Assembly: GCA_035544215.1 (NCBI GenBank)
Contig: DATKHY010000007.1
Coordinates: 868,001 to 932,000 of the forward strand
Reading direction: 5' to 3'
Origin: Candidatus Binatia bacterium
Lineage (GTDB): Bacteria > Vulcanimicrobiota > Vulcanimicrobiia > Vulcanimicrobiales > Vulcanimicrobiaceae
DNA: 64,000 nucleotides
Numbering within the stretch: the first letter of the stretch is position 1; every line of letters begins with the position of its first letter. The position numbers were made by a program, and so were the translations under genes. Of this stretch, positions 1 through 64,000 are shown piece after piece. Below the pieces are notes generated by a model. That model saw nothing but the letters and a program-made list of their open reading frames with translations. It searched no databases and was not told where the DNA came from.

Positions 1-1099
<1,099 letters not shown>

Positions 1100-1162
1100 C
1101 TACTTCTCCGATCCGGTAAAGAGTGAAGGCACGCGGGCAGCCGAGCAGGCGCCCCGGCGTGT

Positions 1163-1181
1163 GAAAGTGAATGTCACTCTC
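1163..1181. promoter_or_regulatory. Inverted repeat between katG and fur, candidate Fur/PerR operator
   Basis: GAAAGTGAATGTCACTCTC is an 8-3-8 inverted repeat with one mismatch. It ends one base before the ATG at 1182 of the Fur-family gene and lies about 70 bp upstream of the katG start. Position and symmetry fit an autoregulatory operator that also controls katG. It does not match the E. coli Fur box or B. subtilis PER box closely, so the assignment is inference from symmetry and context. Confidence 0.5.
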
Positions 1182-1598
1182 ATGCGCAGGATACCGCTGC
1201 AAACGCCCGCCGTCAAGCTGCCGAAAAACTATCAGCTCATCTACGAGATCGTCGAAGAGAGCGGGCTGGGCCGCCACCTCACGCCCTCCGAGATCTACGC
1301 CAAGGCGCTGCGGCGGCAGCCGGGCATCGGATTCTCGACGGTCTATCGCGGCCTCGAACGCCTGCGCGTCCTCGGCTTAGTGTCCGAGCTCAACGTCCCC
1401 GGCATCGACGCCGCGACGTACGAGCCGGCTGGACCGCGGCACGCCCACTTCCGCTGCAGCAAGTGCGGAGAGATCGAAGACGTACCCTACGCGATTCCCG
1501 CGCGAACGATCAAAGCGCTCGCGCTGCAGCACGGCTTCGAGATCGAAAGCGAACGCGTGACATTCGAGGGCCGCTGCACGGCCTGCAGTGCAGCCTGA
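1182..1598 (+). CDS. Fur/PerR-family metalloregulator
   Basis: DNA-binding repressor of the ferric uptake regulator family, 138 residues from the ATG at 1182. The winged-helix part includes HLTPSEIYAKAL and GFSTVYRGLERL (recognition helix). The C-terminal dimerisation part has two CxxC pairs, CSKCGEIEDV and CTAC, which form the structural zinc site, and HAHFRC for the regulatory metal. Divergence from katG favours a PerR-like peroxide sensor over an iron-uptake Fur, but the sequence alone does not decide. The frame is open far upstream to 930, over katG; a start at 1182 (or GTG 1161) fits the normal family length. No Shine-Dalgarno is visible, and the start sits directly after the inverted repeat. 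Confidence 0.9.
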   Translation: MRRIPLQTPAVKLPKNYQLIYEIVEESGLGRHLTPSEIYAKALRRQPGIGFSTVYRGLERLRVLGLVSELNVPGIDAATYEPAGPRHAHFRCSKCGEIEDVPYAIPARTIKALALQHGFEIESERVTFEGRCTACSAA

Positions 1599-1615
1599 CG
1601 ACGACAACACCAGAC

Positions 1616-2029
1616 GTGCGCGAACGCCTGATTGGAGCCTGGCGCCTTGTCTCATGGGATTGGCGCGACGAAGCGGGAAAGGTGGATTCCCCTCTCGGCG
1701 ACGATCCCATCGGTCAACTGATGTATGACGGCTCCGGCAGCGTTTCGGCGCAACTCATGCGCCCGAACCAGCCACGTTTTGTCGATGACGATTGGCGTCG
1801 CGCTCAACCCGCGGAAAGAGCGGCGGCATGGCTCGGCTACTTTTGTTACTTCGGAACCTACACGCTCGACGAAGCCGCCGGCACCGTCACCCATCGCGTC
1901 GAGGGAAGCTCGTTCCCAAATCTCGTCGGCACCGACCAGCTCCGCTACTTCACGCTGGCTGAGAATCGCCTCTCGCTGACCGCTCAAACGCCTTGGGGCC
2001 GAGTGACGCTCGTGTGGGAAAAGATTTGA
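1616..2029 (+). CDS. Lipocalin-like domain protein
   Basis: About 137 residues from a GTG at 1616, 17 nt after the fur stop, so probably co-transcribed. The N-terminus VRERLIGAWRLVSWDWRD and the later segments GQLMYDGSGSVSAQLM and YFGTYTLDEAAGTVTHRV match the small bacterial lipocalin-like family (lipocalin_5): a single beta-barrel domain, generally of unknown ligand. No signal peptide is seen, so it is probably cytoplasmic. The start is uncertain, since the frame is open into fur and no clear ribosome-binding site is present. Confidence 0.72.
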   Translation: MRERLIGAWRLVSWDWRDEAGKVDSPLGDDPIGQLMYDGSGSVSAQLMRPNQPRFVDDDWRRAQPAERAAAWLGYFCYFGTYTLDEAAGTVTHRVEGSSFPNLVGTDQLRYFTLAENRLSLTAQTPWGRVTLVWEKI

Positions 2030-2035
2030 TCCGCA

Positions 2036-3016
2036 CTAATGCGGAACCGCGATGATGTCGAGGTTCTTGAAGCCCTTATAAGTCGCCAGGAGCTTGGGCT
2101 GGCCCGACAGCCACCCGTTCGCCGGCCGCGCGAAAGCGTACACGCATTCCTTACTATGGTTCGCGACGTACGCAACGGAGGCATCGCGGTTGAACGCGAC
2201 GCTGCTGATCGATGCGAGCCGATCCGGCGTTTGGAACGTGTTTCCACCGCTCGGAGAGGATACCGAAACCAGATCCGGTACGCCGTCGACGGGAGTCATC
2301 ACGTCGACCTTCTCATCCTCGGCTCCGCCGATAAGGGCGATGGTGCCGATGCCGAAGCACGAGCCGGGCGCATACTGGCCGGGCGCCGTGCGCGTGTAAG
2401 GCCGCACGCTGGCGAATCCGCAACCGCCGGAGATCACCACATCGTTGCCGGTTGGCGTAGCGAGTACCGATGCGGCGTTCTGCGAGTTCTGTACGACGAT
2501 GACGGGGGCGCGCGCCTTACGTGCGTGCGGAAAGAAGTAGACGGCCTGCTGGCCGAAATCGCTGACGTACACGTTGCGGTGCCTATCGAGAGCCACGTCG
2601 GTAAGCGACGGCGCTCCGGACGCGCCTTTCAGAATCGGCGCGTCGAGCCGCTCCACGAGGCTGCCCGTGTCGGTAAACACTTCGACGCAGGCGGAACACG
2701 GCTTCGCGTTCGACTCGGTTAGAGTGGTGTAAATTCGTCCGCTCCCGTCGACGGCCAGCCCCTGTGCGCGTCCGTTTCCGGGAGCAAATGTCTTTGACAC
2801 GTGCGCCCTGCCGTTTTGAATCGAAAACACGGTGATCGATCCGTTCGAATAATCCAGATTCATCAGCTGCGTCAGCGCCTCGGCCGGTGAAACAGCGGCT
2901 CGGTTCGCAACGGAAGGCAACGCCGGCAACGGGCCGCGCAGCGCGCCGGTTCCGCCGGCGCAGCCGGCTAGCAGAGTGAGCGTAGCCGCGAACGTTATCT
3001 TGAGTGTTTGCATCAT
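2036..3016 (-). CDS. Secreted beta-propeller lipoprotein
   Basis: 326 residues. The signal peptide KITFAATLTLLAGCAGG ends in a lipobox (LAGC), so this is a lipid-anchored exported protein. The body has repeated strands of the NHL/SMP-30 type, such as GLAVDGSGRIYTT, DVALDRHRNVYVSDFG and VAFNRDASVAYVANHS, consistent with a beta-propeller; no catalytic signature is recognised. The ATG overlaps the stop codon of the haloperoxidase gene upstream, so the two are translationally coupled. The function is unknown; a binding or scaffolding role for an extracytoplasmic enzyme is inference. Confidence 0.75.
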   Translation of the reverse strand: MMQTLKITFAATLTLLAGCAGGTGALRGPLPALPSVANRAAVSPAEALTQLMNLDYSNGSITVFSIQNGRAHVSKTFAPGNGRAQGLAVDGSGRIYTTLTESNAKPCSACVEVFTDTGSLVERLDAPILKGASGAPSLTDVALDRHRNVYVSDFGQQAVYFFPHARKARAPVIVVQNSQNAASVLATPTGNDVVISGGCGFASVRPYTRTAPGQYAPGSCFGIGTIALIGGAEDEKVDVMTPVDGVPDLVSVSSPSGGNTFQTPDRLASISSVAFNRDASVAYVANHSKECVYAFARPANGWLSGQPKLLATYKGFKNLDIIAVPH

Positions 3017-4635
3017 TGCACCTCGACTTCGCCGTTTTGGATGCGTACGCGCCGGCCGCCGAACGTCGTGAGCTCGAAGCCGGCAAAGCGCTCGTTGAAC
3101 GTGCGGCTATAGTCGCTCAGCAGCGAAAGTCCTTGTTGCTCGCCCGCGAGTAGTCCGGCCATGCTGTCGGATCGGTAGTGGACCCCCGCCGCGTGTCGCG
3201 CGAAGGCGATGTTGCAGGCCAGTTTGTCGAACTCCCCGCCCAGCGTCAGCTCGCCCTCGCGCCAAGGCAGCAAAGCGTCGCCGGCCGCATTCGCAGCGAC
3301 GGCGTTGGGGATGACGAAGCTTTCGTCGAAGAATGCCTTGAGCATCGTGGCGCACGCACCGGCGTTGCAGGCGTGCGCGGCGGGATAAGACGGATGCGTG
3401 GGGCAACCCTCCGGGTACGCGATCGGCAGGAACGCCGTGCCCTGCAGCGATTTCGTCCGGGCGACGCCATCGGACCGCAGGATATCCGGATGGATTCCGT
3501 AGCTCTTGCGCCCCGTGACCTCAAACGCAATTCGTCCGCCCATCATTTCGGGGCGCAGCCGGCGATGGACGAGCCACTTGTGATAGTACGACGTCTTTTG
3601 CGCCACGATGGCCGCCTGGGCAATGAGCGTGAGAAACATCTTGTTGCCGAATGTAATGTCGCCGAACTGGGTTCTCGACGAGCGATACGGATTTGTCGGC
3701 GACAGCGCCGCGGGACCGTATGACATCGAGATCAGCGCGGCGTTCATAAACGCTTGAAAGCTGAAGTCACGATGCACGTATGCGGCCAGATCCGCGTTAT
3801 TCGCGGCCCAGCGCTGCTCCGCATAGGTGATCTTGTTCTTCATCGCTGCCCCGCGTTGGCACGCAAGCCACTCGTCTGGCTGCGTGAGGAATCTTTGCGC
3901 GGGCACGGGAACGCGATATCGCTGCACGATTACCGTGGGGCCGTACGGCACGTCGAGCCACAGGAATTGGCTCACGAACGGCCCGTTCACAGCGCCGGCG
4001 AAGAGACAGCGAAAGAGCGCCGCCGCGCTCAGCGAACGAACCCATGGCGGCTTGGAGAACGAATTGAGATCCGACACGGCCGCCGCGATCAGCGGATTTG
4101 TATCGAACGCCACAAAGGGCACGTCGATCGTCAAAGCGTGCCAGTACAGCTCCCCCATCTCGGCGCCCATGGCGGCGCTAGCGAACGTTGGCGGAGCCGC
4201 CATCGTCGTCGCGTGGCTGTCGGTGGCGGTGAAATCGTATGCGTACGTCGCTTGCGGATCGTTGAGCCGCTCGACCGCGAGTGCGTCGCGCGGCACCTGT
4301 TCGAATTCCGCGGGATTGCCGCGTTCGACGATGGCGACGAACCGCGAGAACGCCGCGGGATCCACTTCGCCGAGATCGTCGTGCGGTAATGTCTTCGAAA
4401 AGCTGGCACGCTTGTCAGTGTACCGCAGCTCGTCCCCGTTTGCGCGATTGGTCACGCGTCCGTGCCGGTAGTGCGCCAGCGCCGTCTGCTCCCGAATCGC
4501 GAGCGCCAAGTCGCGACGATCGCGAGCCGGGCGTCCCGATTCGGCCGTCTTTCCTGCGGCGAGCGCGCCGCCCGATGGAAGAAGCATACTCACTGCGCCA
4601 GCGCTTGCAGAAATGAAGCTCTTTCGTGAGGCCAT
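3013..4635 (-). CDS. Vanadium-dependent haloperoxidase (PAP2 fold), exported
   Basis: Oxidises halides with H2O2, or acts as a related phosphatase, at a vanadate/phosphate site. The three vanadate-binding segments are recognisable: KWLVHRRLRPE (Lys and Arg), HPSYPAAHA (the usual PSGHA, here with Ala for Gly) and ARHAAGVHYRSDS (Arg and the His that binds vanadium). The N-terminus from the ATG at 4635 reads MASRKSFISASAGAVSMLLP, then ALA, and resembles a Tat signal with RK instead of RR. An upstream ATG at 4704 would add 23 unlikely residues. The gene overlaps the following lipoprotein by 4 nt. The family is clear; the substrate is unknown. Confidence 0.85.
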   Translation of the reverse strand: MASRKSFISASAGAVSMLLPSGGALAAGKTAESGRPARDRRDLALAIREQTALAHYRHGRVTNRANGDELRYTDKRASFSKTLPHDDLGEVDPAAFSRFVAIVERGNPAEFEQVPRDALAVERLNDPQATYAYDFTATDSHATTMAAPPTFASAAMGAEMGELYWHALTIDVPFVAFDTNPLIAAAVSDLNSFSKPPWVRSLSAAALFRCLFAGAVNGPFVSQFLWLDVPYGPTVIVQRYRVPVPAQRFLTQPDEWLACQRGAAMKNKITYAEQRWAANNADLAAYVHRDFSFQAFMNAALISMSYGPAALSPTNPYRSSRTQFGDITFGNKMFLTLIAQAAIVAQKTSYYHKWLVHRRLRPEMMGGRIAFEVTGRKSYGIHPDILRSDGVARTKSLQGTAFLPIAYPEGCPTHPSYPAAHACNAGACATMLKAFFDESFVIPNAVAANAAGDALLPWREGELTLGGEFDKLACNIAFARHAAGVHYRSDSMAGLLAGEQQGLSLLSDYSRTFNERFAGFELTTFGGRRVRIQNGEVEVQ

Positions 4636-4707
4636 GAGCCTGGCTTTGCCACTACGCTCCGCCGAACATGCGACAGTGCTTTCGAGCTCGCCGTCGAACG
4701 ACATCGC

Positions 4708-6042
4708 ATGCGGAACCGCGGGCTTGCTATCGCAGCCCTATGCACGGCGTTGGTAGCGGCGTGCGGCGGGAACACGACTCCGCCTATGCACCCCTCGACA
4801 CAGTTGAGCGTGGGCTCGCTTTCTCGCACCTTGGGTGTGGCGTCGGCGCCGCATTACGCCGTGCTCTACCGCTTCCAAGGAACGCCGGACGGCGCGGTGG
4901 CCAACGGCGGGCTCATCGCCTACAACGGGATGCTGTACGGAACGACGCTCGCCGGCTCCAAAAACTTCTGCGCGCGCTCCTGTTTCGGGAACGGAAACCT
5001 TTGCTGGGAAGGCTGCGGTATCGTCTTCTCGGTGGACGCCTCCGGCAATGAAAAGATCGTCTACGATTTTCGGGGCGATCTCAACGGCGCGAGCGACGGC
5101 TCGTGGCCCTACGCCGGCCTGACTCAGTACAAGAGTAGGCTGTACGGCACGACGTCCAGCGGGGGCCGGTCTGGACACGGCACCGTGTACGTCATCGACA
5201 CGTCGGGACACGAGCGCGTGATCCACAACTTCAGGGGCGACAGGGATCGCACGGCCGACGGAGCGTACCCGGTCGCTCCCGTGATCGTCATAAAGAACCG
5301 GCTCTACGGCACGACCGCCAAAGGCGGCACGGTGGCGTGCGGCGGCATCGGATGCGGCACGATCTATTCGCTGACGCCGACCGGCAAAAGGCGCTGGCTC
5401 TACCGCTTCGGAGGCGCGAGCAAAGGCGACGGCGCCGTAGCGTTTCCAGGGCTCGTCGCGTTGAACGGCGAGCTCTACGGTGCGACGTACGAAGGCGGCC
5501 GCCGCGGTGGGCAGTGCGGGAGCTCCGGCTGCGGCACAATCTATGAAGTGACCCTCGACGGTCAGGAAAAAGTCGTGCACCGCTTCGCAGGCGGCGCGGA
5601 GGGTTCGGTTCCCAATGGACTCGTCGCCGTCAACGGCGCGCTCTACGGCACTACGTTGACCGAGGGCGCGAATAACGAGGGCACCTTTTTCTCGTTCACG
5701 CCTCCGTTCAGGCTGAAAACGCTCTATAGCTTCCAAGGCAAACCCGACGCCGCTTCGCCCTCAGGACCGTTGATTTACTCTAATGGCAACTTTTACGGCG
5801 TTTCGCAATCCGGCGGAACGGGCGGCGGCGGCGGCAGCGTGTTCGGCCTCGGCACGGTATTCGAAGTCTCCCAGTCCGGCAGCGAGAGAGTGCTCTACAG
5901 TTTCCGCGGGCGTAACCAGGGAAGTCTTCCGCAGGCGCCATTGTACATGTTCAACGGCATCCTCTACGGCACGACCGCATACGGGGGCGGCAGCGGCTGC
6001 CACAGAAACGGCTGCGGAACGGTCTTCAGCCTGACGCCGTAA
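4708..6042 (+). CDS. GloVer tandem-repeat lipoprotein 1
   Basis: 444 residues with a lipoprotein signal peptide (LCTALVAACGG). The rest is seven tandem units, each centred on a (L/F)YGxx motif (MLYGTT, RLYGTT, RLYGTT, ELYGAT, ALYGTT, NFYGVS, ILYGTT) followed by glycine-rich turns, a GTVY/F strand and an LYxFxG strand. This is the Gloeo_Verruco (TIGR03803) repeat. Seven copies suggest a seven-bladed propeller outside the cytoplasm. The role is unknown. It starts only 72 nt from the haloperoxidase start on the other strand, so both promoters share that short gap. Paralogues lie at 18.5 and 26.1 kb. Confidence 0.88.
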   Translation: MRNRGLAIAALCTALVAACGGNTTPPMHPSTQLSVGSLSRTLGVASAPHYAVLYRFQGTPDGAVANGGLIAYNGMLYGTTLAGSKNFCARSCFGNGNLCWEGCGIVFSVDASGNEKIVYDFRGDLNGASDGSWPYAGLTQYKSRLYGTTSSGGRSGHGTVYVIDTSGHERVIHNFRGDRDRTADGAYPVAPVIVIKNRLYGTTAKGGTVACGGIGCGTIYSLTPTGKRRWLYRFGGASKGDGAVAFPGLVALNGELYGATYEGGRRGGQCGSSGCGTIYEVTLDGQEKVVHRFAGGAEGSVPNGLVAVNGALYGTTLTEGANNEGTFFSFTPPFRLKTLYSFQGKPDAASPSGPLIYSNGNFYGVSQSGGTGGGGGSVFGLGTVFEVSQSGSERVLYSFRGRNQGSLPQAPLYMFNGILYGTTAYGGGSGCHRNGCGTVFSLTP

Positions 6043-6047
6043 ACGAG

Positions 6048-7019
6048 ATGAAAGCACTTCGAATCGACCGCACGGGATCGCTCGACGTTCTGAGTGTGCG
6101 CGACGTCCCCGAACCGGTGGCCGACCAAGACGCAGTGCGCATCAGAGTCGAGGCGGCCGGCGTCAATCCAAGCGACGTCGGCATCGCGCTGGGCCGATTC
6201 CCGCAGCTCGTGTTGCCGCGCACGCTCGGGCGCGACTTCGCGGGAACCGTCGTCGACGGACCGCCGAACCTCGCCGGCAAGCCCGTGTGGGGCACGGGCG
6301 GCGGTGAGCTGGGTCTCACGCGCGACGGCGCGCACGCCGAAATGCTCGTCGTCCCGGCCGGCGCCGTCGCATCGCGACCGTCGCATCTCTCTGCGGAAGG
6401 CGCCGCCGCGATGGGCACGCCGTTTCTGACCGCGTGGAGTTCGCTCGTGGACCTCGGCCGGTTGAGATCAGGGGAGTGGGTCATCATATCCGGGGCCGCC
6501 GGCTCGGTCGGCACGGCCTCGGTGCAGATCGCCAAGGCGCTCGGGGCGCGTCCGATCGCGCTGGTACAATCGAGCGACGACGTGTCCGAGCTCGCGACGA
6601 TCGGCGTCGAGGCCATCGTGCGTTCCGACCGCGACGACCTCGCCGCGCGCGTGAACGAGTTAACAGGCGGCTCCGGCGCCCAGCTTGCGACCAACGCCGT
6701 CGGCGCGCCGATCTTCGCGTCGCTTTTCGACGCGCTCGGCAAAGACGGCCGCATGGTGATCTTCTCGGCCGCGGCGGGTAAAATGGCTGAACTCGACCTG
6801 TTCATGTTTTACCGGAAACGCCTGACGTTTTGCGGCCTCGACACGGCCTCGTTTCCACTCCACCGGGTGGGCCAAATCCTCAGCCGGATCGATCCCTACA
6901 TCGAGTCGGGACAGCTGCGCGAGCCGAAGGTGGCATATACGTATCCATTGGACCGAGCGCGCAAGGCGTACGACCGCGTCCACGATGGCGCCCAAGGTAA
7001 AGTCGTGATCGTACCGTAA
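6048..7019 (+). CDS. Zinc-independent quinone oxidoreductase (MDR superfamily)
   Basis: 323 residues, medium-chain dehydrogenase/reductase fold. The N-terminal GroES-like domain contains RVEAAGVNPSDV and LGRDFAGTVV. The Rossmann domain has the dinucleotide motif IISGAAGSVGTASVQIA. The zinc-ligand cysteines of alcohol dehydrogenases are absent, which points to an NADPH:quinone reductase or enoyl reductase-like enzyme in the cytoplasm. It begins 5 nt after the GloVer stop. The natural substrate cannot be told. Confidence 0.88.
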   Translation: MKALRIDRTGSLDVLSVRDVPEPVADQDAVRIRVEAAGVNPSDVGIALGRFPQLVLPRTLGRDFAGTVVDGPPNLAGKPVWGTGGGELGLTRDGAHAEMLVVPAGAVASRPSHLSAEGAAAMGTPFLTAWSSLVDLGRLRSGEWVIISGAAGSVGTASVQIAKALGARPIALVQSSDDVSELATIGVEAIVRSDRDDLAARVNELTGGSGAQLATNAVGAPIFASLFDALGKDGRMVIFSAAAGKMAELDLFMFYRKRLTFCGLDTASFPLHRVGQILSRIDPYIESGQLREPKVAYTYPLDRARKAYDRVHDGAQGKVVIVP

Positions 7020-7041
7020 GCTAAAAATCGAGGTTTGCGTG

Positions 7042-7662
7042 ATGTTGGATGACCGGAACGAGACGCCGATCGTCTCGCGTGGCTTCGTCGGACGGCGCCG
7101 CGCGGAAAACGCGAGTTTGCCGCCGGGACAGTATCTGACGGAAGACTTTCCCGTGCTGTCCGCGGGTCCGACGCCGAAGATCGCCCTCGACGATTGGCAG
7201 TTTACGCTGACGACGGAAGACGGCGCAGCGCGCAAGTGGAATTGGAAAGAGTTTCGCGCGCTGCCGAGCGTTTCCATCACGACTGACATTCACTGCGTCA
7301 CACGCTGGTCGAAGCTCGCAACCGCCTGGGAAGGAGTATCGCTCGACACTCTGCTCGACGGCGTTACGACGGCCGCTACCTTTGCGATGGCGCAATCGTA
7401 CGGAGGGTACACGACCAATCTTCCCCTCGCGGATCTGCGCGGCGCCAAGGCGTGGATCGCGTTTCGGTTTGGCGGCGAGAATCTCGCTCCCGAGCACGGC
7501 GGGCCGGCTCGATTGCTGGTTCCGCATCTATATCTCTGGAAGAGCGCGAAGTGGATACGCGGGATCACGTTGATGCTCCAGGATCGACCTGGATTCTGGG
7601 AGAGCCTCGGCTATAACAACTACGGGGATCCATGGCGGGAACAACGCTACTGGGGCGACTAG
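7042..7662 (+). CDS. Sulfite oxidase-like molybdopterin oxidoreductase
   Basis: 206 residues covering only the molybdopterin-binding domain of the sulfite oxidase family, without haem or dimerisation domains, as in MsrP/YedY. DIHCVTRWSK holds the molybdenum-ligating Cys, and EHGGPARLLVPHLYLWKSAK is the conserved cofactor-binding loop. No signal peptide is seen, so it is probably cytoplasmic, unlike MsrP. GAGG 8 nt upstream selects the ATG at 7042 over the adjacent GTG at 7039. The reductase gene downstream overlaps it by 31 nt and probably supplies electrons. The substrate is unknown. Confidence 0.88.
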   Translation: MLDDRNETPIVSRGFVGRRRAENASLPPGQYLTEDFPVLSAGPTPKIALDDWQFTLTTEDGAARKWNWKEFRALPSVSITTDIHCVTRWSKLATAWEGVSLDTLLDGVTTAATFAMAQSYGGYTTNLPLADLRGAKAWIAFRFGGENLAPEHGGPARLLVPHLYLWKSAKWIRGITLMLQDRPGFWESLGYNNYGDPWREQRYWGD

Positions 7663-8390
7663 CCTGGTACGTCGCTGCCGTCATCGAGGCTCACGAAGAG
7701 ACCCAAACCGCGCGAACGCTGGTGCTCGACGTTCCGGGCTGGCCGGGTCACAACGCCGGTCAACACGTCGACGTTCGACTGCGCGCCGAAGACGGCTACG
7801 CAGCGGTGCGCTCGTACTCGATTGCAAGCGCGGCACAAGACGCGCGAGTCGCGCTGACCGTCGAGGAGCTCACCGACGGCGAGGTCTCCCCGTACCTGGT
7901 TCGCACCGTCGCGCCCGGGGATCGCCTGGAGATTCGCGGACCCGTCGGCGGCTGGTTCGTGTGGCGCCCGGCGTTCATCGAGCCCGTACAGCTCATCGCC
8001 GGCGGCTCGGGCCTGGTGCCGCTGATGGCGATGATTCGCACGCGCTCCGCGGCCGGTCTTCGCACGCCCTTCCGCTTGATCTATTCGGTTCGCTCCCCGC
8101 AATCGGCGATCTATGCGGCGGAACTGCGCCAACGCGCGCTGGAGGATCAAGGCTTGACGATTGCCTACGCGTACACGCGCGTCACGCCGCCGGGCTGGCC
8201 GGCACCGCCGAAACGCGTCGACGCAGCCCTGCTCTCCGAGGCGGCCTTCTCGAGCGCGCAGGCTCCGGCATGCTACGTCTGCGGGCCGACCGCGTTCGTC
8301 GAAGCCGTGGCCGCGCTCCTCGAGCAGGCTGGACACGATCCACAACGCATCAAGACCGAGCGCTTCGGCCCTACGGGAGGCACATCATGA
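7632..8390 (+). CDS. Ferredoxin-NADP reductase-type flavoprotein
   Basis: 252 residues. The FAD-binding barrel has RSYSIAS and the NAD(P) domain has GGSGLVPLMAMIR and CYVCGPTAFVE; the C-terminal ERFGPTG is typical. No 2Fe-2S ferredoxin domain is fused. It starts inside the molybdoenzyme gene and ends with an ATGA overlap with the zinc-ribbon gene, so the three are one translational unit. The likely role is to move electrons between NAD(P)H and the molybdenum protein. Confidence 0.88.
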   Translation: MAGTTLLGRLAWYVAAVIEAHEETQTARTLVLDVPGWPGHNAGQHVDVRLRAEDGYAAVRSYSIASAAQDARVALTVEELTDGEVSPYLVRTVAPGDRLEIRGPVGGWFVWRPAFIEPVQLIAGGSGLVPLMAMIRTRSAAGLRTPFRLIYSVRSPQSAIYAAELRQRALEDQGLTIAYAYTRVTPPGWPAPPKRVDAALLSEAAFSSAQAPACYVCGPTAFVEAVAALLEQAGHDPQRIKTERFGPTGGTS

Positions 8391-8653
8391 GCAACGATTC
8401 GTTTTTCGACGGCAACGCCGTCGCCGGCGAGCTTCGCGAGGTGTTCTGCGTCGACGTCACGGGCGCCACCGGCCAGTGCGCGGCTTGCGGCAACGTGGCG
8501 GTACTGGCGCAGTCGCGCGTTTACGGCTTCGAGCCGGGCATCACCATTCGCTGCGCCGCGTGCGAAAATCCGCTCATCCGAATCGCGAGAGGCAGCGGAC
8601 GCACGTGGCTCGATGCCCGCGGCCTAATGTATTTGGAATTGCCGGCGCCGTAA
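8387..8653 (+). CDS. DUF6510-like zinc-ribbon protein
   Basis: 88 residues starting at an ATG that overlaps the reductase stop. Two cysteine pairs (QCAACGNV and CAACENP) form a zinc-ribbon or rubredoxin-like knuckle. The small family, which I recall as DUF6510, accompanies sulfite-oxidase-like and flavin reductase genes in other bacteria, as here. A role as a metal- or electron-carrying partner of the molybdoenzyme is inference. Confidence 0.75.
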   Translation: MSNDSFFDGNAVAGELREVFCVDVTGATGQCAACGNVAVLAQSRVYGFEPGITIRCAACENPLIRIARGSGRTWLDARGLMYLELPAP

Positions 8654-8671
8654 CGCCGAACGAGGTCACGC

Positions 8672-10258
8672 GTGACCGCGCTCATCGTCGTCTTCATCGC
8701 GATCATCGTCCTCGTCACGATCTCGAGGCGCATTAACGTCGCGTACCCGATCGTGCTCGTGCTCGGGGGCATGGCGATCGGTTACCTTCCGGGTGTGCCG
8801 ACGATTCAGCTGCCGCCCGAGCTCGTCTTGCTAGTCTTCCTGCCGCCACTGCTGTATTGGGAGAGCGTGACCGCGCCGACGAGCGAGTTCCGCTCGGGAG
8901 CGATTTGGATCTTCCAGATGGCCTTTGGCCTGGTCATCGTAACGACGCTCGCCGTCGCCGCGATCGCGCATGCCATCATTCCCGGCATGAGCTGGGGCGT
9001 GGCGTTCGTGCTCGGCGCGATCGTGTCGTCGACCGACGAGGTCGCCTTCGCCTCGATCGCCGATCGGCTCAACGTGCCGCGCCACATCATAGGCACGATC
9101 GAAGGCGAAAGCCTCGTCAACGATGCGACGTCGTTGATTCTCTACGGCATAGGAATCGCCGCGGTCGTCGGCGCCTCATTCTCGCTGCTGCACGCCGCCG
9201 GCGCTCTGGTGCTGTCGGTCGTCGAGTCGGTGCTGATCGGATTCGCCGTCGCCGGGATTGCCGTGTGGGCGTGGCGCGTTCTCAAAGAGGACACGCTGCA
9301 GGCCACGATTTCGGTCGTCGTGCCGTTTCTCGCTTACCTACCAGCCTACTACATCGGTGCATCCGGCGTGCTGGCGACCGTCACGACGGGCCTCGTCATC
9401 AGCCGATTCACACCCGTCGTGCTACAGCCGCGCGCTCGCGAGATGCTGACCGGGTTTTGGTTGACGGTGGTGTTCTTGCTGAACGCGTTTATCTTCACCG
9501 AAGTCGGCATTCGGTTTCATTCGATCGTCTCGGGGTTGCGGGAGTACTCGGTCGCCGACCTGATATGGTGGGGCGCGGCGGTCGCCGGCGCTTGCGTGCT
9601 CGTTCGCCTGATCTGGACCTTCGCACAAGGCCTCCTGCCGATTACCAACGAGCCGGAGCACCCCGGCGGCGAAGCCGACTGGTCGCACGTGGCGCTGCTC
9701 GCCTGGACCGGAATGCGGGGCGGCATCTCGCTCGCGGCCGCACTCGCGATCCCGCTCGAAACGGTCGCCGGGCCGTTTCCTTTTCGCAAGCTGCTCATCT
9801 TCCTGACGTTCGTCGTGCTGCTGGTCACGCTGGTCGGGCAAGGCGGCGCGCTCCCCTGGCTAATCCGCTGGCTGCGAATCAAGGACGACGGCGCCGCTGC
9901 GCGTGAGGAGCGCCTCGCGCTGATGGTAACGGCACGAGCCGGGCTCGCGCGACTCGACGAATTGGAACGAGAGGGGACGTATCCGCCGAACGTGCTCGAG
10001 CTACACCGCCGGCGTCTCGAGGCGCGGCTCGCGGAGTTCACGGCCGAGGGCGGATCGGCGAAGGCCGCGCGCACGACCGCACTCTTTCGCCGAGCGCAGC
10101 GCGAGCTGATAGAAGCGCAGCGGGCCAAACTCATCGAGCTCCGCGCAAGAGGGAAAATCGATAACACCGTCTTGCGGCAGCTGCAGCGCGTGTTTGATCT
10201 CGGATCGATCGAAGTGCAGGCGCTCGATGAGACCGGCCGGCCGGATCTAGAAGAGTAG
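8672..10258 (+). CDS. Na+/H+ antiporter, CPA1 family
   Basis: 528 residues from a GTG with GAGG 5 nt upstream. About twelve hydrophobic segments span residues 1-400. The central IVSSTDEVAFASIADRLNVP and EGESLVNDATSLILYGIG carry the conserved acidic transport site of CPA1/NhaP exchangers, and WTGMRGGISLAAALAIPLE is the conserved basic segment. A helical, charged C-terminal tail of about 120 residues is probably cytoplasmic and regulatory. It exchanges Na+ or K+ for protons at the inner membrane. Confidence 0.93.
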   Translation: MTALIVVFIAIIVLVTISRRINVAYPIVLVLGGMAIGYLPGVPTIQLPPELVLLVFLPPLLYWESVTAPTSEFRSGAIWIFQMAFGLVIVTTLAVAAIAHAIIPGMSWGVAFVLGAIVSSTDEVAFASIADRLNVPRHIIGTIEGESLVNDATSLILYGIGIAAVVGASFSLLHAAGALVLSVVESVLIGFAVAGIAVWAWRVLKEDTLQATISVVVPFLAYLPAYYIGASGVLATVTTGLVISRFTPVVLQPRAREMLTGFWLTVVFLLNAFIFTEVGIRFHSIVSGLREYSVADLIWWGAAVAGACVLVRLIWTFAQGLLPITNEPEHPGGEADWSHVALLAWTGMRGGISLAAALAIPLETVAGPFPFRKLLIFLTFVVLLVTLVGQGGALPWLIRWLRIKDDGAAAREERLALMVTARAGLARLDELEREGTYPPNVLELHRRRLEARLAEFTAEGGSAKAARTTALFRRAQRELIEAQRAKLIELRARGKIDNTVLRQLQRVFDLGSIEVQALDETGRPDLEE

Positions 10259-10261
10259 CCT

Positions 10262-10747
10262 CTAAGGTCGCGTGCAGACGGTGTGCGAGACGTCCTGATG
10301 ACCCTTCGCCGGCCGTCCCGTGAAGTCAAAAGTGTATTGCCGCGGATTAGGAGTGCCGATCACCGCGCTTCCGCCGTCGGCGGGATAGCCGTCCACCCAG
10401 TGCGAGCCGTTGAACGCGCGCGAGCCGCTGTAGCGCGTGTAGTACGAGCCGTCGGCATCGATCGAGACGATGTTCCAGCGTTTCGTCCCGGAGTCGAAGC
10501 CCACGAACGTCTGCGCAACGTCTTTGGGCTGGCCGTTCTGCGGCGCGAAGGCCGTATCGGCCCGTAGCCACGCGCCCCACATCGAGTTCACGCTCCTAAA
10601 CCGCCAGATCTTCCCCGAACTGTCGTGGGTGACGCAATCGTACGTGCCGACGACGGCGCGAACGCCCGGATTTGCCGCAGCAGGTGCCCACGCAGTCCCG
10701 CCGCAGATTGCTGCCACCGCGAGCGGGAACGCGAAGTATCTGAGCAT
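10262..10747 (-). CDS. Secreted protein of unknown function
   Basis: 161 residues from the ATG at 10747. An N-terminal signal peptide (MLRYFAFPLAVAAICGG to APAAA) is followed by a small beta-rich domain with GTYDCVTHDSSGKIW and a final HTVCTRP; its two cysteines could pair. I do not recognise the family. Its start codon sits exactly where the stop of the upstream DUF998 gene would be expected, so it is probably the last gene of the ArsR-SRPBCC-DUF998 operon. Confidence 0.65.
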   Translation of the reverse strand: MLRYFAFPLAVAAICGGTAWAPAAANPGVRAVVGTYDCVTHDSSGKIWRFRSVNSMWGAWLRADTAFAPQNGQPKDVAQTFVGFDSGTKRWNIVSIDADGSYYTRYSGSRAFNGSHWVDGYPADGGSAVIGTPNPRQYTFDFTGRPAKGHQDVSHTVCTRP

Positions 10748-11394
10748 GCGAGTGCATTCCACGCGGCGAGCATCATCCATCCGCAGTAAACGAGAACCAA
10801 CAGGCGGTTGGCATACCCAACGACCGCGATGACGCCGGCCGGGAGAACCGTACCGAGCGGAAGGGACTGGCCGTCGGACGGAACGTGACCGCCGGCGTGC
10901 ATGAAGGTCAAGAACTGCACGGCGAGGCTTGCGATCAATGCGACCACGACGAGCCAGGTCGCATTGGCGCTCCACAGGAGCGCACTCGTTCCACGCAGCG
11001 ACGACTGCGTGCGGCGGAGCGTTATGCTAATCAATATGGCAGCGATCGGCAAGCCGCCGACGCCGAGCAGACCGGCTAGTCCGTGCAGCGGCTGGTTGAT
11101 GTCGAATGCCGCCGCCAACGCTTCGCCGGCGCCCGAGACGACCAAAAATGCCAAGCCGATCCTGCCGGCGGCGGTGGTCATGTAGGGACGCATCGCGAGA
11201 GCGAGCGCCCACGATCCGAGGGCCCAACACGCGAACATCAGTGACAGCACCCAGCCGTAGCGGCCGTTGGCGTACTCGCTGACGACGCGCCAGGCCGGAT
11301 CGAACTCGGGGCTGAGCGCGTGGAGTGCTCCCAGGATAGCGACGACGAGTGATGCGGCGACGATCGCTGTTCGCGCAAAAATGCGGCTTGTCAC
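10588..11394 (-). CDS. DUF998 family membrane protein with probable stop-loss extension
   Basis: 268 residues as read. The first 216 form a normal DUF998 protein with about six transmembrane helices (for example FARTAIVAASLVVAILGALH and LLVLVYCGWMMLAAW). The last 52 residues are basic and low in hydrophobicity, and are translated from DNA that encodes the next gene in another frame. Codon 217 is TGC at 10746-10744, overlapping that gene's ATG. The other junctions in this operon have TGA in that position, so a TGA-to-TGC change probably lengthened the protein. It starts with GTG, overlapping the SRPBCC stop by 4 nt. Function unknown. Confidence 0.8.
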   Translation of the reverse strand: MTSRIFARTAIVAASLVVAILGALHALSPEFDPAWRVVSEYANGRYGWVLSLMFACWALGSWALALAMRPYMTTAAGRIGLAFLVVSGAGEALAAAFDINQPLHGLAGLLGVGGLPIAAILISITLRRTQSSLRGTSALLWSANATWLVVVALIASLAVQFLTFMHAGGHVPSDGQSLPLGTVLPAGVIAVVGYANRLLVLVYCGWMMLAAWNALACSDTSRSRSRWQQSAAGLRGHLLRQIRAFAPSSARTIASPTTVRGRSGGLGA

Positions 11395-11894
11395 GACGCC
11401 CGCTCCTTCCCAATGAGGTCTTGCATGCGGTCGTAGCTCATCGACATTCCCTCGGTCATGCCGGATTCCAGCGCTACGTCGCGCGCCTCTTGGGATTCGA
11501 AGAGCATCGTCAAGGTAAAGCGCGTATTCGAACCCGACTCCTCAAACGTCGTCGTGCACAGCGCCTCGCCCGGGATTCCGTCCATCGATTCCGTGTGCAC
11601 GATCCTCTGCGGCCGATCGATCTCGCGAAACTCTCCTTGTACGCCGAATTCGCCGGCGCCCGCGTCGTTGCGCCAGACGTATCGGTACCGGCCGCCGACG
11701 GTCAAGTCGACGTCGCAGGTCGGCATGCTCCAGCCCGGAGGGCCGAGCAGCCACTTCTTTAGGTACTCCGGCTTCGTGTGGCATTCGAAAACCAGCTCGG
11801 CCGGAGCGTCGAACGTGCGCGCTACGCGAATCTCACGTTCGGAGGGCGTGGTGACTTCGAGGTGTGAAGGCATGAGCTCGATCTCCTCTTTCAT
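11391..11894 (-). CDS. SRPBCC (AHSA1-like) protein
   Basis: 167 residues of the START/Bet v1-like fold. IRVARTFDAPAELVFECHT opens the domain, and YLKKWLLGPPGWSMPTCDVD and GGRYRYVWR are family hallmarks. Genes of this type commonly follow an ArsR-type regulator, as here with a 4-nt ATGA overlap. It probably binds a small hydrophobic ligand in the cytoplasm; no enzymatic residue is recognised. Confidence 0.88.
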   Translation of the reverse strand: MKEEIELMPSHLEVTTPSEREIRVARTFDAPAELVFECHTKPEYLKKWLLGPPGWSMPTCDVDLTVGGRYRYVWRNDAGAGEFGVQGEFREIDRPQRIVHTESMDGIPGEALCTTTFEESGSNTRFTLTMLFESQEARDVALESGMTEGMSMSYDRMQDLIGKERAS

Positions 11895-12238
11895 GTGTTG
11901 CGCGCTTTCAGCTCGTCGGCCAAGACGGCGTCGAGGCGTTGATACGTCCGCTCCCAGAGCTCGCGGTAGCGCTCTATCCAGCCGACGACCTCGCCGATCG
12001 ACTGCTGGTCGACCCGAGCGGGCCTGCGTTGAGCGTCGCGGCTGCGCCGAATCAATCCGGCGCTTTCGAGCACCTTGAGATGCCGCGAGATTGCCGGCTG
12101 ACTGATGGCAAACGACTCGGTGAGCTCGTTGACCGTCGCCTCGCCACGCGCCAGCCGGATCAGGATCGCCCGTCGAGTGGCGTCCGACAAAGCCGCGAAG
12201 GTAGCGTCCAGGCGTTTAGCATCTAGTGCGATTTTCAT
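11891..12238 (-). CDS. ArsR-family HTH regulator of the SRPBCC operon
   Basis: 115 residues. Winged helix with FAALSDATRRAILIRLARG and the recognition helix FAISQPAISRHLKVLESAGLI. Neither the metal-binding CxC nor other paired cysteines are present, so it is the non-metal ArsR type usually linked to SRPBCC proteins. It heads a four-gene operon in which every junction is a 4-nt overlap. The start codon lies within a palindromic AT-rich element, which suggests autorepression and a very short or absent leader. Confidence 0.88.
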   Translation of the reverse strand: MKIALDAKRLDATFAALSDATRRAILIRLARGEATVNELTESFAISQPAISRHLKVLESAGLIRRSRDAQRRPARVDQQSIGEVVGWIERYRELWERTYQRLDAVLADELKARNT

Positions 12239-12257
12239 AACAAATTCGTTATATAAC
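12237..12257. promoter_or_regulatory. Overlapping palindromes at the arsR start
   Basis: ATAAC-N6-GTTAT (12237-12252) overlaps the perfect palindrome GTTATATAAC (12248-12257), and the first includes part of the regulator's ATG. The AT-rich block stands out from its GC-rich surroundings and probably combines promoter and operator. It may make the transcript leaderless. Confidence 0.5.
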
Positions 12258-12355
12258 CGATATTACTAACGTCGGACCCCCAAGTCAAGAGCACCACGCA
12301 GATCTCAATACTCGTGGAAGGAGCGACTTAGGCGCACCTAACAATCTTCTGAGGC

Positions 12356-13471
12356 ATGCGTAAGTGGCAGCTCGCGCTTGGGTTCGTGTTTCTGCTCATC
12401 TGGGGCCAACCTCAGCGGGCCGCGGCGATCCCGCTGTTCGCGCACCAATACGCGGTCACGTGCGCAAAGTGCCACTCGGCCATCCCGCACCTCAATGAGT
12501 TCGGAGCGGCGTTCATGGCAAACGGCGACCGTATCCCCGGAGTCCAGCCGGGCGCGGCCTTCCCGATTTCGGCGAAGGTCAACCTCGCCGACTCGAGCGA
12601 GAATCTCGGCAGCGGTCCTAACGGCGCGGGGCTGCCTAAGGCAATCGTCGACGAGGTCGAGCTCTTTTCCGCCGGCGCTATAGGGGGCCGCGCGAGCTAT
12701 TTCCTCGAGCAGTACGTCGTCGACGGCGGCGAGCCGGGAGAGATTCGCGACGCATGGATCACCGACCGCGTGAATCCGTGGACGGCGCGCATTCCGGTGT
12801 ACGTGCAGGGAGGCTCTTTCACGCTGCCGCTGCCCGTCGACCCGGAAACGTTCCGCGACACGTACGCGGACTATACGCCGTACGTGCAGACGGTTGGAGA
12901 GAATCCATTCAACTTCAAAGACCCAAAGATGGGCCTGCGTGCCCAATTCGGCGATTCGCTACGCGGCCCGAGCCTGCAGCTCTTCGGCGGCCCCGGTTAC
13001 GATCGCGGCGATGCGTTGCCGAAGACCGGCGTCGATACGATGATCTACGCGCAAGATGCAATGGGACCGTTTACGCTGAGCGCCTATCGCTACGACGGCT
13101 TGCGGCTCTTGGGCGGTGCGATCCCCGATCGCTTCGAGCGCACCGGCTACGGTTTTACCTATGGTCAGTGGACCCGCTTCTCATCCGAGTTCGTGCTCGA
13201 GAATGGCTGGGACTCTGACTGCGCCGCTGCCGGGCACACCGGATGCAGCTCCAGCGGCGGCTTCGAGCAGCTCCGTTACGCCTTCAATCGGCGGCTCTTC
13301 GCCGAAGCGCGCTACGAGGGCACGAACGACCCGAGCGGCTTCACGCGCGATGCGGTGTTGTTGCTCGGGTACGGTCTATCCGAAAACTCGCGCGCGACGA
13401 TAGAAGACGTCATTGCGCATTCGCCTTTAACGAGTAACACGATGAACGTACAGTTCAGCGTAGCCTATTGA
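12356..13471 (+). CDS. Monohaem cytochrome c-porin fusion, outer membrane
   Basis: 371 residues. A signal peptide (LALGFVFLLIWGQPQRAAA) is followed by IPLFAHQYAVTCAKCHSAIP, a single CxxCH c-type haem site close to the mature N-terminus, then by alternating beta-strands to a C-terminal aromatic end (NVQFSVAY) like an outer-membrane barrel. Proteins with this IPLFA-Y-CxxCH start followed by a barrel occur in acidobacteria and metal-reducing bacteria. A role in moving electrons across the outer membrane is possible but not shown. The stop overlaps the following YceI start. Confidence 0.75.
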   Translation: MRKWQLALGFVFLLIWGQPQRAAAIPLFAHQYAVTCAKCHSAIPHLNEFGAAFMANGDRIPGVQPGAAFPISAKVNLADSSENLGSGPNGAGLPKAIVDEVELFSAGAIGGRASYFLEQYVVDGGEPGEIRDAWITDRVNPWTARIPVYVQGGSFTLPLPVDPETFRDTYADYTPYVQTVGENPFNFKDPKMGLRAQFGDSLRGPSLQLFGGPGYDRGDALPKTGVDTMIYAQDAMGPFTLSAYRYDGLRLLGGAIPDRFERTGYGFTYGQWTRFSSEFVLENGWDSDCAAAGHTGCSSSGGFEQLRYAFNRRLFAEARYEGTNDPSGFTRDAVLLLGYGLSENSRATIEDVIAHSPLTSNTMNVQFSVAY

Positions 13472-14010
13472 TGCGCACGCTACTCGTCGCCGCCCTGACT
13501 TCCATCGCGCTCTCTGCCCCGGTGGCGCGCCCAATCGACGTTGCGCGATCGAAGGCCACCTTCGAGGTCACGCACGTCTTCGTCGAACACGTGGTTGGGA
13601 CGGTCCCGATTCAAAGCGGAACGATCGTCTTGAAGCCGGGATCGGCGATTCCGATCAGCGCCGCCGCCGTGCTCGACGCGACCCGCATCTCGAGCGGAGA
13701 TCCGGATCGCGACGCCTCATTACGGTCGACCGACTTCTTCGACGCGAAGCGTTTTCCGACGTGGACGTTCGCCAGCACGAAGGTCGTACCGAAGGGCGTC
13801 GCTTCGTTCGAGATGGACGGCGACCTGACCATCCACGGCGTCACCCAGCCCGAACACCTGGACGTTACGGTAACCGGCGATGCGGCGGATCCCTCATATC
13901 ACGCGACCGCACACATCGACCGCCACGTTTTCGGCATGGCCACGACGCGGCTCGATCCAGCGATCGGCGGAGTCGTGGACACCACGCTGGACATTACTTT
14001 GAAACCGTGA
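13471..14010 (+). CDS. YceI-family periplasmic lipid-binding protein
   Basis: 179 residues from the ATG at 13471, which overlaps the porin stop (TGATG). After a signal peptide (LLVAALTSIALSAPVA) the YceI lipocalin-like fold is marked by IDVARSKATFEVTHVF, SLRSTDFFDAKRFPTWTF and GDLTIHGVTQPEHLDVTV. The family binds isoprenoids or amides in the periplasm. Coupling to the porin-cytochrome suggests a shared envelope redox or quinone-related function, which is inference. Confidence 0.9.
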   Translation: MRTLLVAALTSIALSAPVARPIDVARSKATFEVTHVFVEHVVGTVPIQSGTIVLKPGSAIPISAAAVLDATRISSGDPDRDASLRSTDFFDAKRFPTWTFASTKVVPKGVASFEMDGDLTIHGVTQPEHLDVTVTGDAADPSYHATAHIDRHVFGMATTRLDPAIGGVVDTTLDITLKP

Positions 14011-14018
14011 CGCCGAGC

Positions 14019-14088
14019 CGATTTTAGAACATTTTATGAACTTTTCGATCGTTTTAAATAAAATGGTGTCGTTTCACAAAAAGGAAGG
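14019..14088 (+). promoter_or_regulatory. AT-rich promoter region and strong RBS of a lipoprotein gene
   Basis: The 14019-14075 stretch is unusually AT-rich for this window, with TTTTAAATAAAAT near 14053-14065 as a likely -10 area. AAGGAAGG at 14081-14088 is an unusually good Shine-Dalgarno for this window. It touches the ATG at 14089 but sits 9 nt before the ATG at 14098, which decides the start. Confidence 0.45.
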
Positions 14089-14097
14089 ATGCCAGAA

Positions 14098-15099
14098 ATG
14101 CGCGATCTTGTACGTGTCCTGTTCATTGTAGCGTTGGCCGGCTGTACGCAACAGTTGAGTTCCTCACCCGCCCAACTGACGGCGCCGCCCGTTCCCCAGA
14201 GCTCCGGGATCCGGGTCGACGCGTTGAGTCAAAAGATCTACACTGTGAACAACGCGGCGAACAGCATCACTGCGTATCACGCGACGGCCAATGGAAATGT
14301 CGCACCGCTAGCGACGATCTCGGGCTCGAGCACGTTGCTGAACACGCCCATAAATATCGCGACCGACGCGTATAACGGTCGCCTGCTCGTCACGAACCTC
14401 GGGAGCAATGCCATAACGGAGTACGCCAAGAACGCCAACGGCAACGCAGCACCAGTCGCCGTGATAACGTGCGGCGGCCTCAACCTCCCCGATGGAATCG
14501 CGCTTGGCAGCAGTCAGCCGCTGGGAAAAGAAAGCATCTACGTCGCGAATTTGCAAGCCAACTCGATTTCCATCTTTAAGCGCGGCGCGACCGGCTGCGT
14601 GCGGAGAGCGCACGGAATCAGCGGTTCGAGCACCCAGTTGTCGCGCCCCGCGGCTGTGATGATATCGGGAGGCGTTCTCTACGTCGGCAACATCAACTCG
14701 CACAGCATCACCGAGTACCCGACGTCCGCGCGCGGCAACACGCCGCCAACAACCGTGATTTCGGGCGGCAAAACAATGCTGGTCAATCCAGTCGGCCTCG
14801 CCGTAGACTCGGGGCAAAATCTGTACGTCGCAGACGACAGCGCCCAGGCGATCTTCGTCTTCGCGGCGGGCGCGCACGGAAACGTGAGCCCGATCCGGAC
14901 CATCGCCGGCAGCATGACCGGCCTGAACAGCCCCTCAGGGATCGTTGTCACTAAGAGCGGCTCGATCGTCGTAACGAATCCGGGGGCAAGCAGCGTCACG
15001 AGCTACCCGGACGCGGCAAACGGCAACGTCGCGCCGACTACGACCTTGCAAGGATCGGCGACGGGTCTGAGCTTTCCGATCGGACTCGTATTGCGCTGA
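14098..15099 (+). CDS. NHL/beta-propeller lipoprotein
   Basis: 333 residues. MRDLVRVLFIVALAGCTQQ is a lipoprotein signal with the lipobox LAGC. The body has repeated units of about 45 residues of the form NxxxNSITxYxxxAxGNxxPxxxIxG (NNAANSITAYHATANGNV, GSNAITEYAKNANGNAAP, NINSHSITEYPTSARGN), typical of an NHL-like propeller of about six blades. It is probably exposed on the cell surface or in the periplasm. No enzymatic motif is seen. Confidence 0.82.
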   Translation: MRDLVRVLFIVALAGCTQQLSSSPAQLTAPPVPQSSGIRVDALSQKIYTVNNAANSITAYHATANGNVAPLATISGSSTLLNTPINIATDAYNGRLLVTNLGSNAITEYAKNANGNAAPVAVITCGGLNLPDGIALGSSQPLGKESIYVANLQANSISIFKRGATGCVRRAHGISGSSTQLSRPAAVMISGGVLYVGNINSHSITEYPTSARGNTPPTTVISGGKTMLVNPVGLAVDSGQNLYVADDSAQAIFVFAAGAHGNVSPIRTIAGSMTGLNSPSGIVVTKSGSIVVTNPGASSVTSYPDAANGNVAPTTTLQGSATGLSFPIGLVLR

Positions 15100-15132
15100 G
15101 CGCGACGCGCCCGGCCCAGGGCGTAGCCGCGT

Positions 15133-16566
15133 TCAGTCGCCGAAGCCGGCCAACGACGTGGCAAACGGCGGGCGATGATATTCGCTCGCGCAGCTCTTTA
15201 AGTCCAAATCCTTGGCGCTGCGCGAGCGAATGAATTCGACGATCAGCCGATCGCCGCAGGGCGTCTCGGTCCCATGCGATGCGTTGCGGATCAGCAGGAC
15301 GCGCGCGTTGGGCAGATAGCGCAGCGCCGCTTCGGCAAAGGCGGGCGGGCTCGTCGGGTCGTCGGTTCCGGAGATCATTAGGATTGGGGCGTCGCTGCGC
15401 ACCGGCTGGATGAAGGATCTCGGTGCCGGTGCGACGCTCCAGATGCGGCACGCGCGCTGCTGCGCGCGAACGCGCAGGTCGCCTTCGAACGAGTTCGCGC
15501 TCGTGCGCGCGACGTCGCTCTCGGTAATGAACGGAACATCCTCCGCGCACGTCACGGAGAGGTTTAGCCCCACCGCCAGCTCCTGCGCCAAGCCTTGCGT
15601 CACCATCTGCACCATCGTCGCCAGCGGTGCGTAGTCGCCCAGGTAGGCACGGTCGATGATGAACGGCGCGTAGGCGGCGGATTCGGGATAGTACAGCAGC
15701 TGACGCAACCGATCGGCAAAGACTTCTTTGGACAACCGGACAGACGTGACGCGTTTGGTCGTGGCATCCTGGAGTGGGACGCGCAGCGGGCCGCGGTCGA
15801 AGCGGTGGACGAGCGCGTCGAAGCGTGCCGCCAGCGACGGAAAGTGCGCGTTGCAGGCGGTGTCGGCGCGGCACTCCGCGATCACCCGCGTCATCGCTTC
15901 CTGCGCGCCCTTGGCATCCTCCAGCGGGATGACGAGGAGCCCGGGCGGAGCAACGCCGTCGAGCACGATGCTCTCGACGCTCGCGGGATGCCGCCGCGCG
16001 TAGTCGAGATAGAAGCGCGTCCCGTACGAGCCGCCGTCGAGCACGAGTTGCGGGTATCCGAGCGCGGCGCGAACGTCGTCTAGATCGTCGGCGGCGATCG
16101 ACGTCGTGTAGAGACTGAGATTCGCGGTGCGCGCCAACTTCGCGCGGCAACCGCGTACCAGCGCGTCGGGCCAGAGGTGCATGAAGTACAGCTCGGGCCG
16201 ATCCGCCGGCGCGAAGTCGCAGAGCTGGGGCGCCGATTTCCCGGTCCCGCGATTGTCGAGCAGCAAGACGTCGTAGCTGTCCCGCAGCGCGCTGAGCTCG
16301 CGCGGAAAGGCCCCGTCGGCGACGTCGTTTGCCGAGGCCGTCGAGGAGGCTCCTGGGCCGCCGGGATTCCAGGCGATAGCGTGGTTCGACGGGTGTTTGG
16401 CCCGGATGACAATGAAGCCCAGCTCGATCGTACGGCCGGAACCGGCGGCGCGATTCTCGTACACGGTGTACGTGCCGCAGGTGGAGGGGACTCGCGCCTG
16501 CCCGGCGGCGCACGGCCAGGTGTGCAGGTGGCCCGAAAGGGCCGCGATCAAAGCGGCTGCCAGCAT
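15133..16566 (-). CDS. Secreted alpha/beta-hydrolase, S33 peptidase / TAP-like
   Basis: 477 residues with an N-terminal signal-like segment (LAAALIAALSG). The oxyanion region is NPGGPGASST, the nucleophile elbow is LDGGSYGTRFY (Ser), and the C-terminal part has ISGTDDPTSPP (Asp) and NASHGTETPCGD (His), giving a complete triad. The size and the C-terminal TAP-like domain match tripeptidyl or prolyl aminopeptidases of the Streptomyces type. It is probably an extracytoplasmic exopeptidase. It is convergent with the preceding lipoprotein gene, with only 33 bp between them. Confidence 0.87.
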   Translation of the reverse strand: MLAAALIAALSGHLHTWPCAAGQARVPSTCGTYTVYENRAAGSGRTIELGFIVIRAKHPSNHAIAWNPGGPGASSTASANDVADGAFPRELSALRDSYDVLLLDNRGTGKSAPQLCDFAPADRPELYFMHLWPDALVRGCRAKLARTANLSLYTTSIAADDLDDVRAALGYPQLVLDGGSYGTRFYLDYARRHPASVESIVLDGVAPPGLLVIPLEDAKGAQEAMTRVIAECRADTACNAHFPSLAARFDALVHRFDRGPLRVPLQDATTKRVTSVRLSKEVFADRLRQLLYYPESAAYAPFIIDRAYLGDYAPLATMVQMVTQGLAQELAVGLNLSVTCAEDVPFITESDVARTSANSFEGDLRVRAQQRACRIWSVAPAPRSFIQPVRSDAPILMISGTDDPTSPPAFAEAALRYLPNARVLLIRNASHGTETPCGDRLIVEFIRSRSAKDLDLKSCASEYHRPPFATSLAGFGD

Positions 16567-16714
16567 ATTTTGGCATGATATTGCGGAAGGGCTCGGGTAC
16601 CAATCAACGCCGCCTCAAAACGCCGGGCGGAAAACTTTCTGAGACAAGGCCGCCAGCCTCCCGGCTGAAAGGGGTCACAGCCGCGATTTAAGTAGCTTCC
16701 TTATCGTAGTGAGC

Positions 16715-18052
16715 ATGGACCGCGCGTTGCTGTGTGCCGCCTTCGCCTGTGCGCTGGCGTCGTGCGGAGGCGGTCAAACTCAGGCGCCGATGATGCCGCC
16801 GGTCGCCGGCGCGCAAGACTATGTCGCGCAGCCGCTTCGGATGCGCACTCCGATTCGCCACGTCGTCATCGTCTTTCAGGAGAACCGCACTCCGGACTAT
16901 CTCTTTCAGGGGCTTCCCGGCGCCGACATATCCAAGATCGCCATCGACTCGCAGGGAAAGCCCGTGCGACTGCAGCCCGTCTCGCTGGCGGCGGGCTACG
17001 ACCTCGGACACGGACATAGCTCCTTCGTGACCGACTACGACGACGGCAAGATGGACGGCTTCGACCGAGGCCTGCCGCAGAAGATTCATCTCCGGCCGTT
17101 CGGCTATGCGCCGCCATCGGAGGTCGAGCCGTATCACGAGATGGCCAGGCAGTACGTGTTTGGCGATCACATGTTCCAGAGCAACGAGGGTCCGAGCTTC
17201 CCCGCGCATCTCTACATCATCAGCGGCCGCGCGACCGACGAAAAGTTGTTGCCTTATTACGTCGCCGCGAACCCGCGCCTCGGCCAGTCGAAGGAGGCCG
17301 CGCCGGGGGGTTGCGACGCACCCGGCTCGACGACCGTGAAAACGATCGATCCGATCTTTGGATCCGCGGGTCCCACGCCGTTTCCGTGCTTCGATCCGCT
17401 GGTGCTCTCCGATCTGCTCGACGCGAAGGACGTGTCGTGGCGGTACTATCAGCAGAGTCCCGGCGCCGGGCTTTGGCAGGCCTTCGACGCGGTCCACCAC
17501 GTGCGATACGGACGCGATTACGCGAACGTCATCTGGCCGTCAACCACCGTGCTAACCGACATCGCGCAGCACCGCCTTCCCAGCGTAACGTGGATCATGC
17601 CGGGCGGCGCGTGGTCGGATCACGCCGGCAAGCACGCCAGGGCCAAGGGGCCGTCGTGGGTGGCCGCCATCGTCAACGCGATCGGCGAAAGCGCGTACTG
17701 GAAGGACACGGCCATCTTCATCACGTGGGACGACTGGGGAGGCTGGTACGATCACGTCGCTCCTCCAATCGACAACTACTACGAGCTCGGCTTCCGCGTG
17801 CCGCTTATCGTGATCTCTCCGTACGCGCGTCAAGGATACGTTTCGAAGAAGCACCACGAGTTCGGCAGCATCCTGGCTTTCACCGAAGAGACGTTCGGCA
17901 TCGCGAAGGGTTCGCTTCACGGCACCGACCAGCGCGCCGACGACCTGGCGGATGCCTTCGACTTCACGCAGAAGGCGCGCGTCTTCAAGCACATCGACGC
18001 GCCGCCGTTTCGGCCCGGCCGCGATGCGGGCCTCAACGAAGAGGATCCTTAG
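16715..18052 (+). CDS. Phosphoesterase / phospholipase C-type lipoprotein
   Basis: 445 residues from the ATG at 16715 (a GTG at 16709 is alternative). The signal peptide ends in a lipobox (CALASCGGG). [16 protein letters not shown] holds the metal/nucleophile motif of the PF04185 phosphoesterase family (bacterial phospholipase C, AcpA), and [17 protein letters not shown] is its conserved C-terminal metal site. It hydrolyses phospholipid or other phosphoesters outside the cytoplasmic membrane. The substrate is undetermined. Confidence 0.88.
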
Positions 18053-18099
18053 CCGGCTACGGCGTTGCGATCCGTTGCTACTCGGGTAAAGAACGCTCC

Positions 18100-18531
18100 A
18101 TGAGAGCAACCTGGAAGCCCCATGAAAAGCACGGCAAGCTGACGATGCGCAGCGACCTGCCCTCGAGCGTCTACGCCTTCCCCAAACAACGCAAGGAGCC
18201 GATGACCGACGCGAGGCATGTGCGCAACGCCGTCGCCCGCTTCGACCAAGTGACCGACGCCTCCGAGGACGATCGCGCCCTCGCGTTCGCCAACATCAAG
18301 AAGGCCGCCAAGCACTACGGCGTCGAGCTCGGCGAAAGCAACTGGCACGAGCTGGGGATGCACCCGCAGACCAATCGCAAGGCTCACGCGCGAAAGGGAG
18401 CGGCGACGCGCAAACGCACCGGCAGCGCGAAAACGGCGGCGCAGAAAGCGGTGGCGACGAAGCGGCGCACCGGGACGCTGCGCAAGGCGGCAAAAAAGGC
18501 GGCGGCCACGCGAAAGAAGCGGTCCCGCTAG
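18100..18531 (+). CDS. DUF6582 protein with lysine/alanine-rich tail
   Basis: 143 residues. SSVYAFPKQRKEPMTDARHV and the following helix ALAFANIKKAAKHYGVEL match the small DUF6582 domain. From about residue 95 the protein becomes a histone H1-like tail rich in Lys, Arg, Ala and Thr (AAKKAAATRKKRSR), suggesting nucleic-acid binding. It follows the phosphoesterase by 47 nt. Its TAG stop forms a shared CTAG with the stop of the convergent GloVer gene at 18528. Confidence 0.7.
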   Translation: MRATWKPHEKHGKLTMRSDLPSSVYAFPKQRKEPMTDARHVRNAVARFDQVTDASEDDRALAFANIKKAAKHYGVELGESNWHELGMHPQTNRKAHARKGAATRKRTGSAKTAAQKAVATKRRTGTLRKAAKKAAATRKKRSR

Positions 18532-19913
18532 GGTTTGAGCCGGAACACGACGCCTGCGGACGCGCTTCCGCCGTACGTCGCGGTACCGAACAACGCGCCT
18601 TTCGTGCTCACCAGTATCCCGCCGACGGGATACTCGCCTCCGGCAGACGAGCCGAATGCGAGCAGCACGCGTTCCGAGCCGGAGGGGCTCATCGAAAAGA
18701 CGACGCCGGCATTGGCCGCACCGCCGCCGTATTCCGACGTTCCGTACAGCGTCCCCGCGTGACTCACCGCGAGCGTCGGGGTCGGATAGCTTCCGTCGCT
18801 GCCGCCCGTGAAGCTGTGCAGCATGTGCTCCGAAGCCGATGCAGGCTGCAGTTCGTACGCGGCGCCCTGATTCGCCGAGCCGCCGTACTGCCCGACCCCG
18901 TAAAGCGCGCCGTTGCTACCCGCGACGAGCCCCGCAAACGGGTTGGCGGCGTCGCTCGGCGTGCCCTTGAATGCGTAGATCGCGCTAAATTTCCAGCGTT
19001 TACCGCTGCGGGTCAGCTTGTAGACCGTGCCGCAGCCGGGATTGATCGGCGCGGCGCCGCAGTGCGGATTCCCGCCTCCGGTAGCGGCCGTTCCGTACAT
19101 GTCGCGACCGATGAAGGTGGGCGGTGAGCCGGGCGTCGCGCCGTCGCTCCCGCTCTGGAATCGGTACAGAACGCGTTCGGTGTAGACCGATGCCGAGCGG
19201 CGCAGCTCGAAGATCGTGCCGCAGCCGCCCGAACCGCACGCGGACGAGTTGCCGCCGAGCAGCGTCGCGCCGTAGAGATTGCCTGCGCGGTCCATCGTGA
19301 GTCCCGCCAGCGGCCCGTTTCCGTCCATGCCGCCCTTGAACCGGTACAGTACACTCTCGACGTAGTCCGAGCCGGACGGTGTCAGCTTGAAGACGATCCC
19401 GTCGCCCGCCGAATCGCCGCCGTATTCGGTCGTGCCGTACAGCGCGCCGCTCGCGTCCGCGATGACGCCTGAGCCCGGCCCGTCGCCGTCGGTTCCGCCG
19501 GTAAACCGGTAGAGGATGCTCTCGGTGTAGGTGCTTCCGCTCTTCGCGAGCTTGAAGACGGTGCCGCAGCCGCCGAAGCATCCGGTGCCGCCACCGAACG
19601 TCGTCGTGCCATAGAGCGCGCCGCTGCGATCGGCGATCAGCGTGCCCTGCGGGCTCCCGCCGTCGTTTCCGGCCTTGAAATTATAGAGGACTTGCTCGCT
19701 CGCGAGCGGCAGCGTCGACGCTCCCGCACCCGCATGCGGCAGGCTGCCGATGCCGGCGCTGCTCGAGCACGACGCGAGGAAAAACGCGCCTAAGACGACT
19801 TGGGCGTATAGGCCATGCAGTAACCGTTGGGAGAGATCGAGCCGTCGACGATCTGGCAAGTGCCGTTCGATGATGCGTCCTTCCCCGGTACGAAGAATTT
19901 GCAGATCGCGCAA
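18528..19913 (-). CDS. GloVer tandem-repeat lipoprotein 2
   Basis: Up to 461 residues. Seven units carry the LYGTT-type motif (ALYGTTTFGG, ALYGTTEYGG, NLYGATLLGG, DMYGTAATGG, ALYGVGQYGG, TLYGTSEYGG, ALFGTATYGG), again predicting a seven-bladed propeller. The lipoprotein signal is YAQVVLGAFFLASCSSS. The start is unclear: the ATG at 19913 lies deep in the upstream HiPIP gene, and the TTG at 19859 gives a more normal signal peptide. Either way the gene overlaps the HiPIP by 70-124 nt, so translation may be coupled to it. Confidence 0.85.
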   Translation of the reverse strand: MRDLQILRTGEGRIIERHLPDRRRLDLSQRLLHGLYAQVVLGAFFLASCSSSAGIGSLPHAGAGASTLPLASEQVLYNFKAGNDGGSPQGTLIADRSGALYGTTTFGGGTGCFGGCGTVFKLAKSGSTYTESILYRFTGGTDGDGPGSGVIADASGALYGTTEYGGDSAGDGIVFKLTPSGSDYVESVLYRFKGGMDGNGPLAGLTMDRAGNLYGATLLGGNSSACGSGGCGTIFELRRSASVYTERVLYRFQSGSDGATPGSPPTFIGRDMYGTAATGGGNPHCGAAPINPGCGTVYKLTRSGKRWKFSAIYAFKGTPSDAANPFAGLVAGSNGALYGVGQYGGSANQGAAYELQPASASEHMLHSFTGGSDGSYPTPTLAVSHAGTLYGTSEYGGGAANAGVVFSMSPSGSERVLLAFGSSAGGEYPVGGILVSTKGALFGTATYGGSASAGVVFRLKP

Positions 19914-20074
19914 TGCATGCTGCCGTTCGGCGTCGATTGATAGTGCATCTGCGCCTGCGCTGCCTTCGATGCATCCGCCGCGGCCACCCCGGTGAGCGCG
20001 GCAGCGAGCGCGGGCAGGACAATCGCGCCTTCCAAGAACGTGCGCCGGGTTACGTGCGTAGCCTCACGATACAT
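19790..20074 (-). CDS. High-potential iron-sulfur protein (HiPIP), Tat-exported
   Basis: 94 residues with AGGAGG 8 nt before the ATG. The Tat signal VTRRTFLEGAIVLPALAAAL is followed by a short mature domain with four cysteines in HiPIP order: HCAICKFF, GTCQIVDG and GYCMAYTPK bind one 4Fe-4S cluster. HiPIPs are periplasmic one-electron carriers. It lies 37 nt downstream of metB on the same strand, so it may be carried on the methionine operon transcript. Its partner is unknown; the porin-cytochrome at 12.4 kb is one possibility. Confidence 0.92.
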   Translation of the reverse strand: MYREATHVTRRTFLEGAIVLPALAAALTGVAAADASKAAQAQMHYQSTPNGSMHCAICKFFVPGKDASSNGTCQIVDGSISPNGYCMAYTPKSS

Positions 20075-20111
20075 GTCGCTAGCCTCCTTGACGTCGGTGC
20101 TTCGAGCAACG

Positions 20112-21287
20112 CTAACTGCAACCTATGAGGAAAGAATGAATCCTGGTCGCATCCAAGGCGTGGGTCAGGTCGGCGATCAAGTCGTCGGTCTCTTCGATGC
20201 CGACCGAGAGCCGCAGCAGGTCGTCGGTGATGTCCAGACTCGCGCGCTCATCCGGAGTCAGCGAGCCGTGGGTCATCGCCGCCGGGCTACAGATCAGCGA
20301 CTCCACGCCGCCGAGCGAGACGGCCAGGCCGAAGATCGCGGTCGACGTGGCAATCGCGCGCGCCCGCTCGGCGCCGCCGGCGGGACGGAACGCCACGATG
20401 CCGCCGAAGCCGCTCATCTGCCGCTTCGCCAGCTCGTGCTGCGGATGGCTGGCCAGGCCGGGGTAGTGAACCGCGAGCACGTCGTCGCGCGCGGCCAGAA
20501 ACTCCGCGATCGCCTGCGCGTTGCGGATGTGCGCGTGCATCCGCAAACTCAGCGTCTTGGCGCCGCGCAGCGTGAGGTACGCGTCCCACGGCCCCGGCAC
20601 CGCGCCGACGCAGTTCTGATGGAACGCGATGCGTTCCGCGATCGCGCTATCGCGCGTGACGACCGCGCCGCCGATCACGTCGCTGTGTCCGCCGATGTAT
20701 TTCGTCGTCGAGTGCACGACGAGATCGGCGCCCAGCGCGAGCGGCCGCTGGAGAAACGGCGAGGCGAACGTGTTGTCGACCGCGATCAGCGCGCCCGGCG
20801 AGCGCAGGCGCGCGATCGCCGCGATGTCGCACAGCTTCAGCGTCGGATTGCTCGGCGTCTCGAGCCACACGAGGCGCGTCGTGCTCCGCGCCGCGGCCCA
20901 CACCGCCTCGGGAACGGTCGTGTCGACGAACGTGACCTCGATCCCGTAGCGCGCCAGCACCTGGGTGAACAGACGATGCGTGCCGCCGTAGATGTCGCGC
21001 GTCGCGACGAGGTGATCGCCGCTGGATAGCAGCGACGTCGCGCCCGCGACGGCCGCCATGCCGGAGCCGAACGCGCTGGCGAACTCGCCCTCCTCCAGCG
21101 CTGCCAGTTGTCGCTCCATCGCGAGCCGCGTCGGATTGTTGGTGCGCGAGTAGTCGAAGCCATTGGTGACGCCGACCTTCGGCAACGTGAACGTTGCGGT
21201 CTGATATACGGGCACGATCGTCGCGCCGGTCGCGGGGCATGCGTCCTGACCGCTCCATACGGCGCGGGTGGTAAAGCCGTTTAACAT
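20112..21287 (-). CDS. metB: Cystathionine gamma-synthase / O-acetylhomoserine sulfhydrylase
   Basis: 391 residues, PLP-dependent Cys/Met metabolism family. YSRTNNPTRLAMERQLAALE, the cofactor-binding DNTFASPFLQRPL and VVHSTTKYIGGHSDVIGG with the Schiff-base Lys are all present. It condenses O-acetylhomoserine (made by the MetX upstream) with cysteine or sulfide. The sequence does not separate MetB from MetY or from a lyase with certainty; the ~390-residue length and context favour a cystathionine gamma-synthase-type enzyme. GGAG lies 8 nt before the ATG, which overlaps metX by 7 nt. Confidence 0.88.
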   Translation of the reverse strand: MLNGFTTRAVWSGQDACPATGATIVPVYQTATFTLPKVGVTNGFDYSRTNNPTRLAMERQLAALEEGEFASAFGSGMAAVAGATSLLSSGDHLVATRDIYGGTHRLFTQVLARYGIEVTFVDTTVPEAVWAAARSTTRLVWLETPSNPTLKLCDIAAIARLRSPGALIAVDNTFASPFLQRPLALGADLVVHSTTKYIGGHSDVIGGAVVTRDSAIAERIAFHQNCVGAVPGPWDAYLTLRGAKTLSLRMHAHIRNAQAIAEFLAARDDVLAVHYPGLASHPQHELAKRQMSGFGGIVAFRPAGGAERARAIATSTAIFGLAVSLGGVESLICSPAAMTHGSLTPDERASLDITDDLLRLSVGIEETDDLIADLTHALDATRIHSFLIGCS

Positions 21288-22255
21288 CGCGCGGGCTCCA
21301 GCGCGGCTGCGATAACCGGCTCCAAGAGCGCCCTCAGCGCCGCAGGCTCGGCCAGGAAGGCGTCGTGACCGTGGCCGGTGCGAAGCTCGAGGCATTGTGC
21401 GTCGCAGCCCGCGAGCACGCAGCGGCTCGCGGCCGCACGCACGTCCTGCGGGCGGAACAGCCAGTCGGAGCTGATTCCTGCGAAGATGAGCTTCGGCGTC
21501 TTCGCGCGCAGCAGCCCGCGCACGTCGAAGGAGTCCATCGCGTGCGTCAGCGCGGCGTAGCTGGCGCCGTCCATGCGCGCCTCGAACACGTCGGCTTGGC
21601 GTTCGAGATACCCCTCGACGTCGAACAGCGGCCGCCCCTTGCGATCCGGCCGGCGGTCGTGCCGCTCCTTCAGGAGTTCCTCGCTCTTGTACGTGAGCAT
21701 CGCGATCTTGCGCGCCAATCGAATGCCGCGCGCGGCGTCGAGCGCGATCGCCTCGCGCTGCAGCGCGTTTAGCGCCACGCCCATCGCGCTGTGATGGTCG
21801 TGCGCGCCGATCATGACGCAGGCACGCACGCGTTCGGGCGCCTCGACGGCCCACTGCAGCGCGCGCATGCCGCCCAGCGATCCGCCGATGACGACGGCGA
21901 TCCGCTCGATGCCGAGCGCGTCGAGCGCGCGGATCTCGGCGCGCACGATGTCGCGCACTGTGACGCGCGGAAAGTTGTCGAGCGTTGTGGGTCCGCTCGA
22001 TCCGTAACAACTTCCCAGCGCGTTGACGCCGACGACGAACCAATCCGCCGGATCAAACAGCCCGCCGTCGCCGACGACGCCCTGCCACCACTCCGCCGCG
22101 CGGCTCGATCCCGTCAGCGCGTGCTCGACCAGCACGACGTTCGATCCGTCGCCGCGGCGCGTGCCGTAGGTCGTGACCCGCTGTTGGACGTTTGCGAGCG
22201 TCTCGCCGCAGTCGAGGCGCAGCGCACCGAGCGCGACCGTCTCTTCGCGCATCAT
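21281..22255 (-). CDS. metX: Homoserine O-acetyltransferase MetX
   Basis: 324 residues of the alpha/beta-hydrolase fold that acetylates homoserine from acetyl-CoA. VVIGGSLGGMRALQWA is the nucleophile elbow (Ser), with GISSDWLFRP and TGHGHDAFL supplying Asp and His. It starts with an ATG overlapping the hom stop, so translation is coupled. At 324 residues it is somewhat shorter than typical MetX (about 370), with a compact lid. Acetyl versus succinyl preference is inferred from the family. Confidence 0.9.
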   Translation of the reverse strand: MMREETVALGALRLDCGETLANVQQRVTTYGTRRGDGSNVVLVEHALTGSSRAAEWWQGVVGDGGLFDPADWFVVGVNALGSCYGSSGPTTLDNFPRVTVRDIVRAEIRALDALGIERIAVVIGGSLGGMRALQWAVEAPERVRACVMIGAHDHHSAMGVALNALQREAIALDAARGIRLARKIAMLTYKSEELLKERHDRRPDRKGRPLFDVEGYLERQADVFEARMDGASYAALTHAMDSFDVRGLLRAKTPKLIFAGISSDWLFRPQDVRAAASRCVLAGCDAQCLELRTGHGHDAFLAEPAALRALLEPVIAAALEPARC

Positions 22256-23355
22256 GCGTGCGCCAGCGCGCGCTGCGGGTCGGATGCCGCGGCGCCGTCC
22301 CAAATCGGATAGGCGGAAAGCTCGGGGATACGCTCGAGGTGCTCGAACCACGGCCGAATTTCCAGCGCAGGCGCGAGCGAGGCGTCGCGCGGACGACACC
22401 CGCCGCGCAGCACGTCCACGACGTCGCCGAGCACGGCGGAGGCCGTCGCCGGACCTCCCGCCCCGGGGCCGCGCAGCAGGATGTGTTCTGCATCGCGCGC
22501 GACGACGGCGATCGCGTTTTCAGCATCTGCGGTTCGCGCCAAGTCGTCATCCCGCGGGATCAAGACAGGCGCAACCTCGGCAAGCATGCCGGAGTCGCTC
22601 TTGCGCGCGGCGGCCACGAGGCGGATGCGAAAGCCGAGCATCTGCGCGCGCGCCACGTCGCGCCGCGTCACCCCGGTGATTCCGGAGCGGCGGATGCGCG
22701 GCGAGATGACCGCGAAGCCGAACGCCACTTGCGCGATAATGGCCAGCTTGTGCGCCGCGTCGGTCCCATCGAGGTCGTTGGCGGGATCGGATTCGGCGTA
22801 GCCGAGACGCTGCGCGGTCGCCAGTGCGTCGCCGAACTCCGCGCCGCGCTCCATCGCTGAGAGGATCGACGTGCACGTTCCGTTGAGCACGCCCGTCACG
22901 GCGACGACGTCGTCGCCGGCGAGCGCCTCGTCCAGCGTGCGCAGGATGGGGATCGCGCCGCCCACCGCCGCCTCGAAGCGCAGCGCCGCACCGCGCGACG
23001 CCGCCAGTGCCCGCAGACGCGGGCCCTGCGTCCCGAGCAGATCCTTATTCGCCGTGACCACGTGACGGCCGCGCTGCAGCGCACGCTCGACCAGCCCGGC
23101 GGCGTCGTCCGTGCCGCCGATCAGCTCGACGACGAGGTCGACGTGGGGATCGTCCACGACCGAGCGGGCGCTGCGCGTGAAGAGCTGCCGATCTAATGAG
23201 CCGGGCCGCTCCTTGTGAGGATCGCGAATCGCGATCGCGCGCAGCTCGTAGCGAGCGCCGCTGCGACGTTCGATCTCATGGCGCTCGCGCTGCAGCCGGT
23301 CGGCGACGTTCGCGCCGACGGTGCCGCACCCGAGCAGCCCAATCCCGATGGTCAT
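22252..23355 (-). CDS. hom: Homoserine dehydrogenase without ACT domain
   Basis: 367 residues. The NAD(P) domain has IGLLGCGTVGANVADRL and VVTANKDLLG, and the catalytic domain has VLNGTCTSILSAM and GYAESDPANDLDGTDAAHKL. It reduces aspartate semialdehyde to homoserine. The usual C-terminal ACT domain that senses threonine is missing (family length about 430), so feedback control is probably not by threonine. As the first gene of hom-metX-metB it is dedicated to methionine, in line with the methionine-rich leader upstream. AGGAGG lies 11 nt before the ATG. Confidence 0.94.
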   Translation of the reverse strand: MTIGIGLLGCGTVGANVADRLQRERHEIERRSGARYELRAIAIRDPHKERPGSLDRQLFTRSARSVVDDPHVDLVVELIGGTDDAAGLVERALQRGRHVVTANKDLLGTQGPRLRALAASRGAALRFEAAVGGAIPILRTLDEALAGDDVVAVTGVLNGTCTSILSAMERGAEFGDALATAQRLGYAESDPANDLDGTDAAHKLAIIAQVAFGFAVISPRIRRSGITGVTRRDVARAQMLGFRIRLVAAARKSDSGMLAEVAPVLIPRDDDLARTADAENAIAVVARDAEHILLRGPGAGGPATASAVLGDVVDVLRGGCRPRDASLAPALEIRPWFEHLERIPELSAYPIWDGAAASDPQRALAHA

Positions 23356-23391
23356 TGTACTCCAGGCCTCCTGTTGCGATGGGAAAGCGCG

Positions 23392-23431
23392 GAAAAGATC
23401 GCGCCCCTCGTCGTATACGGCGAGGGGCGCG
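23392..23431 (-). terminator. Putative intrinsic terminator / attenuator before hom
   Basis: On the reverse strand an 11-bp perfect stem (CGCGCCCCTCG paired with CGAGGGGCGCG, loop of 10) is followed by ATCTTTTCC. It lies between the leader peptide stop and the hom Shine-Dalgarno, where an attenuator belongs. The T-tract is short but clear. A possible alternative pairing is 7 nt of the leader (23468-23474, TCGTCGT) with ACGACGA at 23408-23414 in the loop and 3' arm. Confidence 0.65.
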
Positions 23432-23465
23432 AGAAGCTGTGGTCCTTGAGTTACCTAAGAGCGCT

Positions 23466-23540
23466 TCACGACGACCCTGCCGCATGCATCATGCGCATGC
23501 AGCCCATCGAGAACATCGTGCGTCCGGCACTCAGCGACAT
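23466..23540 (-). CDS. Methionine-rich leader peptide of the hom-metX-metB operon
   Basis: 24-residue open frame MSLSAGRTMFSMGCMRMMHA, then AGSS and a TGA stop. Six of 24 codons are ATG and five of them lie in codons 9-18, including a tandem pair. A good sigma70-type promoter ends 7 nt before the ATG, so the transcript should start at or next to the AUG (leaderless translation). A terminator-like hairpin follows and hom begins 110 nt after the stop. The layout matches ribosome-mediated attenuation, with methionine shortage stalling the ribosome. The peptide is inferred; nothing here proves it is translated. Confidence 0.65.
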   Translation of the reverse strand: MSLSAGRTMFSMGCMRMMHAAGSS

Positions 23541-23547
23541 GGACGCA

Positions 23548-23576
23548 AAGATAGCACGAGCGCCGGGGCGAGTCAA
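23548..23576 (-). promoter_or_regulatory. Promoter of the methionine leader, TTGACT-17-TATCTT
   Basis: On the reverse strand TTGACT (23576-23571) and TATCTT (23553-23548) are separated by exactly 17 bp, and 7 nt later comes the leader ATG at 23540. The -35 box overlaps the end of the upstream permease gene, so the methionine operon has its own promoter just behind that gene. Confidence 0.6.
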
Positions 23577-25093
23577 CCCCGCCGTAAGGGGCGCGCGAGC
23601 GCGTCGTACACGGCGCCGATTGCCACGATCAGCGCCATCACGAGCAGCGTGACCCATCCGTAGTTGAAGATCGCGCGGCCGCTGCCGAGCGGGCTCGGCC
23701 AGACGATGTTGAGCAGCATCAGCGCGAGGTAGAGCGCGCCCGCCACCGTCACCGGCACGCCCCAGCGGCCCAGCGTGAAGGCTCCGCTCGGCTTCCATCC
23801 GCGGCGGCGCGCGACCAGCGCACCGGCGACCGTCAGCAGGAAGGCGAGGTAGATGCCCGACGTTGCGAAGGATACGAGCGCGTACAGCGCGTTGACGTTG
23901 GCCGGATAGTCGAACCACAGCATGTGCACCGGCTTACTGGGATTGATCAGCACGAGCAACAGAAACAAGAACGGAACGATCGTGCCGATCAGGATCGCGT
24001 TGGCGGGCGTGCGATGCCGCGCCGAGATGCGCCTGCACCAGTCGCTGCGCGGCAAGCCGCCATCGCGTGCCAGCGCGTAGACGACGCGTGCGCCGGCACC
24101 TTGCACGGCCGTGCCGCAGCTGAAGAACGCGACGATCACGAGCACCAGAAAGAAGTCTTGCAGCCAGGCCGGCAGCGTCGCGAACAGCGTGTTGATGCCG
24201 CCGCTGACGACGCCGCCGATCCCCGAAGCCGGCGTCGCGAGGAGCAGCCCGAGCACGAGCACGAACGACGCGATGCCTCCGTATAGGAGCGCGTTACGCA
24301 TCGCCTTCGGCACCTGGCGCTGCGCCTCGATGGTCTCCTCGGAGATGTCGCCGGCCGACTCGAAGCCGTAGAAGATGTAAACGTTGGCGAGCACGGCTAC
24401 CAGCGCGGCGGCGGTCCACCAGTTGCCGCCGAAGTTCAGGCCGAGCGGGTTGCTGCGCACGTACTCGACGTGCGCCGACGAAAAGATGAAGCCGAGATGC
24501 TGGTGGAATCCGAATGCCGCGAACACGAGGAACACGCCGAACGTGCCAAGCGTCTCCACGTACACGCCGTAGCGCGCCACGCGGCCCAGGATCTTCGCGC
24601 CGATCGAGTTCAGGATGGCCGACAGCACGATGATGCCGCCGGCAATGGCGAAGATCGTGGCGTGGTCGTCGGGCCGCAAATGCGTGCCGAACCAAATGTT
24701 CGAGATCGAGGTAACGTAGCCGACGGCGCCCGAATCGACCGACGCGACCGTGGCGAGCAGCGCGAAGCCGTAGATCCATCCGATGAACCAGCCGTAGCGA
24801 GGCCCGACGCTGTACTTGCCATACTGATACAGTGCGCCCGAGAGCGGATACTCGCTGGCGAGCTCGCCGAAGACGAGCGCGACGAGCAGCATGCAGCCGA
24901 CGACGATCGGCATCGTCCAGATGTAGCGCGGGCCGCCGCTCCCGAGCCCGAGCGTGTACAGCGAGTAGATGCCCACCATCGGGCTCAGGTAGCTGAACGC
25001 GACCGCGAAGTTATCAAACAGCGAGAGTACGCGCGCGAGCTCTTGGCGGTAGCCGAGCGCGCGCAGGCGGTCGTCGGCTAGTGGGCCGCCCAC
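23573..25093 (-). CDS. APC-superfamily amino acid permease
   Basis: About 506 residues with around twelve transmembrane segments. The N-terminal SLFDNFAVAFSYLSP and GSGGPRYIWTMPIVVG, and YIFYGFESAGDISEETIEAQ further on, match amino acid/choline/GABA-type permeases of the APC superfamily. It probably imports an amino acid or amine across the inner membrane. The start is uncertain: GTG at 25093 or 25099 fits the family N-terminus and overlaps the stop of the NTF2-like gene. Placement just upstream of the methionine operon may be coincidental, since that operon has its own promoter. Confidence 0.85.
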   Translation of the reverse strand: MGGPLADDRLRALGYRQELARVLSLFDNFAVAFSYLSPMVGIYSLYTLGLGSGGPRYIWTMPIVVGCMLLVALVFGELASEYPLSGALYQYGKYSVGPRYGWFIGWIYGFALLATVASVDSGAVGYVTSISNIWFGTHLRPDDHATIFAIAGGIIVLSAILNSIGAKILGRVARYGVYVETLGTFGVFLVFAAFGFHQHLGFIFSSAHVEYVRSNPLGLNFGGNWWTAAALVAVLANVYIFYGFESAGDISEETIEAQRQVPKAMRNALLYGGIASFVLVLGLLLATPASGIGGVVSGGINTLFATLPAWLQDFFLVLVIVAFFSCGTAVQGAGARVVYALARDGGLPRSDWCRRISARHRTPANAILIGTIVPFLFLLLVLINPSKPVHMLWFDYPANVNALYALVSFATSGIYLAFLLTVAGALVARRRGWKPSGAFTLGRWGVPVTVAGALYLALMLLNIVWPSPLGSGRAIFNYGWVTLLVMALIVAIGAVYDALARPLRRG

Positions 25094-25542
25094 GCCCACG
25101 CCGTGATGCGCCAGCCCGATGCCCCCTTCTTCAACACGAGCGTCCAGACCGAGCCGGTTTCCTGCACGGGTTTTCCGTGCTGCTTGTACGTGTACGTCGC
25201 CGGCACGACCACGTACGCAACGTTGCCGTTGACGTCGACGTGCCACGGCTTGCCGAGCGTGACGACGCCGCCGGTGATGCCCTGGCGCGCGTCATCCGCG
25301 GCGTAATCGTGCGCCCAGTCGGCGCACGCCGTCGGCCCCATCCATTCGTGCCGCCCGAACTCGTCGATGATCGAGGCCGGCGTCGCGCACGCGGCCAGCG
25401 CCGTCTTCGCGTCGCCCCTATTGAAGCCGTCAACGAATTGATTCACGGGCGCCAACACGCCCGCGTTGTCGGCCGCCGCCGCGGGTAGCGCCGGCACGAC
25501 GGCGGTCAGCATGAAAAGCACCAACGCTAAACGCTCGAACAT
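25078..25542 (-). CDS. Secreted NTF2-like (SnoaL/DUF4440-type) protein
   Basis: 154 residues. A signal peptide (RLALVLFMLTAVVPALPAAA) precedes an NTF2-like cone: VNQFVDGFNRGDAKTALAAC, a central MGPTACADWAHDY and the C-terminal strands GSVWTLVLKKGASGWRITAW. AGGAGG lies 7 nt before the ATG. This is a periplasmic or secreted small protein without a recognised active site. It is divergent from arsR across a 50-bp gap. Confidence 0.75.
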   Translation of the reverse strand: MFERLALVLFMLTAVVPALPAAAADNAGVLAPVNQFVDGFNRGDAKTALAACATPASIIDEFGRHEWMGPTACADWAHDYAADDARQGITGGVVTLGKPWHVDVNGNVAYVVVPATYTYKQHGKPVQETGSVWTLVLKKGASGWRITAWAWAAH

Positions 25543-25557
25543 CCTTTGCCTCCTGTA

Positions 25558-25586
25558 TTGACAAGTATCGATTCAGAGCGCAATAT
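25558..25586 (+). promoter_or_regulatory. Promoter of the arsR-Cys-peptide pair
   Basis: TTGACA (25558-25563), a consensus -35 box, is followed after 17 bp by CAATAT, a weak -10 box. TATCGA occurs twice, at 25566-25571 and 25584-25589, flanking the spacer; these direct copies could be regulator half-sites. The ATG of arsR follows at 25593. Confidence 0.5.
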
Positions 25587-25592
25587 CGAAGC

Positions 25593-25925
25593 ATGTCGAT
25601 GCAACGGTGCTGCGCGCCGGCTCGCGCGGCTGATTTCGATGCCGAGCCGGCAGCCGCTCTCTTCAAGGCGCTGAGCGATCCTCACCGCCTGAGCATCCTC
25701 GCGACGCTGGCCCGCGCGCGAGGCGAGGTCTGCGTCTGCGACTTCACCGGCGTGCTACCGCTCAATCAGCCCACGGTGTCGCACCATCTGCGCATCCTGC
25801 GCGAAGCCGAGCTCATCGCGGGCGAGCGGCGCGGCACGTGGGTCTACTACCGGCTCGCCGAGGGGGCGCGGCAGCGGCTCGACGCCGCCTTGGCGAGTCT
25901 CTTCTTACGAAAGGTCACCGCATGA
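25593..25925 (+). CDS. arsR: Metal/metalloid-sensing ArsR repressor
   Basis: 110 residues. Winged helix with LFKALSDPHRLSILATLARA and recognition helix LNQPTVSHHLRILREAELI. GEVCVCDFTG holds the CxC metalloid motif of classical ArsR (C47, C49). A vicinal pair Cys6-Cys7 near the N-terminus recalls the site of Corynebacterium-type ArsR, where an N-terminal CC pair joins one cysteine of the partner subunit. It is therefore probably an arsenite or antimonite sensor. No arsenite pump or reductase is adjacent; instead its stop overlaps a cysteine-rich peptide gene. Confidence 0.9.
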   Translation: MSMQRCCAPARAADFDAEPAAALFKALSDPHRLSILATLARARGEVCVCDFTGVLPLNQPTVSHHLRILREAELIAGERRGTWVYYRLAEGARQRLDAALASLFLRKVTA

Positions 25926-26062
25926 AGCTTCAAGAGTGTTTCTGCCCCGGGAGCGAAGCGCGTCCAACGGCGGAATGCGACACGTGCTGCCGTTGTTGCT
26001 GCTGCTGCGCGAGTGAAACGAGCTGCTGCGATCAAGCGAACGATCGGGATGGGAGCGGCTAG
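25922..26062 (+). CDS. 46-residue peptide with 12 cysteines, coupled to arsR
   Basis: Starts at an ATG overlapping the arsR stop (ATGA), with AAAGG about 8 nt upstream. Cysteines make up 12 of 46 residues, with the core CDTCCRCCCCC then a CC pair. There is no signal peptide and no similarity that I recognise to SmtA, MymT or other named metallothioneins. Translational coupling to a thiol-type metalloid sensor suggests a metallothionein-like thiol buffer for As(III), Cu(I) or Zn(II), or a sequestering peptide under ArsR control. The reading frame is short but has all the signs of a real gene. Confidence 0.75.
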   Translation: MKLQECFCPGSEARPTAECDTCCRCCCCCASETSCCDQANDRDGSG

Positions 26063-27298
26063 CTAAGGCGCCTGCACAAAGACGGCTCCTCCCCCAAACT
26101 GACCTCTCAGGCTCGCGGTGCCGTAGAGCGTGCCGTCCACGTCGATCAGGCCGTTGGGGGTAGTAGCACCGCCCCCGCTGGTGCTAAATGAATGCAGCAC
26201 TTTTTCGGCACCGGATTGCGAGACGCTGAAGACCACGCCAAAGGCGCGATGCCTGCCGCCTTGAGACGTTGTGCCGTAGAGCGTACCACCAACGTTGATT
26301 AGGCCTGCAGTGGGAAACTTGCCGTCGGTACCATTGCCGAAGCTGTGCCGCACCTCCTCACTGCCGCCCGTCGTGATGCTGAAGACGGTTCCGCAGCCGA
26401 AAAAGGCGATCTTGCACGCATATGAACCGCCCCCCTCCGTGGTGCCGTAGAGCGTACCACCAACGCTGATTAGTCCTGCAGTGGGGGTCTTGCCGTCGGT
26501 ACCATTGCCGAAGCTGTGCAGCACGTTCTCGCTGCCGCCCGTCGTGATGCTGAACACGGTTCCGCACCCGTAATTGCTACAGTACGTACCGCCCGTCGCC
26601 GTGGTGCCGTACAGTGTGCCGCCCACGTCGATCAAACCCGCCGCCGGAAACGCTCCGTCCGGCATGCCCTTAAAGCTATAAACGACGCTCTCGGTCCCGG
26701 AGGTCGTGACCTTAAAGACGGTTCCGCTGCCGCCGCAACATCCGTTCCCGCCGCCGACCTTCGTGGTGCCGTAGAGACTGCCGCCCACGTTGACTAGGCC
26801 TGCAAGCGGGAAGGCGCCATCGCTACCACCGGCAAAGCTGTGCAACAGCTTCTCGACACCGCTTGTCGTAACGCTGAAGACGGTTCCGTGGCCAAGACCG
26901 CCGCTCTCCGTGGTGCCGTAGAGCCTACCGCCCACGTTGATGAGGCTTGCGACGGGGAAGGCGCCATCGTTCCCACTGCCAAAGCTGTGCAGCACCTTCT
27001 CGACGCCGCTTGTCGTAATGCTGAAGACGGTTCCCTGCTGGAACGCACCGCCGTATATCGTCGTGCCGTAGAGCGTACCGCCCACGTCGATCATGCTTGC
27101 CTCGGGGCGTCTGCCGTCGCCGCGGACTCCAGCAAAGTCGTATAACACACTGTAGCCCAGTGGGCCGGCGCCGGCATCGCGAACCGCATCGGCGTTCGGA
27201 GCGTACTGAAAGCGCGAGAGAGATGTCGATTGCGAACATGCTGCGACGGCAAGGCAGCCGACTACTAACGCACAGTGATTCAAACGTAGAACTTTCAC
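26063..27298 (-). CDS. GloVer tandem-repeat lipoprotein 3
   Basis: 411 residues from a GTG at 27298 preceded by AAAGGGGG at a 7-nt spacing. The signal peptide is CALVVGCLAVAACSQS. Seven LYGTT-type units (TLYGTTIYGG, RLYGTTESGG, SLYGTTKVGG, TLYGTTATGG, TLYGTTEGGG, TLYGTTSQGG, TLYGTASLRG) are far more alike than in the other two copies. Blocks of about 130 bp starting at 26271 and 26442 are nearly identical, with a period of 171 bp, so repeats were recently duplicated or homogenised. The stop abuts that of the Cys-rich peptide. Confidence 0.88.
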   Translation of the reverse strand: MKVLRLNHCALVVGCLAVAACSQSTSLSRFQYAPNADAVRDAGAGPLGYSVLYDFAGVRGDGRRPEASMIDVGGTLYGTTIYGGAFQQGTVFSITTSGVEKVLHSFGSGNDGAFPVASLINVGGRLYGTTESGGLGHGTVFSVTTSGVEKLLHSFAGGSDGAFPLAGLVNVGGSLYGTTKVGGGNGCCGGSGTVFKVTTSGTESVVYSFKGMPDGAFPAAGLIDVGGTLYGTTATGGTYCSNYGCGTVFSITTGGSENVLHSFGNGTDGKTPTAGLISVGGTLYGTTEGGGSYACKIAFFGCGTVFSITTGGSEEVRHSFGNGTDGKFPTAGLINVGGTLYGTTSQGGRHRAFGVVFSVSQSGAEKVLHSFSTSGGGATTPNGLIDVDGTLYGTASLRGQFGGGAVFVQAP

Positions 27299-27373
27299 TG
27301 GTGTCCCCCTTTTCGCCTCGCCCCAAGGGCTTGGCCGACCGGGATGACGAGGCCTGCTGCGTAACGTAGCCGC

Positions 27374-28195
27374 ATGAGATCGCGCGCCGTGCTGGTCGTC
27401 GGCATGCATCGCAGCGGCACCAGCGCGGTCGCGCGCGGGATCGCGACGCTGGGCGTCTTTCTCGGTAACGACTTCCTCGACGCGCAGCCCGAGAATCCGA
27501 CGGGCTACTGGGAAGACAAAGGCATCGTCGAACTCGACGAGCGCGTGCTGCGAGCGCTCGACCTGCGCTGGGACGACGTCGCGCCGATCGCGCCCGCTGC
27601 TTTCCGGCGGTTCCGAATCCGCATGCTCCACGCCGCGGCGGTGCGCTACGTGAAGCGAACGTTTGCGTCGCATCCGATCTGGGGTTTCAAGGACCCGCGT
27701 ACGATCCGGCTATTGCCGTTCTGGCGCAGCGTCTTGCGCAAGTGCGACGCCGATGATGCCTACGTGGTCGCCATTCGCAATCCGCGCAGCGTCGAGGTAT
27801 CGCTGTTCCGCCGTCAATCGATGGATGCCGCAACGGCACAGCGGCTGTGGCTCGCGCACATGGTCCCGTATCTCCGGCTGATCCGCGGCCGGCCGATGGT
27901 GGTCGTCGATTACGACCTGCTGATGGGAGAGCCGGGCGCGCAGCTTGAGCGCATCGCGCGCGCCTTAAATTTGCCCGAGCCGGACCCGCGCGAGATCGAT
28001 CGCTTCGCGGCGGAGTTTCTCAACGAGACGTTGCGCCACAGCGTGTTTGATCCCGCCGACGTCGGGGCCGCCTCCGATCTCGGCCGACGGACGCAGCGCG
28101 CATACCGGCTACTCTACGATCTCGCCACGGATCGGCTCGCGCCTAACGAAGCGTTCTGGCGCGCGTGGCAAGAGATCGAGTCGTCCCCTTCCTGA
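27374..28195 (+). CDS. Sulfotransferase family protein 1
   Basis: 273 residues. The 5'-phosphosulfate loop is VVGMHRSGTSAVARG, and IRNPRSVEVSLFRR is the 3'-phosphate-binding motif for PAPS. GYWEDKGIVELDERVLRALD and WGFKDPRTIRLLPFWR are shared almost word for word with the second copy at 37.5 kb. It probably transfers sulfate from PAPS to a cell-surface glycan made by the locus from 31 kb onward. It is cytoplasmic, without membrane segments. Confidence 0.85.
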   Translation: MRSRAVLVVGMHRSGTSAVARGIATLGVFLGNDFLDAQPENPTGYWEDKGIVELDERVLRALDLRWDDVAPIAPAAFRRFRIRMLHAAAVRYVKRTFASHPIWGFKDPRTIRLLPFWRSVLRKCDADDAYVVAIRNPRSVEVSLFRRQSMDAATAQRLWLAHMVPYLRLIRGRPMVVVDYDLLMGEPGAQLERIARALNLPEPDPREIDRFAAEFLNETLRHSVFDPADVGAASDLGRRTQRAYRLLYDLATDRLAPNEAFWRAWQEIESSPS

Positions 28196-28198
28196 AGC

Positions 28199-29230
28199 CT
28201 AACTTCCCGACAGGATGGCGGTGAAGCCGTGGCGATTGCCCTGGGAATCCAAGTACCATCCGGCAATCGCATGCTGAGCGTTCATGCTGGTGATGACGGT
28301 GGTGCCGGCTGCCGATGGTTCGTCCACCGACTGCCAGAACTGTCCGCTCGGGCTCGTCAGGTTGGTCACGATGAAACCGTGGGTCGCGCCGCCGCTGTCG
28401 GTGTACGATCCCACGACCTGCTCCACGAAGTCGAGTCCGTACGGCTGCGTACTCGTCGCTCCCGGATAGGAGAACGTCGAGTAGATACCGCCGCGTAAGA
28501 GCCAGCCTTCAACCGCGCCGCTGCTGGTCGTCTCGACGCCCGCGACGTCGCCGCGCAGGTTGACGGTGGTGGCTTGCGCGCTCTGCGCGTTGGGCGGTTT
28601 GAGCGGTGTGTACTTATTCTGCGTCGCGATCAGCTCGAAGGGCACGTCGTTGCCATAGTCGTTCTCGTAGAAGCCGACGGCAATGTCCGTGCCGTTGATG
28701 CAGAGCAGCTCGTCGATGAACTGAGGCTTTTTGGGGGTTTTGGGGTCCTTGTACAGGGTGAAGATGCCTTTGTTCTCCACCCATCCCAACGTGTTGTGCT
28801 GCTGCGTGTTGTCGAGGAAGTAGCCCGCGCGCAGATGGTCCGTGCTCATCGACTGGAGATATGTGTTGACGGCTCCCGGGTAATCCACGTGCTGGAATTT
28901 TGTATAGGGCGGCTGGGCGATCCAGCCGTGGCTCGGATCGCTCGGCGACCCGCTGCCATAGTTACCCGAGAGCGCCCCGAGCTGGTTGATGCTCGTGGCC
29001 TCGTTGAATGTCGTGCTTCCCGGGTTGTCGACCGTCGTGAACGAGAAGGTGTACGGGGTAGGTTCGGCCTTCGTGGCCGGGCTGATTCGGCTGGATTTTA
29101 GGCTGGAGGCACCCGGCAGGGAAGGCGCGACGGCCGACGGTCCGCTACAGGCCGCGACGACCGCCGCGCAGATCGCGACAAGGACAGTAGCATACCGCCC
29201 CTTTCGCGTCTCGATAAAGGAGTAAGACAT
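28199..29230 (-). CDS. Lipoprotein with HAF-like repeats
   Basis: 343 residues. The lipoprotein signal is TVLVAICAAVVAACSG. Repeating strands of the type INxxGxxxGxYxDxxGxxHGF occur (INQLGALSGNYGSG, CINGTDIAVGFYENDYGND, EQVVGSYTDSGGATHGFIV, HAIAGWYLDSQGNRHGF), resembling extracellular HAF repeats and a beta-propeller. The role is unknown. It is exported and probably surface-exposed. Confidence 0.75.
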   Translation of the reverse strand: MSYSFIETRKGRYATVLVAICAAVVAACSGPSAVAPSLPGASSLKSSRISPATKAEPTPYTFSFTTVDNPGSTTFNEATSINQLGALSGNYGSGSPSDPSHGWIAQPPYTKFQHVDYPGAVNTYLQSMSTDHLRAGYFLDNTQQHNTLGWVENKGIFTLYKDPKTPKKPQFIDELLCINGTDIAVGFYENDYGNDVPFELIATQNKYTPLKPPNAQSAQATTVNLRGDVAGVETTSSGAVEGWLLRGGIYSTFSYPGATSTQPYGLDFVEQVVGSYTDSGGATHGFIVTNLTSPSGQFWQSVDEPSAAGTTVITSMNAQHAIAGWYLDSQGNRHGFTAILSGS

Positions 29231-29593
29231 GTGAAGATCCTCTGAAAATAAATAAATGAGAACGAATGGCGGTGCCCACGACGGAGGTCGCGGTCATTCC
29301 AGGGGATCCGAAAGAGGCGCTGGGCCTGTCGCCGTGTTTGAATGGCACTCATCGTTCCGCTAGGTTTGTTGATAGTAATGCTAGGTTTCCCAAGCGGTCC
29401 TGAGTCGGCTTGCCCGCTGCATACGGCGAAAGCCTCGGCGAGAACCAGGCTTAAGAACTGGCTCTACTTTATACGAATTCATGCGCTGCTTCAAGAGCGC
29501 GGCGTGCTTAACAGCTGAAACGGTGCTGCGCGAGGCGAAAGTTCCCGTCATCGTGGTACGCGAGCGGGAGCGGGAGCGGATTCCCGTTCACTC
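29231..29593. other. 363-bp non-coding gap
   Basis: No convincing gene is seen. It holds the promoter region of the lipoprotein on one side and that of the MgtC-like gene on the other. The short direct repeat GCTAGGTTT lies at 29359-29367 and 29380-29388 (21-bp period), and AAGCCT/AGGCTT can form a small hairpin near 29430-29452. A GGGAGC triplet-like repeat precedes the MgtC frame at 29563-29578. No known riboswitch matched by eye. Confidence 0.4.
29359..29388. repeat. Direct repeat GCTAGGTTT x2
   Basis: Two exact 9-bp copies separated by 12 bp, spaced two helical turns apart. They lie upstream of the lipoprotein gene on the reverse strand. The spacing is suitable for a dimeric regulator, but no regulator can be assigned. 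Confidence 0.3.
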
Positions 29594-30847
29594 ATAAGCG
29601 GTTTTCTCGACGCTGGAGCCGAGCGGCTAGCCCTCCTCCTCGGGCTGTCGCTCTTCTTTGGCTTTGCCTTCGAAGGGTTCTACATCGAGCAGATGCCGCA
29701 GCGCCCGGGCGGCGTTCGCACGTTTCCGCTGCTCGCGCTCGCGGGCGGCGGCCTCTTCCTGCTCGAGCCGCGCTATGGTGCCGCCTTCATCGCCGGACTC
29801 CTCGTCGTCGGCTCGTGGATCTACGCGTATGTGCGCCGCGAGCTGCGGGGAGAGCGGCCCGAGGGCATGTTCATGGTGCCGGTCTGCAACCTGCTGGCCT
29901 ACGCGCTCGGCCCGATCGCTCTGACGCAGCCACTCTGGGTCGGCGTAACCGTCACCGTCGCCGCGGTGCTGCTGCTGGGCGGGCGGCGCACCCTGCACGA
30001 TTGGGCGCACCGCGTGTCAGGCCAAGAGGTGATGACCGCCGCGCAGTTCCTGATCCTCGTCGGCATCGTGTTGCCGCTGCTCGCCGGCAAGCCGGCGATT
30101 CCGTACACGTCGATCACACCGTTCGGCGTCTGGCTCGCGGTGGTCGCGGTGTCGTCTATCTCCTACGCGAGCTACTTGCTGCAACGCTACGTCTTCCCGG
30201 GGCGCGGGACGTTCCTGATGTCGATCCTCGGCGGACTCTACTCCTCGACCGCGACGACGGTCGTCCTCTCGCGCCGTGCGCGCGACGAAGGCATGACGCC
30301 CGAGCTGCAGGGCGGCATCGTCGTGGCGACCGCGATGATGTACCTGCGCATACTGCTCGTCTGTTTTCTCTTCAACGCGAGCCTCGCGCGCCTGCTCGTC
30401 GTTCCGCTGGTCGGCCTCGCGATCGTAAGCGCCGTCGTCGCGGCTCTCTGCGCGCGGCTCGGCACGCGCTCGCCGTCAGAGTCGGAGCCCAAAAATCCGC
30501 TGCAGATTTGGACGGCGCTCGTTTTTGCCGTGCTCTTCATCGTGATCTCGATGCTGACGATGTTCGTCAAGAGCCATCTGGGCAACTCGGGCGTCTACGG
30601 GCTCGCCGCCATCGTAGGCGTGACGGACATCGATCCGTTCGTCTTGAGTTTGGCACAGGGCGGCGCGAACGGGGTCGGACTGGCGACGGCGGCCACCGCC
30701 ATCGTAATCGCGACGTCATCCAACAACGTGCTCAAGGCCGTCTATACCGTCGCGTTCTCGCGCCGGCGCGAGAGCTGGCTGCCGGCCGCGATCCTCGGAG
30801 CGATCGCACTGCTCGGCCTCGCGGCCGCCGCGCTGCTGCCGCGGTGA
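29594..30847 (+). CDS. MgtC/DUF4010 family membrane protein, start codon unclear
   Basis: Integral membrane protein: an N-terminal MgtC/SapB-type domain followed by a DUF4010 domain, with about ten helices in total. GVRTFPLLALAGGG is the MgtC signature region, and TSITPFGVWLAVVAVSSISY, GGLYSSTATTVVLSRRARDE and GLAAIVGVTDIDPFVLSLAQ are typical of DUF4010. The first ATG is at 29693, but the in-frame DNA before it encodes the expected first helix (LALLLGLSLFFGFAFEGF). That stretch has no ATG, GTG or TTG; ATA at 29594 or CTG at 29645 are the only options. Possible metal or ion transport; function not established. Confidence 0.8.
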   Translation: MSGFLDAGAERLALLLGLSLFFGFAFEGFYIEQMPQRPGGVRTFPLLALAGGGLFLLEPRYGAAFIAGLLVVGSWIYAYVRRELRGERPEGMFMVPVCNLLAYALGPIALTQPLWVGVTVTVAAVLLLGGRRTLHDWAHRVSGQEVMTAAQFLILVGIVLPLLAGKPAIPYTSITPFGVWLAVVAVSSISYASYLLQRYVFPGRGTFLMSILGGLYSSTATTVVLSRRARDEGMTPELQGGIVVATAMMYLRILLVCFLFNASLARLLVVPLVGLAIVSAVVAALCARLGTRSPSESEPKNPLQIWTALVFAVLFIVISMLTMFVKSHLGNSGVYGLAAIVGVTDIDPFVLSLAQGGANGVGLATAATAIVIATSSNNVLKAVYTVAFSRRRESWLPAAILGAIALLGLAAAALLPR

Positions 30848-31341
30848 CCGAGTCGCCCACCGTTCGCCGCGCCGCGCTCGGCGATCTGGAAGCGATCCGG
30901 CGCATCTACAACGAGGGCATCGAGGACCGCGTCGCGACGCTAGATGTCGAGCCGAAATCGCCTGCCGAGATCGACGCCTGGTGGCGCGATCGCGACGAGA
31001 GCTACGCCGTGCTCGTCGCGACCGAGTCGGCGGCGGTCGTCGGATGGGCGTCGCTGAATCGTTTCTCGCACCGTTGCGCGCACTCGGCGATCGCGGATCT
31101 CTCCGTATACGTCGCACGCACGCATCGGGGCCGCGGCATCGGCGCGGCGCTGCTGCGCCGGCTCGAAGGAGAGGCGCGAGCCGGCGGATTTCGCAAGATC
31201 GTGCTGCACGCGCTCGACTCCAACGAACACGGCAAGCAGCTCTACCGGAAGTGTGGATTTCGCGAGGTCGGCGTGTTCGAGCGGCACGGCGTCGTCGACG
31301 GCGGCTTCGCCGACGTCGTGGCTATGGAAAAGCTGCTCTAG
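30844..31341 (+). CDS. GNAT acetyltransferase, ArsN1/PAT-like
   Basis: 165 residues from a GTG overlapping the DUF4010 stop (GTGA). RRIYNEGIEDRVATLDVEP, LSVYVARTHRGRGIGAALL (acetyl-CoA loop) and LYRKCGFREVGVFERHG match the phosphinothricin/arsinothricin acetyltransferase branch of GNATs. It would detoxify an amino-acid-like herbicide or arsenical by N-acetylation, but this group also has members acting on methionine sulfoximine. The 3' end overlaps galE on the other strand by 20 bp. Confidence 0.83.
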   Translation: MTESPTVRRAALGDLEAIRRIYNEGIEDRVATLDVEPKSPAEIDAWWRDRDESYAVLVATESAAVVGWASLNRFSHRCAHSAIADLSVYVARTHRGRGIGAALLRRLEGEARAGGFRKIVLHALDSNEHGKQLYRKCGFREVGVFERHGVVDGGFADVVAMEKLL

Positions 31342-32317
31342 CGCGGCGATATCCCTCGAGCGCCGTGCGCACGATGTCCGAAATGGTGCGGTAACGAGCC
31401 TCCCACCCGAGCTCGTGGCGGGCGAGGTCGGCGTTCGCGACGAGGATCGCGGCATCGCCGTGCCGTCTGCGCACGAAGCGGAGGCGCACATCTCGTCCCG
31501 TCGCGGAGCCCACGGCCGCGACGACGTCCAAGACCGAGGCGCCGTGGCCGATGCCGAGATTCGCGCGTAACGACGCGCCGCCGGCGCGAAGCCGATCGAC
31601 GGCCCGCACGTGCGCGTCGGCAAGGTCGTCGACGTGCACGTAGTCGCGGATGCACGTGCCATCGGGGGTCGGGTAGTCGCGGCCAAACACGTCGAGCGTT
31701 TCGGATCCGACCGCAGCGGCGATCGCGAGCGGTATGAGGTGGGTCTCCGGATCGTGCTGCTCGTAGAGCGCATGCTTCTCGCTGGCCCCGGCGGCGTTGA
31801 AATAGCGCAGCGCCACGGAGCGGAAGCCGTACGCGGAACCGTAATCGTTTAGGATCTGCTCGACGATGAGCTTAGTGCGGCCGTAAGGATTGAGCGGAAC
31901 CTGAGGCGTGTTTTCCGAGATCGAGAGACCGGACGGCGTATCGCCGTACGTCGCGCAGGACGACGAAAACACGAATCGCCGCACGCCCGCGCGGCTCACG
32001 GCGCGCAGCAGCGCGATCGTCTTGGCAACGTTGTTCTCGTAGTAGAGCGACGGGTTGGCAACGGACTCGGCGACGTAGGCAAATGCCGCGAAGTGCACGA
32101 CGACGTCGACGCCGCATTCTCGGCAGACCCGCTCGACGACCGCCTCGTCGGCGATGTCGCCGCGTACCAGCCGGCTCGCCGGAACGAACTCCGCGCGGCC
32201 GCGCGAAAGGTCGTCCAGCACGACGTAGCTGCGCTGCTCGTCCTCGAGTCGCGCGACGAAGTGCGAGCCGACGTAGCCGGCCCCGCCCGTAACCAGGACG
32301 GAGCCTTCGCTCGTCAA
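31322..32317 (-). CDS. galE: UDP-glucose 4-epimerase
   Basis: 331 residues, extended SDR family. SVLVTGGAGYVGSHFV binds NAD, FSSSCATYGD and NPYGRTKLIVEQIL give the Ser-Tyr-Lys catalytic set, and ALRYFNAAGASE and IRDYVHVDDLADAHV are GalE hallmarks. It interconverts UDP-glucose and UDP-galactose for the glycan locus. The start is a TTG sharing a TTGA with the stop of the upstream glycosyltransferase. Confidence 0.93.
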   Translation of the reverse strand: MTSEGSVLVTGGAGYVGSHFVARLEDEQRSYVVLDDLSRGRAEFVPASRLVRGDIADEAVVERVCRECGVDVVVHFAAFAYVAESVANPSLYYENNVAKTIALLRAVSRAGVRRFVFSSSCATYGDTPSGLSISENTPQVPLNPYGRTKLIVEQILNDYGSAYGFRSVALRYFNAAGASEKHALYEQHDPETHLIPLAIAAAVGSETLDVFGRDYPTPDGTCIRDYVHVDDLADAHVRAVDRLRAGGASLRANLGIGHGASVLDVVAAVGSATGRDVRLRFVRRRHGDAAILVANADLARHELGWEARYRTISDIVRTALEGYRRARAAFP

Positions 32318-33474
32318 GCGGCGGGCGCCGCGGCTGCGGCCCTCTCGAGCAGCGACGGCAGCACGCGGCGCGCGTCGAAATACTCTTCTGCGACGGCGCG
32401 CGCGGCTCGGCAATGCTTCTCGTAGTCCCGTGAGACTCGCTCGATCCCGGCGCGCGCCTCCTCCGGCGAGGCAAACGCGAAAACGCCGCTCCCCGTTTGG
32501 AGCCAGCGCGAAAATCCCGTTTCCTGGGTGACGACGGGACGGCCGCTGGCGAGGTACTCGGCGCTGCGATCGCTGAACCAGCCGCTGGCCGTTGCAACGT
32601 AACCCTGCTTCGCCACGCTGAACTCGGCCATGCACGCCTGAATGAAACGCTGGTAGACCCAGGGATCCGACGACAGCTCGTACGGATCGCGCACGATCCA
32701 GCCGCTCGATGCGAGGCGTGCGCGCGGAGCCGTGGATCCACCGAGCGCGAGCTCGAGCCGCGAATCAACCTGCGCGGGCAGATCGAAGTAGGGCGCGAAA
32801 GACAGCGACTTCATGCCGTACTCGCGCCCGTCGTAACGCAACGACGGGTAGCTCTCCCACTGCATCATCGTGGAGAAGTTTCCGTCGCGCGGCCCCGGGG
32901 TGACGGGCCAGGCGTCGAGCACGATGGGCTGCCGCGTCGCCTGCCAAGGCAGTCCGTCGCACGGAATCGTGCAGTCCGGCTGGCCGATGTTTTCCCCAAA
33001 CGTCGCGAAGGCGTTGTGAAGCGACGCCAGCCGCAGCGCGCGTGGATCGATCAGGTGGCGCACTTGGGTGAACGCCGGATCGGTGTCGATCAGCACGCGC
33101 AGCGGCACCCGCTGCAGCCATTCGCGCAGCGGATTCACGCCCGAGACATTCAAACACACCTCGGCCGTACGACATAGCTCCAACGCCTTGTGCGCGGTCG
33201 GGCCATGCCACGTTGCCGTATGCGCGTCGTAATATGCCCAGCGATCTTTTAGGCCCACGCGCTCGAACGCGGAGCGGGCGAAGCTCAGACCGAAAGCGGG
33301 GTCGGCGGTCATCTCGTGCGTCGTCGGGTCGTAACAAGATTCGAAATCGTCGCTGTCTTCCAGAAAGTACACGTCGTGACCGAGACGCTCGAGCCCCAGC
33401 ACGTACTGAAGGTGATGCCACGCGTGCCCGCCGAGGGGACCGCGCACGATATACCCGAGCACGAGTACGCGCAC
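32314..33474 (-). CDS. Glycosyltransferase (GT-B-like) A
   Basis: 386 residues from a GTG at 33474. The N-terminus VRVLVLGYIVRGPLGGHAWH and a C-terminal lobe with YQRFIQACMAEFSVAKQGYV, GWFSDRSAEYLASGRPVVTQ and TGSGVFAFASPEEA match a family shared with the genes at 33.5 and 36.4 kb. The C-terminal donor-site pattern (ASGRPV, glutamates near EEA) is GT-B-like. Donor and acceptor are unknown. The gene is coupled to galE, so a galactose donor is plausible. Confidence 0.78.
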   Translation of the reverse strand: MRVLVLGYIVRGPLGGHAWHHLQYVLGLERLGHDVYFLEDSDDFESCYDPTTHEMTADPAFGLSFARSAFERVGLKDRWAYYDAHTATWHGPTAHKALELCRTAEVCLNVSGVNPLREWLQRVPLRVLIDTDPAFTQVRHLIDPRALRLASLHNAFATFGENIGQPDCTIPCDGLPWQATRQPIVLDAWPVTPGPRDGNFSTMMQWESYPSLRYDGREYGMKSLSFAPYFDLPAQVDSRLELALGGSTAPRARLASSGWIVRDPYELSSDPWVYQRFIQACMAEFSVAKQGYVATASGWFSDRSAEYLASGRPVVTQETGFSRWLQTGSGVFAFASPEEARAGIERVSRDYEKHCRAARAVAEEYFDARRVLPSLLERAAAAAPAA

Positions 33475-33484
33475 TAAAGGCGCC

Positions 33485-34663
33485 CTATCCGCCCATATTG
33501 TCGAGCATCTCGCCGAGGACTTGGTGGCTGTCGAAGTGTTCCTGCGCAATCGCGCGCGCCGCGTTGGCGTGCGCCTTCGGATCGGACTCCACGCGCCGCA
33601 GCGCCTCCACCGCCGATTCCTCGTCGTGAAACGCGAGCAGCCCCCGGCCATTCGGCAAAGAACGCGACCACGTCGTATCCTGCGCGATCACCGGGCGGCC
33701 CGAGGCCAAGTAGCACGTCGAGCGACACGAGAACCATCCGGTGTTTGCCTTGACGTACGTCTCCTTCGCGATGGAGAACTCGCCGCGCGAGCGGGCGATG
33801 AAGTCTTGATACATGCGCGCGTCGCCCGCACAGACTGCCGAATCGCGCACGATCCATCCCGCCGCGCGGACCTCGTCGAACGGGAACGGACACTCGGGTG
33901 TGTGGCTGACCGCGAGACCCACCGGGATTTCGGGAACGCGCCGAGCTACGCCCACGAAGCGCATGAACTCGGCGTCTTTCTGGCCCCACTGCTCGTCCTC
34001 GAACTGAAACGGTGGGAAGACGCTCCAGTTCATGACCGTCGAGTAGCCGTACGAGCCGTTTCCGGGCGGGTCGGTGACGGGCCACAGCTTCAGCACGACC
34101 GGCGGACGAGTCGGAAGCCACTTCAGGCCGAGCGTCGGAATTCGGCACGATGGGCTCCCGATGCTCGCGCCCAGCGTGAAGTGGTGCGTGTGATCGTCGA
34201 TCAGCTCGCGCATCCCGGACGGACCGTCCGTTAACGACTTCCCGCGAAGATACTGCATTTGCGTGAACATCGGATCGGTGTCGACGAGTGCGCGCACGGG
34301 GATAGCCGCATACTCCTCGCGCAGCCTCGCAGAGCACGACAGGTTGAGAAAGACGTCGGCCGTGCGGCAAAAATCCACGAGCTCGGGTTCCGACAGCCCG
34401 AAGCATTCCCCGGAGAGTGCGTCGCGGTATGCCCAGCGCTCGCGCAGCCCGAAGCGCTCCATCGTCGACGCGAGGTAGGCGACGGTCGAAGATGCGCCGA
34501 GGTCACCGGTCTGATAGACCGGCCACGAACCGGTGTCCTCGAGATAGATGGCATCCCACCCCAACGCCGCAAAGCCGAGCACGTACTGAACGTAGTCCCA
34601 CGCAACCCCGCCGAACGGAAAGAGGCCTACGAAGCCGGTGACGACGACTCGCGGCTTAAGCAA
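33485..34663 (-). CDS. Glycosyltransferase (GT-B-like) B
   Basis: 392 residues, paralogous to its neighbours: VVVTGFVGLFPFGGVAWDYV at the N-terminus, then YQDFIARSRGEFSIAKETYV, GWFSCRSTCYLASGRPVIAQ and LPNGRGLLAFHDEESA. The only usable start is a TTG at 34663, inside the end of the ABC exporter gene. GGGAGG lies directly against it with no spacer, so the real initiation may be unusual. It sits between the exporter and glycosyltransferase A in one operon. Confidence 0.78.
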   Translation of the reverse strand: MLKPRVVVTGFVGLFPFGGVAWDYVQYVLGFAALGWDAIYLEDTGSWPVYQTGDLGASSTVAYLASTMERFGLRERWAYRDALSGECFGLSEPELVDFCRTADVFLNLSCSARLREEYAAIPVRALVDTDPMFTQMQYLRGKSLTDGPSGMRELIDDHTHHFTLGASIGSPSCRIPTLGLKWLPTRPPVVLKLWPVTDPPGNGSYGYSTVMNWSVFPPFQFEDEQWGQKDAEFMRFVGVARRVPEIPVGLAVSHTPECPFPFDEVRAAGWIVRDSAVCAGDARMYQDFIARSRGEFSIAKETYVKANTGWFSCRSTCYLASGRPVIAQDTTWSRSLPNGRGLLAFHDEESAVEALRRVESDPKAHANAARAIAQEHFDSHQVLGEMLDNMGG

Positions 34664-36389
34664 CCTCCCGCACCCGCAGGCTTCCGTCGCGCAGTTCCAA
34701 GCGGACGTTGCAGTGCTCCAGCGTCGTCGGCCGGTGCGCGATCAAGAAGACGGTGCGATCGACCATCAGGCGTTCCATCGCATCGACGATGGCGGCCTCG
34801 GTCGCGAGATCGAGCGCGCTCGTCGGCTCGTCGAGCAAAATGATCGGGGCGTCCTTCAAGAACGCACGCGCGATCGAGACGCGCTGGCGCTCGCCGCCGG
34901 AGAGGCGCATGCCGCGCTCGCCGACCTCCGTGCCGTAACCGTCCGGCAGCGCGGAGATGAAGTCGTGGGCGTTTGCCTGGCGCGCGGCGTTAACGATCTC
35001 CTCTTCGCTCGCCTCCGGCCTGCCGTACGCGATGTTCTCGCGAATGCTGCTCGAAAACAGCATCGTGTCTTGCAACACGATCGCGAACTGGCTGCGGAGA
35101 TCGGCGAGCTTATAGTCGCGCAGGTCGACGCCGTCCAACAAGATCGCTCCTGCCGTCGGGTCGTAGAAACGCGTGAGCAGGCTCACGAACGTTGTCTTCC
35201 CGGCGCCGGTCTTGCCCGCAATGCCGACGCGGCTGCCGGGCTCGATCTCAAGCCGTATGCGGCGCAAGACGTCGTGCCCGGGCTCGTAGGCGAACGAGAC
35301 GTCGTCGAAGACGAAGGCCCCACGTGCCCGCTCGAGCCGCCGTGCGTGCGGTCTTTCGCGCACCTCCGGCAGCTCGTCGAGGAGCGAGAACGCACGGCCG
35401 GCGCTGGCGATCCCGCTTTGCAGGTCGCCGATCTTTTTGCTAATGGTCTTCAGCGGCAGATAGACTTGCGCTTGGTACGCGAGGATCATCAGCAGCTCCC
35501 CCGTCGAGAGATGCCCGCCCTTGACTTGGACGACCCCGAGGAAGAGCACCGCGGCCGTTCCCGCCGCCACCGTCACGCCGATCGCGAGATCGAATTTGGA
35601 TTGCAGCCAGGCGATGTCGAGCTGCCCCCACAGGCGCCTGCTCGCGCGACTAAGGAAACGGCGCTGCTCGTGCTCCTCCCGTCCGAACGACTTGACGACG
35701 CGGCCGGCCGACAGAGCCTCCTGAACGATCGACATCGCGGAACTCTCGATGTCCTTGACCTCGTACCAGCGCCCGCGCAGTCGCCGCCCGAAGCGCCCCG
35801 TGATGAAGTACAGGATCGGGCAGACGACGAGCGAGACGAGCGCTAACTGCCAGTTCAGCCACGCGGTGACGATCACGACCGCGACGGCCGTCATCAGCGC
35901 GCTCAGCATCGGAATCAGACCATCGATCAAGACGTGCTGGAAGCACTCAGCGTCGTACTGGATCCGAAAGACTGAATCGGTGGTGCCCGTCCGATCGTGA
36001 TAGGAAAGCGATAAGCGCTGCGCGTGCCGGAAGAGCGCCGCCCGGAAGTCGAGCACCAGTCGCTCGCCCAGATACGTCGACGCGAGCCAGACGGCCATTC
36101 CCTGCGCGTAGAGCAGCAGCGTGATCGCCACGAGCAACAGCGCCATTGCCGCCAGCACGACGTAAGCGCCGCCGCCGATCCAACGCAGCGACGCGTCGAG
36201 GAGCGGCGGCAGCGACTTCGAGCCGATCACGCTGTCGACGACGACCTTCAGCGGGAAAGGCGTCAACAGCGTGAGCGGCACGACCGCCAGACTCAGGACG
36301 AACGTGCCGGCGATTTTGAGCCAGTAAGGCCGCGCGAATTCGACGATGCGTGCGAATACGCGGCGGTCCGCGGTCGGATGCGTGGTCAC
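34656..36389 (-). CDS. ABC exporter, fused membrane and ATPase half-transporter
   Basis: 577 residues. Six transmembrane helices in residues 20-310 are followed by an ATPase domain with GKTGAGKTTFVSLL (Walker A), RLSGGERQRVSIARAF (signature) and IILLDEPTSALD (Walker B). This is MsbA/type IV exporter architecture working as a homodimer. It sits amid glycosyltransferases, so it probably flips or exports a lipid-linked glycan or glycolipid. It starts with a GTG overlapping the upstream glycosyltransferase stop by 4 nt. Confidence 0.93.
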   Translation of the reverse strand: MTTHPTADRRVFARIVEFARPYWLKIAGTFVLSLAVVPLTLLTPFPLKVVVDSVIGSKSLPPLLDASLRWIGGGAYVVLAAMALLLVAITLLLYAQGMAVWLASTYLGERLVLDFRAALFRHAQRLSLSYHDRTGTTDSVFRIQYDAECFQHVLIDGLIPMLSALMTAVAVVIVTAWLNWQLALVSLVVCPILYFITGRFGRRLRGRWYEVKDIESSAMSIVQEALSAGRVVKSFGREEHEQRRFLSRASRRLWGQLDIAWLQSKFDLAIGVTVAAGTAAVLFLGVVQVKGGHLSTGELLMILAYQAQVYLPLKTISKKIGDLQSGIASAGRAFSLLDELPEVRERPHARRLERARGAFVFDDVSFAYEPGHDVLRRIRLEIEPGSRVGIAGKTGAGKTTFVSLLTRFYDPTAGAILLDGVDLRDYKLADLRSQFAIVLQDTMLFSSSIRENIAYGRPEASEEEIVNAARQANAHDFISALPDGYGTEVGERGMRLSGGERQRVSIARAFLKDAPIILLDEPTSALDLATEAAIVDAMERLMVDRTVFLIAHRPTTLEHCNVRLELRDGSLRVREVA

Positions 36390-37516
36390 GAGGGCACCTT
36401 CGCGCCGACGATCTCTTCCGCGACGCGGCGAGCGTCAAACAACTCCGCCAGCTCGCGGGCAGCACGCGAGTGCGTCGAATAATCTGCGACCACCTCGTCC
36501 AGGTCCGCCGCCGCCTCTTCGAGGGTCGAGAACCTGAACAGTCCAAGGCCGTTCGGAAGCAGCCGGCTGGGGCCCGTATCCTCGACTACCGCCGGCCGCC
36601 CCGTCGCGAGATAGCACAGCGTTCGGTCGCTAATCCACGCGTTGTTAAACTTCATGCAGGAGGGTTTGGAACAACTGAACTCGCCACGCGATCGCTGGAT
36701 GTACTTCTGGTACGTCTGCGGCGTTCCCGCGGCTTCAAACGAGTGCCGTACGCTCCAGCCGCGTTCGACGAGAAATCGCCGATCGGCGTCGTCGGACTCG
36801 CTTTCCCGGTCCAGCATCAGGGCGAGTTCGAGCGGCACGCGAGTCCGCTGCGGCAGCTCCGCAAACCGCAGGAATGCGGCCCGCTTGTTATTGTCGATGA
36901 TCTCGCCGTTGTCCACGACCCACTCGTGACCCCACCAGCTCGATACCGTGGTGAATGGGGCGTCTGCCGCCGCCGGAACGGGACGCCAGAGGTCGAGGCT
37001 CACGGCGGGGCGGATTGCGATCCACGCCATGCCGCAATCGGGGAAGGCCGCTCCGGGCCTGCCCACGGTCTCGCCGGTCGTAAAATACAGGTCGTGAGCG
37101 TGAACCGAGAGCAGGCCGGTGCTGATCCAATATTGCAGCAATCCGGGATCGATGTCGACGAGGGCCGTTCGGCGAAACTCCTCGAGCATCCACGCCTGTA
37201 TTTGCTGATGGAAATTCAAGAGAAGATCCGCGCCACGAAATATCTCCCGGGCGCGCTCTCGCGAGAGGTTCAAGAACTCGCCGCTCGCGGTGTAGAGAAT
37301 GAGACGATCGCTCAGGCCGTAGCGATCGACCCATTCGCGAAAGCCGGCGATCCGCGCCGCATCGCGGCTCGCATCACCCAACGTCCGGAACTCCTCCATC
37401 CACCACACGTCGCAGCCGATATCGCGCAAGCCCTGCACGTACTGCATGTAAACCCAGAAATGGCCGCCGCCTTCCGGATAGTTCACCACGTTGTGGGGAG
37501 AAACGACAACCCTCAT
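36386..37516 (-). CDS. Glycosyltransferase (GT-B-like) C
   Basis: 376 residues from the ATG at 37516. It is the same family as glycosyltransferases A and B, with MRVVVSPHNVVNYPEGGGHF, YQKYIQRSRGEFSCSKPSCM, WISDRTLCYLATGRPAVVED and LPNGLGLFRFSTLEEA. Its start codon shares base 37516 with the TTG start of the divergent sulfotransferase. The promoters of both genes must therefore lie inside the opposite coding sequences, unless one start is misplaced. It heads the C-exporter-B-A-galE operon. Confidence 0.78.
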   Translation of the reverse strand: MRVVVSPHNVVNYPEGGGHFWVYMQYVQGLRDIGCDVWWMEEFRTLGDASRDAARIAGFREWVDRYGLSDRLILYTASGEFLNLSRERAREIFRGADLLLNFHQQIQAWMLEEFRRTALVDIDPGLLQYWISTGLLSVHAHDLYFTTGETVGRPGAAFPDCGMAWIAIRPAVSLDLWRPVPAAADAPFTTVSSWWGHEWVVDNGEIIDNNKRAAFLRFAELPQRTRVPLELALMLDRESESDDADRRFLVERGWSVRHSFEAAGTPQTYQKYIQRSRGEFSCSKPSCMKFNNAWISDRTLCYLATGRPAVVEDTGPSRLLPNGLGLFRFSTLEEAAADLDEVVADYSTHSRAARELAELFDARRVAEEIVGAKVPS

Positions 37517-38361
37517 TGAATTCGCGCGCCGTCGTCGTGGTCGGAATGCATCGGAGCGGCACGAGCGCGGTTGCACGCGGGCTGGCGGCTCTGTCCGTCT
37601 ACCTCGGGGATAACTTCTTCGATGCGCAGCCGGACAACCCGACCGGCTACTGGGAAGACAAATCCATCGTCGCGATCAACCAGCGGGTTCTCGAAGAGCT
37701 GCGGCTGCGCTGGGACGACACGCCGCTGATCGGCGCCGAGCGATTCGAACACCACCGGATTCGGCTGCAGCGCATCAAAGCGGTACGCTATCTGAAGGAT
37801 GCCTTCGCCGACCGTCCACTGTGGGGCTTTAAGGACCCGCGCACGATCAGGCTGCTGCCGTTTTGGCGGGCGGCGCTGCGCGAGCGGGGCGCCGACGATG
37901 CTTACGTGATCGCGATTCGGCATCCGCGCAGCGTCGCGGCGTCGCTGTTCCGCCGCCAAGAGATCGCGCCGCCGAAGGCCCAGCGCCTGTGGCTCGTCCA
38001 CATGGTGCCGTTTCTCCACGAGCTCGAGGGCAGGCCGTTGGTCGTGGTCGACTACGATCTGCTCGCGCGCGACCCGCGCGCTCAGCTCGAGCGGATCACG
38101 CAGCGGCTCGACTTGCCGCGGGACGAGGCGGTCCCGCGAGAGCTCGATCGTTTCACTCGAGGCTTCTTCGACGAGAGCCTGCGGCACAGCGTCTTCTCGA
38201 CGACCGACTTCGAGGCTAACACCGACGTGGCGCGCCTGACGCAGACCGCGTACCTCCTGCTCCACGATCTCGCAACGGATCGGCAAGCCGGCACCGAGCG
38301 GTTCTGGCCGGCCTGGAAGCAAGTCCAGCTCGACCTCGAGGCGCTGCCTCACGAAGCGTGA
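37516..38361 (+). CDS. Sulfotransferase family protein 2
   Basis: 281 residues, close paralogue of the gene at 27.4 kb: VVGMHRSGTSAVARGLAALS, NPTGYWEDKSIVAINQRVLE, WGFKDPRTIRLLPFWR and IRHPRSVAASLFRR (PAPS-binding residues). It starts with TTG. It is placed within the glycan locus, which supports sulfation of the exported polymer or glycolipid. The 3' end overlaps the deacetylase gene by 13 bp on the other strand. Confidence 0.85.
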   Translation: MNSRAVVVVGMHRSGTSAVARGLAALSVYLGDNFFDAQPDNPTGYWEDKSIVAINQRVLEELRLRWDDTPLIGAERFEHHRIRLQRIKAVRYLKDAFADRPLWGFKDPRTIRLLPFWRAALRERGADDAYVIAIRHPRSVAASLFRRQEIAPPKAQRLWLVHMVPFLHELEGRPLVVVDYDLLARDPRAQLERITQRLDLPRDEAVPRELDRFTRGFFDESLRHSVFSTTDFEANTDVARLTQTAYLLLHDLATDRQAGTERFWPAWKQVQLDLEALPHEA

Positions 38362-39038
38362 TCCGCTGCGTACGCGTCGCGAAAGTCGATCAGCTTCACG
38401 TCGCGCGCACGGAAAAATTCGCGTAAGCGCGGATCCGAGAGCGTCCGCAGCTCCAGCTCGCGCTCGCCGTCATACGGCGAGGTGAAATCGTCACCGGTAT
38501 AGCCGGGATGACAGCTCAGCTCCAGGACGCCGCCGCCCAACTCGATTTCGAGCATGCGTAGCAGGTTGTCGATGCCGATCTGCTCGGGATGCGGCTCGCC
38601 ATCCCATTGACCGTAGAAGCTCGAGAAGTAGCGTGCCGGCGAGTGCTCGCGCAGCGGTAACTCGCAGCGTCTCGCGATTTCCTTGAAGATCGGTGCCAGA
38701 CGCGCGTCGCGATGCACGTTTTGGTGCGCGTCGAGGTGCGTCGGCGGGTGGCCGAGGCACGACGAGAAGACGTCGATCTGCGTCTGGATCGCTTGGGCGC
38801 AAAGATCGGCGTCGTCGAAATCGACGAGTTGGCTACCCTCTTCGTCGGTGAGCGTCGCATGCAGTCCCACGCCGAGACACGGAGCTCGGCGCGCCGTCCG
38901 CACGGCGTCGGCCGCCGCCGGCATCGTCATCATCAGGCTCGTGCTCGTGACCACGCCGAGCTCGTGGAGCTCGAGGATCGCGCGATTGATCCCGCGGCTT
39001 GCCCCGAAGTCGTCGGCGTTAACGATTAAGTATTTCAC
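38349..39038 (-). CDS. YdjC/ChbG-HpnK family carbohydrate deacetylase
   Basis: 229 residues from a GTG at 39038 (an ATG at 39059 is less likely; GGGAAA precedes the GTG). YLIVNADDFGASRGINRAIL gives the catalytic and metal-binding aspartates, and PTHLDAHQNVHRDARLAPIF gives the metal-binding histidines. Members remove N-acetyl groups from chito-oligosaccharides or hopanoid glycans. Here it probably deacetylates an N-acetylated sugar of the surface glycan. It overlaps the GH-GT2 gene by 20 nt. Confidence 0.88.
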   Translation of the reverse strand: MKYLIVNADDFGASRGINRAILELHELGVVTSTSLMMTMPAAADAVRTARRAPCLGVGLHATLTDEEGSQLVDFDDADLCAQAIQTQIDVFSSCLGHPPTHLDAHQNVHRDARLAPIFKEIARRCELPLREHSPARYFSSFYGQWDGEPHPEQIGIDNLLRMLEIELGGGVLELSCHPGYTGDDFTSPYDGERELELRTLSDPRLREFFRARDVKLIDFRDAYAADHAS

Positions 39039-41538
39039 GAAGTTTCCCGATGGCGTCACCGATGCGAGTCATGGCCGCGGCGCATTCTTGAGCGGTGCGA
39101 ATTGCAATCGCGAGCGCAAAGGCAGCGAGTATCGCGCAGGCGGCCCATGCGCCGTCGCGCCCTGCAGCGATTGCGAGCCCGCACAAGATCAACACGGCGG
39201 CGATGGCGCCGGCAGAATAGCGTGGCCGCGCGCGAAGTCGCACGAGTTGCTTACCGGCACCATGCTCCTCGACGAGCATCGAGGCGCGCGCCGACCCGAG
39301 CGTGCCGGAACGAACCTCGAGATCCCAAGCGTCATAGTCGTCGCCGCGGGTTGTAACGGCGCCGCTCTCGCGTAGTGCGGCTTCGAGCTCCTCGAGCAGC
39401 GACGAGCCGCTACGCCAGTGCTCGTTCCAAATCGATTCGTCGCGGGGCCAACCTCTCCACAACGCAAACGTCACGGGTGAACGCCATAGCGTGAGGCCGT
39501 ACTGTATCCTTCCGAAGAGGCGCGCGAGCGGCTGAACCAGATGCAAGAACCCTACCAGCCCCCTGCGGCGAAGCGAGTCCAGAGTGGAGGCCGAACGCGT
39601 CTCGAACACGGCCTTCCTGCCTGCCAGCGCCGCCTGCCATATCGGCAGCAAGGTCGCGACGGCGAACGCCGGCAGCGCCCAAAGCAGCGGCGTCCACAGC
39701 GCGCCCAGTAGAGACAAGCCGGCCAGCGCGAGGATCGCCAAGTACCACTCGGGCATCAGCGGCAGCGACGCGAACGCGTTCGGCACGGATCGTTCGAGGG
39801 ACTGATACGGCGCGCTCCCCCACAACCCGTGATAGATCCGCTGCGGGCGAAGTCCGAGCGCTTGTGGCACGCCCTTCGCGTAGATGCGTCCACCCCATGA
39901 CAGATGTCCGAGCTCGTTATATTTTTCGGGCCACTTCTTTTCGAGCAGTGCCTCGGCGCGTCCGTACCCGCGCTGCTGCTTCCAATACGAGCGCAGCGTC
40001 GTTCGGCGATGGTGCCATACCATCGCTCCGGGACTGAAGCCCAGGGTCCAGCCGCGCGCCTGTAGGCGCCAACAGACGTCGACGTCATCGCCGGCGACGC
40101 GCAGCGCCGGATCGAAGCCGCCGATGGCCACGAGGCTCTCGCGGCGGAACGCCATATTACAGCCCGGGATATGCTCGGCCTCGCGATCGGAGAGCAACAC
40201 GTGCGCCGGTCCGCCCGGAGCATTGTCGAAGCACTCCGCGATGCGGCCGAGTTTGGGCGGCGCCAAATTCGGACCGCCGATTCCCGCAAACGTCGAATCG
40301 CGAAACGCGGCGGCCAAATACTGCAGCCAGTTCGGATCGGGGAACGCGTCGCTATCGAGGTAGGCGACGATCTCGCCCTGCGCGGCCTCGAGCCCGGTGT
40401 TGCGCGCGTTGCTCAAGCCGCGGTTCGGCGTCGCGATGAGGCGCACGGGATAACGCGCCGCGATCGTGCCCGTAGCATCGGTCGAGCCGTCGTTGACGAC
40501 GATGACCTCGAAGTTCGGGTATTCGACGTCACGCAGGCCATCGAGACATTGGGCGATCGTGTCCTGCGCGTTGAAGGCGCAGACGATGACGGATACGCGC
40601 GGCCAACGCTCGCCGGGCCGGTACGGCACGGAGGAATATGCTTCGCGAACGGCCGCCAGCGCCGGCTTCGGCGTGCGATCGCGCCGGGTCAAGCCGAAGT
40701 CCCAGTCTTCGATCGCGTAACCCCCTCGATGCCACTCGTCGGTCCACGCGAACGCAAACGCTCCCGCACAGCCCGATTCGAAGATGCTGCGCAGCTGCCG
40801 ATCGAGGACGACGGCCTGCGCCCTCTCGCCGTGCCGCCGGCTGTCGAGACCGACCTCCGCCATGACGAGCGGGCGGTCTCCGGCGATGTGCTGCAAGCGC
40901 GCGAGGTACGCTTCGAACCTGTGCTGCGTCTCGAGGTAGACATTGAACGCGACCAGGTCGAGGAACGGGAGTTCCAAGTATTCGGTCGTGGGATAGTTCA
41001 CGTACGTGACGAGCGCTTCGGCATCTTCCGTCTTGACGGCGCGATACAGTCGCTCGAGGAACCGCTCGACGCGGCGCGGCCCCAGCCAGCGCACGACCGG
41101 CCCCGGGATCTCGTTGCCGACGGCATAACAAAGGATGGCCGGGTGCCCCGCGCACTCGCTCGCGTACTCTCGCACTCGGCGCTCGATACGTTTGGACCTG
41201 TCGGCATCGTCGAGGAACGCGACGTGCTGCTCCCACGGGATCCCGACCATAACGCGCAGCCCGTAGCGCGAAGCAGCGTCGAGCAGCCAGCGGGGCGGAG
41301 CGGTATACGTGCGCACGGCGTTGAGGCCGTTGCGTGACATGAGCGCAAAGTCGCGGTCCACCACGGCCGGATCGAAGCGTTCGCGCCCATCTTGGTCGAG
41401 TGCGAACGTCCCGTAGGTCGTTCCGCGCACGTAGAACTTCGCGTCGCCGGCAAAGAGGAACTTACCGCGAGATGCGAGGCGTTCCGACGGATTGGCGGCA
41501 GTGGAAAGAGCCGTACTCAAAGGGTTCGCGTCGTTCAT
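39019..41538 (-). CDS. Glycoside hydrolase - GT2 glycosyltransferase fusion
   Basis: 839 residues from the ATG at 41538, which overlaps the UDP-glucose dehydrogenase stop. Residues 25-305 are a TIM barrel of the GH2/GH5-like type, with CYAVGNEIPG (acid/base Glu143) and PLVMAEVGLDS (nucleophile Glu228). Residues 313-545 are a family 2 glycosyltransferase with VSVIVCAFNAQDTI, VVNDGSTDATG and AYLDSDAFPDPNW (DxD). Transmembrane helices follow around 600-650 and 770-810. The enzyme probably builds and trims or transglycosylates a polymer at the inner face of the membrane. Fusions of this order are uncommon. Confidence 0.85.
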   Translation of the reverse strand: MNDANPLSTALSTAANPSERLASRGKFLFAGDAKFYVRGTTYGTFALDQDGRERFDPAVVDRDFALMSRNGLNAVRTYTAPPRWLLDAASRYGLRVMVGIPWEQHVAFLDDADRSKRIERRVREYASECAGHPAILCYAVGNEIPGPVVRWLGPRRVERFLERLYRAVKTEDAEALVTYVNYPTTEYLELPFLDLVAFNVYLETQHRFEAYLARLQHIAGDRPLVMAEVGLDSRRHGERAQAVVLDRQLRSIFESGCAGAFAFAWTDEWHRGGYAIEDWDFGLTRRDRTPKPALAAVREAYSSVPYRPGERWPRVSVIVCAFNAQDTIAQCLDGLRDVEYPNFEVIVVNDGSTDATGTIAARYPVRLIATPNRGLSNARNTGLEAAQGEIVAYLDSDAFPDPNWLQYLAAAFRDSTFAGIGGPNLAPPKLGRIAECFDNAPGGPAHVLLSDREAEHIPGCNMAFRRESLVAIGGFDPALRVAGDDVDVCWRLQARGWTLGFSPGAMVWHHRRTTLRSYWKQQRGYGRAEALLEKKWPEKYNELGHLSWGGRIYAKGVPQALGLRPQRIYHGLWGSAPYQSLERSVPNAFASLPLMPEWYLAILALAGLSLLGALWTPLLWALPAFAVATLLPIWQAALAGRKAVFETRSASTLDSLRRRGLVGFLHLVQPLARLFGRIQYGLTLWRSPVTFALWRGWPRDESIWNEHWRSGSSLLEELEAALRESGAVTTRGDDYDAWDLEVRSGTLGSARASMLVEEHGAGKQLVRLRARPRYSAGAIAAVLILCGLAIAAGRDGAWAACAILAAFALAIAIRTAQECAAAMTRIGDAIGKLREILNR

Positions 41539-42869
41539 CGGCGTCCGCCCGCCGCCGCCTCCCATTCCACAGCATCAGGTGATGCCGCAAGGCCGACGCC
41601 CCGATACCGGATGCCGCAGCGCGCGAGCTCCTCGCCGTCGAGCAGGTTGCGGCCGTCAACGACCACGCGCCGGCGCAGGCTTGCCGCCAGTACGCTCGGC
41701 GCCACGTCGCAGAATTCCGGCCATTCCGTCAAGACAAGCAGCGCGTCGGCGCATGCGGCATCCGCCGCCGAGCCCGCGAGCACGGCGCCGCCCGGCAGCT
41801 CTGCGCGCTCGATGGCTGGGTCGTAGGCGATCGCCGTTGCGCCGCGTACGTCGAGATCGGCGAGAATCCGCAGCGCGAGCGAGCTCCGCAGATCGTCGGT
41901 GCCGGCCTTAAACGCCAGCCCCCACACTCCGATGTGCAGCCCGCGTAGAGCTCCAAGCTCCTCTTCGAGCATATCGACGATCTTACGCGGCTGAAGCTCG
42001 TTGACGCGCAGCGTCGCCCGCAGGAGGTGCGAGGGAGATCCGTTGTGCCGCGCAACGTGTTCGAGGCTTAGAACGTCCTTCTCGAAACAGGGTCCTCCGA
42101 ATCCGATTCCCGGCGTCAAGTACGCCTCGCCGATTCGCCGATCGTATCCGATGCCCCGCAGCACAGCGCGTGCATCCGCGTCCATCTGTCCACACAGGTT
42201 TGCAATCTCGTTTGCAAAGCTGATCTTCAGGGCCAGGAAGGCGTTCGAGGCGCCCTTGACGAGCTCGGCGTCGCGCCGCGTCGCCACCATCACCGGCGCG
42301 TCGACATCTTTCAGCAGCTCGGCGTACGCGGCGGCCGCCGTGTCGGACTCCGCGCCGACGATCGTGCGGTCGGGATTCAAGAAGTCGTAGACGGCGCTTC
42401 CCTCGCGTAAGAACTCAGGGCAGTATAATAGCTCGAGACCGTCCGGAAGGCGCTCGGCCATGCGGTCGGAGGTCCCCGGCGGCACGGTCGAGCGCAGCAC
42501 GATCACCGTCGACCGGCGCGTCGCCACTCGGCTCAGCTGGTCGATCACGAGCTCCAGCGCCGAGAGATCGGCTGAGCCGTCGTCGCGCGACGGCGTGCCG
42601 ACCGAAATGATAATGAAGGCGGCGTCCCGGATAGCGCTTGACAAATCGGCGACGAACTCGAGCCGCTCGCGCACGAGATGTCGTCGCAAAAGCTCGGCTA
42701 GACCGTCTTCCCGGTAAGGCGGAACGCCGCCTTGCAATAAACGGATGCGCTCTACATTCGTATCGAAACCCACGACGTGACAGCCGAGCTCGGCGAATCC
42801 GACCGCGTTGGCCGTTCCTACGTAGCCGGTTCCGATGATTGCAATTTTGCGAGGATTAATGGTGCGCAA
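41535..42869 (-). CDS. UDP-glucose 6-dehydrogenase
   Basis: About 444 residues. IAIIGTGYVGTANAVGFAEL binds NAD, STVPPGTSDRM and CPEFLREGSAVYDFLNPDRT are family motifs, and GIGFGGPCFEKDVLSLEH holds the catalytic Cys. It oxidises UDP-glucose to UDP-glucuronate, which the UXS upstream on the other strand can decarboxylate to UDP-xylose. No ATG fits; a TTG at 42869 gives the normal N-terminus. An AT-rich stretch (TATATAAAATA at about 42886-42896) upstream is a probable promoter. Confidence 0.92.
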   Translation of the reverse strand: MRTINPRKIAIIGTGYVGTANAVGFAELGCHVVGFDTNVERIRLLQGGVPPYREDGLAELLRRHLVRERLEFVADLSSAIRDAAFIIISVGTPSRDDGSADLSALELVIDQLSRVATRRSTVIVLRSTVPPGTSDRMAERLPDGLELLYCPEFLREGSAVYDFLNPDRTIVGAESDTAAAAYAELLKDVDAPVMVATRRDAELVKGASNAFLALKISFANEIANLCGQMDADARAVLRGIGYDRRIGEAYLTPGIGFGGPCFEKDVLSLEHVARHNGSPSHLLRATLRVNELQPRKIVDMLEEELGALRGLHIGVWGLAFKAGTDDLRSSLALRILADLDVRGATAIAYDPAIERAELPGGAVLAGSAADAACADALLVLTEWPEFCDVAPSVLAASLRRRVVVDGRNLLDGEELARCGIRYRGVGLAASPDAVEWEAAAGGRR

Positions 42870-43070
42870 GAATGTTGTACAAGCCCTATATAAAATAGCG
42901 TGGCGTCGCGCCCAGCATACCCAACCCTGAAGCGTGCCGACACCTACGGGACCTCCACACTTACCCACACAGTTTGGGACGACTCAACCGTGTGGCAGTC
43001 GGCATTTTTTCACGAAGCGTAACAAGCGTGCGCGAGGCCGTACGTCGCAATCGGAGAATCCCGGAGTCTC

Positions 43071-44060
43071 ATGAACGCCATCATTACCGGCGCGGCCGGA
43101 TTCGTCGCGTCGCACGTCGTGGACGCTCTGCTCGCACGCGGAGAGCGCGTGTATGCGATCGACAGCTTCGTTACCGGGTCGCCGTCGAATCTGGAAGCGG
43201 CGTCGAGACACGCGAATTTTTCGTTGCTTACCGCCGACGTCTCGCAGGATTCGGAGAAAATACTCGGCTGGTTGCACGAGCAGGGCACGGGCTTCGACGT
43301 GATTCTGCACATGGCTTCGCCCGCGAGCCCGCGTGACTACAAGCGGCTCCCCGTCGAGACGCTGGCGGTCAATGGTTACGGAACCGATTTCTGCTGCCGG
43401 CTCGCCGCACTCTTTAGCGCGCGGCTGCTCTATACGTCCACGTCGGAGGTCTATGGCGATCCCCTGGAACATCCGCAGCGCGAGACGTATTGGGGAAACG
43501 TCAATCCGATCGGCTCGCGATCTTGTTACGACGAAGGCAAGCGGTTCGGCGAAGCCATGATCATGGCGCACGTACGAGCCATCGGCATCGACGCGCGGAT
43601 CGTTAGAATCTTCAACACGTATGGGCCTCGGATGCGTATCGGCGACGGCCGAGTGGTCCCGAATTTTATTTCGCAGGCACTCGCAAATCGTCCGCTGACC
43701 ATCTACGGCGACGGCAGTCAGACGCGATCGTTCTGCTATGTCGACGACATGGTCCGCGGCATTTTGCTCGCAGCGAATGGCGACGACGCGCGCGGCCGCG
43801 TCATCAATCTCGGCAATCCGAGCGAGATCAGCATCGCGGCGTTCGCAAAGGCCGTCGCCGATTCTGCCAGAGTCTCGTACACGATCGAGGCATGCGAGCC
43901 GACCGAGGACGATCCGACTAGGCGCTGCCCCGACATATCACTCGCCCAAAGCCTGCTGGGCTGGAATCCGGAGATCGATCTCCCAGAGGGTCTGCGCAGG
44001 ACGATCACATCGTTCAAGTCTTCGGCGGTTCGAGAGGGTGAAGGCTCCGTGCGCTCGTAA
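43071..44060 (+). CDS. UDP-glucuronate decarboxylase (UDP-xylose synthase)
   Basis: 329 residues, extended SDR. NAIITGAAGFVASHVVDALL binds NAD. The UXS signature is clear: YTSTSEVYGDPLEHPQ, TYWGNVNPIGSRSCYDEGKR (Tyr-Lys pair) and RIFNTYGPRM. It converts UDP-glucuronate to UDP-xylose. The glycine motif is GAAGFVA rather than the usual GGAGFIG, a mild change. It is divergent from UDP-glucose dehydrogenase over a gap of about 200 bp, so both enzymes of the pathway probably share a control region. Confidence 0.9.
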   Translation: MNAIITGAAGFVASHVVDALLARGERVYAIDSFVTGSPSNLEAASRHANFSLLTADVSQDSEKILGWLHEQGTGFDVILHMASPASPRDYKRLPVETLAVNGYGTDFCCRLAALFSARLLYTSTSEVYGDPLEHPQRETYWGNVNPIGSRSCYDEGKRFGEAMIMAHVRAIGIDARIVRIFNTYGPRMRIGDGRVVPNFISQALANRPLTIYGDGSQTRSFCYVDDMVRGILLAANGDDARGRVINLGNPSEISIAAFAKAVADSARVSYTIEACEPTEDDPTRRCPDISLAQSLLGWNPEIDLPEGLRRTITSFKSSAVREGEGSVRS

Positions 44061-44097
44061 GCTTCGAACAACTCGCAGCTACAGACGAGGTGATCGC

Positions 44098-44466
44098 ATG
44101 CGTATGGATGCAAAAACGCTCGGCGCGGGAGGTGCCATCGCCGTCGTTTTCTTGCTTGTCGGCCTGTTAATACGCCAGTGCCCCGCCGATGGCAATCCCG
44201 TTGGTTTCCACATCGACGGATCGGTGAAGCTGGACAACGCCGCCGCATTCCAGCTCAGCAAATGTAAGACCACTACCTGCACGTTGGCGTTTGAGTTAAG
44301 AACGAGCGCGAATCCTCCGGCTCAGCCTTCGCCATGTCCCGCAACGAGCAACTGTTTCCATTTTACAGACAGCGGGAAGGCGATGACCGTCACGATCACG
44401 GATTCGGACAAGAAACCTCGCACTTATCCCGACTATGCCGACGGAACCGTAACGATTACGCCCTAG
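44098..44466 (+). CDS. Small membrane-anchored protein, unknown
   Basis: 122 residues with GAGG 8 nt before the ATG. One N-terminal hydrophobic helix (AIAVVFLLVGLLI) serves as anchor or signal, followed by a beta-rich extracytoplasmic domain with four cysteines (LSKCKTTTCTLAF, SPCPATSNCFHF) that could form two disulfides. It lies 37 nt after UXS on the same strand. Family not recognised. Confidence 0.65.
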   Translation: MRMDAKTLGAGGAIAVVFLLVGLLIRQCPADGNPVGFHIDGSVKLDNAAAFQLSKCKTTTCTLAFELRTSANPPAQPSPCPATSNCFHFTDSGKAMTVTITDSDKKPRTYPDYADGTVTITP

Positions 44467-44471
44467 CGTTC

Positions 44472-46058
44472 CTACTTCGCGTCCCACGCCTCCGCATTGA
44501 CCGGGTGGCCCAGCATGTTGCGCGCGAAGCCCGTGATGCGCGGTCCCTCTACGTCGAAGTATCGCGAGTAGTCGAGCGCGATAATCGGCACGCGGTCGTA
44601 GACAATTTGCTGCATCGCGATGAAGTCGCGTGCGCGCCGGCGCTCGTCGGGCGTCACGGCCTGGTCGCGGAATGCCGACTCGAAGCGTGGGTCGCAGAAG
44701 TGCTGCACGTTGTTGCCATTGGGGCCTACCTGACCGCAGGAAAAGACGACGCTCTGCTCTGGGTCGGCGCCGCCGACCCAGCCCTGCGCCGCGATGTTGA
44801 AGCGCCCACTGCGCAGCGGGCCTTGCAGCGCGTAGAACGAGGTCGGCGGAAACGTCTTGATCGTGACGCGGATGCCGACGGCGGCCAGCTCGCGCTGGAT
44901 GATGGCGGCGAGCCCGCTGCCGTTGCCCAGCTCCTGGCGAACGAGCAGCACGTCGAGCGGCGCGCCGTTTTTTACGCGCACGCCCTGCTGCAGCTTCCAG
45001 CCGGCGCGATCCAGCTCGGCCGCGGCGGCGGCGTCGCTGCGCGCCGCCGGCCGCAGCGCCGCGTCGCTCCACGGAAATACGGGCGGCAGAAAGGCCGCCG
45101 CGCGCTTGTACAGCCCGTGGAACGTTCGCTCGATCACCGGAACGTCGAGCGCTAGCGCCATCGCGCGGCGCACGGCGACGTCGTCCGTCGGCACTGCCAC
45201 CGTCTGCAGCGCCAGATAGTCCATGCCGTTGAGGGCCGTAGGCACGACGCGCACGCCCGGCGGCGCGACTGCTACTTGCGCCGGCTCGACGCGTCCGAGA
45301 TCGAGTTCGCCGGTTCGGACGCCGATCAGGACGGCGTTGTACGTTGGCGTCATGCGCAGCTCGATGCGCGAGAGGCGCGGGCGCGGCGAGAAGTACGGGT
45401 TGGGTTCGAGCACGATGCGGTCGCCCCGTCTCCACTCCGTTACGCGGAAGGGTCCGGTGCCGAACGCGTGCGCCTCCCACGCCGCGCCCTGCATGGCCGT
45501 GCTAGCGAACGCGTGGGCGGGGACGATGCCGAAGGCGTAGTCCGACTGCGCGAAGAGCTCGCGCACCGCCGCGTTCCACGGCGCGCGTAAGCGCACGACG
45601 ACCGTGCGCGCGTCGGGCGTCGTCAGCGATGCGACGCGGCGATAGGCATCCTCGCCGAGAACGGGATTGCGCGGATCCTCAATGGCGCGAAACGTGAATG
45701 CGACGTCAGCCGACGTCAGCGGCCGGCCGTCGGCGAAGCGGACGTCGCGGCGCAGGCGATACACGATCGTGCGGCCGTCGGCGGAGATGTCGCCGTTGGC
45801 GCGCGACGGCACGCGCGTGACGAGCACCGGAACGAGGCGGTTCCGCACGTCGAGGCCAACGAGCGTCTGCACGAACAGCAAGTCGAAGCCGATCGTGTCC
45901 TGATCGTGCGCGAGCAGGGGATTGAGCGACGACGGGTCCGACGTGTCGGCGACGCGCAGCTCGTGCGGCGGCGTCGGCCCGACGCGCGAGCATCCCGCGA
46001 ACGACGCGCCGATCGCTAACGCGAGCGCAATCCCGAGCACGGCCGGCCGCAGCATCAT
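44472..46058 (-). CDS. Peptide ABC-type substrate-binding lipoprotein (SBP_bac_5)
   Basis: 528 residues. The lipoprotein signal is IALALAIGASFAGCSR. The DppA/OppA-type fold is marked by DPSSLNPLLAHDQDTIGFDL, RRDVRFADGRPLTSADVAFT and GTGPFRVTEWRRGDRIVLEP. It would bind peptides or similar ligands outside the membrane. No permease or ATPase genes are nearby. It is coupled by ATGA to the upstream cyclase-ATPase regulator, which suggests a sensing role or an unlinked transporter. Confidence 0.88.
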   Translation of the reverse strand: MMLRPAVLGIALALAIGASFAGCSRVGPTPPHELRVADTSDPSSLNPLLAHDQDTIGFDLLFVQTLVGLDVRNRLVPVLVTRVPSRANGDISADGRTIVYRLRRDVRFADGRPLTSADVAFTFRAIEDPRNPVLGEDAYRRVASLTTPDARTVVVRLRAPWNAAVRELFAQSDYAFGIVPAHAFASTAMQGAAWEAHAFGTGPFRVTEWRRGDRIVLEPNPYFSPRPRLSRIELRMTPTYNAVLIGVRTGELDLGRVEPAQVAVAPPGVRVVPTALNGMDYLALQTVAVPTDDVAVRRAMALALDVPVIERTFHGLYKRAAAFLPPVFPWSDAALRPAARSDAAAAAELDRAGWKLQQGVRVKNGAPLDVLLVRQELGNGSGLAAIIQRELAAVGIRVTIKTFPPTSFYALQGPLRSGRFNIAAQGWVGGADPEQSVVFSCGQVGPNGNNVQHFCDPRFESAFRDQAVTPDERRRARDFIAMQQIVYDRVPIIALDYSRYFDVEGPRITGFARNMLGHPVNAEAWDAK

Positions 46059-48406
46059 GCCGGCGCTTTCCCGCGGCCTTGCGACTTAAGCGCGGCGAGC
46101 GCATCGTCGACGTGCATGCGCGCGCCCTCCTCGCGCAGTGCCGCGCGCTGCGGCTCCGGCAGCATCGCCTCGAGCGACTGCGCGGCGATGTCGTAGGCGA
46201 TGCTGTCGCGCAGCTCACGCCCGCTCTCCTCGAAGAGACGGTCGGCGAGGCCCAGGAGCCGGGCCGCGAGCTCGTTCGCGCCCTCGAGCGCCTGAACGGC
46301 CGCGAGCCCGTGAAAGGCACGGGCGATGTAATCTTTCAGCTGCAGCTTGTTGGCGTCGTCGAGCGTGGCGAAGAACTCCGCGAGCGCCTCGTCGCGGCGC
46401 CCCTCCCGCAGCGCGACCGTCGCGAGTCCCTGGCGCGCGGCGCATACGCCGTAGCGGTCGTTCGCGTCGCTCTTTTGTACGAACGCGCGCTCGAACAGCG
46501 CTCGCGACTGCGCCAGGTCGTTGAGCCCCAGCTGCACCCAGCCCATCGCGATCGTGAACTCGCCCGCGATACGTTGCTCGCCGAGATCGGCCGCGCGGCG
46601 CCGCGCGTCTTCGAGCAGCGCCGACGCCTGCTGCAGCTCGCCGCGCTGGCGCGCCAGCATGCCGAGGTTGCCGAGGCACAGCATCTCACCGCGATCGTCA
46701 CGCGACAGCGTGAAGCCCTCGAGCGCCTCGCGATACAGATCGTCGGCGCGATCGAGGTGGCCCTGCCGGTGCACGGCCTCGGCGATGCGAAACGTCGCGT
46801 GCGCGATGCCCCCCGCGTCGCCGAGGGCGCGATAGATCGCGAGCGCCTCGTCAGCCAGCCGCAACGCCTCGGGGAGCTCGTCCTGCAACGACGCGAAGCT
46901 CGCCGCGAGGCAGAGCAGCGCGGCGCGGTCGTCGCCGTTCGCGTCCGCCGCCGCAATCGCGCGCGCCAGCCACGAGCGCGCTTCGGTGAGCAGCCCACGC
47001 GTGCGCCAATACGGAGCGACCGTTGCGACGAACTTGGCCGCCGCCGGCGCATCCCGGTCGATCGTCCATTCCAGCGCCGCGCGGATGTTCGGCAGATCGT
47101 TGTCGATCGCCGCGTACGAGCTCGCCGCCAGTTTGGCGTAGTAGTCCGCGTGTTTCCGCCCGGCGTCGGCAGAGTCGGTCGCGTCGAGCTGCTCCTGCGC
47201 GTACTGGCGGACGATATCGAGCAGCCGGTAGCGGCCGTCATCACCGGTGTCGTCGAACGACAGCAGCGACTTGTCGACCAGCGAGCCGGAAGCGCCGTCG
47301 ACGTCGGAGATCGTGTCGGCGACGTGCGCGATCGCGTCGGGCGTGCAGCCGCCGCGAAAGACCGACAACGCCTTCAAGGCCGCCTTCTCGTCCGGCGAGA
47401 GCAGGTTGTAGCTCCAAGCGATCGTCTCGCGCAGCGTGCGGTGGCGCTCACTCTCCGTGGCGTCCTTGCTGCTCAGCGTCAGCCCGGACGTCAGTCGGCG
47501 CGAGAGCTGCTTCAGCGGCATAGATGAAAGGCGCGCGCAGGCCAGCTCGATCGCGAGCGGGATGCCCTCGAGCTTCTTGCACAACGTCGCGATCTCACCC
47601 ATCTGCGTGTCGCCGAACGACTGACTGGGCGCGGATCCGCGCGCGCGCTCCACGAACAGCTTCATGCCGTCGTCGGCCATCGGGCCCAGGCGATAGACCG
47701 ACTCACCCGCGAGGTGCAGCGGCTCGCGGCTGGTCGTGACGATCGTAAGCCGCGGGCACTGCGACAGCAGCATTCGCACGAGGCGCGCGACGCCGGCCAG
47801 CACCTGCTCCGAATTATCGATCAGCAGCAGCGCCTTCTTGTTGCGCAGAAACGCGGTCAGCGTCGTCTCGATAGGCTCGCTGGGCAGCTCGCCGACGCCC
47901 AGCGTCATCGCAATGGTCTGCGCGACGAATTGGGCGTCGCGCTGTCCGGTGAGATCGAAGAACCAAACGCCGTCGTCGTAGAGCTCGACGACTTCGGCGG
48001 CCATCTGCACGGCCAAGCGGGTCTTGCCGATGCCGCCCGGCCCGGTGATCGTCACCAGGCGCGACCCGGCCAGCATCGCGCTCAGCTCGTCGAGCTCCGT
48101 TTGGCGTCCGACGAAGCTCGAGATCTGCGATGGTAAGTTGTTCGGGCGCGTGTCGAGCGACGCGAGCGGCGGAAAGTCCGCGCGCAGCCCGTCCGCGACG
48201 ACTTGATACGTCGGCTCCGGCTGGGTTAGATCCTTGAGCCTGCTCGTGCCGAGGTTGCGCAGCGCGATCGCGCCGTCGTCGAGCACGTCGCGCACCAGCG
48301 CCGCGGTAGCGGCCGAGACGAGAATCTGTTCGCCGTACGCGACGGCCGCGAGCCGCGCCACGCGGTTGACGGCGGACCGAAATAGTCTCCAGAACTTTGC
48401 GTGCAT
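46055..48406 (-). CDS. ATPase-TPR part of a frameshifted cyclase-type regulator
   Basis: 783 residues as read; the first 11 are an artefact of the shifted frame, and true homology begins at SAVNRVARLAAVAYGEQILV, the end of a class III cyclase domain. Next comes an AAA/NB-ARC-like ATPase (SSFVGRQTELDEL, ITGPGGIGKTRLAVQ as Walker A, KKALLLIDNSEQVL as Walker B), then about 400 residues of TPR-like helices. No C-terminal DNA-binding domain is present. This is the C-terminal part of one protein begun by the frame at 48226-48717. If the frameshift is real, this part is probably not translated efficiently. Confidence 0.8.
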   Translation of the reverse strand: MHAKFWRLFRSAVNRVARLAAVAYGEQILVSAATAALVRDVLDDGAIALRNLGTSRLKDLTQPEPTYQVVADGLRADFPPLASLDTRPNNLPSQISSFVGRQTELDELSAMLAGSRLVTITGPGGIGKTRLAVQMAAEVVELYDDGVWFFDLTGQRDAQFVAQTIAMTLGVGELPSEPIETTLTAFLRNKKALLLIDNSEQVLAGVARLVRMLLSQCPRLTIVTTSREPLHLAGESVYRLGPMADDGMKLFVERARGSAPSQSFGDTQMGEIATLCKKLEGIPLAIELACARLSSMPLKQLSRRLTSGLTLSSKDATESERHRTLRETIAWSYNLLSPDEKAALKALSVFRGGCTPDAIAHVADTISDVDGASGSLVDKSLLSFDDTGDDGRYRLLDIVRQYAQEQLDATDSADAGRKHADYYAKLAASSYAAIDNDLPNIRAALEWTIDRDAPAAAKFVATVAPYWRTRGLLTEARSWLARAIAAADANGDDRAALLCLAASFASLQDELPEALRLADEALAIYRALGDAGGIAHATFRIAEAVHRQGHLDRADDLYREALEGFTLSRDDRGEMLCLGNLGMLARQRGELQQASALLEDARRRAADLGEQRIAGEFTIAMGWVQLGLNDLAQSRALFERAFVQKSDANDRYGVCAARQGLATVALREGRRDEALAEFFATLDDANKLQLKDYIARAFHGLAAVQALEGANELAARLLGLADRLFEESGRELRDSIAYDIAAQSLEAMLPEPQRAALREEGARMHVDDALAALKSQGRGKAPA

Positions 48407-48717
48407 TGGCCGCTGTGAACGCCCATGCGCACTCGAATCTCGCCGATCGTGTCGGGCCAGGATGCCGAATGCAGCGCGCGCTGCCCCTCGACGGCAGCCG
48501 TCACCGCGTCCGCGGGATTACCGAACGCGCAGTAGCACGCGTCGCCGACGGTCTTGAAGACGGCGCCGTGGTGCTGCTCGACGACGCGGCGCAACAACGC
48601 GTCGTGCGCGGCAAGCGCCTCGCGCATCGCGTCCGGAGCGCGCTCCCACAGCTTCGTGCTGCCCTCGATGTCGGAGAACAGAAACGTCACGACCCCGGAC
48701 GGAAGTCCTGCGTTCAC
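48226..48717 (-). CDS. Class III adenylate/guanylate cyclase domain, frameshifted
   Basis: VVTFLFSDIEGSTKLWERAP has the first metal-binding Asp, AVFKTVGDACYCAFG the second, and IRVRMGVHSGQ the following strand. The domain is normal up to SSGDYFGP, then runs into an unrelated tail. The expected continuation (AVNRVARLA) lies in another frame from 48374 downward. One missing G in GGTCC(G)GCCGTC, near 48372-48377, would restore a single frame of about 885 codons from 48717 to 46055. Either a pseudogene, a recent deletion or a sequencing error. Confidence 0.75.
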   Translation of the reverse strand: MNAGLPSGVVTFLFSDIEGSTKLWERAPDAMREALAAHDALLRRVVEQHHGAVFKTVGDACYCAFGNPADAVTAAVEGQRALHSASWPDTIGEIRVRMGVHSGQCTQSSGDYFGPPSTAWRGSRPSRTANRFSSRPLPRRWCATCSTTARSRCATSARAGSRI

Positions 48718-48760
48718 GGTGTTCGAGCTATACTACCGCGCCCGCTTGCCTTCCTATAGG

Positions 48761-49270
48761 TTACGGAAACGTGACGTTGTTAATTGAAACGACGTTGCCT
48801 TTAGTGTCGCGCACGATCGGGATCAAAACGTTTTCGTGACCCAGCGTAACTCGGATCTTTCCAAACAGACCGCCCGCGAAGCCAAACACTCCTCCGAACG
48901 CGGGGACGATGCGCGCGATAACGGACATCGGGATGCTGACGTCGCTCTTCGCTACGATCAAGAAGCGCACCGCGATGGTCGTCGCCCACGAGCCGCTCGT
49001 GAATCCGAAATCGTCGATCTCCCCCTGCACGGAGCCGAGCGTCTCCAGGCCCGGGACGGTCGGGGGCGCGATGATCGGGCCGTTTTGAAGCGGAACGAGG
49101 CCCGTCGAATACATGTCGGCTCCCGCGGCCCGCACGTCCGCCTGGAACGAGAAGGCGTTTTGGAGAGTCTCGCCGTTCACTTTGGCCGGATCCGCAAAAG
49201 CGTATAGGTGCGTGTATGCAGCGCCCCCTAGGAACAGCTGGATTTTCGAATCCCAAACCTGCTTCGGCAC
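48761..49270 (-). CDS. Hypothetical protein with glycine-rich C-terminus
   Basis: 169 residues from a GTG at 49270 with GGAGG 8 nt upstream; the frame is open further to 49525 but that part overlaps the divergent promoter region. It contains LFLGGAAYTHLYAFADPAKV, EIDDFGFTSGSWATTIAVRF and a hydrophobic GGVFGFAGGLFGKIRVTLGH segment. I do not recognise the family. It lies between the island starting at 49.4 kb and the cyclase gene, pointing toward the latter. Confidence 0.55.
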   Translation of the reverse strand: MPKQVWDSKIQLFLGGAAYTHLYAFADPAKVNGETLQNAFSFQADVRAAGADMYSTGLVPLQNGPIIAPPTVPGLETLGSVQGEIDDFGFTSGSWATTIAVRFLIVAKSDVSIPMSVIARIVPAFGGVFGFAGGLFGKIRVTLGHENVLIPIVRDTKGNVVSINNVTFP

Positions 49271-49357
49271 GAAAGCGCCCTCCGGATTAAGCCGGGAACC
49301 CACCCGATGGTCACGGGCCGTATTGCCCGCGGTCTCGAATCGGTGTAGCTTTAGGGA

Positions 49358-49373
49358 GCTAGCTACTACTAGC
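49358..49373. promoter_or_regulatory. Inverted repeat GCTAG-N6-CTAGC in the divergent gap
   Basis: A 5-6-5 inverted repeat lies in the 150-bp gap between the hypothetical gene (start 49270) and the small peptide (start 49422); it overlaps the palindrome AGCTAGCT (49357-49364). It is placed for control of the island promoter, possibly by the LuxR-type regulator encoded just downstream. Confidence 0.35.
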
Positions 49374-49421
49374 CAGCATTGAGCCCAACCTTCTGAATGT
49401 TTCAAGCACTGGAGGTTCCCG

Positions 49422-49538
49422 ATGGCGATTTTCTTCGCGTTGCTGGTCAGCCTCATGTCCGGCGGGCTTTCCGGCCCGGTTCCGGCCGCCGCGATCGTGG
49501 CCCCGATGGACAGCGTCGGCGGCATGAGCGGGGGCTAA
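49422..49538 (+). CDS. 38-residue secreted-type or membrane peptide
   Basis: Short frame with an ideal Shine-Dalgarno (GGAGG, 7 nt before the ATG). MAIFFALLVSLMSGGLSGPV, then PAAA, reads like a signal peptide with an AxA site, followed by 14 residues ending in SVGGMSGG. It is the first gene of the island, 20 nt ahead of the LuxR-type regulator's likely GTG. It could be a secreted signal peptide, a small membrane protein, or a leader controlling the regulator. No homologue is recognised. Confidence 0.5.
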   Translation: MAIFFALLVSLMSGGLSGPVPAAAIVAPMDSVGGMSGG

Positions 49539-49558
49539 AATTAGCCACTAGTACCCCG

Positions 49559-51124
49559 GTGTGGCGGGTAGAAGCCGCTCGCTCGGCGAAGCGTCCAGCC
49601 GTGGGAAGGCTAAAAGGAAGCTCTGCCGCGCTTTGGCGGGAGGCATTTGACTCTGCCTTTGACGAGGGTCATTTTGAAGACGCGGCGCGCATCTTCGACG
49701 ACCGCGCCAGCCGCTCCGAGCCGATCGAGACCGTCCTGCGTGCGGCGCACGCGCACATGCACGCGGATCCCGCGCAGGTGCTGCGCCTTCTGCTCACCCT
49801 TCGCGTCCCTGCAACAAAGCCCGCGGCCCTCGTCGAGCGCGACGCGCTCCTAGCCGAGGCGTTCGCGCGTACTCGGGACTTTGAATCCGCCGACGCTCGC
49901 CTGGAGGCCGCGCTCGCGAGCGCCCGGGCCGTCGGCGATCCAGACTTGGTCGGCATCGTCGGATATCGCCGAGTCCGCCGTTACCTTCAAGCGGAGGACG
50001 TGCCCGCCGCCAGGCACGCTATGGAACTCTCGCGACAGGCCGTCTCTCCAGTAGGGCGGCTCTACTCGTTGTACGCGGAAACGCTCATACTGCCGTACGA
50101 GGAACGCGTGCGCGAGCAAGCGGAGCGGCTCATCGAGCTCCTGCGCATGCTCGATCCGAACGAGTCGTCCTTCGTCGATGTCCGAGCCTGGGCGACGCAC
50201 GCGTTGTCCGTCTTAACGCGAGAACTCTATATTCCAAATGCGTTGCCCGAGGTCCAGCGCCAGCTTGGCGGCCTCGCGTGGCCCAAGGACTTCGCGCCGA
50301 ACCGCTTTCAAGCACTCAAGGCGTTCGGCTGGGCGAAGGCCCTCCAGGGCGACTACTTCAACGCTTTTCGCCACCTCAAGGCGGCGTCCGAACTGAAGGA
50401 CGTATCCGCAGCGTGGCACGTCGTCGCCGCGTGCGACCGTGCTTACCTCGCGCGCTGTTTCGGCGAGCATCGCTGGTCGCGCGTCGAACTCGACGAAGCG
50501 GAGCAACTCGCCTCGCAGGTCGACTGGCACGCCACACTGAGTGAAGAGCGCATCGGGCTGCTGCTTCTGGCGGAGCTGTTCAGCGGGATCGACACCGCCG
50601 GATCGGCCATGTACTTAGCGCGCTACCGTGAGCTAGGAGAGATCAAGTCGCCGCTGCACTACCGCCGCGACGCGCGCCTGCAAGCCTTCGCGCAATTCTC
50701 CACGGGAATCGTCGAGATCGCTCTGGGCAACAAGCGGCGAGGGCTGGCGGAGCTGCGCGCGGCGCGCAAGGTCTTCGAGCGCTTCGGTTACGACTTCCGC
50801 ACCGCGCGCTGTCTCGCGGCGGAGTACGAGGCGACACGCAATCGCGATCTCCTCCCGTCGCTCGAAGAAAAACTTCGGAACTACGAACACAGCTGGTTGG
50901 CCGCCAGCATCCGCCGCTTCGGCCGAAGCTCTGCGCTATCGCTGCCGCCGATGCGCAAGCGCGTCCTCGATGAAGTCTGCCAAGGCAAGTCGACGGCCGA
51001 GATATCGCGCACGTTGGGGCGCAGCAAGTTTACCATCAGCAACCACATCAAGGAGCTATTCAAAACCTTCGAGGTCAAGAGCCGCTCGGCGCTCGTAGCC
51101 GAATCGGTTCGACGAAAAATCTAA
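49559..51124 (+). CDS. LuxR-type regulator with helical-repeat sensor domain
   Basis: About 521 residues from a GTG at 49559; the frame is open to 49397 over the small peptide, and no Shine-Dalgarno decides the start. Residues 1-430 are TPR-like alpha-helical repeats (for example FDEGHFEDAARIFDDRAS, KALQGDYFNAFRHLKAASEL). The C-terminal 60 residues are a LuxR/GerE helix-turn-helix (RVLDEVCQGKSTAEISRTLG, SKFTISNHIKELFKTFEVKS). There is no receiver domain or ATPase. It heads the lytic island in the same direction, with the next gene 29 nt on, so it probably controls that operon. Confidence 0.82.
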   Translation: MWRVEAARSAKRPAVGRLKGSSAALWREAFDSAFDEGHFEDAARIFDDRASRSEPIETVLRAAHAHMHADPAQVLRLLLTLRVPATKPAALVERDALLAEAFARTRDFESADARLEAALASARAVGDPDLVGIVGYRRVRRYLQAEDVPAARHAMELSRQAVSPVGRLYSLYAETLILPYEERVREQAERLIELLRMLDPNESSFVDVRAWATHALSVLTRELYIPNALPEVQRQLGGLAWPKDFAPNRFQALKAFGWAKALQGDYFNAFRHLKAASELKDVSAAWHVVAACDRAYLARCFGEHRWSRVELDEAEQLASQVDWHATLSEERIGLLLLAELFSGIDTAGSAMYLARYRELGEIKSPLHYRRDARLQAFAQFSTGIVEIALGNKRRGLAELRAARKVFERFGYDFRTARCLAAEYEATRNRDLLPSLEEKLRNYEHSWLAASIRRFGRSSALSLPPMRKRVLDEVCQGKSTAEISRTLGRSKFTISNHIKELFKTFEVKSRSALVAESVRRKI

Positions 51125-51153
51125 CAGACAAACCTTTCCGCGAGGAGAGCATC

Positions 51154-51741
51154 ATGATCCACTGCGTCTTCGACCGTCCTGGCGGAGTCCTAAAAGTCTT
51201 CTCGGGTGGAGCAGAGCGAAACAGCTTCGCCGCCACCGGCGATGCCTGGGGGCGGTCCATGGATCCGGGCGCCGGCCCGCACGGCCACGACTGGCCGATC
51301 CCGAGCGGCCACTACGTGCTCACGCAATGGCAGTCGTGGGGTACCGGCGGCGCCGTCAACAGCGAGGGGTACGGACAGATCTCCGTCGACGACATCGACG
51401 ACGCCACGAAGCAGCGCCTAATCGATGCCGGCGTGTGTAGCGTGAGCGGCGACAATCTCGTAATCGGTGGGATCGCGCTTCCGCGCGGCGGCCTGGCCGC
51501 GAACGGGAGAGGGGCCATCATGGTTCACGGCGGCGGCAGCAACGCTCCCGAGCCGCTTGCTGCACAGCAGCCACTCTGCGCCACCGAAGGCTGCACGCGC
51601 GTTCACAATTCGGACTGGCCGACGCTCGTCAACGATCTGGCGGGAACACACCTCGGCTTCCCGCCGGCGGCGGGGGGCGGCGCGTTCCAAGAGACGGTCG
51701 TGTTCACCGTCGTGGGAGACTCACCTCAGGCGTCCTGCTGA
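51154..51741 (+). CDS. L,D-transpeptidase-like (YkuD-fold) protein
   Basis: 195 residues with GAGGAGAG before the ATG. The N-terminal strand CVFDRPGGVLKVFSGG and DWPIPSGHYVLTQWQSWG, then GAIMVHGGGSN and CATEGCTRVHNSDWPTLVND, follow the order of the YkuD catalytic site: a His in the HGGG loop and a Cys in the (S/T)xGCxR motif. There is no signal peptide or LysM domain, unusual for an enzyme that acts on peptidoglycan stem peptides. It may be delivered by lysis or an unknown route, or act as an effector-type cutting enzyme as in Tlde1. Confidence 0.7.
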   Translation: MIHCVFDRPGGVLKVFSGGAERNSFAATGDAWGRSMDPGAGPHGHDWPIPSGHYVLTQWQSWGTGGAVNSEGYGQISVDDIDDATKQRLIDAGVCSVSGDNLVIGGIALPRGGLAANGRGAIMVHGGGSNAPEPLAAQQPLCATEGCTRVHNSDWPTLVNDLAGTHLGFPPAAGGGAFQETVVFTVVGDSPQASC

Positions 51742-51742
51742 C

Positions 51743-53338
51743 GTGGGCACCGATGGTTCTACCGGGGATAGCGCGCAACTCGACGGCGGCCTCCCTCCCG
51801 GTGGCGCACCGCCTGCCCCCGCGGCGCTGAATCCCTCGCGCTGGTCGAGCATCGTTTCCGGGGCGATCTCCTCGAACGCGACGCTACGAACGGGCAACGC
51901 GGTTACGTACTTGATCGACGGGCCAGCGACGTTCAACGCGATGCTGAACGCGATCAACTCGACCACCGGTTCGGAGCACTACATCTACCTACTGGGCTGG
52001 CAGCTCGTCGACGACGTTTCGCTCGATCCGACTGCAACGCCGACCGGCGGTGCGGCTTCGAACACGTTCCGCGACCTGATGGCGGCCGCGGCGGCGCGCG
52101 GCGTCCAGATCCGCGTCATGCTCTGGAAGCAGTACCAAGGCATCAACAAGCCGCAAGTGGACTTCATCAACACGCTGAGCACCGGCGCGGCGATTCTCGA
52201 CAACGAGACCAGCAGCACGATCCTCGGAGCGCATCACCAAAAAGTGCTGGTCGTCAAGGGCGCAAACGGACTGGTCGGTTTCTGCGGCGGCATCGACATC
52301 AACTCCGATCGCGTCGCTTGGGGAACGCCGCCCGCGGCGACCGCACCGGCATACTCTTCGGGCGGACTCTCGGCGGGCTCGCCGGATCCGGCCGCGACGG
52401 TGGCAACGAGCGGCTCCTCCGGCGGCGCCGGCGCGCCGCTGCACGACGTGCACTCGCAAGTGATGGGTCCGGCCGCTTGGGATGTGTTGCTGACGTTCAT
52501 TCGGCGCTGGGACCATCATCCTGACAGCCCGAGCATCGACGCCTCGAAGGGCGTCTTGCTCGGGCGCAGCGAGCCGATACCGTCGCCGGTCGCCACGCCC
52601 TCGAGCACCGGCAACTCGTGCTCGGTCGCGATCGCGCGAACGTTCACGCCGGTCACCCCCGGCACCAGCGTGCCCAAGGAGCGCGACATTGAGGCACTCC
52701 TGTTGGCCGCGATCGCCAACGCGCAGCGCTTCATCTACATGGAAGAGCAGTATCTGATCAGTCCCGACGCCGCGGCGGCGCTCAATAGAGCGATCCCGAG
52801 CCTGCAGCACCTGACGATCTTGATCGCCGGATCGGAAATCAGCGACCTTCCCTGCAAGTGGTTTCTTCGTCAACAGTTCATCAACGCGGTATCGGCGGGG
52901 CTCAGCGCATCGGATGCAGGCAAGGTCCGTGTCTTCCGGCGCGTGACTCCGCCGCCGGCCACACCGGCGAACTACGGCGTGCACACCTACGTGCATGCGA
53001 AGACGTGGGTCTTCGACGACGAGCTCGCCGTCATCGGAAGCGCAAACTGTAACCGCCGGGGATGGCAGTCGGACAGCGAGGCCAACGCGTTCATCTTCGA
53101 CGACGCCGCTCCCACGGCCGGCGCGTTGACGTTCGCGCAGATGCTGCGCTGCGATCTGTGGGCGGAGCACTTGGGCGTTCCCGCTTCTAGTCTGACCGAC
53201 GGCGTAGCGAGCGCGAGCAATTGGACCTCGGGTTCGACGACGGCCAGCGTCATGCCGTACGATCCCGCCGGCGGCAGCGACAGCTCGCTGCTGCCCTGCA
53301 GCACGCTCCAAGATCTGATCGATCCCCCGAGCCCCTAA
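51743..53338 (+). CDS. Phospholipase D family protein
   Basis: 531 residues from a GTG 1 nt after the previous stop. Two HKD half-sites are present: HHQKVLVVKGANGLVGFCGG around residue 165, and VHAKTWVFDDELAVIGSANC around residue 420. The protein is thus complete and should hydrolyse or transfer phosphatidyl groups, or act as a nuclease. No signal peptide or transmembrane helix is seen, unlike cardiolipin synthases. An insert rich in Gly, Ser and Ala (about 200-235) separates the halves. Its position between two peptidoglycan-active enzymes suggests an envelope-attacking set. Confidence 0.87.
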   Translation: MGTDGSTGDSAQLDGGLPPGGAPPAPAALNPSRWSSIVSGAISSNATLRTGNAVTYLIDGPATFNAMLNAINSTTGSEHYIYLLGWQLVDDVSLDPTATPTGGAASNTFRDLMAAAAARGVQIRVMLWKQYQGINKPQVDFINTLSTGAAILDNETSSTILGAHHQKVLVVKGANGLVGFCGGIDINSDRVAWGTPPAATAPAYSSGGLSAGSPDPAATVATSGSSGGAGAPLHDVHSQVMGPAAWDVLLTFIRRWDHHPDSPSIDASKGVLLGRSEPIPSPVATPSSTGNSCSVAIARTFTPVTPGTSVPKERDIEALLLAAIANAQRFIYMEEQYLISPDAAAALNRAIPSLQHLTILIAGSEISDLPCKWFLRQQFINAVSAGLSASDAGKVRVFRRVTPPPATPANYGVHTYVHAKTWVFDDELAVIGSANCNRRGWQSDSEANAFIFDDAAPTAGALTFAQMLRCDLWAEHLGVPASSLTDGVASASNWTSGSTTASVMPYDPAGGSDSSLLPCSTLQDLIDPPSP

Positions 53339-53365
53339 CGATACTCGAGCTATAGGGAGGCATTT

Positions 53366-53941
53366 ATGGATTTTCAGGCGTGGGAAGCCGAGGTGCAGAA
53401 ACGCATCGGTATCAACGAGGGATACCGCAACACGGTGTACATGGATTCGGCCAACCCGCCGAATCCGACGGTAGGCATCGGATTCAATCTCAACCGCGCC
53501 GACGCGCGTGACGCGCTCGCGAAGATCGGCGCGGATTACAACGCAGTCCTAAATGGCACGCCGCTTACCGATCAGCAGGTCGCGGACCTCTTTGCGTATT
53601 CACTCGCCCCCGTCGTTGACGAGGCGCGCGCCTCGCTCCAACCGCTTCACTTCGATTCGATGAGCGACGCTCGCCGCTTCGTAATTTGCGACCTGGTATT
53701 CAATCTCGGCAACGCCGGCTGGCTGCAGTTCGTCAACACGCGCGCCATCATCGATCAGGCCTGTCACGCCGCGCGCTCGGGCAATTCCGCCGGTGCCCAC
53801 GTGCTCTTCGGCCAGGCCGCCGATGCGTTGACGCAATCCGGCTGGTACAACCAAGTCGGCAATCGTGCAAAACGTGACGTTGCGATGATGCGCACGTCCA
53901 ACTGGTGCGATCCAAATGGCGACGGGTCGGACGCCAGTTAA
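53366..53941 (+). CDS. GH24 (T4-type) lysozyme
   Basis: 191 residues with GGAGG 5 nt before the ATG. INEGYRNTVYMDSANPPNPT gives the catalytic Glu and Asp, and PTVGIGFNLNRADARDAL follows the family E-x8-D-x-T/GxG pattern with a 3-residue insert. FVICDLVFNLGNAGWLQFVN and GWYNQVGNRAKRDVAMMRTS are the C-terminal lobe of phage-type endolysins. No signal peptide is present, as in phage endolysins that need a holin. It cleaves the glycan strands of peptidoglycan. Its last 26 nt overlap the STAND gene. Confidence 0.88.
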   Translation: MDFQAWEAEVQKRIGINEGYRNTVYMDSANPPNPTVGIGFNLNRADARDALAKIGADYNAVLNGTPLTDQQVADLFAYSLAPVVDEARASLQPLHFDSMSDARRFVICDLVFNLGNAGWLQFVNTRAIIDQACHAARSGNSAGAHVLFGQAADALTQSGWYNQVGNRAKRDVAMMRTSNWCDPNGDGSDAS

Positions 53942-56600
53942 CATCGCCGTCACCGGCGACAATCGCGGCGCGATCGTCGTCGGAGACAACAACACGGTCG
54001 TCATCAATCAGCCGGCCGGAGCCGTTGTGCTGCCGCCGGAACCCGTGCATACGACGCGGCGCGAGGAGCCGCTCAAGCTCGGTCCGCGCCCGCTGCCGGA
54101 CGTCGTCGACCGCAGCGACGAGAGCGCGCGGCTCAAAGCGGCCTTGACCGCGGTGCCGCCGGCGCCGGCGGACGTGTTCGGGGCGCCGGGCATCGGCAAG
54201 ACCGCGCTGTTGCGCCACGTGTGCGGCAGCGCCGACGCGCAGGCGCCGTTCCGCGACGGCGTGGTCTACTTGGATGCCGCGCGTCAAGGCGTCGACGACG
54301 TGCTGCAACAGCTCTTCGAGGCGTTCTTCGAGACCGATCGTCCGTTCAAGCCCGACGAAACACAGCTGCGCAAATTCCTCGCGCGCACGACGCCGCTCGT
54401 GGTTCTGGACGGGTCTCCGTGGAACGCCGACGATCTCGAGCGGATGCTGAATCTCGCCGCCACCGCGACCGTCGCGGTTTCGGGCGCAAGTCAGGTCTTG
54501 TTGGGGCAAGGCTGTCCGATCGCTTTGCACGGGCTGACGCCGGACGATTCGCTCGCGCTGATCGGGCGTGAGCTCGGCCGTCCGGTAGAAGGCGCCGACG
54601 TCATGGCCGGACGCACGATCGCAGCGGCGCTGGACGGAAATCCGCTCAACCTGCTGCTCGTGTCGGCGCACGCGCGCGTCTTCGGCGTTCCGATCGCGCA
54701 GCTGGCCGAGGGCGTGCGCGCGTCCGAGTCGCCCGAGGCGTGGCTGCAGGAGCTGATCAATAGCAAGCTGTCGGAGCGCGACCGCCGAGCGCTGGCGGCG
54801 TTCGCGACCGTCGACTGCGCGCCGCTCGACGCCTCGGAGGTCGCTACGATCAGCGGCGACGAGGCCGCGCCGCAAGAGCTCGAGAGCCTCGCGGATCGGA
54901 AGCTCGTTGCCTTCGATGGCACGCGCTATCGCGTCGCCGCCGGGATCGCAGCGGGAATCGCCGCGGCGCTGCTGGCGATGCTGCCCGCCGAAGCAGCGGC
55001 GCAAGCGTTCTTGCAGCCGTCAATCGATCCGTCGGCGCTCGTCGCGCACTCCGACGCCGTCGTCGGAGCGCTTAAACAGGCCGCGCTCGCGGGCAAACAC
55101 GCCGAGGCGCTCGCGCTCGCGCATCATGGGGGCGACGCAGTCGCGCTCGCCGGCCACTGGGACGCTTGGCATGCGATGTTGCAGCACGCGCTGGGCGCGG
55201 CGCAGGCGGCGCACGACACGGCCGGCGAGGCGTGGGCACTGCATCAACTCGGCTCCCAGTCGTTGGCGCTCGGCAACGTCGCGGCCGCGCAGACGTCGCT
55301 GCAAGCGGCGATGCACCTGCGCGCCGAGCTCGGCGATCCGATGGCGGTCGCGGTAACGCAGCACAACCTCGAGATGCTGCACGTACCGCTCGCACCCGTG
55401 CAGCAAACAACCATACACGCGGGGTGGAGCGCGGGCGCCAAAGTCGCGGCCGTCGTCTTCGGATCCGTCGTCGTGCTCGGCTCCGTCGGAACGTGGGTCG
55501 CCGCAAAGTCCGGTCTCTTGCCGCCGTTTCACTCGAAGCCGCCGGTCGTCGCGGCGTCACCGTTGCCGCGCCACCCCGCTCCGGTCACGCATCATAAGGT
55601 GCCGCCCGTTTCGCCTCCGGTGGCGCCGCCGGTCTCGCACCTCAAGTCGCCGCCGATCTCCCACGTTGGTTCGACGCAGCTCCCTCACCGGCGCGCGTCC
55701 ACGATAGCGCAGGCGGGCGCACCGGAGAGTTCGCGGCCGATCACGCCGCCCGTCACGTCGCAACCGCCGATACAATCCGGCGGCGGCAGCGGCGTGCAAT
55801 TTCCGGGGAACGGCGGAGGCCACGGCTTGCGCTTTCCGAGACCCCCGGAGCCTCCACCAACAACCGTCACGGCCAAACCGGTCGAGACGGCTCCGCCTCC
55901 GGTTATCACCTATCTTTCGTACCTGGCCGACAAGCAGTGCTTAGCGTACAGCGTTCTGCACGCGGACAAAGCGGCGATCGAGTCGTATGCCTCGTCGGTT
56001 CCGCTTCCCAGCGGCTGCTTTGGCCTGAAGCAGCTGAAACAGAACGCGAGCTACACGCTGATCGCGTACGGCCACGGTGAGAGAAGCCGGGAGGTTACGG
56101 TCCCGGGCAATTCAACCGGCGATACGGGCGGCGGCGGCGGTCGTCCCTTGCCACCCAGCATTATCGATTTCGTGTATCGCTCGGACGGCTCGTGCCTATA
56201 CTACGAGGTGAACAACGCGGAGAAGGCGACGATCGCGCAAATCGGCTCCGTCAAACCGTCCGGCGGCTGCGCTCCGGTGCGCCAGCGGGAGAAGCCGGTC
56301 ACGTACACGCTCGTCGTCATCAGCCGCGGAGGGCGCGCCTCGAGCGAAACGACAGTGCCGGCGCACGTGCCCGTCTACAAAGCAGCTGGCCCGTCGTACG
56401 GATCTTCGTCCTATGATAAATCGTCGTATGGAACGTCGCCGTATGGGACGTCGCCGTATGACGCCGTTCCAAAAACGCCGCTGTACAAGAAGCCGATCTA
56501 CGTGACCCCGATGCCGTATCACACCGCGATGCCGTATCACACCGCGATGCCGTATAAGACGACGCCGCCGCCCACAGACCCCATGAGGATGCCGCCATGA
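53916..56600 (+). CDS. Membrane STAND/NB-ARC ATPase with N-terminal amyloid-like motif
   Basis: 894 residues. Residues 10-31 hold GDNRGAIVVGDNNTVVIN, a motif shared with the next gene. Residues 60-380 are an NB-ARC-type ATPase (VFGAPGIGKTALL Walker A at 87-99, TPLVVLDGSPW as Walker B). Short TPR-like helices follow to about 490, then one transmembrane helix (VAAVVFGSVVVLGSVGTWVA), a Pro-rich linker, and two tandem ~70-residue domains (LADKQCLAYSVLHADKAAI, SDGSCLYYEVNNAEKATI) with a Tyr/Pro-rich tail. An NLR-like sensor with nucleotide switch inside and possible sensor domains outside is inferred. Gene order and overlap tie it to its partner. Confidence 0.82.
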   Translation: MATGRTPVNIAVTGDNRGAIVVGDNNTVVINQPAGAVVLPPEPVHTTRREEPLKLGPRPLPDVVDRSDESARLKAALTAVPPAPADVFGAPGIGKTALLRHVCGSADAQAPFRDGVVYLDAARQGVDDVLQQLFEAFFETDRPFKPDETQLRKFLARTTPLVVLDGSPWNADDLERMLNLAATATVAVSGASQVLLGQGCPIALHGLTPDDSLALIGRELGRPVEGADVMAGRTIAAALDGNPLNLLLVSAHARVFGVPIAQLAEGVRASESPEAWLQELINSKLSERDRRALAAFATVDCAPLDASEVATISGDEAAPQELESLADRKLVAFDGTRYRVAAGIAAGIAAALLAMLPAEAAAQAFLQPSIDPSALVAHSDAVVGALKQAALAGKHAEALALAHHGGDAVALAGHWDAWHAMLQHALGAAQAAHDTAGEAWALHQLGSQSLALGNVAAAQTSLQAAMHLRAELGDPMAVAVTQHNLEMLHVPLAPVQQTTIHAGWSAGAKVAAVVFGSVVVLGSVGTWVAAKSGLLPPFHSKPPVVAASPLPRHPAPVTHHKVPPVSPPVAPPVSHLKSPPISHVGSTQLPHRRASTIAQAGAPESSRPITPPVTSQPPIQSGGGSGVQFPGNGGGHGLRFPRPPEPPPTTVTAKPVETAPPPVITYLSYLADKQCLAYSVLHADKAAIESYASSVPLPSGCFGLKQLKQNASYTLIAYGHGERSREVTVPGNSTGDTGGGGGRPLPPSIIDFVYRSDGSCLYYEVNNAEKATIAQIGSVKPSGGCAPVRQREKPVTYTLVVISRGGRASSETTVPAHVPVYKAAGPSYGSSSYDKSSYGTSPYGTSPYDAVPKTPLYKKPIYVTPMPYHTAMPYHTAMPYKTTPPPTDPMRMPP
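56427..56561 (+). repeat. Short tandem repeats in the STAND C-terminal tail
   Basis: 15-bp units encoding YGTSP occur near 56427-56458, and 18-bp units (ATGCCGTATCACACCGCG) at 56511-56528 and 56529-56546 with a partial third at 56547-56561. The encoded tail reads MPYHTA MPYHTA MPYKTT. They are likely to vary in copy number between strains. Confidence 0.7.
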
Positions 56601-57025
56601 AGCGTTCCGACGAGCCGGCCAGCATCTCGATCTCCGTCGGGGGCAACAACCTCGGCGCGATCTGGTCGGGAAATCAGAACCGCGTGATCATCAACACGAA
56701 GACGGGCGCGGCGACGACGCTCTCGCCCGCCGACATACGCGAGCTTTCGGCCGCGATGACGTCGCTCCGCGATCAGATCGCGGCCCAGGTTCCGGCGGCT
56801 CAGCGCGATGCGGCACTGCAGCAAGTCAACCGGCTGCAAGACGCTATCTTGCCGCAGCCCAAGATCGCGCGCATGGCCGAGGTGCGCGACTGGTTCATCA
56901 AGAACGCGCCGGCAGTGCTCGGTGCCGTGACGGCGGTCTTTACAAACCCCATTGTAGGCAAAATCGTCGAGGCGGCCGGCGAGATGGCCGCCAGCGCATT
57001 TCGTAAACGCTTTGGAGGAACATAA
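56597..57025 (+). CDS. Partner protein sharing the amyloid-like motif; hydrophobic C-terminus
   Basis: 142 residues, ATG overlapping the STAND stop. Residues 16-33 are GNNLGAIWSGNQNRVIIN, aligned without gaps to the STAND N-terminus (12 of 23 residues identical over the wider segment). A helical linker (DIRELSAAMTSLRDQIAAQV) leads to a hydrophobic C-terminal segment (WFIKNAPAVLGAVTAVFTNP, then IVGKIVEAAGEMAASAF) that could insert in a membrane. This is the layout expected of an effector activated by motif templating from an NLR-like receptor. The pore-forming role is inference. Confidence 0.65.
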   Translation: MKRSDEPASISISVGGNNLGAIWSGNQNRVIINTKTGAATTLSPADIRELSAAMTSLRDQIAAQVPAAQRDAALQQVNRLQDAILPQPKIARMAEVRDWFIKNAPAVLGAVTAVFTNPIVGKIVEAAGEMAASAFRKRFGGT

Positions 57026-57027
57026 CA

Positions 57028-57387
57028 ATGAGCGCAACCACAGCATCCGGCGTCAGCGTGACGATCGAGTGGGACGACAGCGTGATGATCATCTTTTCGT
57101 TCACACCCAGCGGCGGCAGCAAGCAGTACTGCGGCTTTCCGCACGTCATTCCCGCTTGGCAGAGTCAGAGCGGAACGCAGACCGAGGTGTCGGCGAAGGT
57201 CCAGACCATCAGCCAAGCGGCCTTCCAGATCAGCGGCGATCCCGCGACGTGGGTCGAGACCGTGAAATACGGGTCGCGGGACGGCAAAACGATCACCATC
57301 GTCTACGACGACACGACCAACGTCAACTACACGTCGTCGACCGCGACTCCTTATCAACTGCAGCTACTCTACAGCATTACCGGATGA
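57028..57387 (+). CDS. Small beta-rich protein, unknown
   Basis: 119 residues, GGAGG 9 nt before the ATG and 2 nt after the previous stop. It is almost wholly beta-strand prone (VSVTIEWDDSVMIIFSFTPS, KTITIVYDDTTNVNYTSSTA) with one Cys and no signal peptide. It could be a compact beta-sandwich, a binding protein or a toxin/immunity component. I do not recognise it. Confidence 0.6.
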   Translation: MSATTASGVSVTIEWDDSVMIIFSFTPSGGSKQYCGFPHVIPAWQSQSGTQTEVSAKVQTISQAAFQISGDPATWVETVKYGSRDGKTITIVYDDTTNVNYTSSTATPYQLQLLYSITG

Positions 57388-57403
57388 GGCAACGGAGGTT
57401 ACC

Positions 57404-58219
57404 ATGGCCACACCCGTAGTTCTTGGCGTTACGCCGGCGACCGGCGTCACGGGCGCAAGCGTGACTATCGGCGGCACCGGCTTTACCGGCGCCACGGCCG
57501 TCAACTTCGGCTCGGTCGCCGCCGGCGGATTCACGGTAAACGGCGACAACGAAATCGTCGCACAAGTCCCGGCGCCGAATGCCAGCGGCCCCGTACACGT
57601 AACGGTTACCAACCCAGACGGGACGTCGGCAACCGGCTCGAACGACCAATTCGCCTACAACGTATGCGGCGTAGCGACGTTCAACGTGCCGACCGCGCGC
57701 TCGGGGTGCACGACCGTTGCGGCCGGCGCCGGCAACAAGATGGGCGAAAAATTCAACATGGAGATCGACTTCGATTCGACAGGCCCCGGGTGCGTTTGCT
57801 CGTGTTGCGAGTACCGGCAGTTCGTCCGGGGCACATTTACCGTGAACGGAGTAACGAAAGTCAAGATGCTCCGGAACCCGGCCGGCGGGCCACCCTTGAA
57901 GCTGCTTCCCCGTCCTGCCGCCGGCGCTGCATCGGACAACTTCCGTGAGGACGGACTTGTGACGCCGGACCCAGGGATGAACGTGTGGTATGGGCATCGC
58001 GCGGAACCGATAACGACCGATACGACGGACATCTACCAGCAGCCGGATCGCGCGACCGGTTGCCAGTACCGGGGGAATGACTTTCCGGGGTACGCCGGTC
58101 TTCCAGGTACGACCGTTAGCATCGATCTTGACTTCCGCGGTCAGGTGATCGACACGTGCAACGGCAACGCAGTCGTGCAACAAATTGAATGGACAGTAAC
58201 CTGTTCGGGGACACTCTGA
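57404..58219 (+). CDS. IPT/TIG-domain protein with cysteine-rich C-terminal domain
   Basis: 271 residues, GGAGG 5 nt before the ATG. Residues 1-88 are one IPT/TIG immunoglobulin-like domain (VTPATGVTGASVTIGGTGFT, VNFGSVAAGGFTVN, VTVTNPDGTSATGSNDQFAY). The C-terminal part has a cysteine cluster CVCSCCEYRQFVRGTF and later single cysteines, which may bind metal or form disulfides. No signal peptide is seen. Its stop overlaps the next start (TGATG). Function unknown. Confidence 0.68.
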   Translation: MATPVVLGVTPATGVTGASVTIGGTGFTGATAVNFGSVAAGGFTVNGDNEIVAQVPAPNASGPVHVTVTNPDGTSATGSNDQFAYNVCGVATFNVPTARSGCTTVAAGAGNKMGEKFNMEIDFDSTGPGCVCSCCEYRQFVRGTFTVNGVTKVKMLRNPAGGPPLKLLPRPAAGAASDNFREDGLVTPDPGMNVWYGHRAEPITTDTTDIYQQPDRATGCQYRGNDFPGYAGLPGTTVSIDLDFRGQVIDTCNGNAVVQQIEWTVTCSGTL

Positions 58220-58581
58220 TGGATACATCGACGGATCTGACGCCACAGCAGATCGGCTCATACTGGGCGGTTCCAACGATCGACAGCACTGCCAACTCTC
58301 AGGTAGAAATTCAGGTAAGCGTGGCGGTCTCACCGTCGGACACGCTGAAAGGGTCCGACGTTACGACGCAAGCCATGTCGAATGCAACGGCGCTCACCCA
58401 GCTTTCCGGTCCCGACCAATCGTCACTACTGCCCACCGCCCAAACGCGCGCCGTAACGGCGTTCGCGGTCTTCACATTCGACAATCCGCAAAATCTTGCG
58501 GTTACGTCGATTGTCGTCGGCGTTTGCGGTCAGACGGCGACCTTCGGAACCCCGCCGGATTCCTCGCCTATGGTCGCGTGA
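58219..58581 (+). CDS. Small orphan protein of the island
   Basis: 120 residues from the ATG overlapping the TIG protein stop (an in-frame ATG at 58189 is less likely). Strand-rich, with IGSYWAVPTIDSTANSQVEI and FTFDNPQNLAVTSIVVGVCG, ending in GQTATFGTPPDSSPMVA. A remnant of a second copy of this C-terminus occurs at 63238-63315. Family unknown. Confidence 0.6.
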   Translation: MDTSTDLTPQQIGSYWAVPTIDSTANSQVEIQVSVAVSPSDTLKGSDVTTQAMSNATALTQLSGPDQSSLLPTAQTRAVTAFAVFTFDNPQNLAVTSIVVGVCGQTATFGTPPDSSPMVA

Positions 58582-58779
58582 GCGCTAGAGTTTAACGGAT
58601 GAGGAATAGCTCACATATGTAGCGACGCATTGCTTCTGGTCTCCGAACGCATCGGTGGTGCATGATCGCACTGCGAGAGTTTTTCTTGTTCTACGGGAAC
58701 AACGTAGACGTGCAACGACGCGCTTGTTTTTGCATCGGATAAAGAGTAAAATTACTTTTCCACAAGTGAAAGGAACGCC
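58582..58779. other. 198-bp gap with an internal promoter
   Basis: No gene is seen. The gap is clearly more AT-rich than the flanking genes toward its right end and contains the promoter listed separately. AAGGA lies 5 nt before the ATG at 58780. This splits the island into two transcription units. Confidence 0.5.
58724..58752 (+). promoter_or_regulatory. Promoter TTGTTT-17-TAAAAT
   Basis: TTGTTT at 58724-58729 and TAAAAT at 58747-58752 are separated by 17 bp in an AT-rich stretch, 27 bp ahead of the next gene. This is one of the best sigma70-like sites in the window. Confidence 0.6.
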
Positions 58780-60993
58780 ATGCCGGATCTGACAGTTGCT
58801 GCGCTGGGTGCGCTTTTTGGGCCAGATTTTATAGTCATATCGGTCCAAGACCCGACCTTTGGAGAGTATAACCTCCAGATCTATCCCGATGCCAATAATC
58901 CCCAGCTCAAGGCCAATCAACTGCCGATGCAGTTCTACTACATGCCGCAAGACGTCTATCTTGCGAAGAAGCCGAACTCTTCCGACTTCGACTTCAGCTG
59001 CACGATCTTCAAGGGTCTAATGACATCTGAGGATACGTTGAACGCCAGCAACACCGCGAGCGTCGGCGGCGAGATCGACGCGGGCGGAGGCTTCGTCACG
59101 TTTTCGACCACGATGGCCATTCCGACCAGCGTGTTGACCGCGGCATTGGCGCAGATCAGGGCGGGGCAGCTCGGCACCGTTCCGCCGAGGATTGCCGACC
59201 ACGTCCAAGTGGATGCCCGCGGCCCGGCTCCGTTGCTGGGGTGCGTACCGATCGCGGCTAACAGCGTGACCATCGAGGTCCCGCAATTTCAGGGTGCGCC
59301 CGCGCCGGCGAGCGCCCCGGCGGCTGCGGCGGCATCCGGATCCGGCACGGCCTCCGGCGCCTCAACCCCAGCGCCCGCTGGAGGTTCCGCGCCCGCTGCC
59401 GGCTCGGCGCCCGCCGCGGCCTCGTCGAGCTCCACGCCGGCCACCGCATCGTCCGCTTCCCCCAATACCGGCAACCCCTGGTTCATCAGCGCCCAGGGGA
59501 TGGGGAACGGTAGCATCGATGCGTCCAGCGTCAACACCTTTCTCGTGACCTGCAATCAGTACGCGGCAGGCGCGATAGCGGGCTCGTTGCAGGCCGGGAT
59601 GTCACCGTTTACCGTACACTACTACCTGACGCTCATGTTCTACATGAACGCCTGTCAGATCCAGATGGACGTGAACGTCGACAAGGTGTTCACTCAGCTG
59701 TCCGCGGCGGCAGAGGCTAAGTACCTGTTCGTGCAGGCCGATCTCTCCGCCAACTATCAGGCTTGTGTAACGAACGGCGCAATAACGACGATAATCAATG
59801 AAAACGGCGTCGCCGTCGATGCCGACATGAAAAAATTGATAGACACGACGATCGGCGACATGCAAAGTAAAGCCTGGGATCTGGTAAAGAACGAAATCTT
59901 CGATTGGCAGCCGAAGCCAGACGCGCCGGCTACGGCCAGCACGGGGGCGTGCGGCGGGGCCGCGGTCTCGCTCAAGGCGAACTATCAGATGCACGCCGTC
60001 CACTTCGATAACAGCTTTACACTCAACGACACCGTCTCGCGATTGCAGCCAGCGAGTGGAACCTTGACCGAACTGGAACCGGCGATCAAGGCGGACGTCA
60101 GCAAATATCTCGCCATCGTCGACATCGGAGAGTTCTTCCAGAAGCTGCAAGTTGCAGCGACTCCGAACATCGATTTTTCAGGGACGATTATCGCGGACCC
60201 GATCAACTCCGCTTCCATCGAAATCAGCTACCCCATGGCAGATAACCTGGGCAACGTACCGACGAACGCCGATGGAACGCCGGTGTTAAGAACTCTCGGT
60301 GAAGGCTTCCACTACAACCCCGGAAACATCAACCAGTCCGCGCCGATCTCGCTGGCCAGCTGGTCGAAGGCCAATCCCACCGACATTATCAACATCTCTT
60401 TCCTGCGGCTGCTCAAGAGCTTGCCGAATTGGAATGCCGATCAGGTTACCATCACCAAGAAGCTCGAATACAATCCGGACGATCCGCGAGTCGACCTCTC
60501 CACCGGCACGACCGAGATGGTGATTACCTCGACCGTCAGCGATCACACGCCGGTGGTCAGCCCCGCCGACGTCGGATACGTCAGCGTGCTGTTCGCGCTC
60601 GACCGGCCGATTGCACCGAACATCACGGTCACGCTGACGATCACCTTGGCCGGATCGCAGGGCACGCGTACTGACACGCGGACTTTCACCAGCACGGGAC
60701 CGATGCAGAAGCCGACCGTGCTCTGGCAGGTCTTCTCCGACAAGTACTTCGACGCGGCCGTGGCGCAGGTACAAATGAACATCGAGGTTGCGCCGCCGCC
60801 TTCCAATTTCGGAGGCCCGGCCGTCACATGGAGTGGTACGCAAGCGGTTCCGGTCGGACTGGGACGCATCAAAAACATTCCGTTATACGTCCTGACTATT
60901 CCGCCGCTGACCGATCCGACCCAAAGCGCGCTGGTCGGGCAGTACATCATCCAAACCCTGCAGCAGATGGCCGCCGTCCCTACCGCGACCTGA
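58780..60993 (+). CDS. Large orphan beta-rich protein A
   Basis: 737 residues. No signal peptide. The N-terminal 170 residues (ALGALFGPDFIVISVQDPTF, YNLQIYPDANNPQLKANQLP) are followed by an Ala/Ser/Pro/Gly-rich linker (about 172-232) and a large C-terminal part with amphipathic helices and long strands (VSVLFALDRPIAPNITVTLT, LAGSQGTRTDTRTFTSTGP). It resembles structural or assembly proteins more than enzymes, but no family is recognised. It is transcribed from its own promoter and paired with the next gene. Confidence 0.65.
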   Translation: MPDLTVAALGALFGPDFIVISVQDPTFGEYNLQIYPDANNPQLKANQLPMQFYYMPQDVYLAKKPNSSDFDFSCTIFKGLMTSEDTLNASNTASVGGEIDAGGGFVTFSTTMAIPTSVLTAALAQIRAGQLGTVPPRIADHVQVDARGPAPLLGCVPIAANSVTIEVPQFQGAPAPASAPAAAAASGSGTASGASTPAPAGGSAPAAGSAPAAASSSSTPATASSASPNTGNPWFISAQGMGNGSIDASSVNTFLVTCNQYAAGAIAGSLQAGMSPFTVHYYLTLMFYMNACQIQMDVNVDKVFTQLSAAAEAKYLFVQADLSANYQACVTNGAITTIINENGVAVDADMKKLIDTTIGDMQSKAWDLVKNEIFDWQPKPDAPATASTGACGGAAVSLKANYQMHAVHFDNSFTLNDTVSRLQPASGTLTELEPAIKADVSKYLAIVDIGEFFQKLQVAATPNIDFSGTIIADPINSASIEISYPMADNLGNVPTNADGTPVLRTLGEGFHYNPGNINQSAPISLASWSKANPTDIINISFLRLLKSLPNWNADQVTITKKLEYNPDDPRVDLSTGTTEMVITSTVSDHTPVVSPADVGYVSVLFALDRPIAPNITVTLTITLAGSQGTRTDTRTFTSTGPMQKPTVLWQVFSDKYFDAAVAQVQMNIEVAPPPSNFGGPAVTWSGTQAVPVGLGRIKNIPLYVLTIPPLTDPTQSALVGQYIIQTLQQMAAVPTAT

Positions 60994-61010
60994 GCCTGAC
61001 GGGTGCAGGC

Positions 61011-63164
61011 ATGAATCCGGCAATCGGGAGGACCGCGGAACTAGGCGTCAGGCCTACGATAGCACGACCCATGTTCCCGGTGACGGGGATGTGGCTGCAC
61101 CCTATCCTGCCTATTCTTTCTCCGCCCAGCCTGCCGGTCGCGACCTCGCGCAACGGCAGCCTCTTCACCGACCGGGACGATTCGAATCTGCATTGGTACC
61201 TGCCCGACTTCGCGCCGGCTCCGGACGTCGATCCGCTCTTCGCGTTTGCCGTAAGCCAGACCGGACAGCAGGCCAACGGGCAGCCCTTCGACGTCGCGCG
61301 CTTAGCGCTGAGAATCGTCAAACAGCAGCCTGCGCAGGTTACGCAGTTTGCGCAGGCAAACCCGAGCGCTGCACTGCGGGAGATTCCGCTCGAAAATCTG
61401 GCGGCGGTCTTGAGCAGTACCTACAGCGACCAAAACGGCAACGCGCAGCAGCGCACCTTCACTGCCTCGACCTTCCACGACCAGGGCGATGGCTCGTTTC
61501 TGCTGGTTTTTGACGGGTCGATCTTGGGCGATTCCGTCCTGGCGGTCTATCAAGATCTGCGCGCGTTCGGCAAAGCAACCATTGCCGTAAACGGCTCCTT
61601 TCAGTCTTGGTCGCAATCGCCGCCACCGATCGTTTGGCACGGGCCGGTGTTGATGGAGCCGGCGATGGCGATGCGGCCCGCGACGTTGATGGAACCGGCG
61701 GCCCGCCCGACCCTTTCGATGGCAGTGTATCACCCGTCGGTCCCATTGGAATCTTTAGCGCTCGCGCGTCCGGTGACGCCGCCTGAATCGACACCGTCGC
61801 CGACGTGGGTTGAACTCACGTTACCGTACGGCGAGACTCTACCGTTGGGCCTCAAGTACGCTGCGGATGGATATCAGCTGGCCTACACGATCGCGACAGC
61901 CTCCTCCCCCAGCCGCGTCATCCTCGGCGCCGGCGATCTTAGCAGCTTCAGCCAGCCGCAGACTCAATTCGCCGAGCTCAACGAGCTGGGCGACCTCAGC
62001 GCGAAATATTCGACCATAAGCCGCGCCTATTTCGGCGTGATCAGTAAGACGATCGTCCTGATTCCACAACGCTACGCTATCGTACGCAGCAAGAGTGGCT
62101 GCTCGGCAACGTGCCTGGCGCGAGTCGATTCTTCGCCATCTTCCACGAGCCAGTGCGCCTTCGAATTCAGCTTCGTCATCGCTCCGGAGGTAAGCGGCAT
62201 CGAGCTCGCGCGGTTGACCGAGGAGATCGCCGGCCATCCCGACCTGAGCGGCTACCAAATCACCTTTGCAAATTTTCTCAAGAACACGCCACCCTCGACG
62301 ATACCAACCACGTTTGCGACCGGCGTCGCGTTCACAGCTGGAGCCGTCTCACACACCTTTGCCGTGACGGTCACCGTGCAGGACGCCGGCACGAACGCTC
62401 CCGCCGTGGCAAATGCGAACATCCTGATCTTGCAACTTTCCGGCCAGTCGGGAACCGATCTGATCGGCTCGTTGAGCGTCCTCCTGGACGACGGTTACCC
62501 GGACCCAGTGCTGGCCACGATCGATCTGAATTTTGCACAAACGGCAGGAAGCGATGAGCTGGTGGCTCAGATCAATGAAGCTTCGCAAGCGGTGCAGGTG
62601 ACGAACCAGTCGCCGCTCAGCCTGCAGATGCAGAATTACGCGCTCGTTCAAGGTACCAACGTTACCGAAACGGCCGCGCCAGGCCTGATTTCGCCCGGTA
62701 GCTCCGTCTCGTTTCCGCTGCCGCCGAATTCCGATAACGCAGCGTTTGCGTATGAGGCACAACTGGCACTGCCCGCGTCGATGAGCCCCTCGGCGATTGC
62801 AACCTTTCTGAACTTTCAGACCGTCGACGTGCAGAGCACCCAGTACGTCGTCGCTCTAGACGGTTCGGGCATCGACTTTACCAGGGTTACCTCCGTCGCG
62901 TGCACCGTCACGTTCCCCACGTTGCCGGCGATCACGCCATGGAAAACGACCTTGACGGCTACCTTGAAGGCGGACAGCAGTCACATCCAGATTCCGATTG
63001 AGAATGCGCTCTTTACGCTACCCGGAACCGTCAATATAACGGTCAACCCCGCGGCGCCGAACGCGACGCCGTTTACGCTCACGCTGCAAAACGATTTCAC
63101 CGCGAATCCGGTGATGGTTTTATTACAGTCTCAATTAGTGAGCTCGCCACCTCCGCCGTCCTGA
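61011..63164 (+). CDS. Large orphan beta-rich protein B
   Basis: 717 residues from the ATG at 61011, 17 nt after protein A. No signal peptide. It contains a repeated Met/Pro/Ala segment (GPVLMEPAMAMRPATLMEPA, about 225-245) and many strands (VELTLPYGETLPLGLKYAAD, FEFSFVIAPEVSGIELARLT, TVNITVNPAAPNATPFTLTL). No catalytic motif is seen. Like protein A it may be a multi-domain structural or binding protein. The family is unknown. Confidence 0.65.
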   Translation: MNPAIGRTAELGVRPTIARPMFPVTGMWLHPILPILSPPSLPVATSRNGSLFTDRDDSNLHWYLPDFAPAPDVDPLFAFAVSQTGQQANGQPFDVARLALRIVKQQPAQVTQFAQANPSAALREIPLENLAAVLSSTYSDQNGNAQQRTFTASTFHDQGDGSFLLVFDGSILGDSVLAVYQDLRAFGKATIAVNGSFQSWSQSPPPIVWHGPVLMEPAMAMRPATLMEPAARPTLSMAVYHPSVPLESLALARPVTPPESTPSPTWVELTLPYGETLPLGLKYAADGYQLAYTIATASSPSRVILGAGDLSSFSQPQTQFAELNELGDLSAKYSTISRAYFGVISKTIVLIPQRYAIVRSKSGCSATCLARVDSSPSSTSQCAFEFSFVIAPEVSGIELARLTEEIAGHPDLSGYQITFANFLKNTPPSTIPTTFATGVAFTAGAVSHTFAVTVTVQDAGTNAPAVANANILILQLSGQSGTDLIGSLSVLLDDGYPDPVLATIDLNFAQTAGSDELVAQINEASQAVQVTNQSPLSLQMQNYALVQGTNVTETAAPGLISPGSSVSFPLPPNSDNAAFAYEAQLALPASMSPSAIATFLNFQTVDVQSTQYVVALDGSGIDFTRVTSVACTVTFPTLPAITPWKTTLTATLKADSSHIQIPIENALFTLPGTVNITVNPAAPNATPFTLTLQNDFTANPVMVLLQSQLVSSPPPPS

Positions 63165-63237
63165 GCGCGGGTCAGGACACCTTCGACAGCAATTGGGGAA
63201 ACCTCCGTCGGCAGCCCCGCACAGGTTTTGGCCGAGG

Positions 63238-63315
63238 ATGTATTCCATCGTCGGCGTTCGCGATCAGACCGCGACGTTCGGACCGCCGCCGGATTCGTCG
63301 TTTATGAACGCTTGA
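63238..63315 (+). pseudogene. Remnant of a second copy of the 58.2-kb gene
   Basis: A 25-codon frame reads SIVGVRDQTATFGPPPDSSF, then MNA and a stop, against SIVVGVCGQTATFGTPPDSSP, then MVA and a stop at the end of the gene at 58219. DNA identity is also evident. The upstream part of the gene is missing, so this is a fragment left by duplication and deletion. Confidence 0.6.
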
Positions 63316-63318
63316 CGC

Positions 63319-64000
63319 CTAGAGGCCGGCGAGCGCCGCGGCGCTGAGTCCGACGCGCAGTTGGGCGGCGCCAGCGGCGTCCGCGCTTACCGCCACGATC
63401 CCGTGGTTGGGGAGGCGCTCGTCCGCCGGAGCGCCGGCGAGATGGCGATACGCGGAAGCGGTTCGGCCCGCGCGTTCCTCCCAGCGCAGAAATTGACGCC
63501 GAATTCGCGCCGCGGATCGCAGCGAACGCGGGTCTACGAATATTGAGAAACGTTCGTCCATCGATGGCCCGCACGTGAGGCTATAGCCGAAGTCGATCCA
63601 GTCGAGCGCCGCGCGCAGCGGCAGCGCGGTGATCTCGGCGAACGCTTCGAGCACGGCCTGTCGTTTATGTGTCCCGCCAAAGCGCAGAAACGCGCCGCTT
63701 TCCACCGAGTCCATTTGGGGTTGCCGAAAATAGTACTCGCGTGCCTCGCTCGCGCAATCGTAGCCGGCCATCATTAGGCGGCTGCTCGGCACGATCGGCC
63801 GCGCGAGGCCGGCCGCCGACGGATCGCGCAGCTCGGCCGGAACTTCTACGTAGAGCTTTGCCTGCATAGCCGCTCCGTCGTGACGCACGCCGAGCCACGC
63901 TCCCCAGCGTAAGTCTCGTCCCCACTGCAGCGTCTTCCAGAAATCGATCTCCTGCGCGGGCGCCACTGGGATACGGAGGCGCTCGATCAAGTCCGCGGCC
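63319..64000 (-). CDS. Unidentified protein, 5' end beyond window
   Basis: The reverse strand is open from the stop at 63319 to the right edge (about 227 codons). It contains WGRDLRWGAWLGVRHDGAAM, AKLYVEVPAEL, MMAGYDCASEAREYYFRQPQ and LTCGPSMDERFSIFVDPRSL. The alternating K/R-x-Y strands vaguely recall PT-barrel prenyltransferases, but this is weak and I do not assign a function. A TTG at 63990 is possible as start, but the frame continues to the edge. Confidence 0.6.
   Translation of the reverse strand, partial: AADLIERLRIPVAPAQEIDFWKTLQWGRDLRWGAWLGVRHDGAAMQAKLYVEVPAELRDPSAAGLARPIVPSSRLMMAGYDCASEAREYYFRQPQMDSVESGAFLRFGGTHKRQAVLEAFAEITALPLRAALDWIDFGYSLTCGPSMDERFSIFVDPRSLRSAARIRRQFLRWEERAGRTASAYRHLAGAPADERLPNHGIVAVSADAAGAAQLRVGLSAAALAGL

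Follow-up and report, generated by a model that had tools for sequence, protein, structure and literature searches.

The minus strand between positions 23392 and 23576 of the window (the whole 64,000-nucleotide stretch of DNA analysed here) carries a sigma-70-type promoter, a leaderless ATG, a Met-rich reading frame and an intrinsic terminator, all located 5′ of a hom-metX-metB operon. The features of the locus are as follows.

23548..23576, minus strand: promoter TTGACT-17-TATCTT (-35 hexamer 23576-23571, 17-nt spacer, -10 hexamer 23553-23548)
23466..23540, minus strand: leader ORF MSLSAGRTMFSMGCMRMMHAAGSS and its stop codon, 24 codons, ATG at 23540, 7 nt past the -10 hexamer
23479..23503, minus strand: hairpin 1:2 (P1), GCUGCAUGC / GCAUGCGGC, over the late Met/Cys codons
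23463..23482, minus strand: antiterminator 5′ arm (segment 2), CGGCAGGGUCGUCGUGAAGC, comprising the end of the leader and its stop codon
23418..23437, minus strand: antiterminator 3′ arm (segment 3), GCUUCUCGCGCCCCUCGCCG, containing the terminator 5′ arm and the GCUUC preceding it
23393..23432, minus strand: intrinsic terminator (3:4), UCGCGCCCCUCGCCG-UAUA-CGACGAGGGGCGCGA followed by UCUUUU, supported by pairing and covariation
23360..23394, minus strand: Shine-Dalgarno-sequestering hairpin, core GCUUUC/GGAGGC, loop CCAUCGCAACA (23382-23372), supported by covariation
22252..23355, minus strand: hom, homoserine dehydrogenase, first gene of the operon (NCBIfam NF004976, 379 bits, cut-off 205)
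21281..22255, minus strand: metX, homoserine O-acetyltransferase type (best model PRK00175 / MetX, 276 bits, under the equivalog cut-off of 331)
20112..21287, minus strand: metB, cystathionine gamma-synthase type (PRK07811, 502 bits, slightly under the cut-off of 513)

Although metX and metB score below the strict equivalog cut-offs, there is very little doubt about the families to which they belong. The -35 hexamer overlaps the stop codon of an upstream amino acid permease gene (gene end 23573), and this promoter is the only sigma-70-like site found between 20000 and 27000 (7 kb), where 0.5 would be expected. The leader has six Met codons (codons 1, 9, 12, 15, 17 and 18) and a single Cys codon. 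For the window leader alone, five or more internal Met codons in 23 codons have a probability of 8e-5 at a Met frequency of 2%. That its transcript starts at the A of the ATG at 23540, making the frame leaderless, is an inference from the promoter spacing in the sequence.

The leader frame stays open upstream to a GTG (23466-23918, minus strand) and so extends into the end of the permease gene, which is read in a different frame; this extension is probably due to chance in GC-rich DNA. Read-through from the permease gene could conceivably yield transcripts that are not leaderless. Full-length genes with an ATG approximately 7 nt past a -10 box, for example sufC (loci L191, L192 and L194), are also found in the same genome, and leaderless translation is thus probably normal in the source genome.

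Conservation of the leader and its helices in relatives

Of the 99 family genomes searched, 70 yielded a hom homologue, and the lineage is Candidatus Eremiobacterota. The order promoter, ATG, Met-rich frame, stop codon, terminator and Shine-Dalgarno sequence is present before hom in about two dozen of these genomes (22-25), from the genus of the source genome and from many others, and hom is followed by metX and metB or metY. The promoter elements (TTGAC/TA...T) are conserved with a spacer of 17-18 nt. A promoter was recognised for 25 of the 26 hom leaders collected, and in 24 of those 25 the distance from the -10 box to the ATG is exactly 7 nt, from which a leaderless transcript start at the ATG is inferred.

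The peptides encoded by these leaders (for example MSRLASSMMMSSMCGMRMHVAGSS, MFLRADAMMPIMGRMCMHALGRS, MFTAVAMMCPMCCMQMHAAWAVVERTV and MFAPGRTSMMWLMSRMCCHPARVVAQR) are rich in Met. In 23 leaders, Met accounts for 107 of 587 internal in-frame codons (18%); the two remaining frames reach 1.8% and 0.2%. Alignment gaps within the frame are multiples of three in 106 of 107 cases, and the Met codons are kept while other leader positions drift. Most hom leaders also contain one to three Cys codons, in the pattern MMCxMCCM.

Pairing was evaluated in an alignment of hom leaders (A1) by the share of cells that pair, the changes on both sides of a pair, and 500 shuffles, and the alignment supports three helices: the terminator, the antiterminator and P1. 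The terminator stem (23432-23399 in the window) has 14 pairs with one mismatch and is followed by TCTTTT; 90% of cells are paired, both sides change in 10 of 13 pairs, and no shuffle did as well (0/500). The antiterminator of the window pairs CGGC-AGGG-CG-CG-GAAGC with GCUUC-CG-CG-CCCU-GCCG over 17 pairs, and in A1 it shows 74% of cells paired and changes on both sides in 11 of 17 pairs (0/500 shuffles). P1 is paired in 81.7% of cells; shuffling gives 77.8% (1/500 shuffles), sliding gives no more than 55%, and the mean folding z is -1.8. A conserved His codon (CAT), present in many leaders, belongs to P1. Since P1 and the antiterminator arm overlap at the start of the latter, the helices follow the classical 1:2 / 2:3 / 3:4 layout. 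RNAalifold applied to the whole leader reports the terminator only, because the antiterminator competes with it.

The terminator arms differ among genera (CGCG, ACGACG, AACG and CACACG), and it was consequently possible to examine by permutation how well each leader fits its own terminator. The cognate antiterminators of 19 representatives have a mean energy of -27.8 kcal/mol, compared with -22.8 kcal/mol for permuted partners (sd 0.7), and none of 100,000 permutations was as low. A control segment taken from these leaders gave no difference between cognate and permuted energies. The window antiterminator is not significant by itself (p 0.10); its support comes from the relatives.

The hypothesis of coincidence, in which a short frame arisen by chance and an unremarkable terminator happen to lie between the permease gene and hom, draws on the modest statistics of the window alone (p 8e-5 for the Met codons and 0.10 for the antiterminator). 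It is refuted by conservation and covariation across the family and can be all but excluded. Comparative conservation of the promoter, the start distance, the Met codons, the hairpins and the terminator in 22-25 relatives is the decisive evidence that the arrangement goes beyond chance.

A sequence-only reading of the window had described much of this anatomy. The promoter, the 7-nt distance to the ATG and the 24 codons with six Met held where they had been placed on the minus strand, as did the strong Shine-Dalgarno sequence before hom, which is additionally buried in a hairpin. The proposed 11-bp terminator hairpin held in part, the terminator being real and its stem longer. A proposed 7-bp antiterminator between TCGTCGT and ACGACGA failed: the match exists in the window, but the pairing is not conserved in relatives (the ACGACGA side is missing at L008 and L012, for example), and the conserved pairing of about 17 bp replaces it. 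Neither hairpin 1:2 in the Met codons nor the Shine-Dalgarno hairpin had been noted. The same reading had named alignment with related genomes as a check and a lack of conservation as a refutation; the Met-rich frame and the hairpins are conserved, so that refutation did not occur.

No second copy of the attenuator was found in the source genome, where weak model matches lie within coding frames or are lone hairpins. A model search outside the family returned one plausible relative, a CC/MM leader before hom-metX in G111; another match, in G102, sits inside a coding region and was set aside as chance. A search of viral contigs found no hom. Several nearly complete genomes of the same genus as the source genome (G004-G008, G013 and G014) have no hom match, and they may have lost homoserine-based synthesis.

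The Shine-Dalgarno hairpin before hom

Between the terminator and the hom start lies the hairpin GCUUUC-CCAUCGCAACA-GGAGGC, which hides a strong Shine-Dalgarno sequence (-9.9 kcal/mol in the window). Across 31 sequences (alignment A2), 97.8% of stem cells are paired, with covariation not matched in any of 500 shuffles, and the loop is near-invariant (consensus CCAUCNCAnCA). Compensatory stem changes include CUCUUC/GGAGAG before sulfite reductase and ACUUC/GGAGU in g35. The hairpin occurs approximately once per genome in the family and only before sulfur-related genes (hom, ssuA-like, cysH and sulfite reductase); it is absent from the thrC, ilvB, leuA, pheA and aroA leaders described below. In a scan of 84,980 species, plausible copies at gene starts were found only in Eremiobacterota or in loci of that type, and the other matches looked like chance, mostly lying within coding regions. 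Several Met leaders lack the hairpin (L076, L077 and metY loci). In two genomes, at L010/L060 (G011) and L039/L059 (G077), the leader and terminator are cleanly missing before hom and the promoter runs straight into the hairpin, which may reflect a natural loss of attenuation.

It could be argued that control is translational, with the Shine-Dalgarno hairpin as the main sensor (a small-molecule or protein site) and the leader and terminator merely tuning supply. In favor of this explanation, the stem covaries, the loop is near-invariant, the element is confined to sulfur operons, and genomes that have lost the leader and terminator retain it. However, it leaves the conserved Met codons, terminator and antiterminator unexplained, and there are Met leaders without the hairpin; we regard it as unlikely. 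The hairpin may act as a sensor that controls translation, as a binding site for a protein, or merely as a means of tuning translation.

Leader peptides across the family and the amino acid presumably sensed

Leaders of this Met-rich design stand before three distinct kinds of methionine operon in the family, those of hom, metY and metB (L164). The same leaderless design is found with poly-Thr before thrC (L157, L161, L162, L165 and L167), Val/Leu/Ile before ilvB (L169, L170, L180, L185 and L190), Leu before leuA (L188), Phe/Tyr before pheA (L172, L175 and L184) and Phe/Trp/Tyr before aroA (L159 and L176-L179). Leader-peptide attenuators for Thr, Val/Leu/Ile, Leu, Phe/Tyr and the aromatic amino acids are thus predicted family-wide, mostly with leaderless spacing, and this set in Eremiobacterota has probably not been described before. 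Cys-rich leaderless leaders with some Met are found before genes for an ssuA-like binding protein, cysH and sulfite reductase (L015, L036, L041-L044, L156, L168, L171 and L183). The mean number of internal Met codons is 4.65 in hom leaders, 3.33 in metY/metB leaders, 2.50 in cys/ssu leaders and 0.38 in leaders for other amino acids.

Most leaders contain Cys codons alongside Met, and a joint Cys/Met response is therefore not excluded. In a rival explanation, cysteine is the main signal, or acts jointly with methionine, via the accompanying Cys codons. Consistent with it are the one to three Cys codons of most hom leaders and their MMCxMCCM pattern, the Cys-rich leaders with some Met before ssuA-like, cysH and sulfite reductase genes, and a CC leader before hom-metY-metX in genus g11. 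Against it, the window leader has one Cys codon versus six Met codons, internal Met is more frequent in hom than in cys/ssu leaders (4.65 vs 2.50, p 7e-5), and the Cys codons of hom leaders lie partly within hairpin 1:2 and are hence constrained by pairing. We judge cysteine improbable as the main or joint signal.

The leader before hom is not uniform in the family. In genus g37 (L097-L106), hom has Thr/Ile leaders and sits outside a met operon; the loci of genus g11 are L079-L088; over these loci together with L112 and L113, hom leaders are Thr/Ile, Cys or mixed Met/Thr/Ile. As hom carries Thr/Ile, Cys or mixed leaders across genera, the amino acid that is sensed seems to have changed during evolution. 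Copper binding by an MxxM/CxxCC-like peptide was also considered and was dropped, since the neighboring genes serve the synthesis of sulfur amino acids and the supply of sulfur.

A further possibility is an unrecognised SAM or methionine riboswitch to which the Met-rich frame is incidental. Methionine genes are often controlled by riboswitches, and the region folds more stably than shuffled sequences (z -2.1). Yet the window has no Rfam match, sequence variation respects the codons of the leader (gaps come in threes, and Met codons persist while other positions drift), and analogous Thr, Leu and Phe leaders precede their matching operons; this explanation is very unlikely. SAM riboswitches, the T-box and MetJ share the target of the proposed attenuator, methionine biosynthesis, and neither a SAM-I riboswitch nor a T-box was detected in the 99 family genomes, although the controls were positive.

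A proposed methionine attenuator and its precedents

The locus is best interpreted as a ribosome-mediated transcription attenuator that would sense charged tRNA-Met before hom-metX-metB. We hold this to be very likely on comparative and computational evidence; translation of the leader and the response to methionine are inferred, there being no transcript, ribosome or expression data. The attenuator criteria fulfilled in the sequence are a Met-enriched leader ORF, an intrinsic terminator before hom, P1 over the regulatory codons and a downstream operon that makes methionine, the amino acid of the leader codons. An antiterminator that excludes the terminator, and that a ribosome on the stop codon would mask, is supported by structure and covariation, without biochemical observation.

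In this view, transcription would start at the A of the leader ATG and a ribosome would initiate on the 5′-terminal AUG without a Shine-Dalgarno sequence, both of these steps being inferred. When Met-tRNA is scarce, the ribosome would stall at Met codons 9-18 and cover segment 1, blocking hairpin 1:2 and leaving segment 2 (CGGCAGGGUCGUCGUGAAGC) free for segment 3 (GCUUCUCGCGCCCCUCGCCG). The resulting antiterminator (2:3) would keep the terminator 5′ arm occupied until the polymerase is past, and hom-metX-metB would be transcribed. When Met-tRNA is plentiful, the ribosome would reach the stop codon within segment 2 and mask that segment, and the terminator (3:4) would form. The Cys codons of most leaders may contribute cysteine sensing, and the separate hairpin over the hom Shine-Dalgarno sequence may supply translational control. 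What the sequences demonstrate is the anatomy and the fact that it is conserved, whereas the dependence on methionine, the position of the 5′ end and the kinetic competition are inferred.

Equilibrium folding of complete transcripts favors the terminator at nearly every ribosome position, and the switch must consequently be kinetic and decided during transcription. Kinetic switching is usual for attenuators, and by analogy the same is inferred here. In a co-transcriptional model, the RNA downstream of the ribosome was folded in a transcript ending before the terminator 3′ arm. Averaged over 24 leaders, the model predicts that a ribosome at the Met codons leaves 78% of the nucleotides of the terminator 5′ arm engaged by the leader, and a ribosome at the stop codon 3%; in nearly every species the drop follows directly on the last Met codons. 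For a ribosome-free transcript the predicted engagement is 62%, such that an untranslated leader would antiterminate in part. The model is a simple equilibrium treatment of a kinetic process and serves only as a consistency check.

The sequence-only reading had proposed a leaderless Met-codon attenuator before hom-metX-metB and had called it unusual. The core of the proposal held, with the methionine response still inferred, and is strongly supported by comparative data because the Met codons are conserved, 24 of 25 leaders have the 7-nt spacing, the terminator covaries, and the antiterminator covaries over the leader stop codon. The unusualness holds for biosynthetic operons in the literature searched, although a leaderless metL before metNIQ was already predicted in 2021 (PMC8079986).

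Ribosome-mediated attenuation is textbook knowledge for several amino acids, and the tRNA system of methionine also serves initiation. With the classical attenuators (trp, his, leu, thr, phe and ilv leaders) the hom leader shares a peptide rich in the regulated amino acid, the 1:2 / 2:3 / 3:4 hairpins, an intrinsic terminator and a stop codon within the antiterminator arm. It differs in its regulatory codon, the single codon for Met, which is also the start codon, in a start inferred to be leaderless, without a Shine-Dalgarno sequence, and in its occurrence in the phylum Eremiobacterota.

Before the metNIQ methionine genes of Streptomyces lividans, the metL leader is likewise predicted as a short leaderless frame that contains Met (and Cys) codons (PMC8079986). 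However, it is a single-species prediction without a clear Rho-independent terminator, concerns an import system rather than biosynthesis, and was given no comparative support (PMC8079986). In mycobacteria, leaderless polycysteine frames act as attenuators (Shell 2015, PMC4633059; Canestrari 2020, cited in PMC9031893). Like the hom leader, whose leaderless start is inferred from the conserved 7-nt promoter spacing, these are small ORFs before sulfur genes; their translation speed depends on a sulfur amino acid, as would that of the hom leader. They have contiguous Cys codons and no conserved terminator hairpins (PMC1262725) and are described as controlling downstream translation, whereas the leader studied here has Met codons and a conserved terminator and antiterminator, and no run of Cys codons is present in the window leader (one Cys, six Met). 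For Actinobacteria, a survey reported that methionine operons lack any preceding RNA element, and it gave S-box riboswitches as the RNA control used elsewhere (PMC1262725). Neither a Met-codon attenuator for methionine synthesis nor any attenuator from Eremiobacterota is described in the literature searched, which did not cover most subscription journals, and metL, one tentative leader prediction, is the sole methionine precedent within that literature.

A bolder interpretation, which can be offered only as a possibility and as one joint claim, is that two stacked RNA switches serve sulfur amino acid synthesis in Eremiobacterota: a leaderless Met (or Met/Cys) attenuator and a sulfur-specific Shine-Dalgarno hairpin with a metabolite or a protein as the ligand of its invariant CCAUCNCAnCA loop. 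The lineage would then rely on leaderless leader peptides as its general mode of attenuating amino acid operons, replacing riboswitches and T-boxes.

The full, conserved and covarying anatomy found in this largely uncultured phylum makes the use of Met codons as attenuator sensors testable, together with the coupling of a leaderless start to the switch. In Eremiobacterota, a little-known phylum of soil bacteria, the hom genes of a single family carry Met, Cys or Thr/Ile leaders depending on the operon, and they form a natural series for the change of amino acid in an attenuator.
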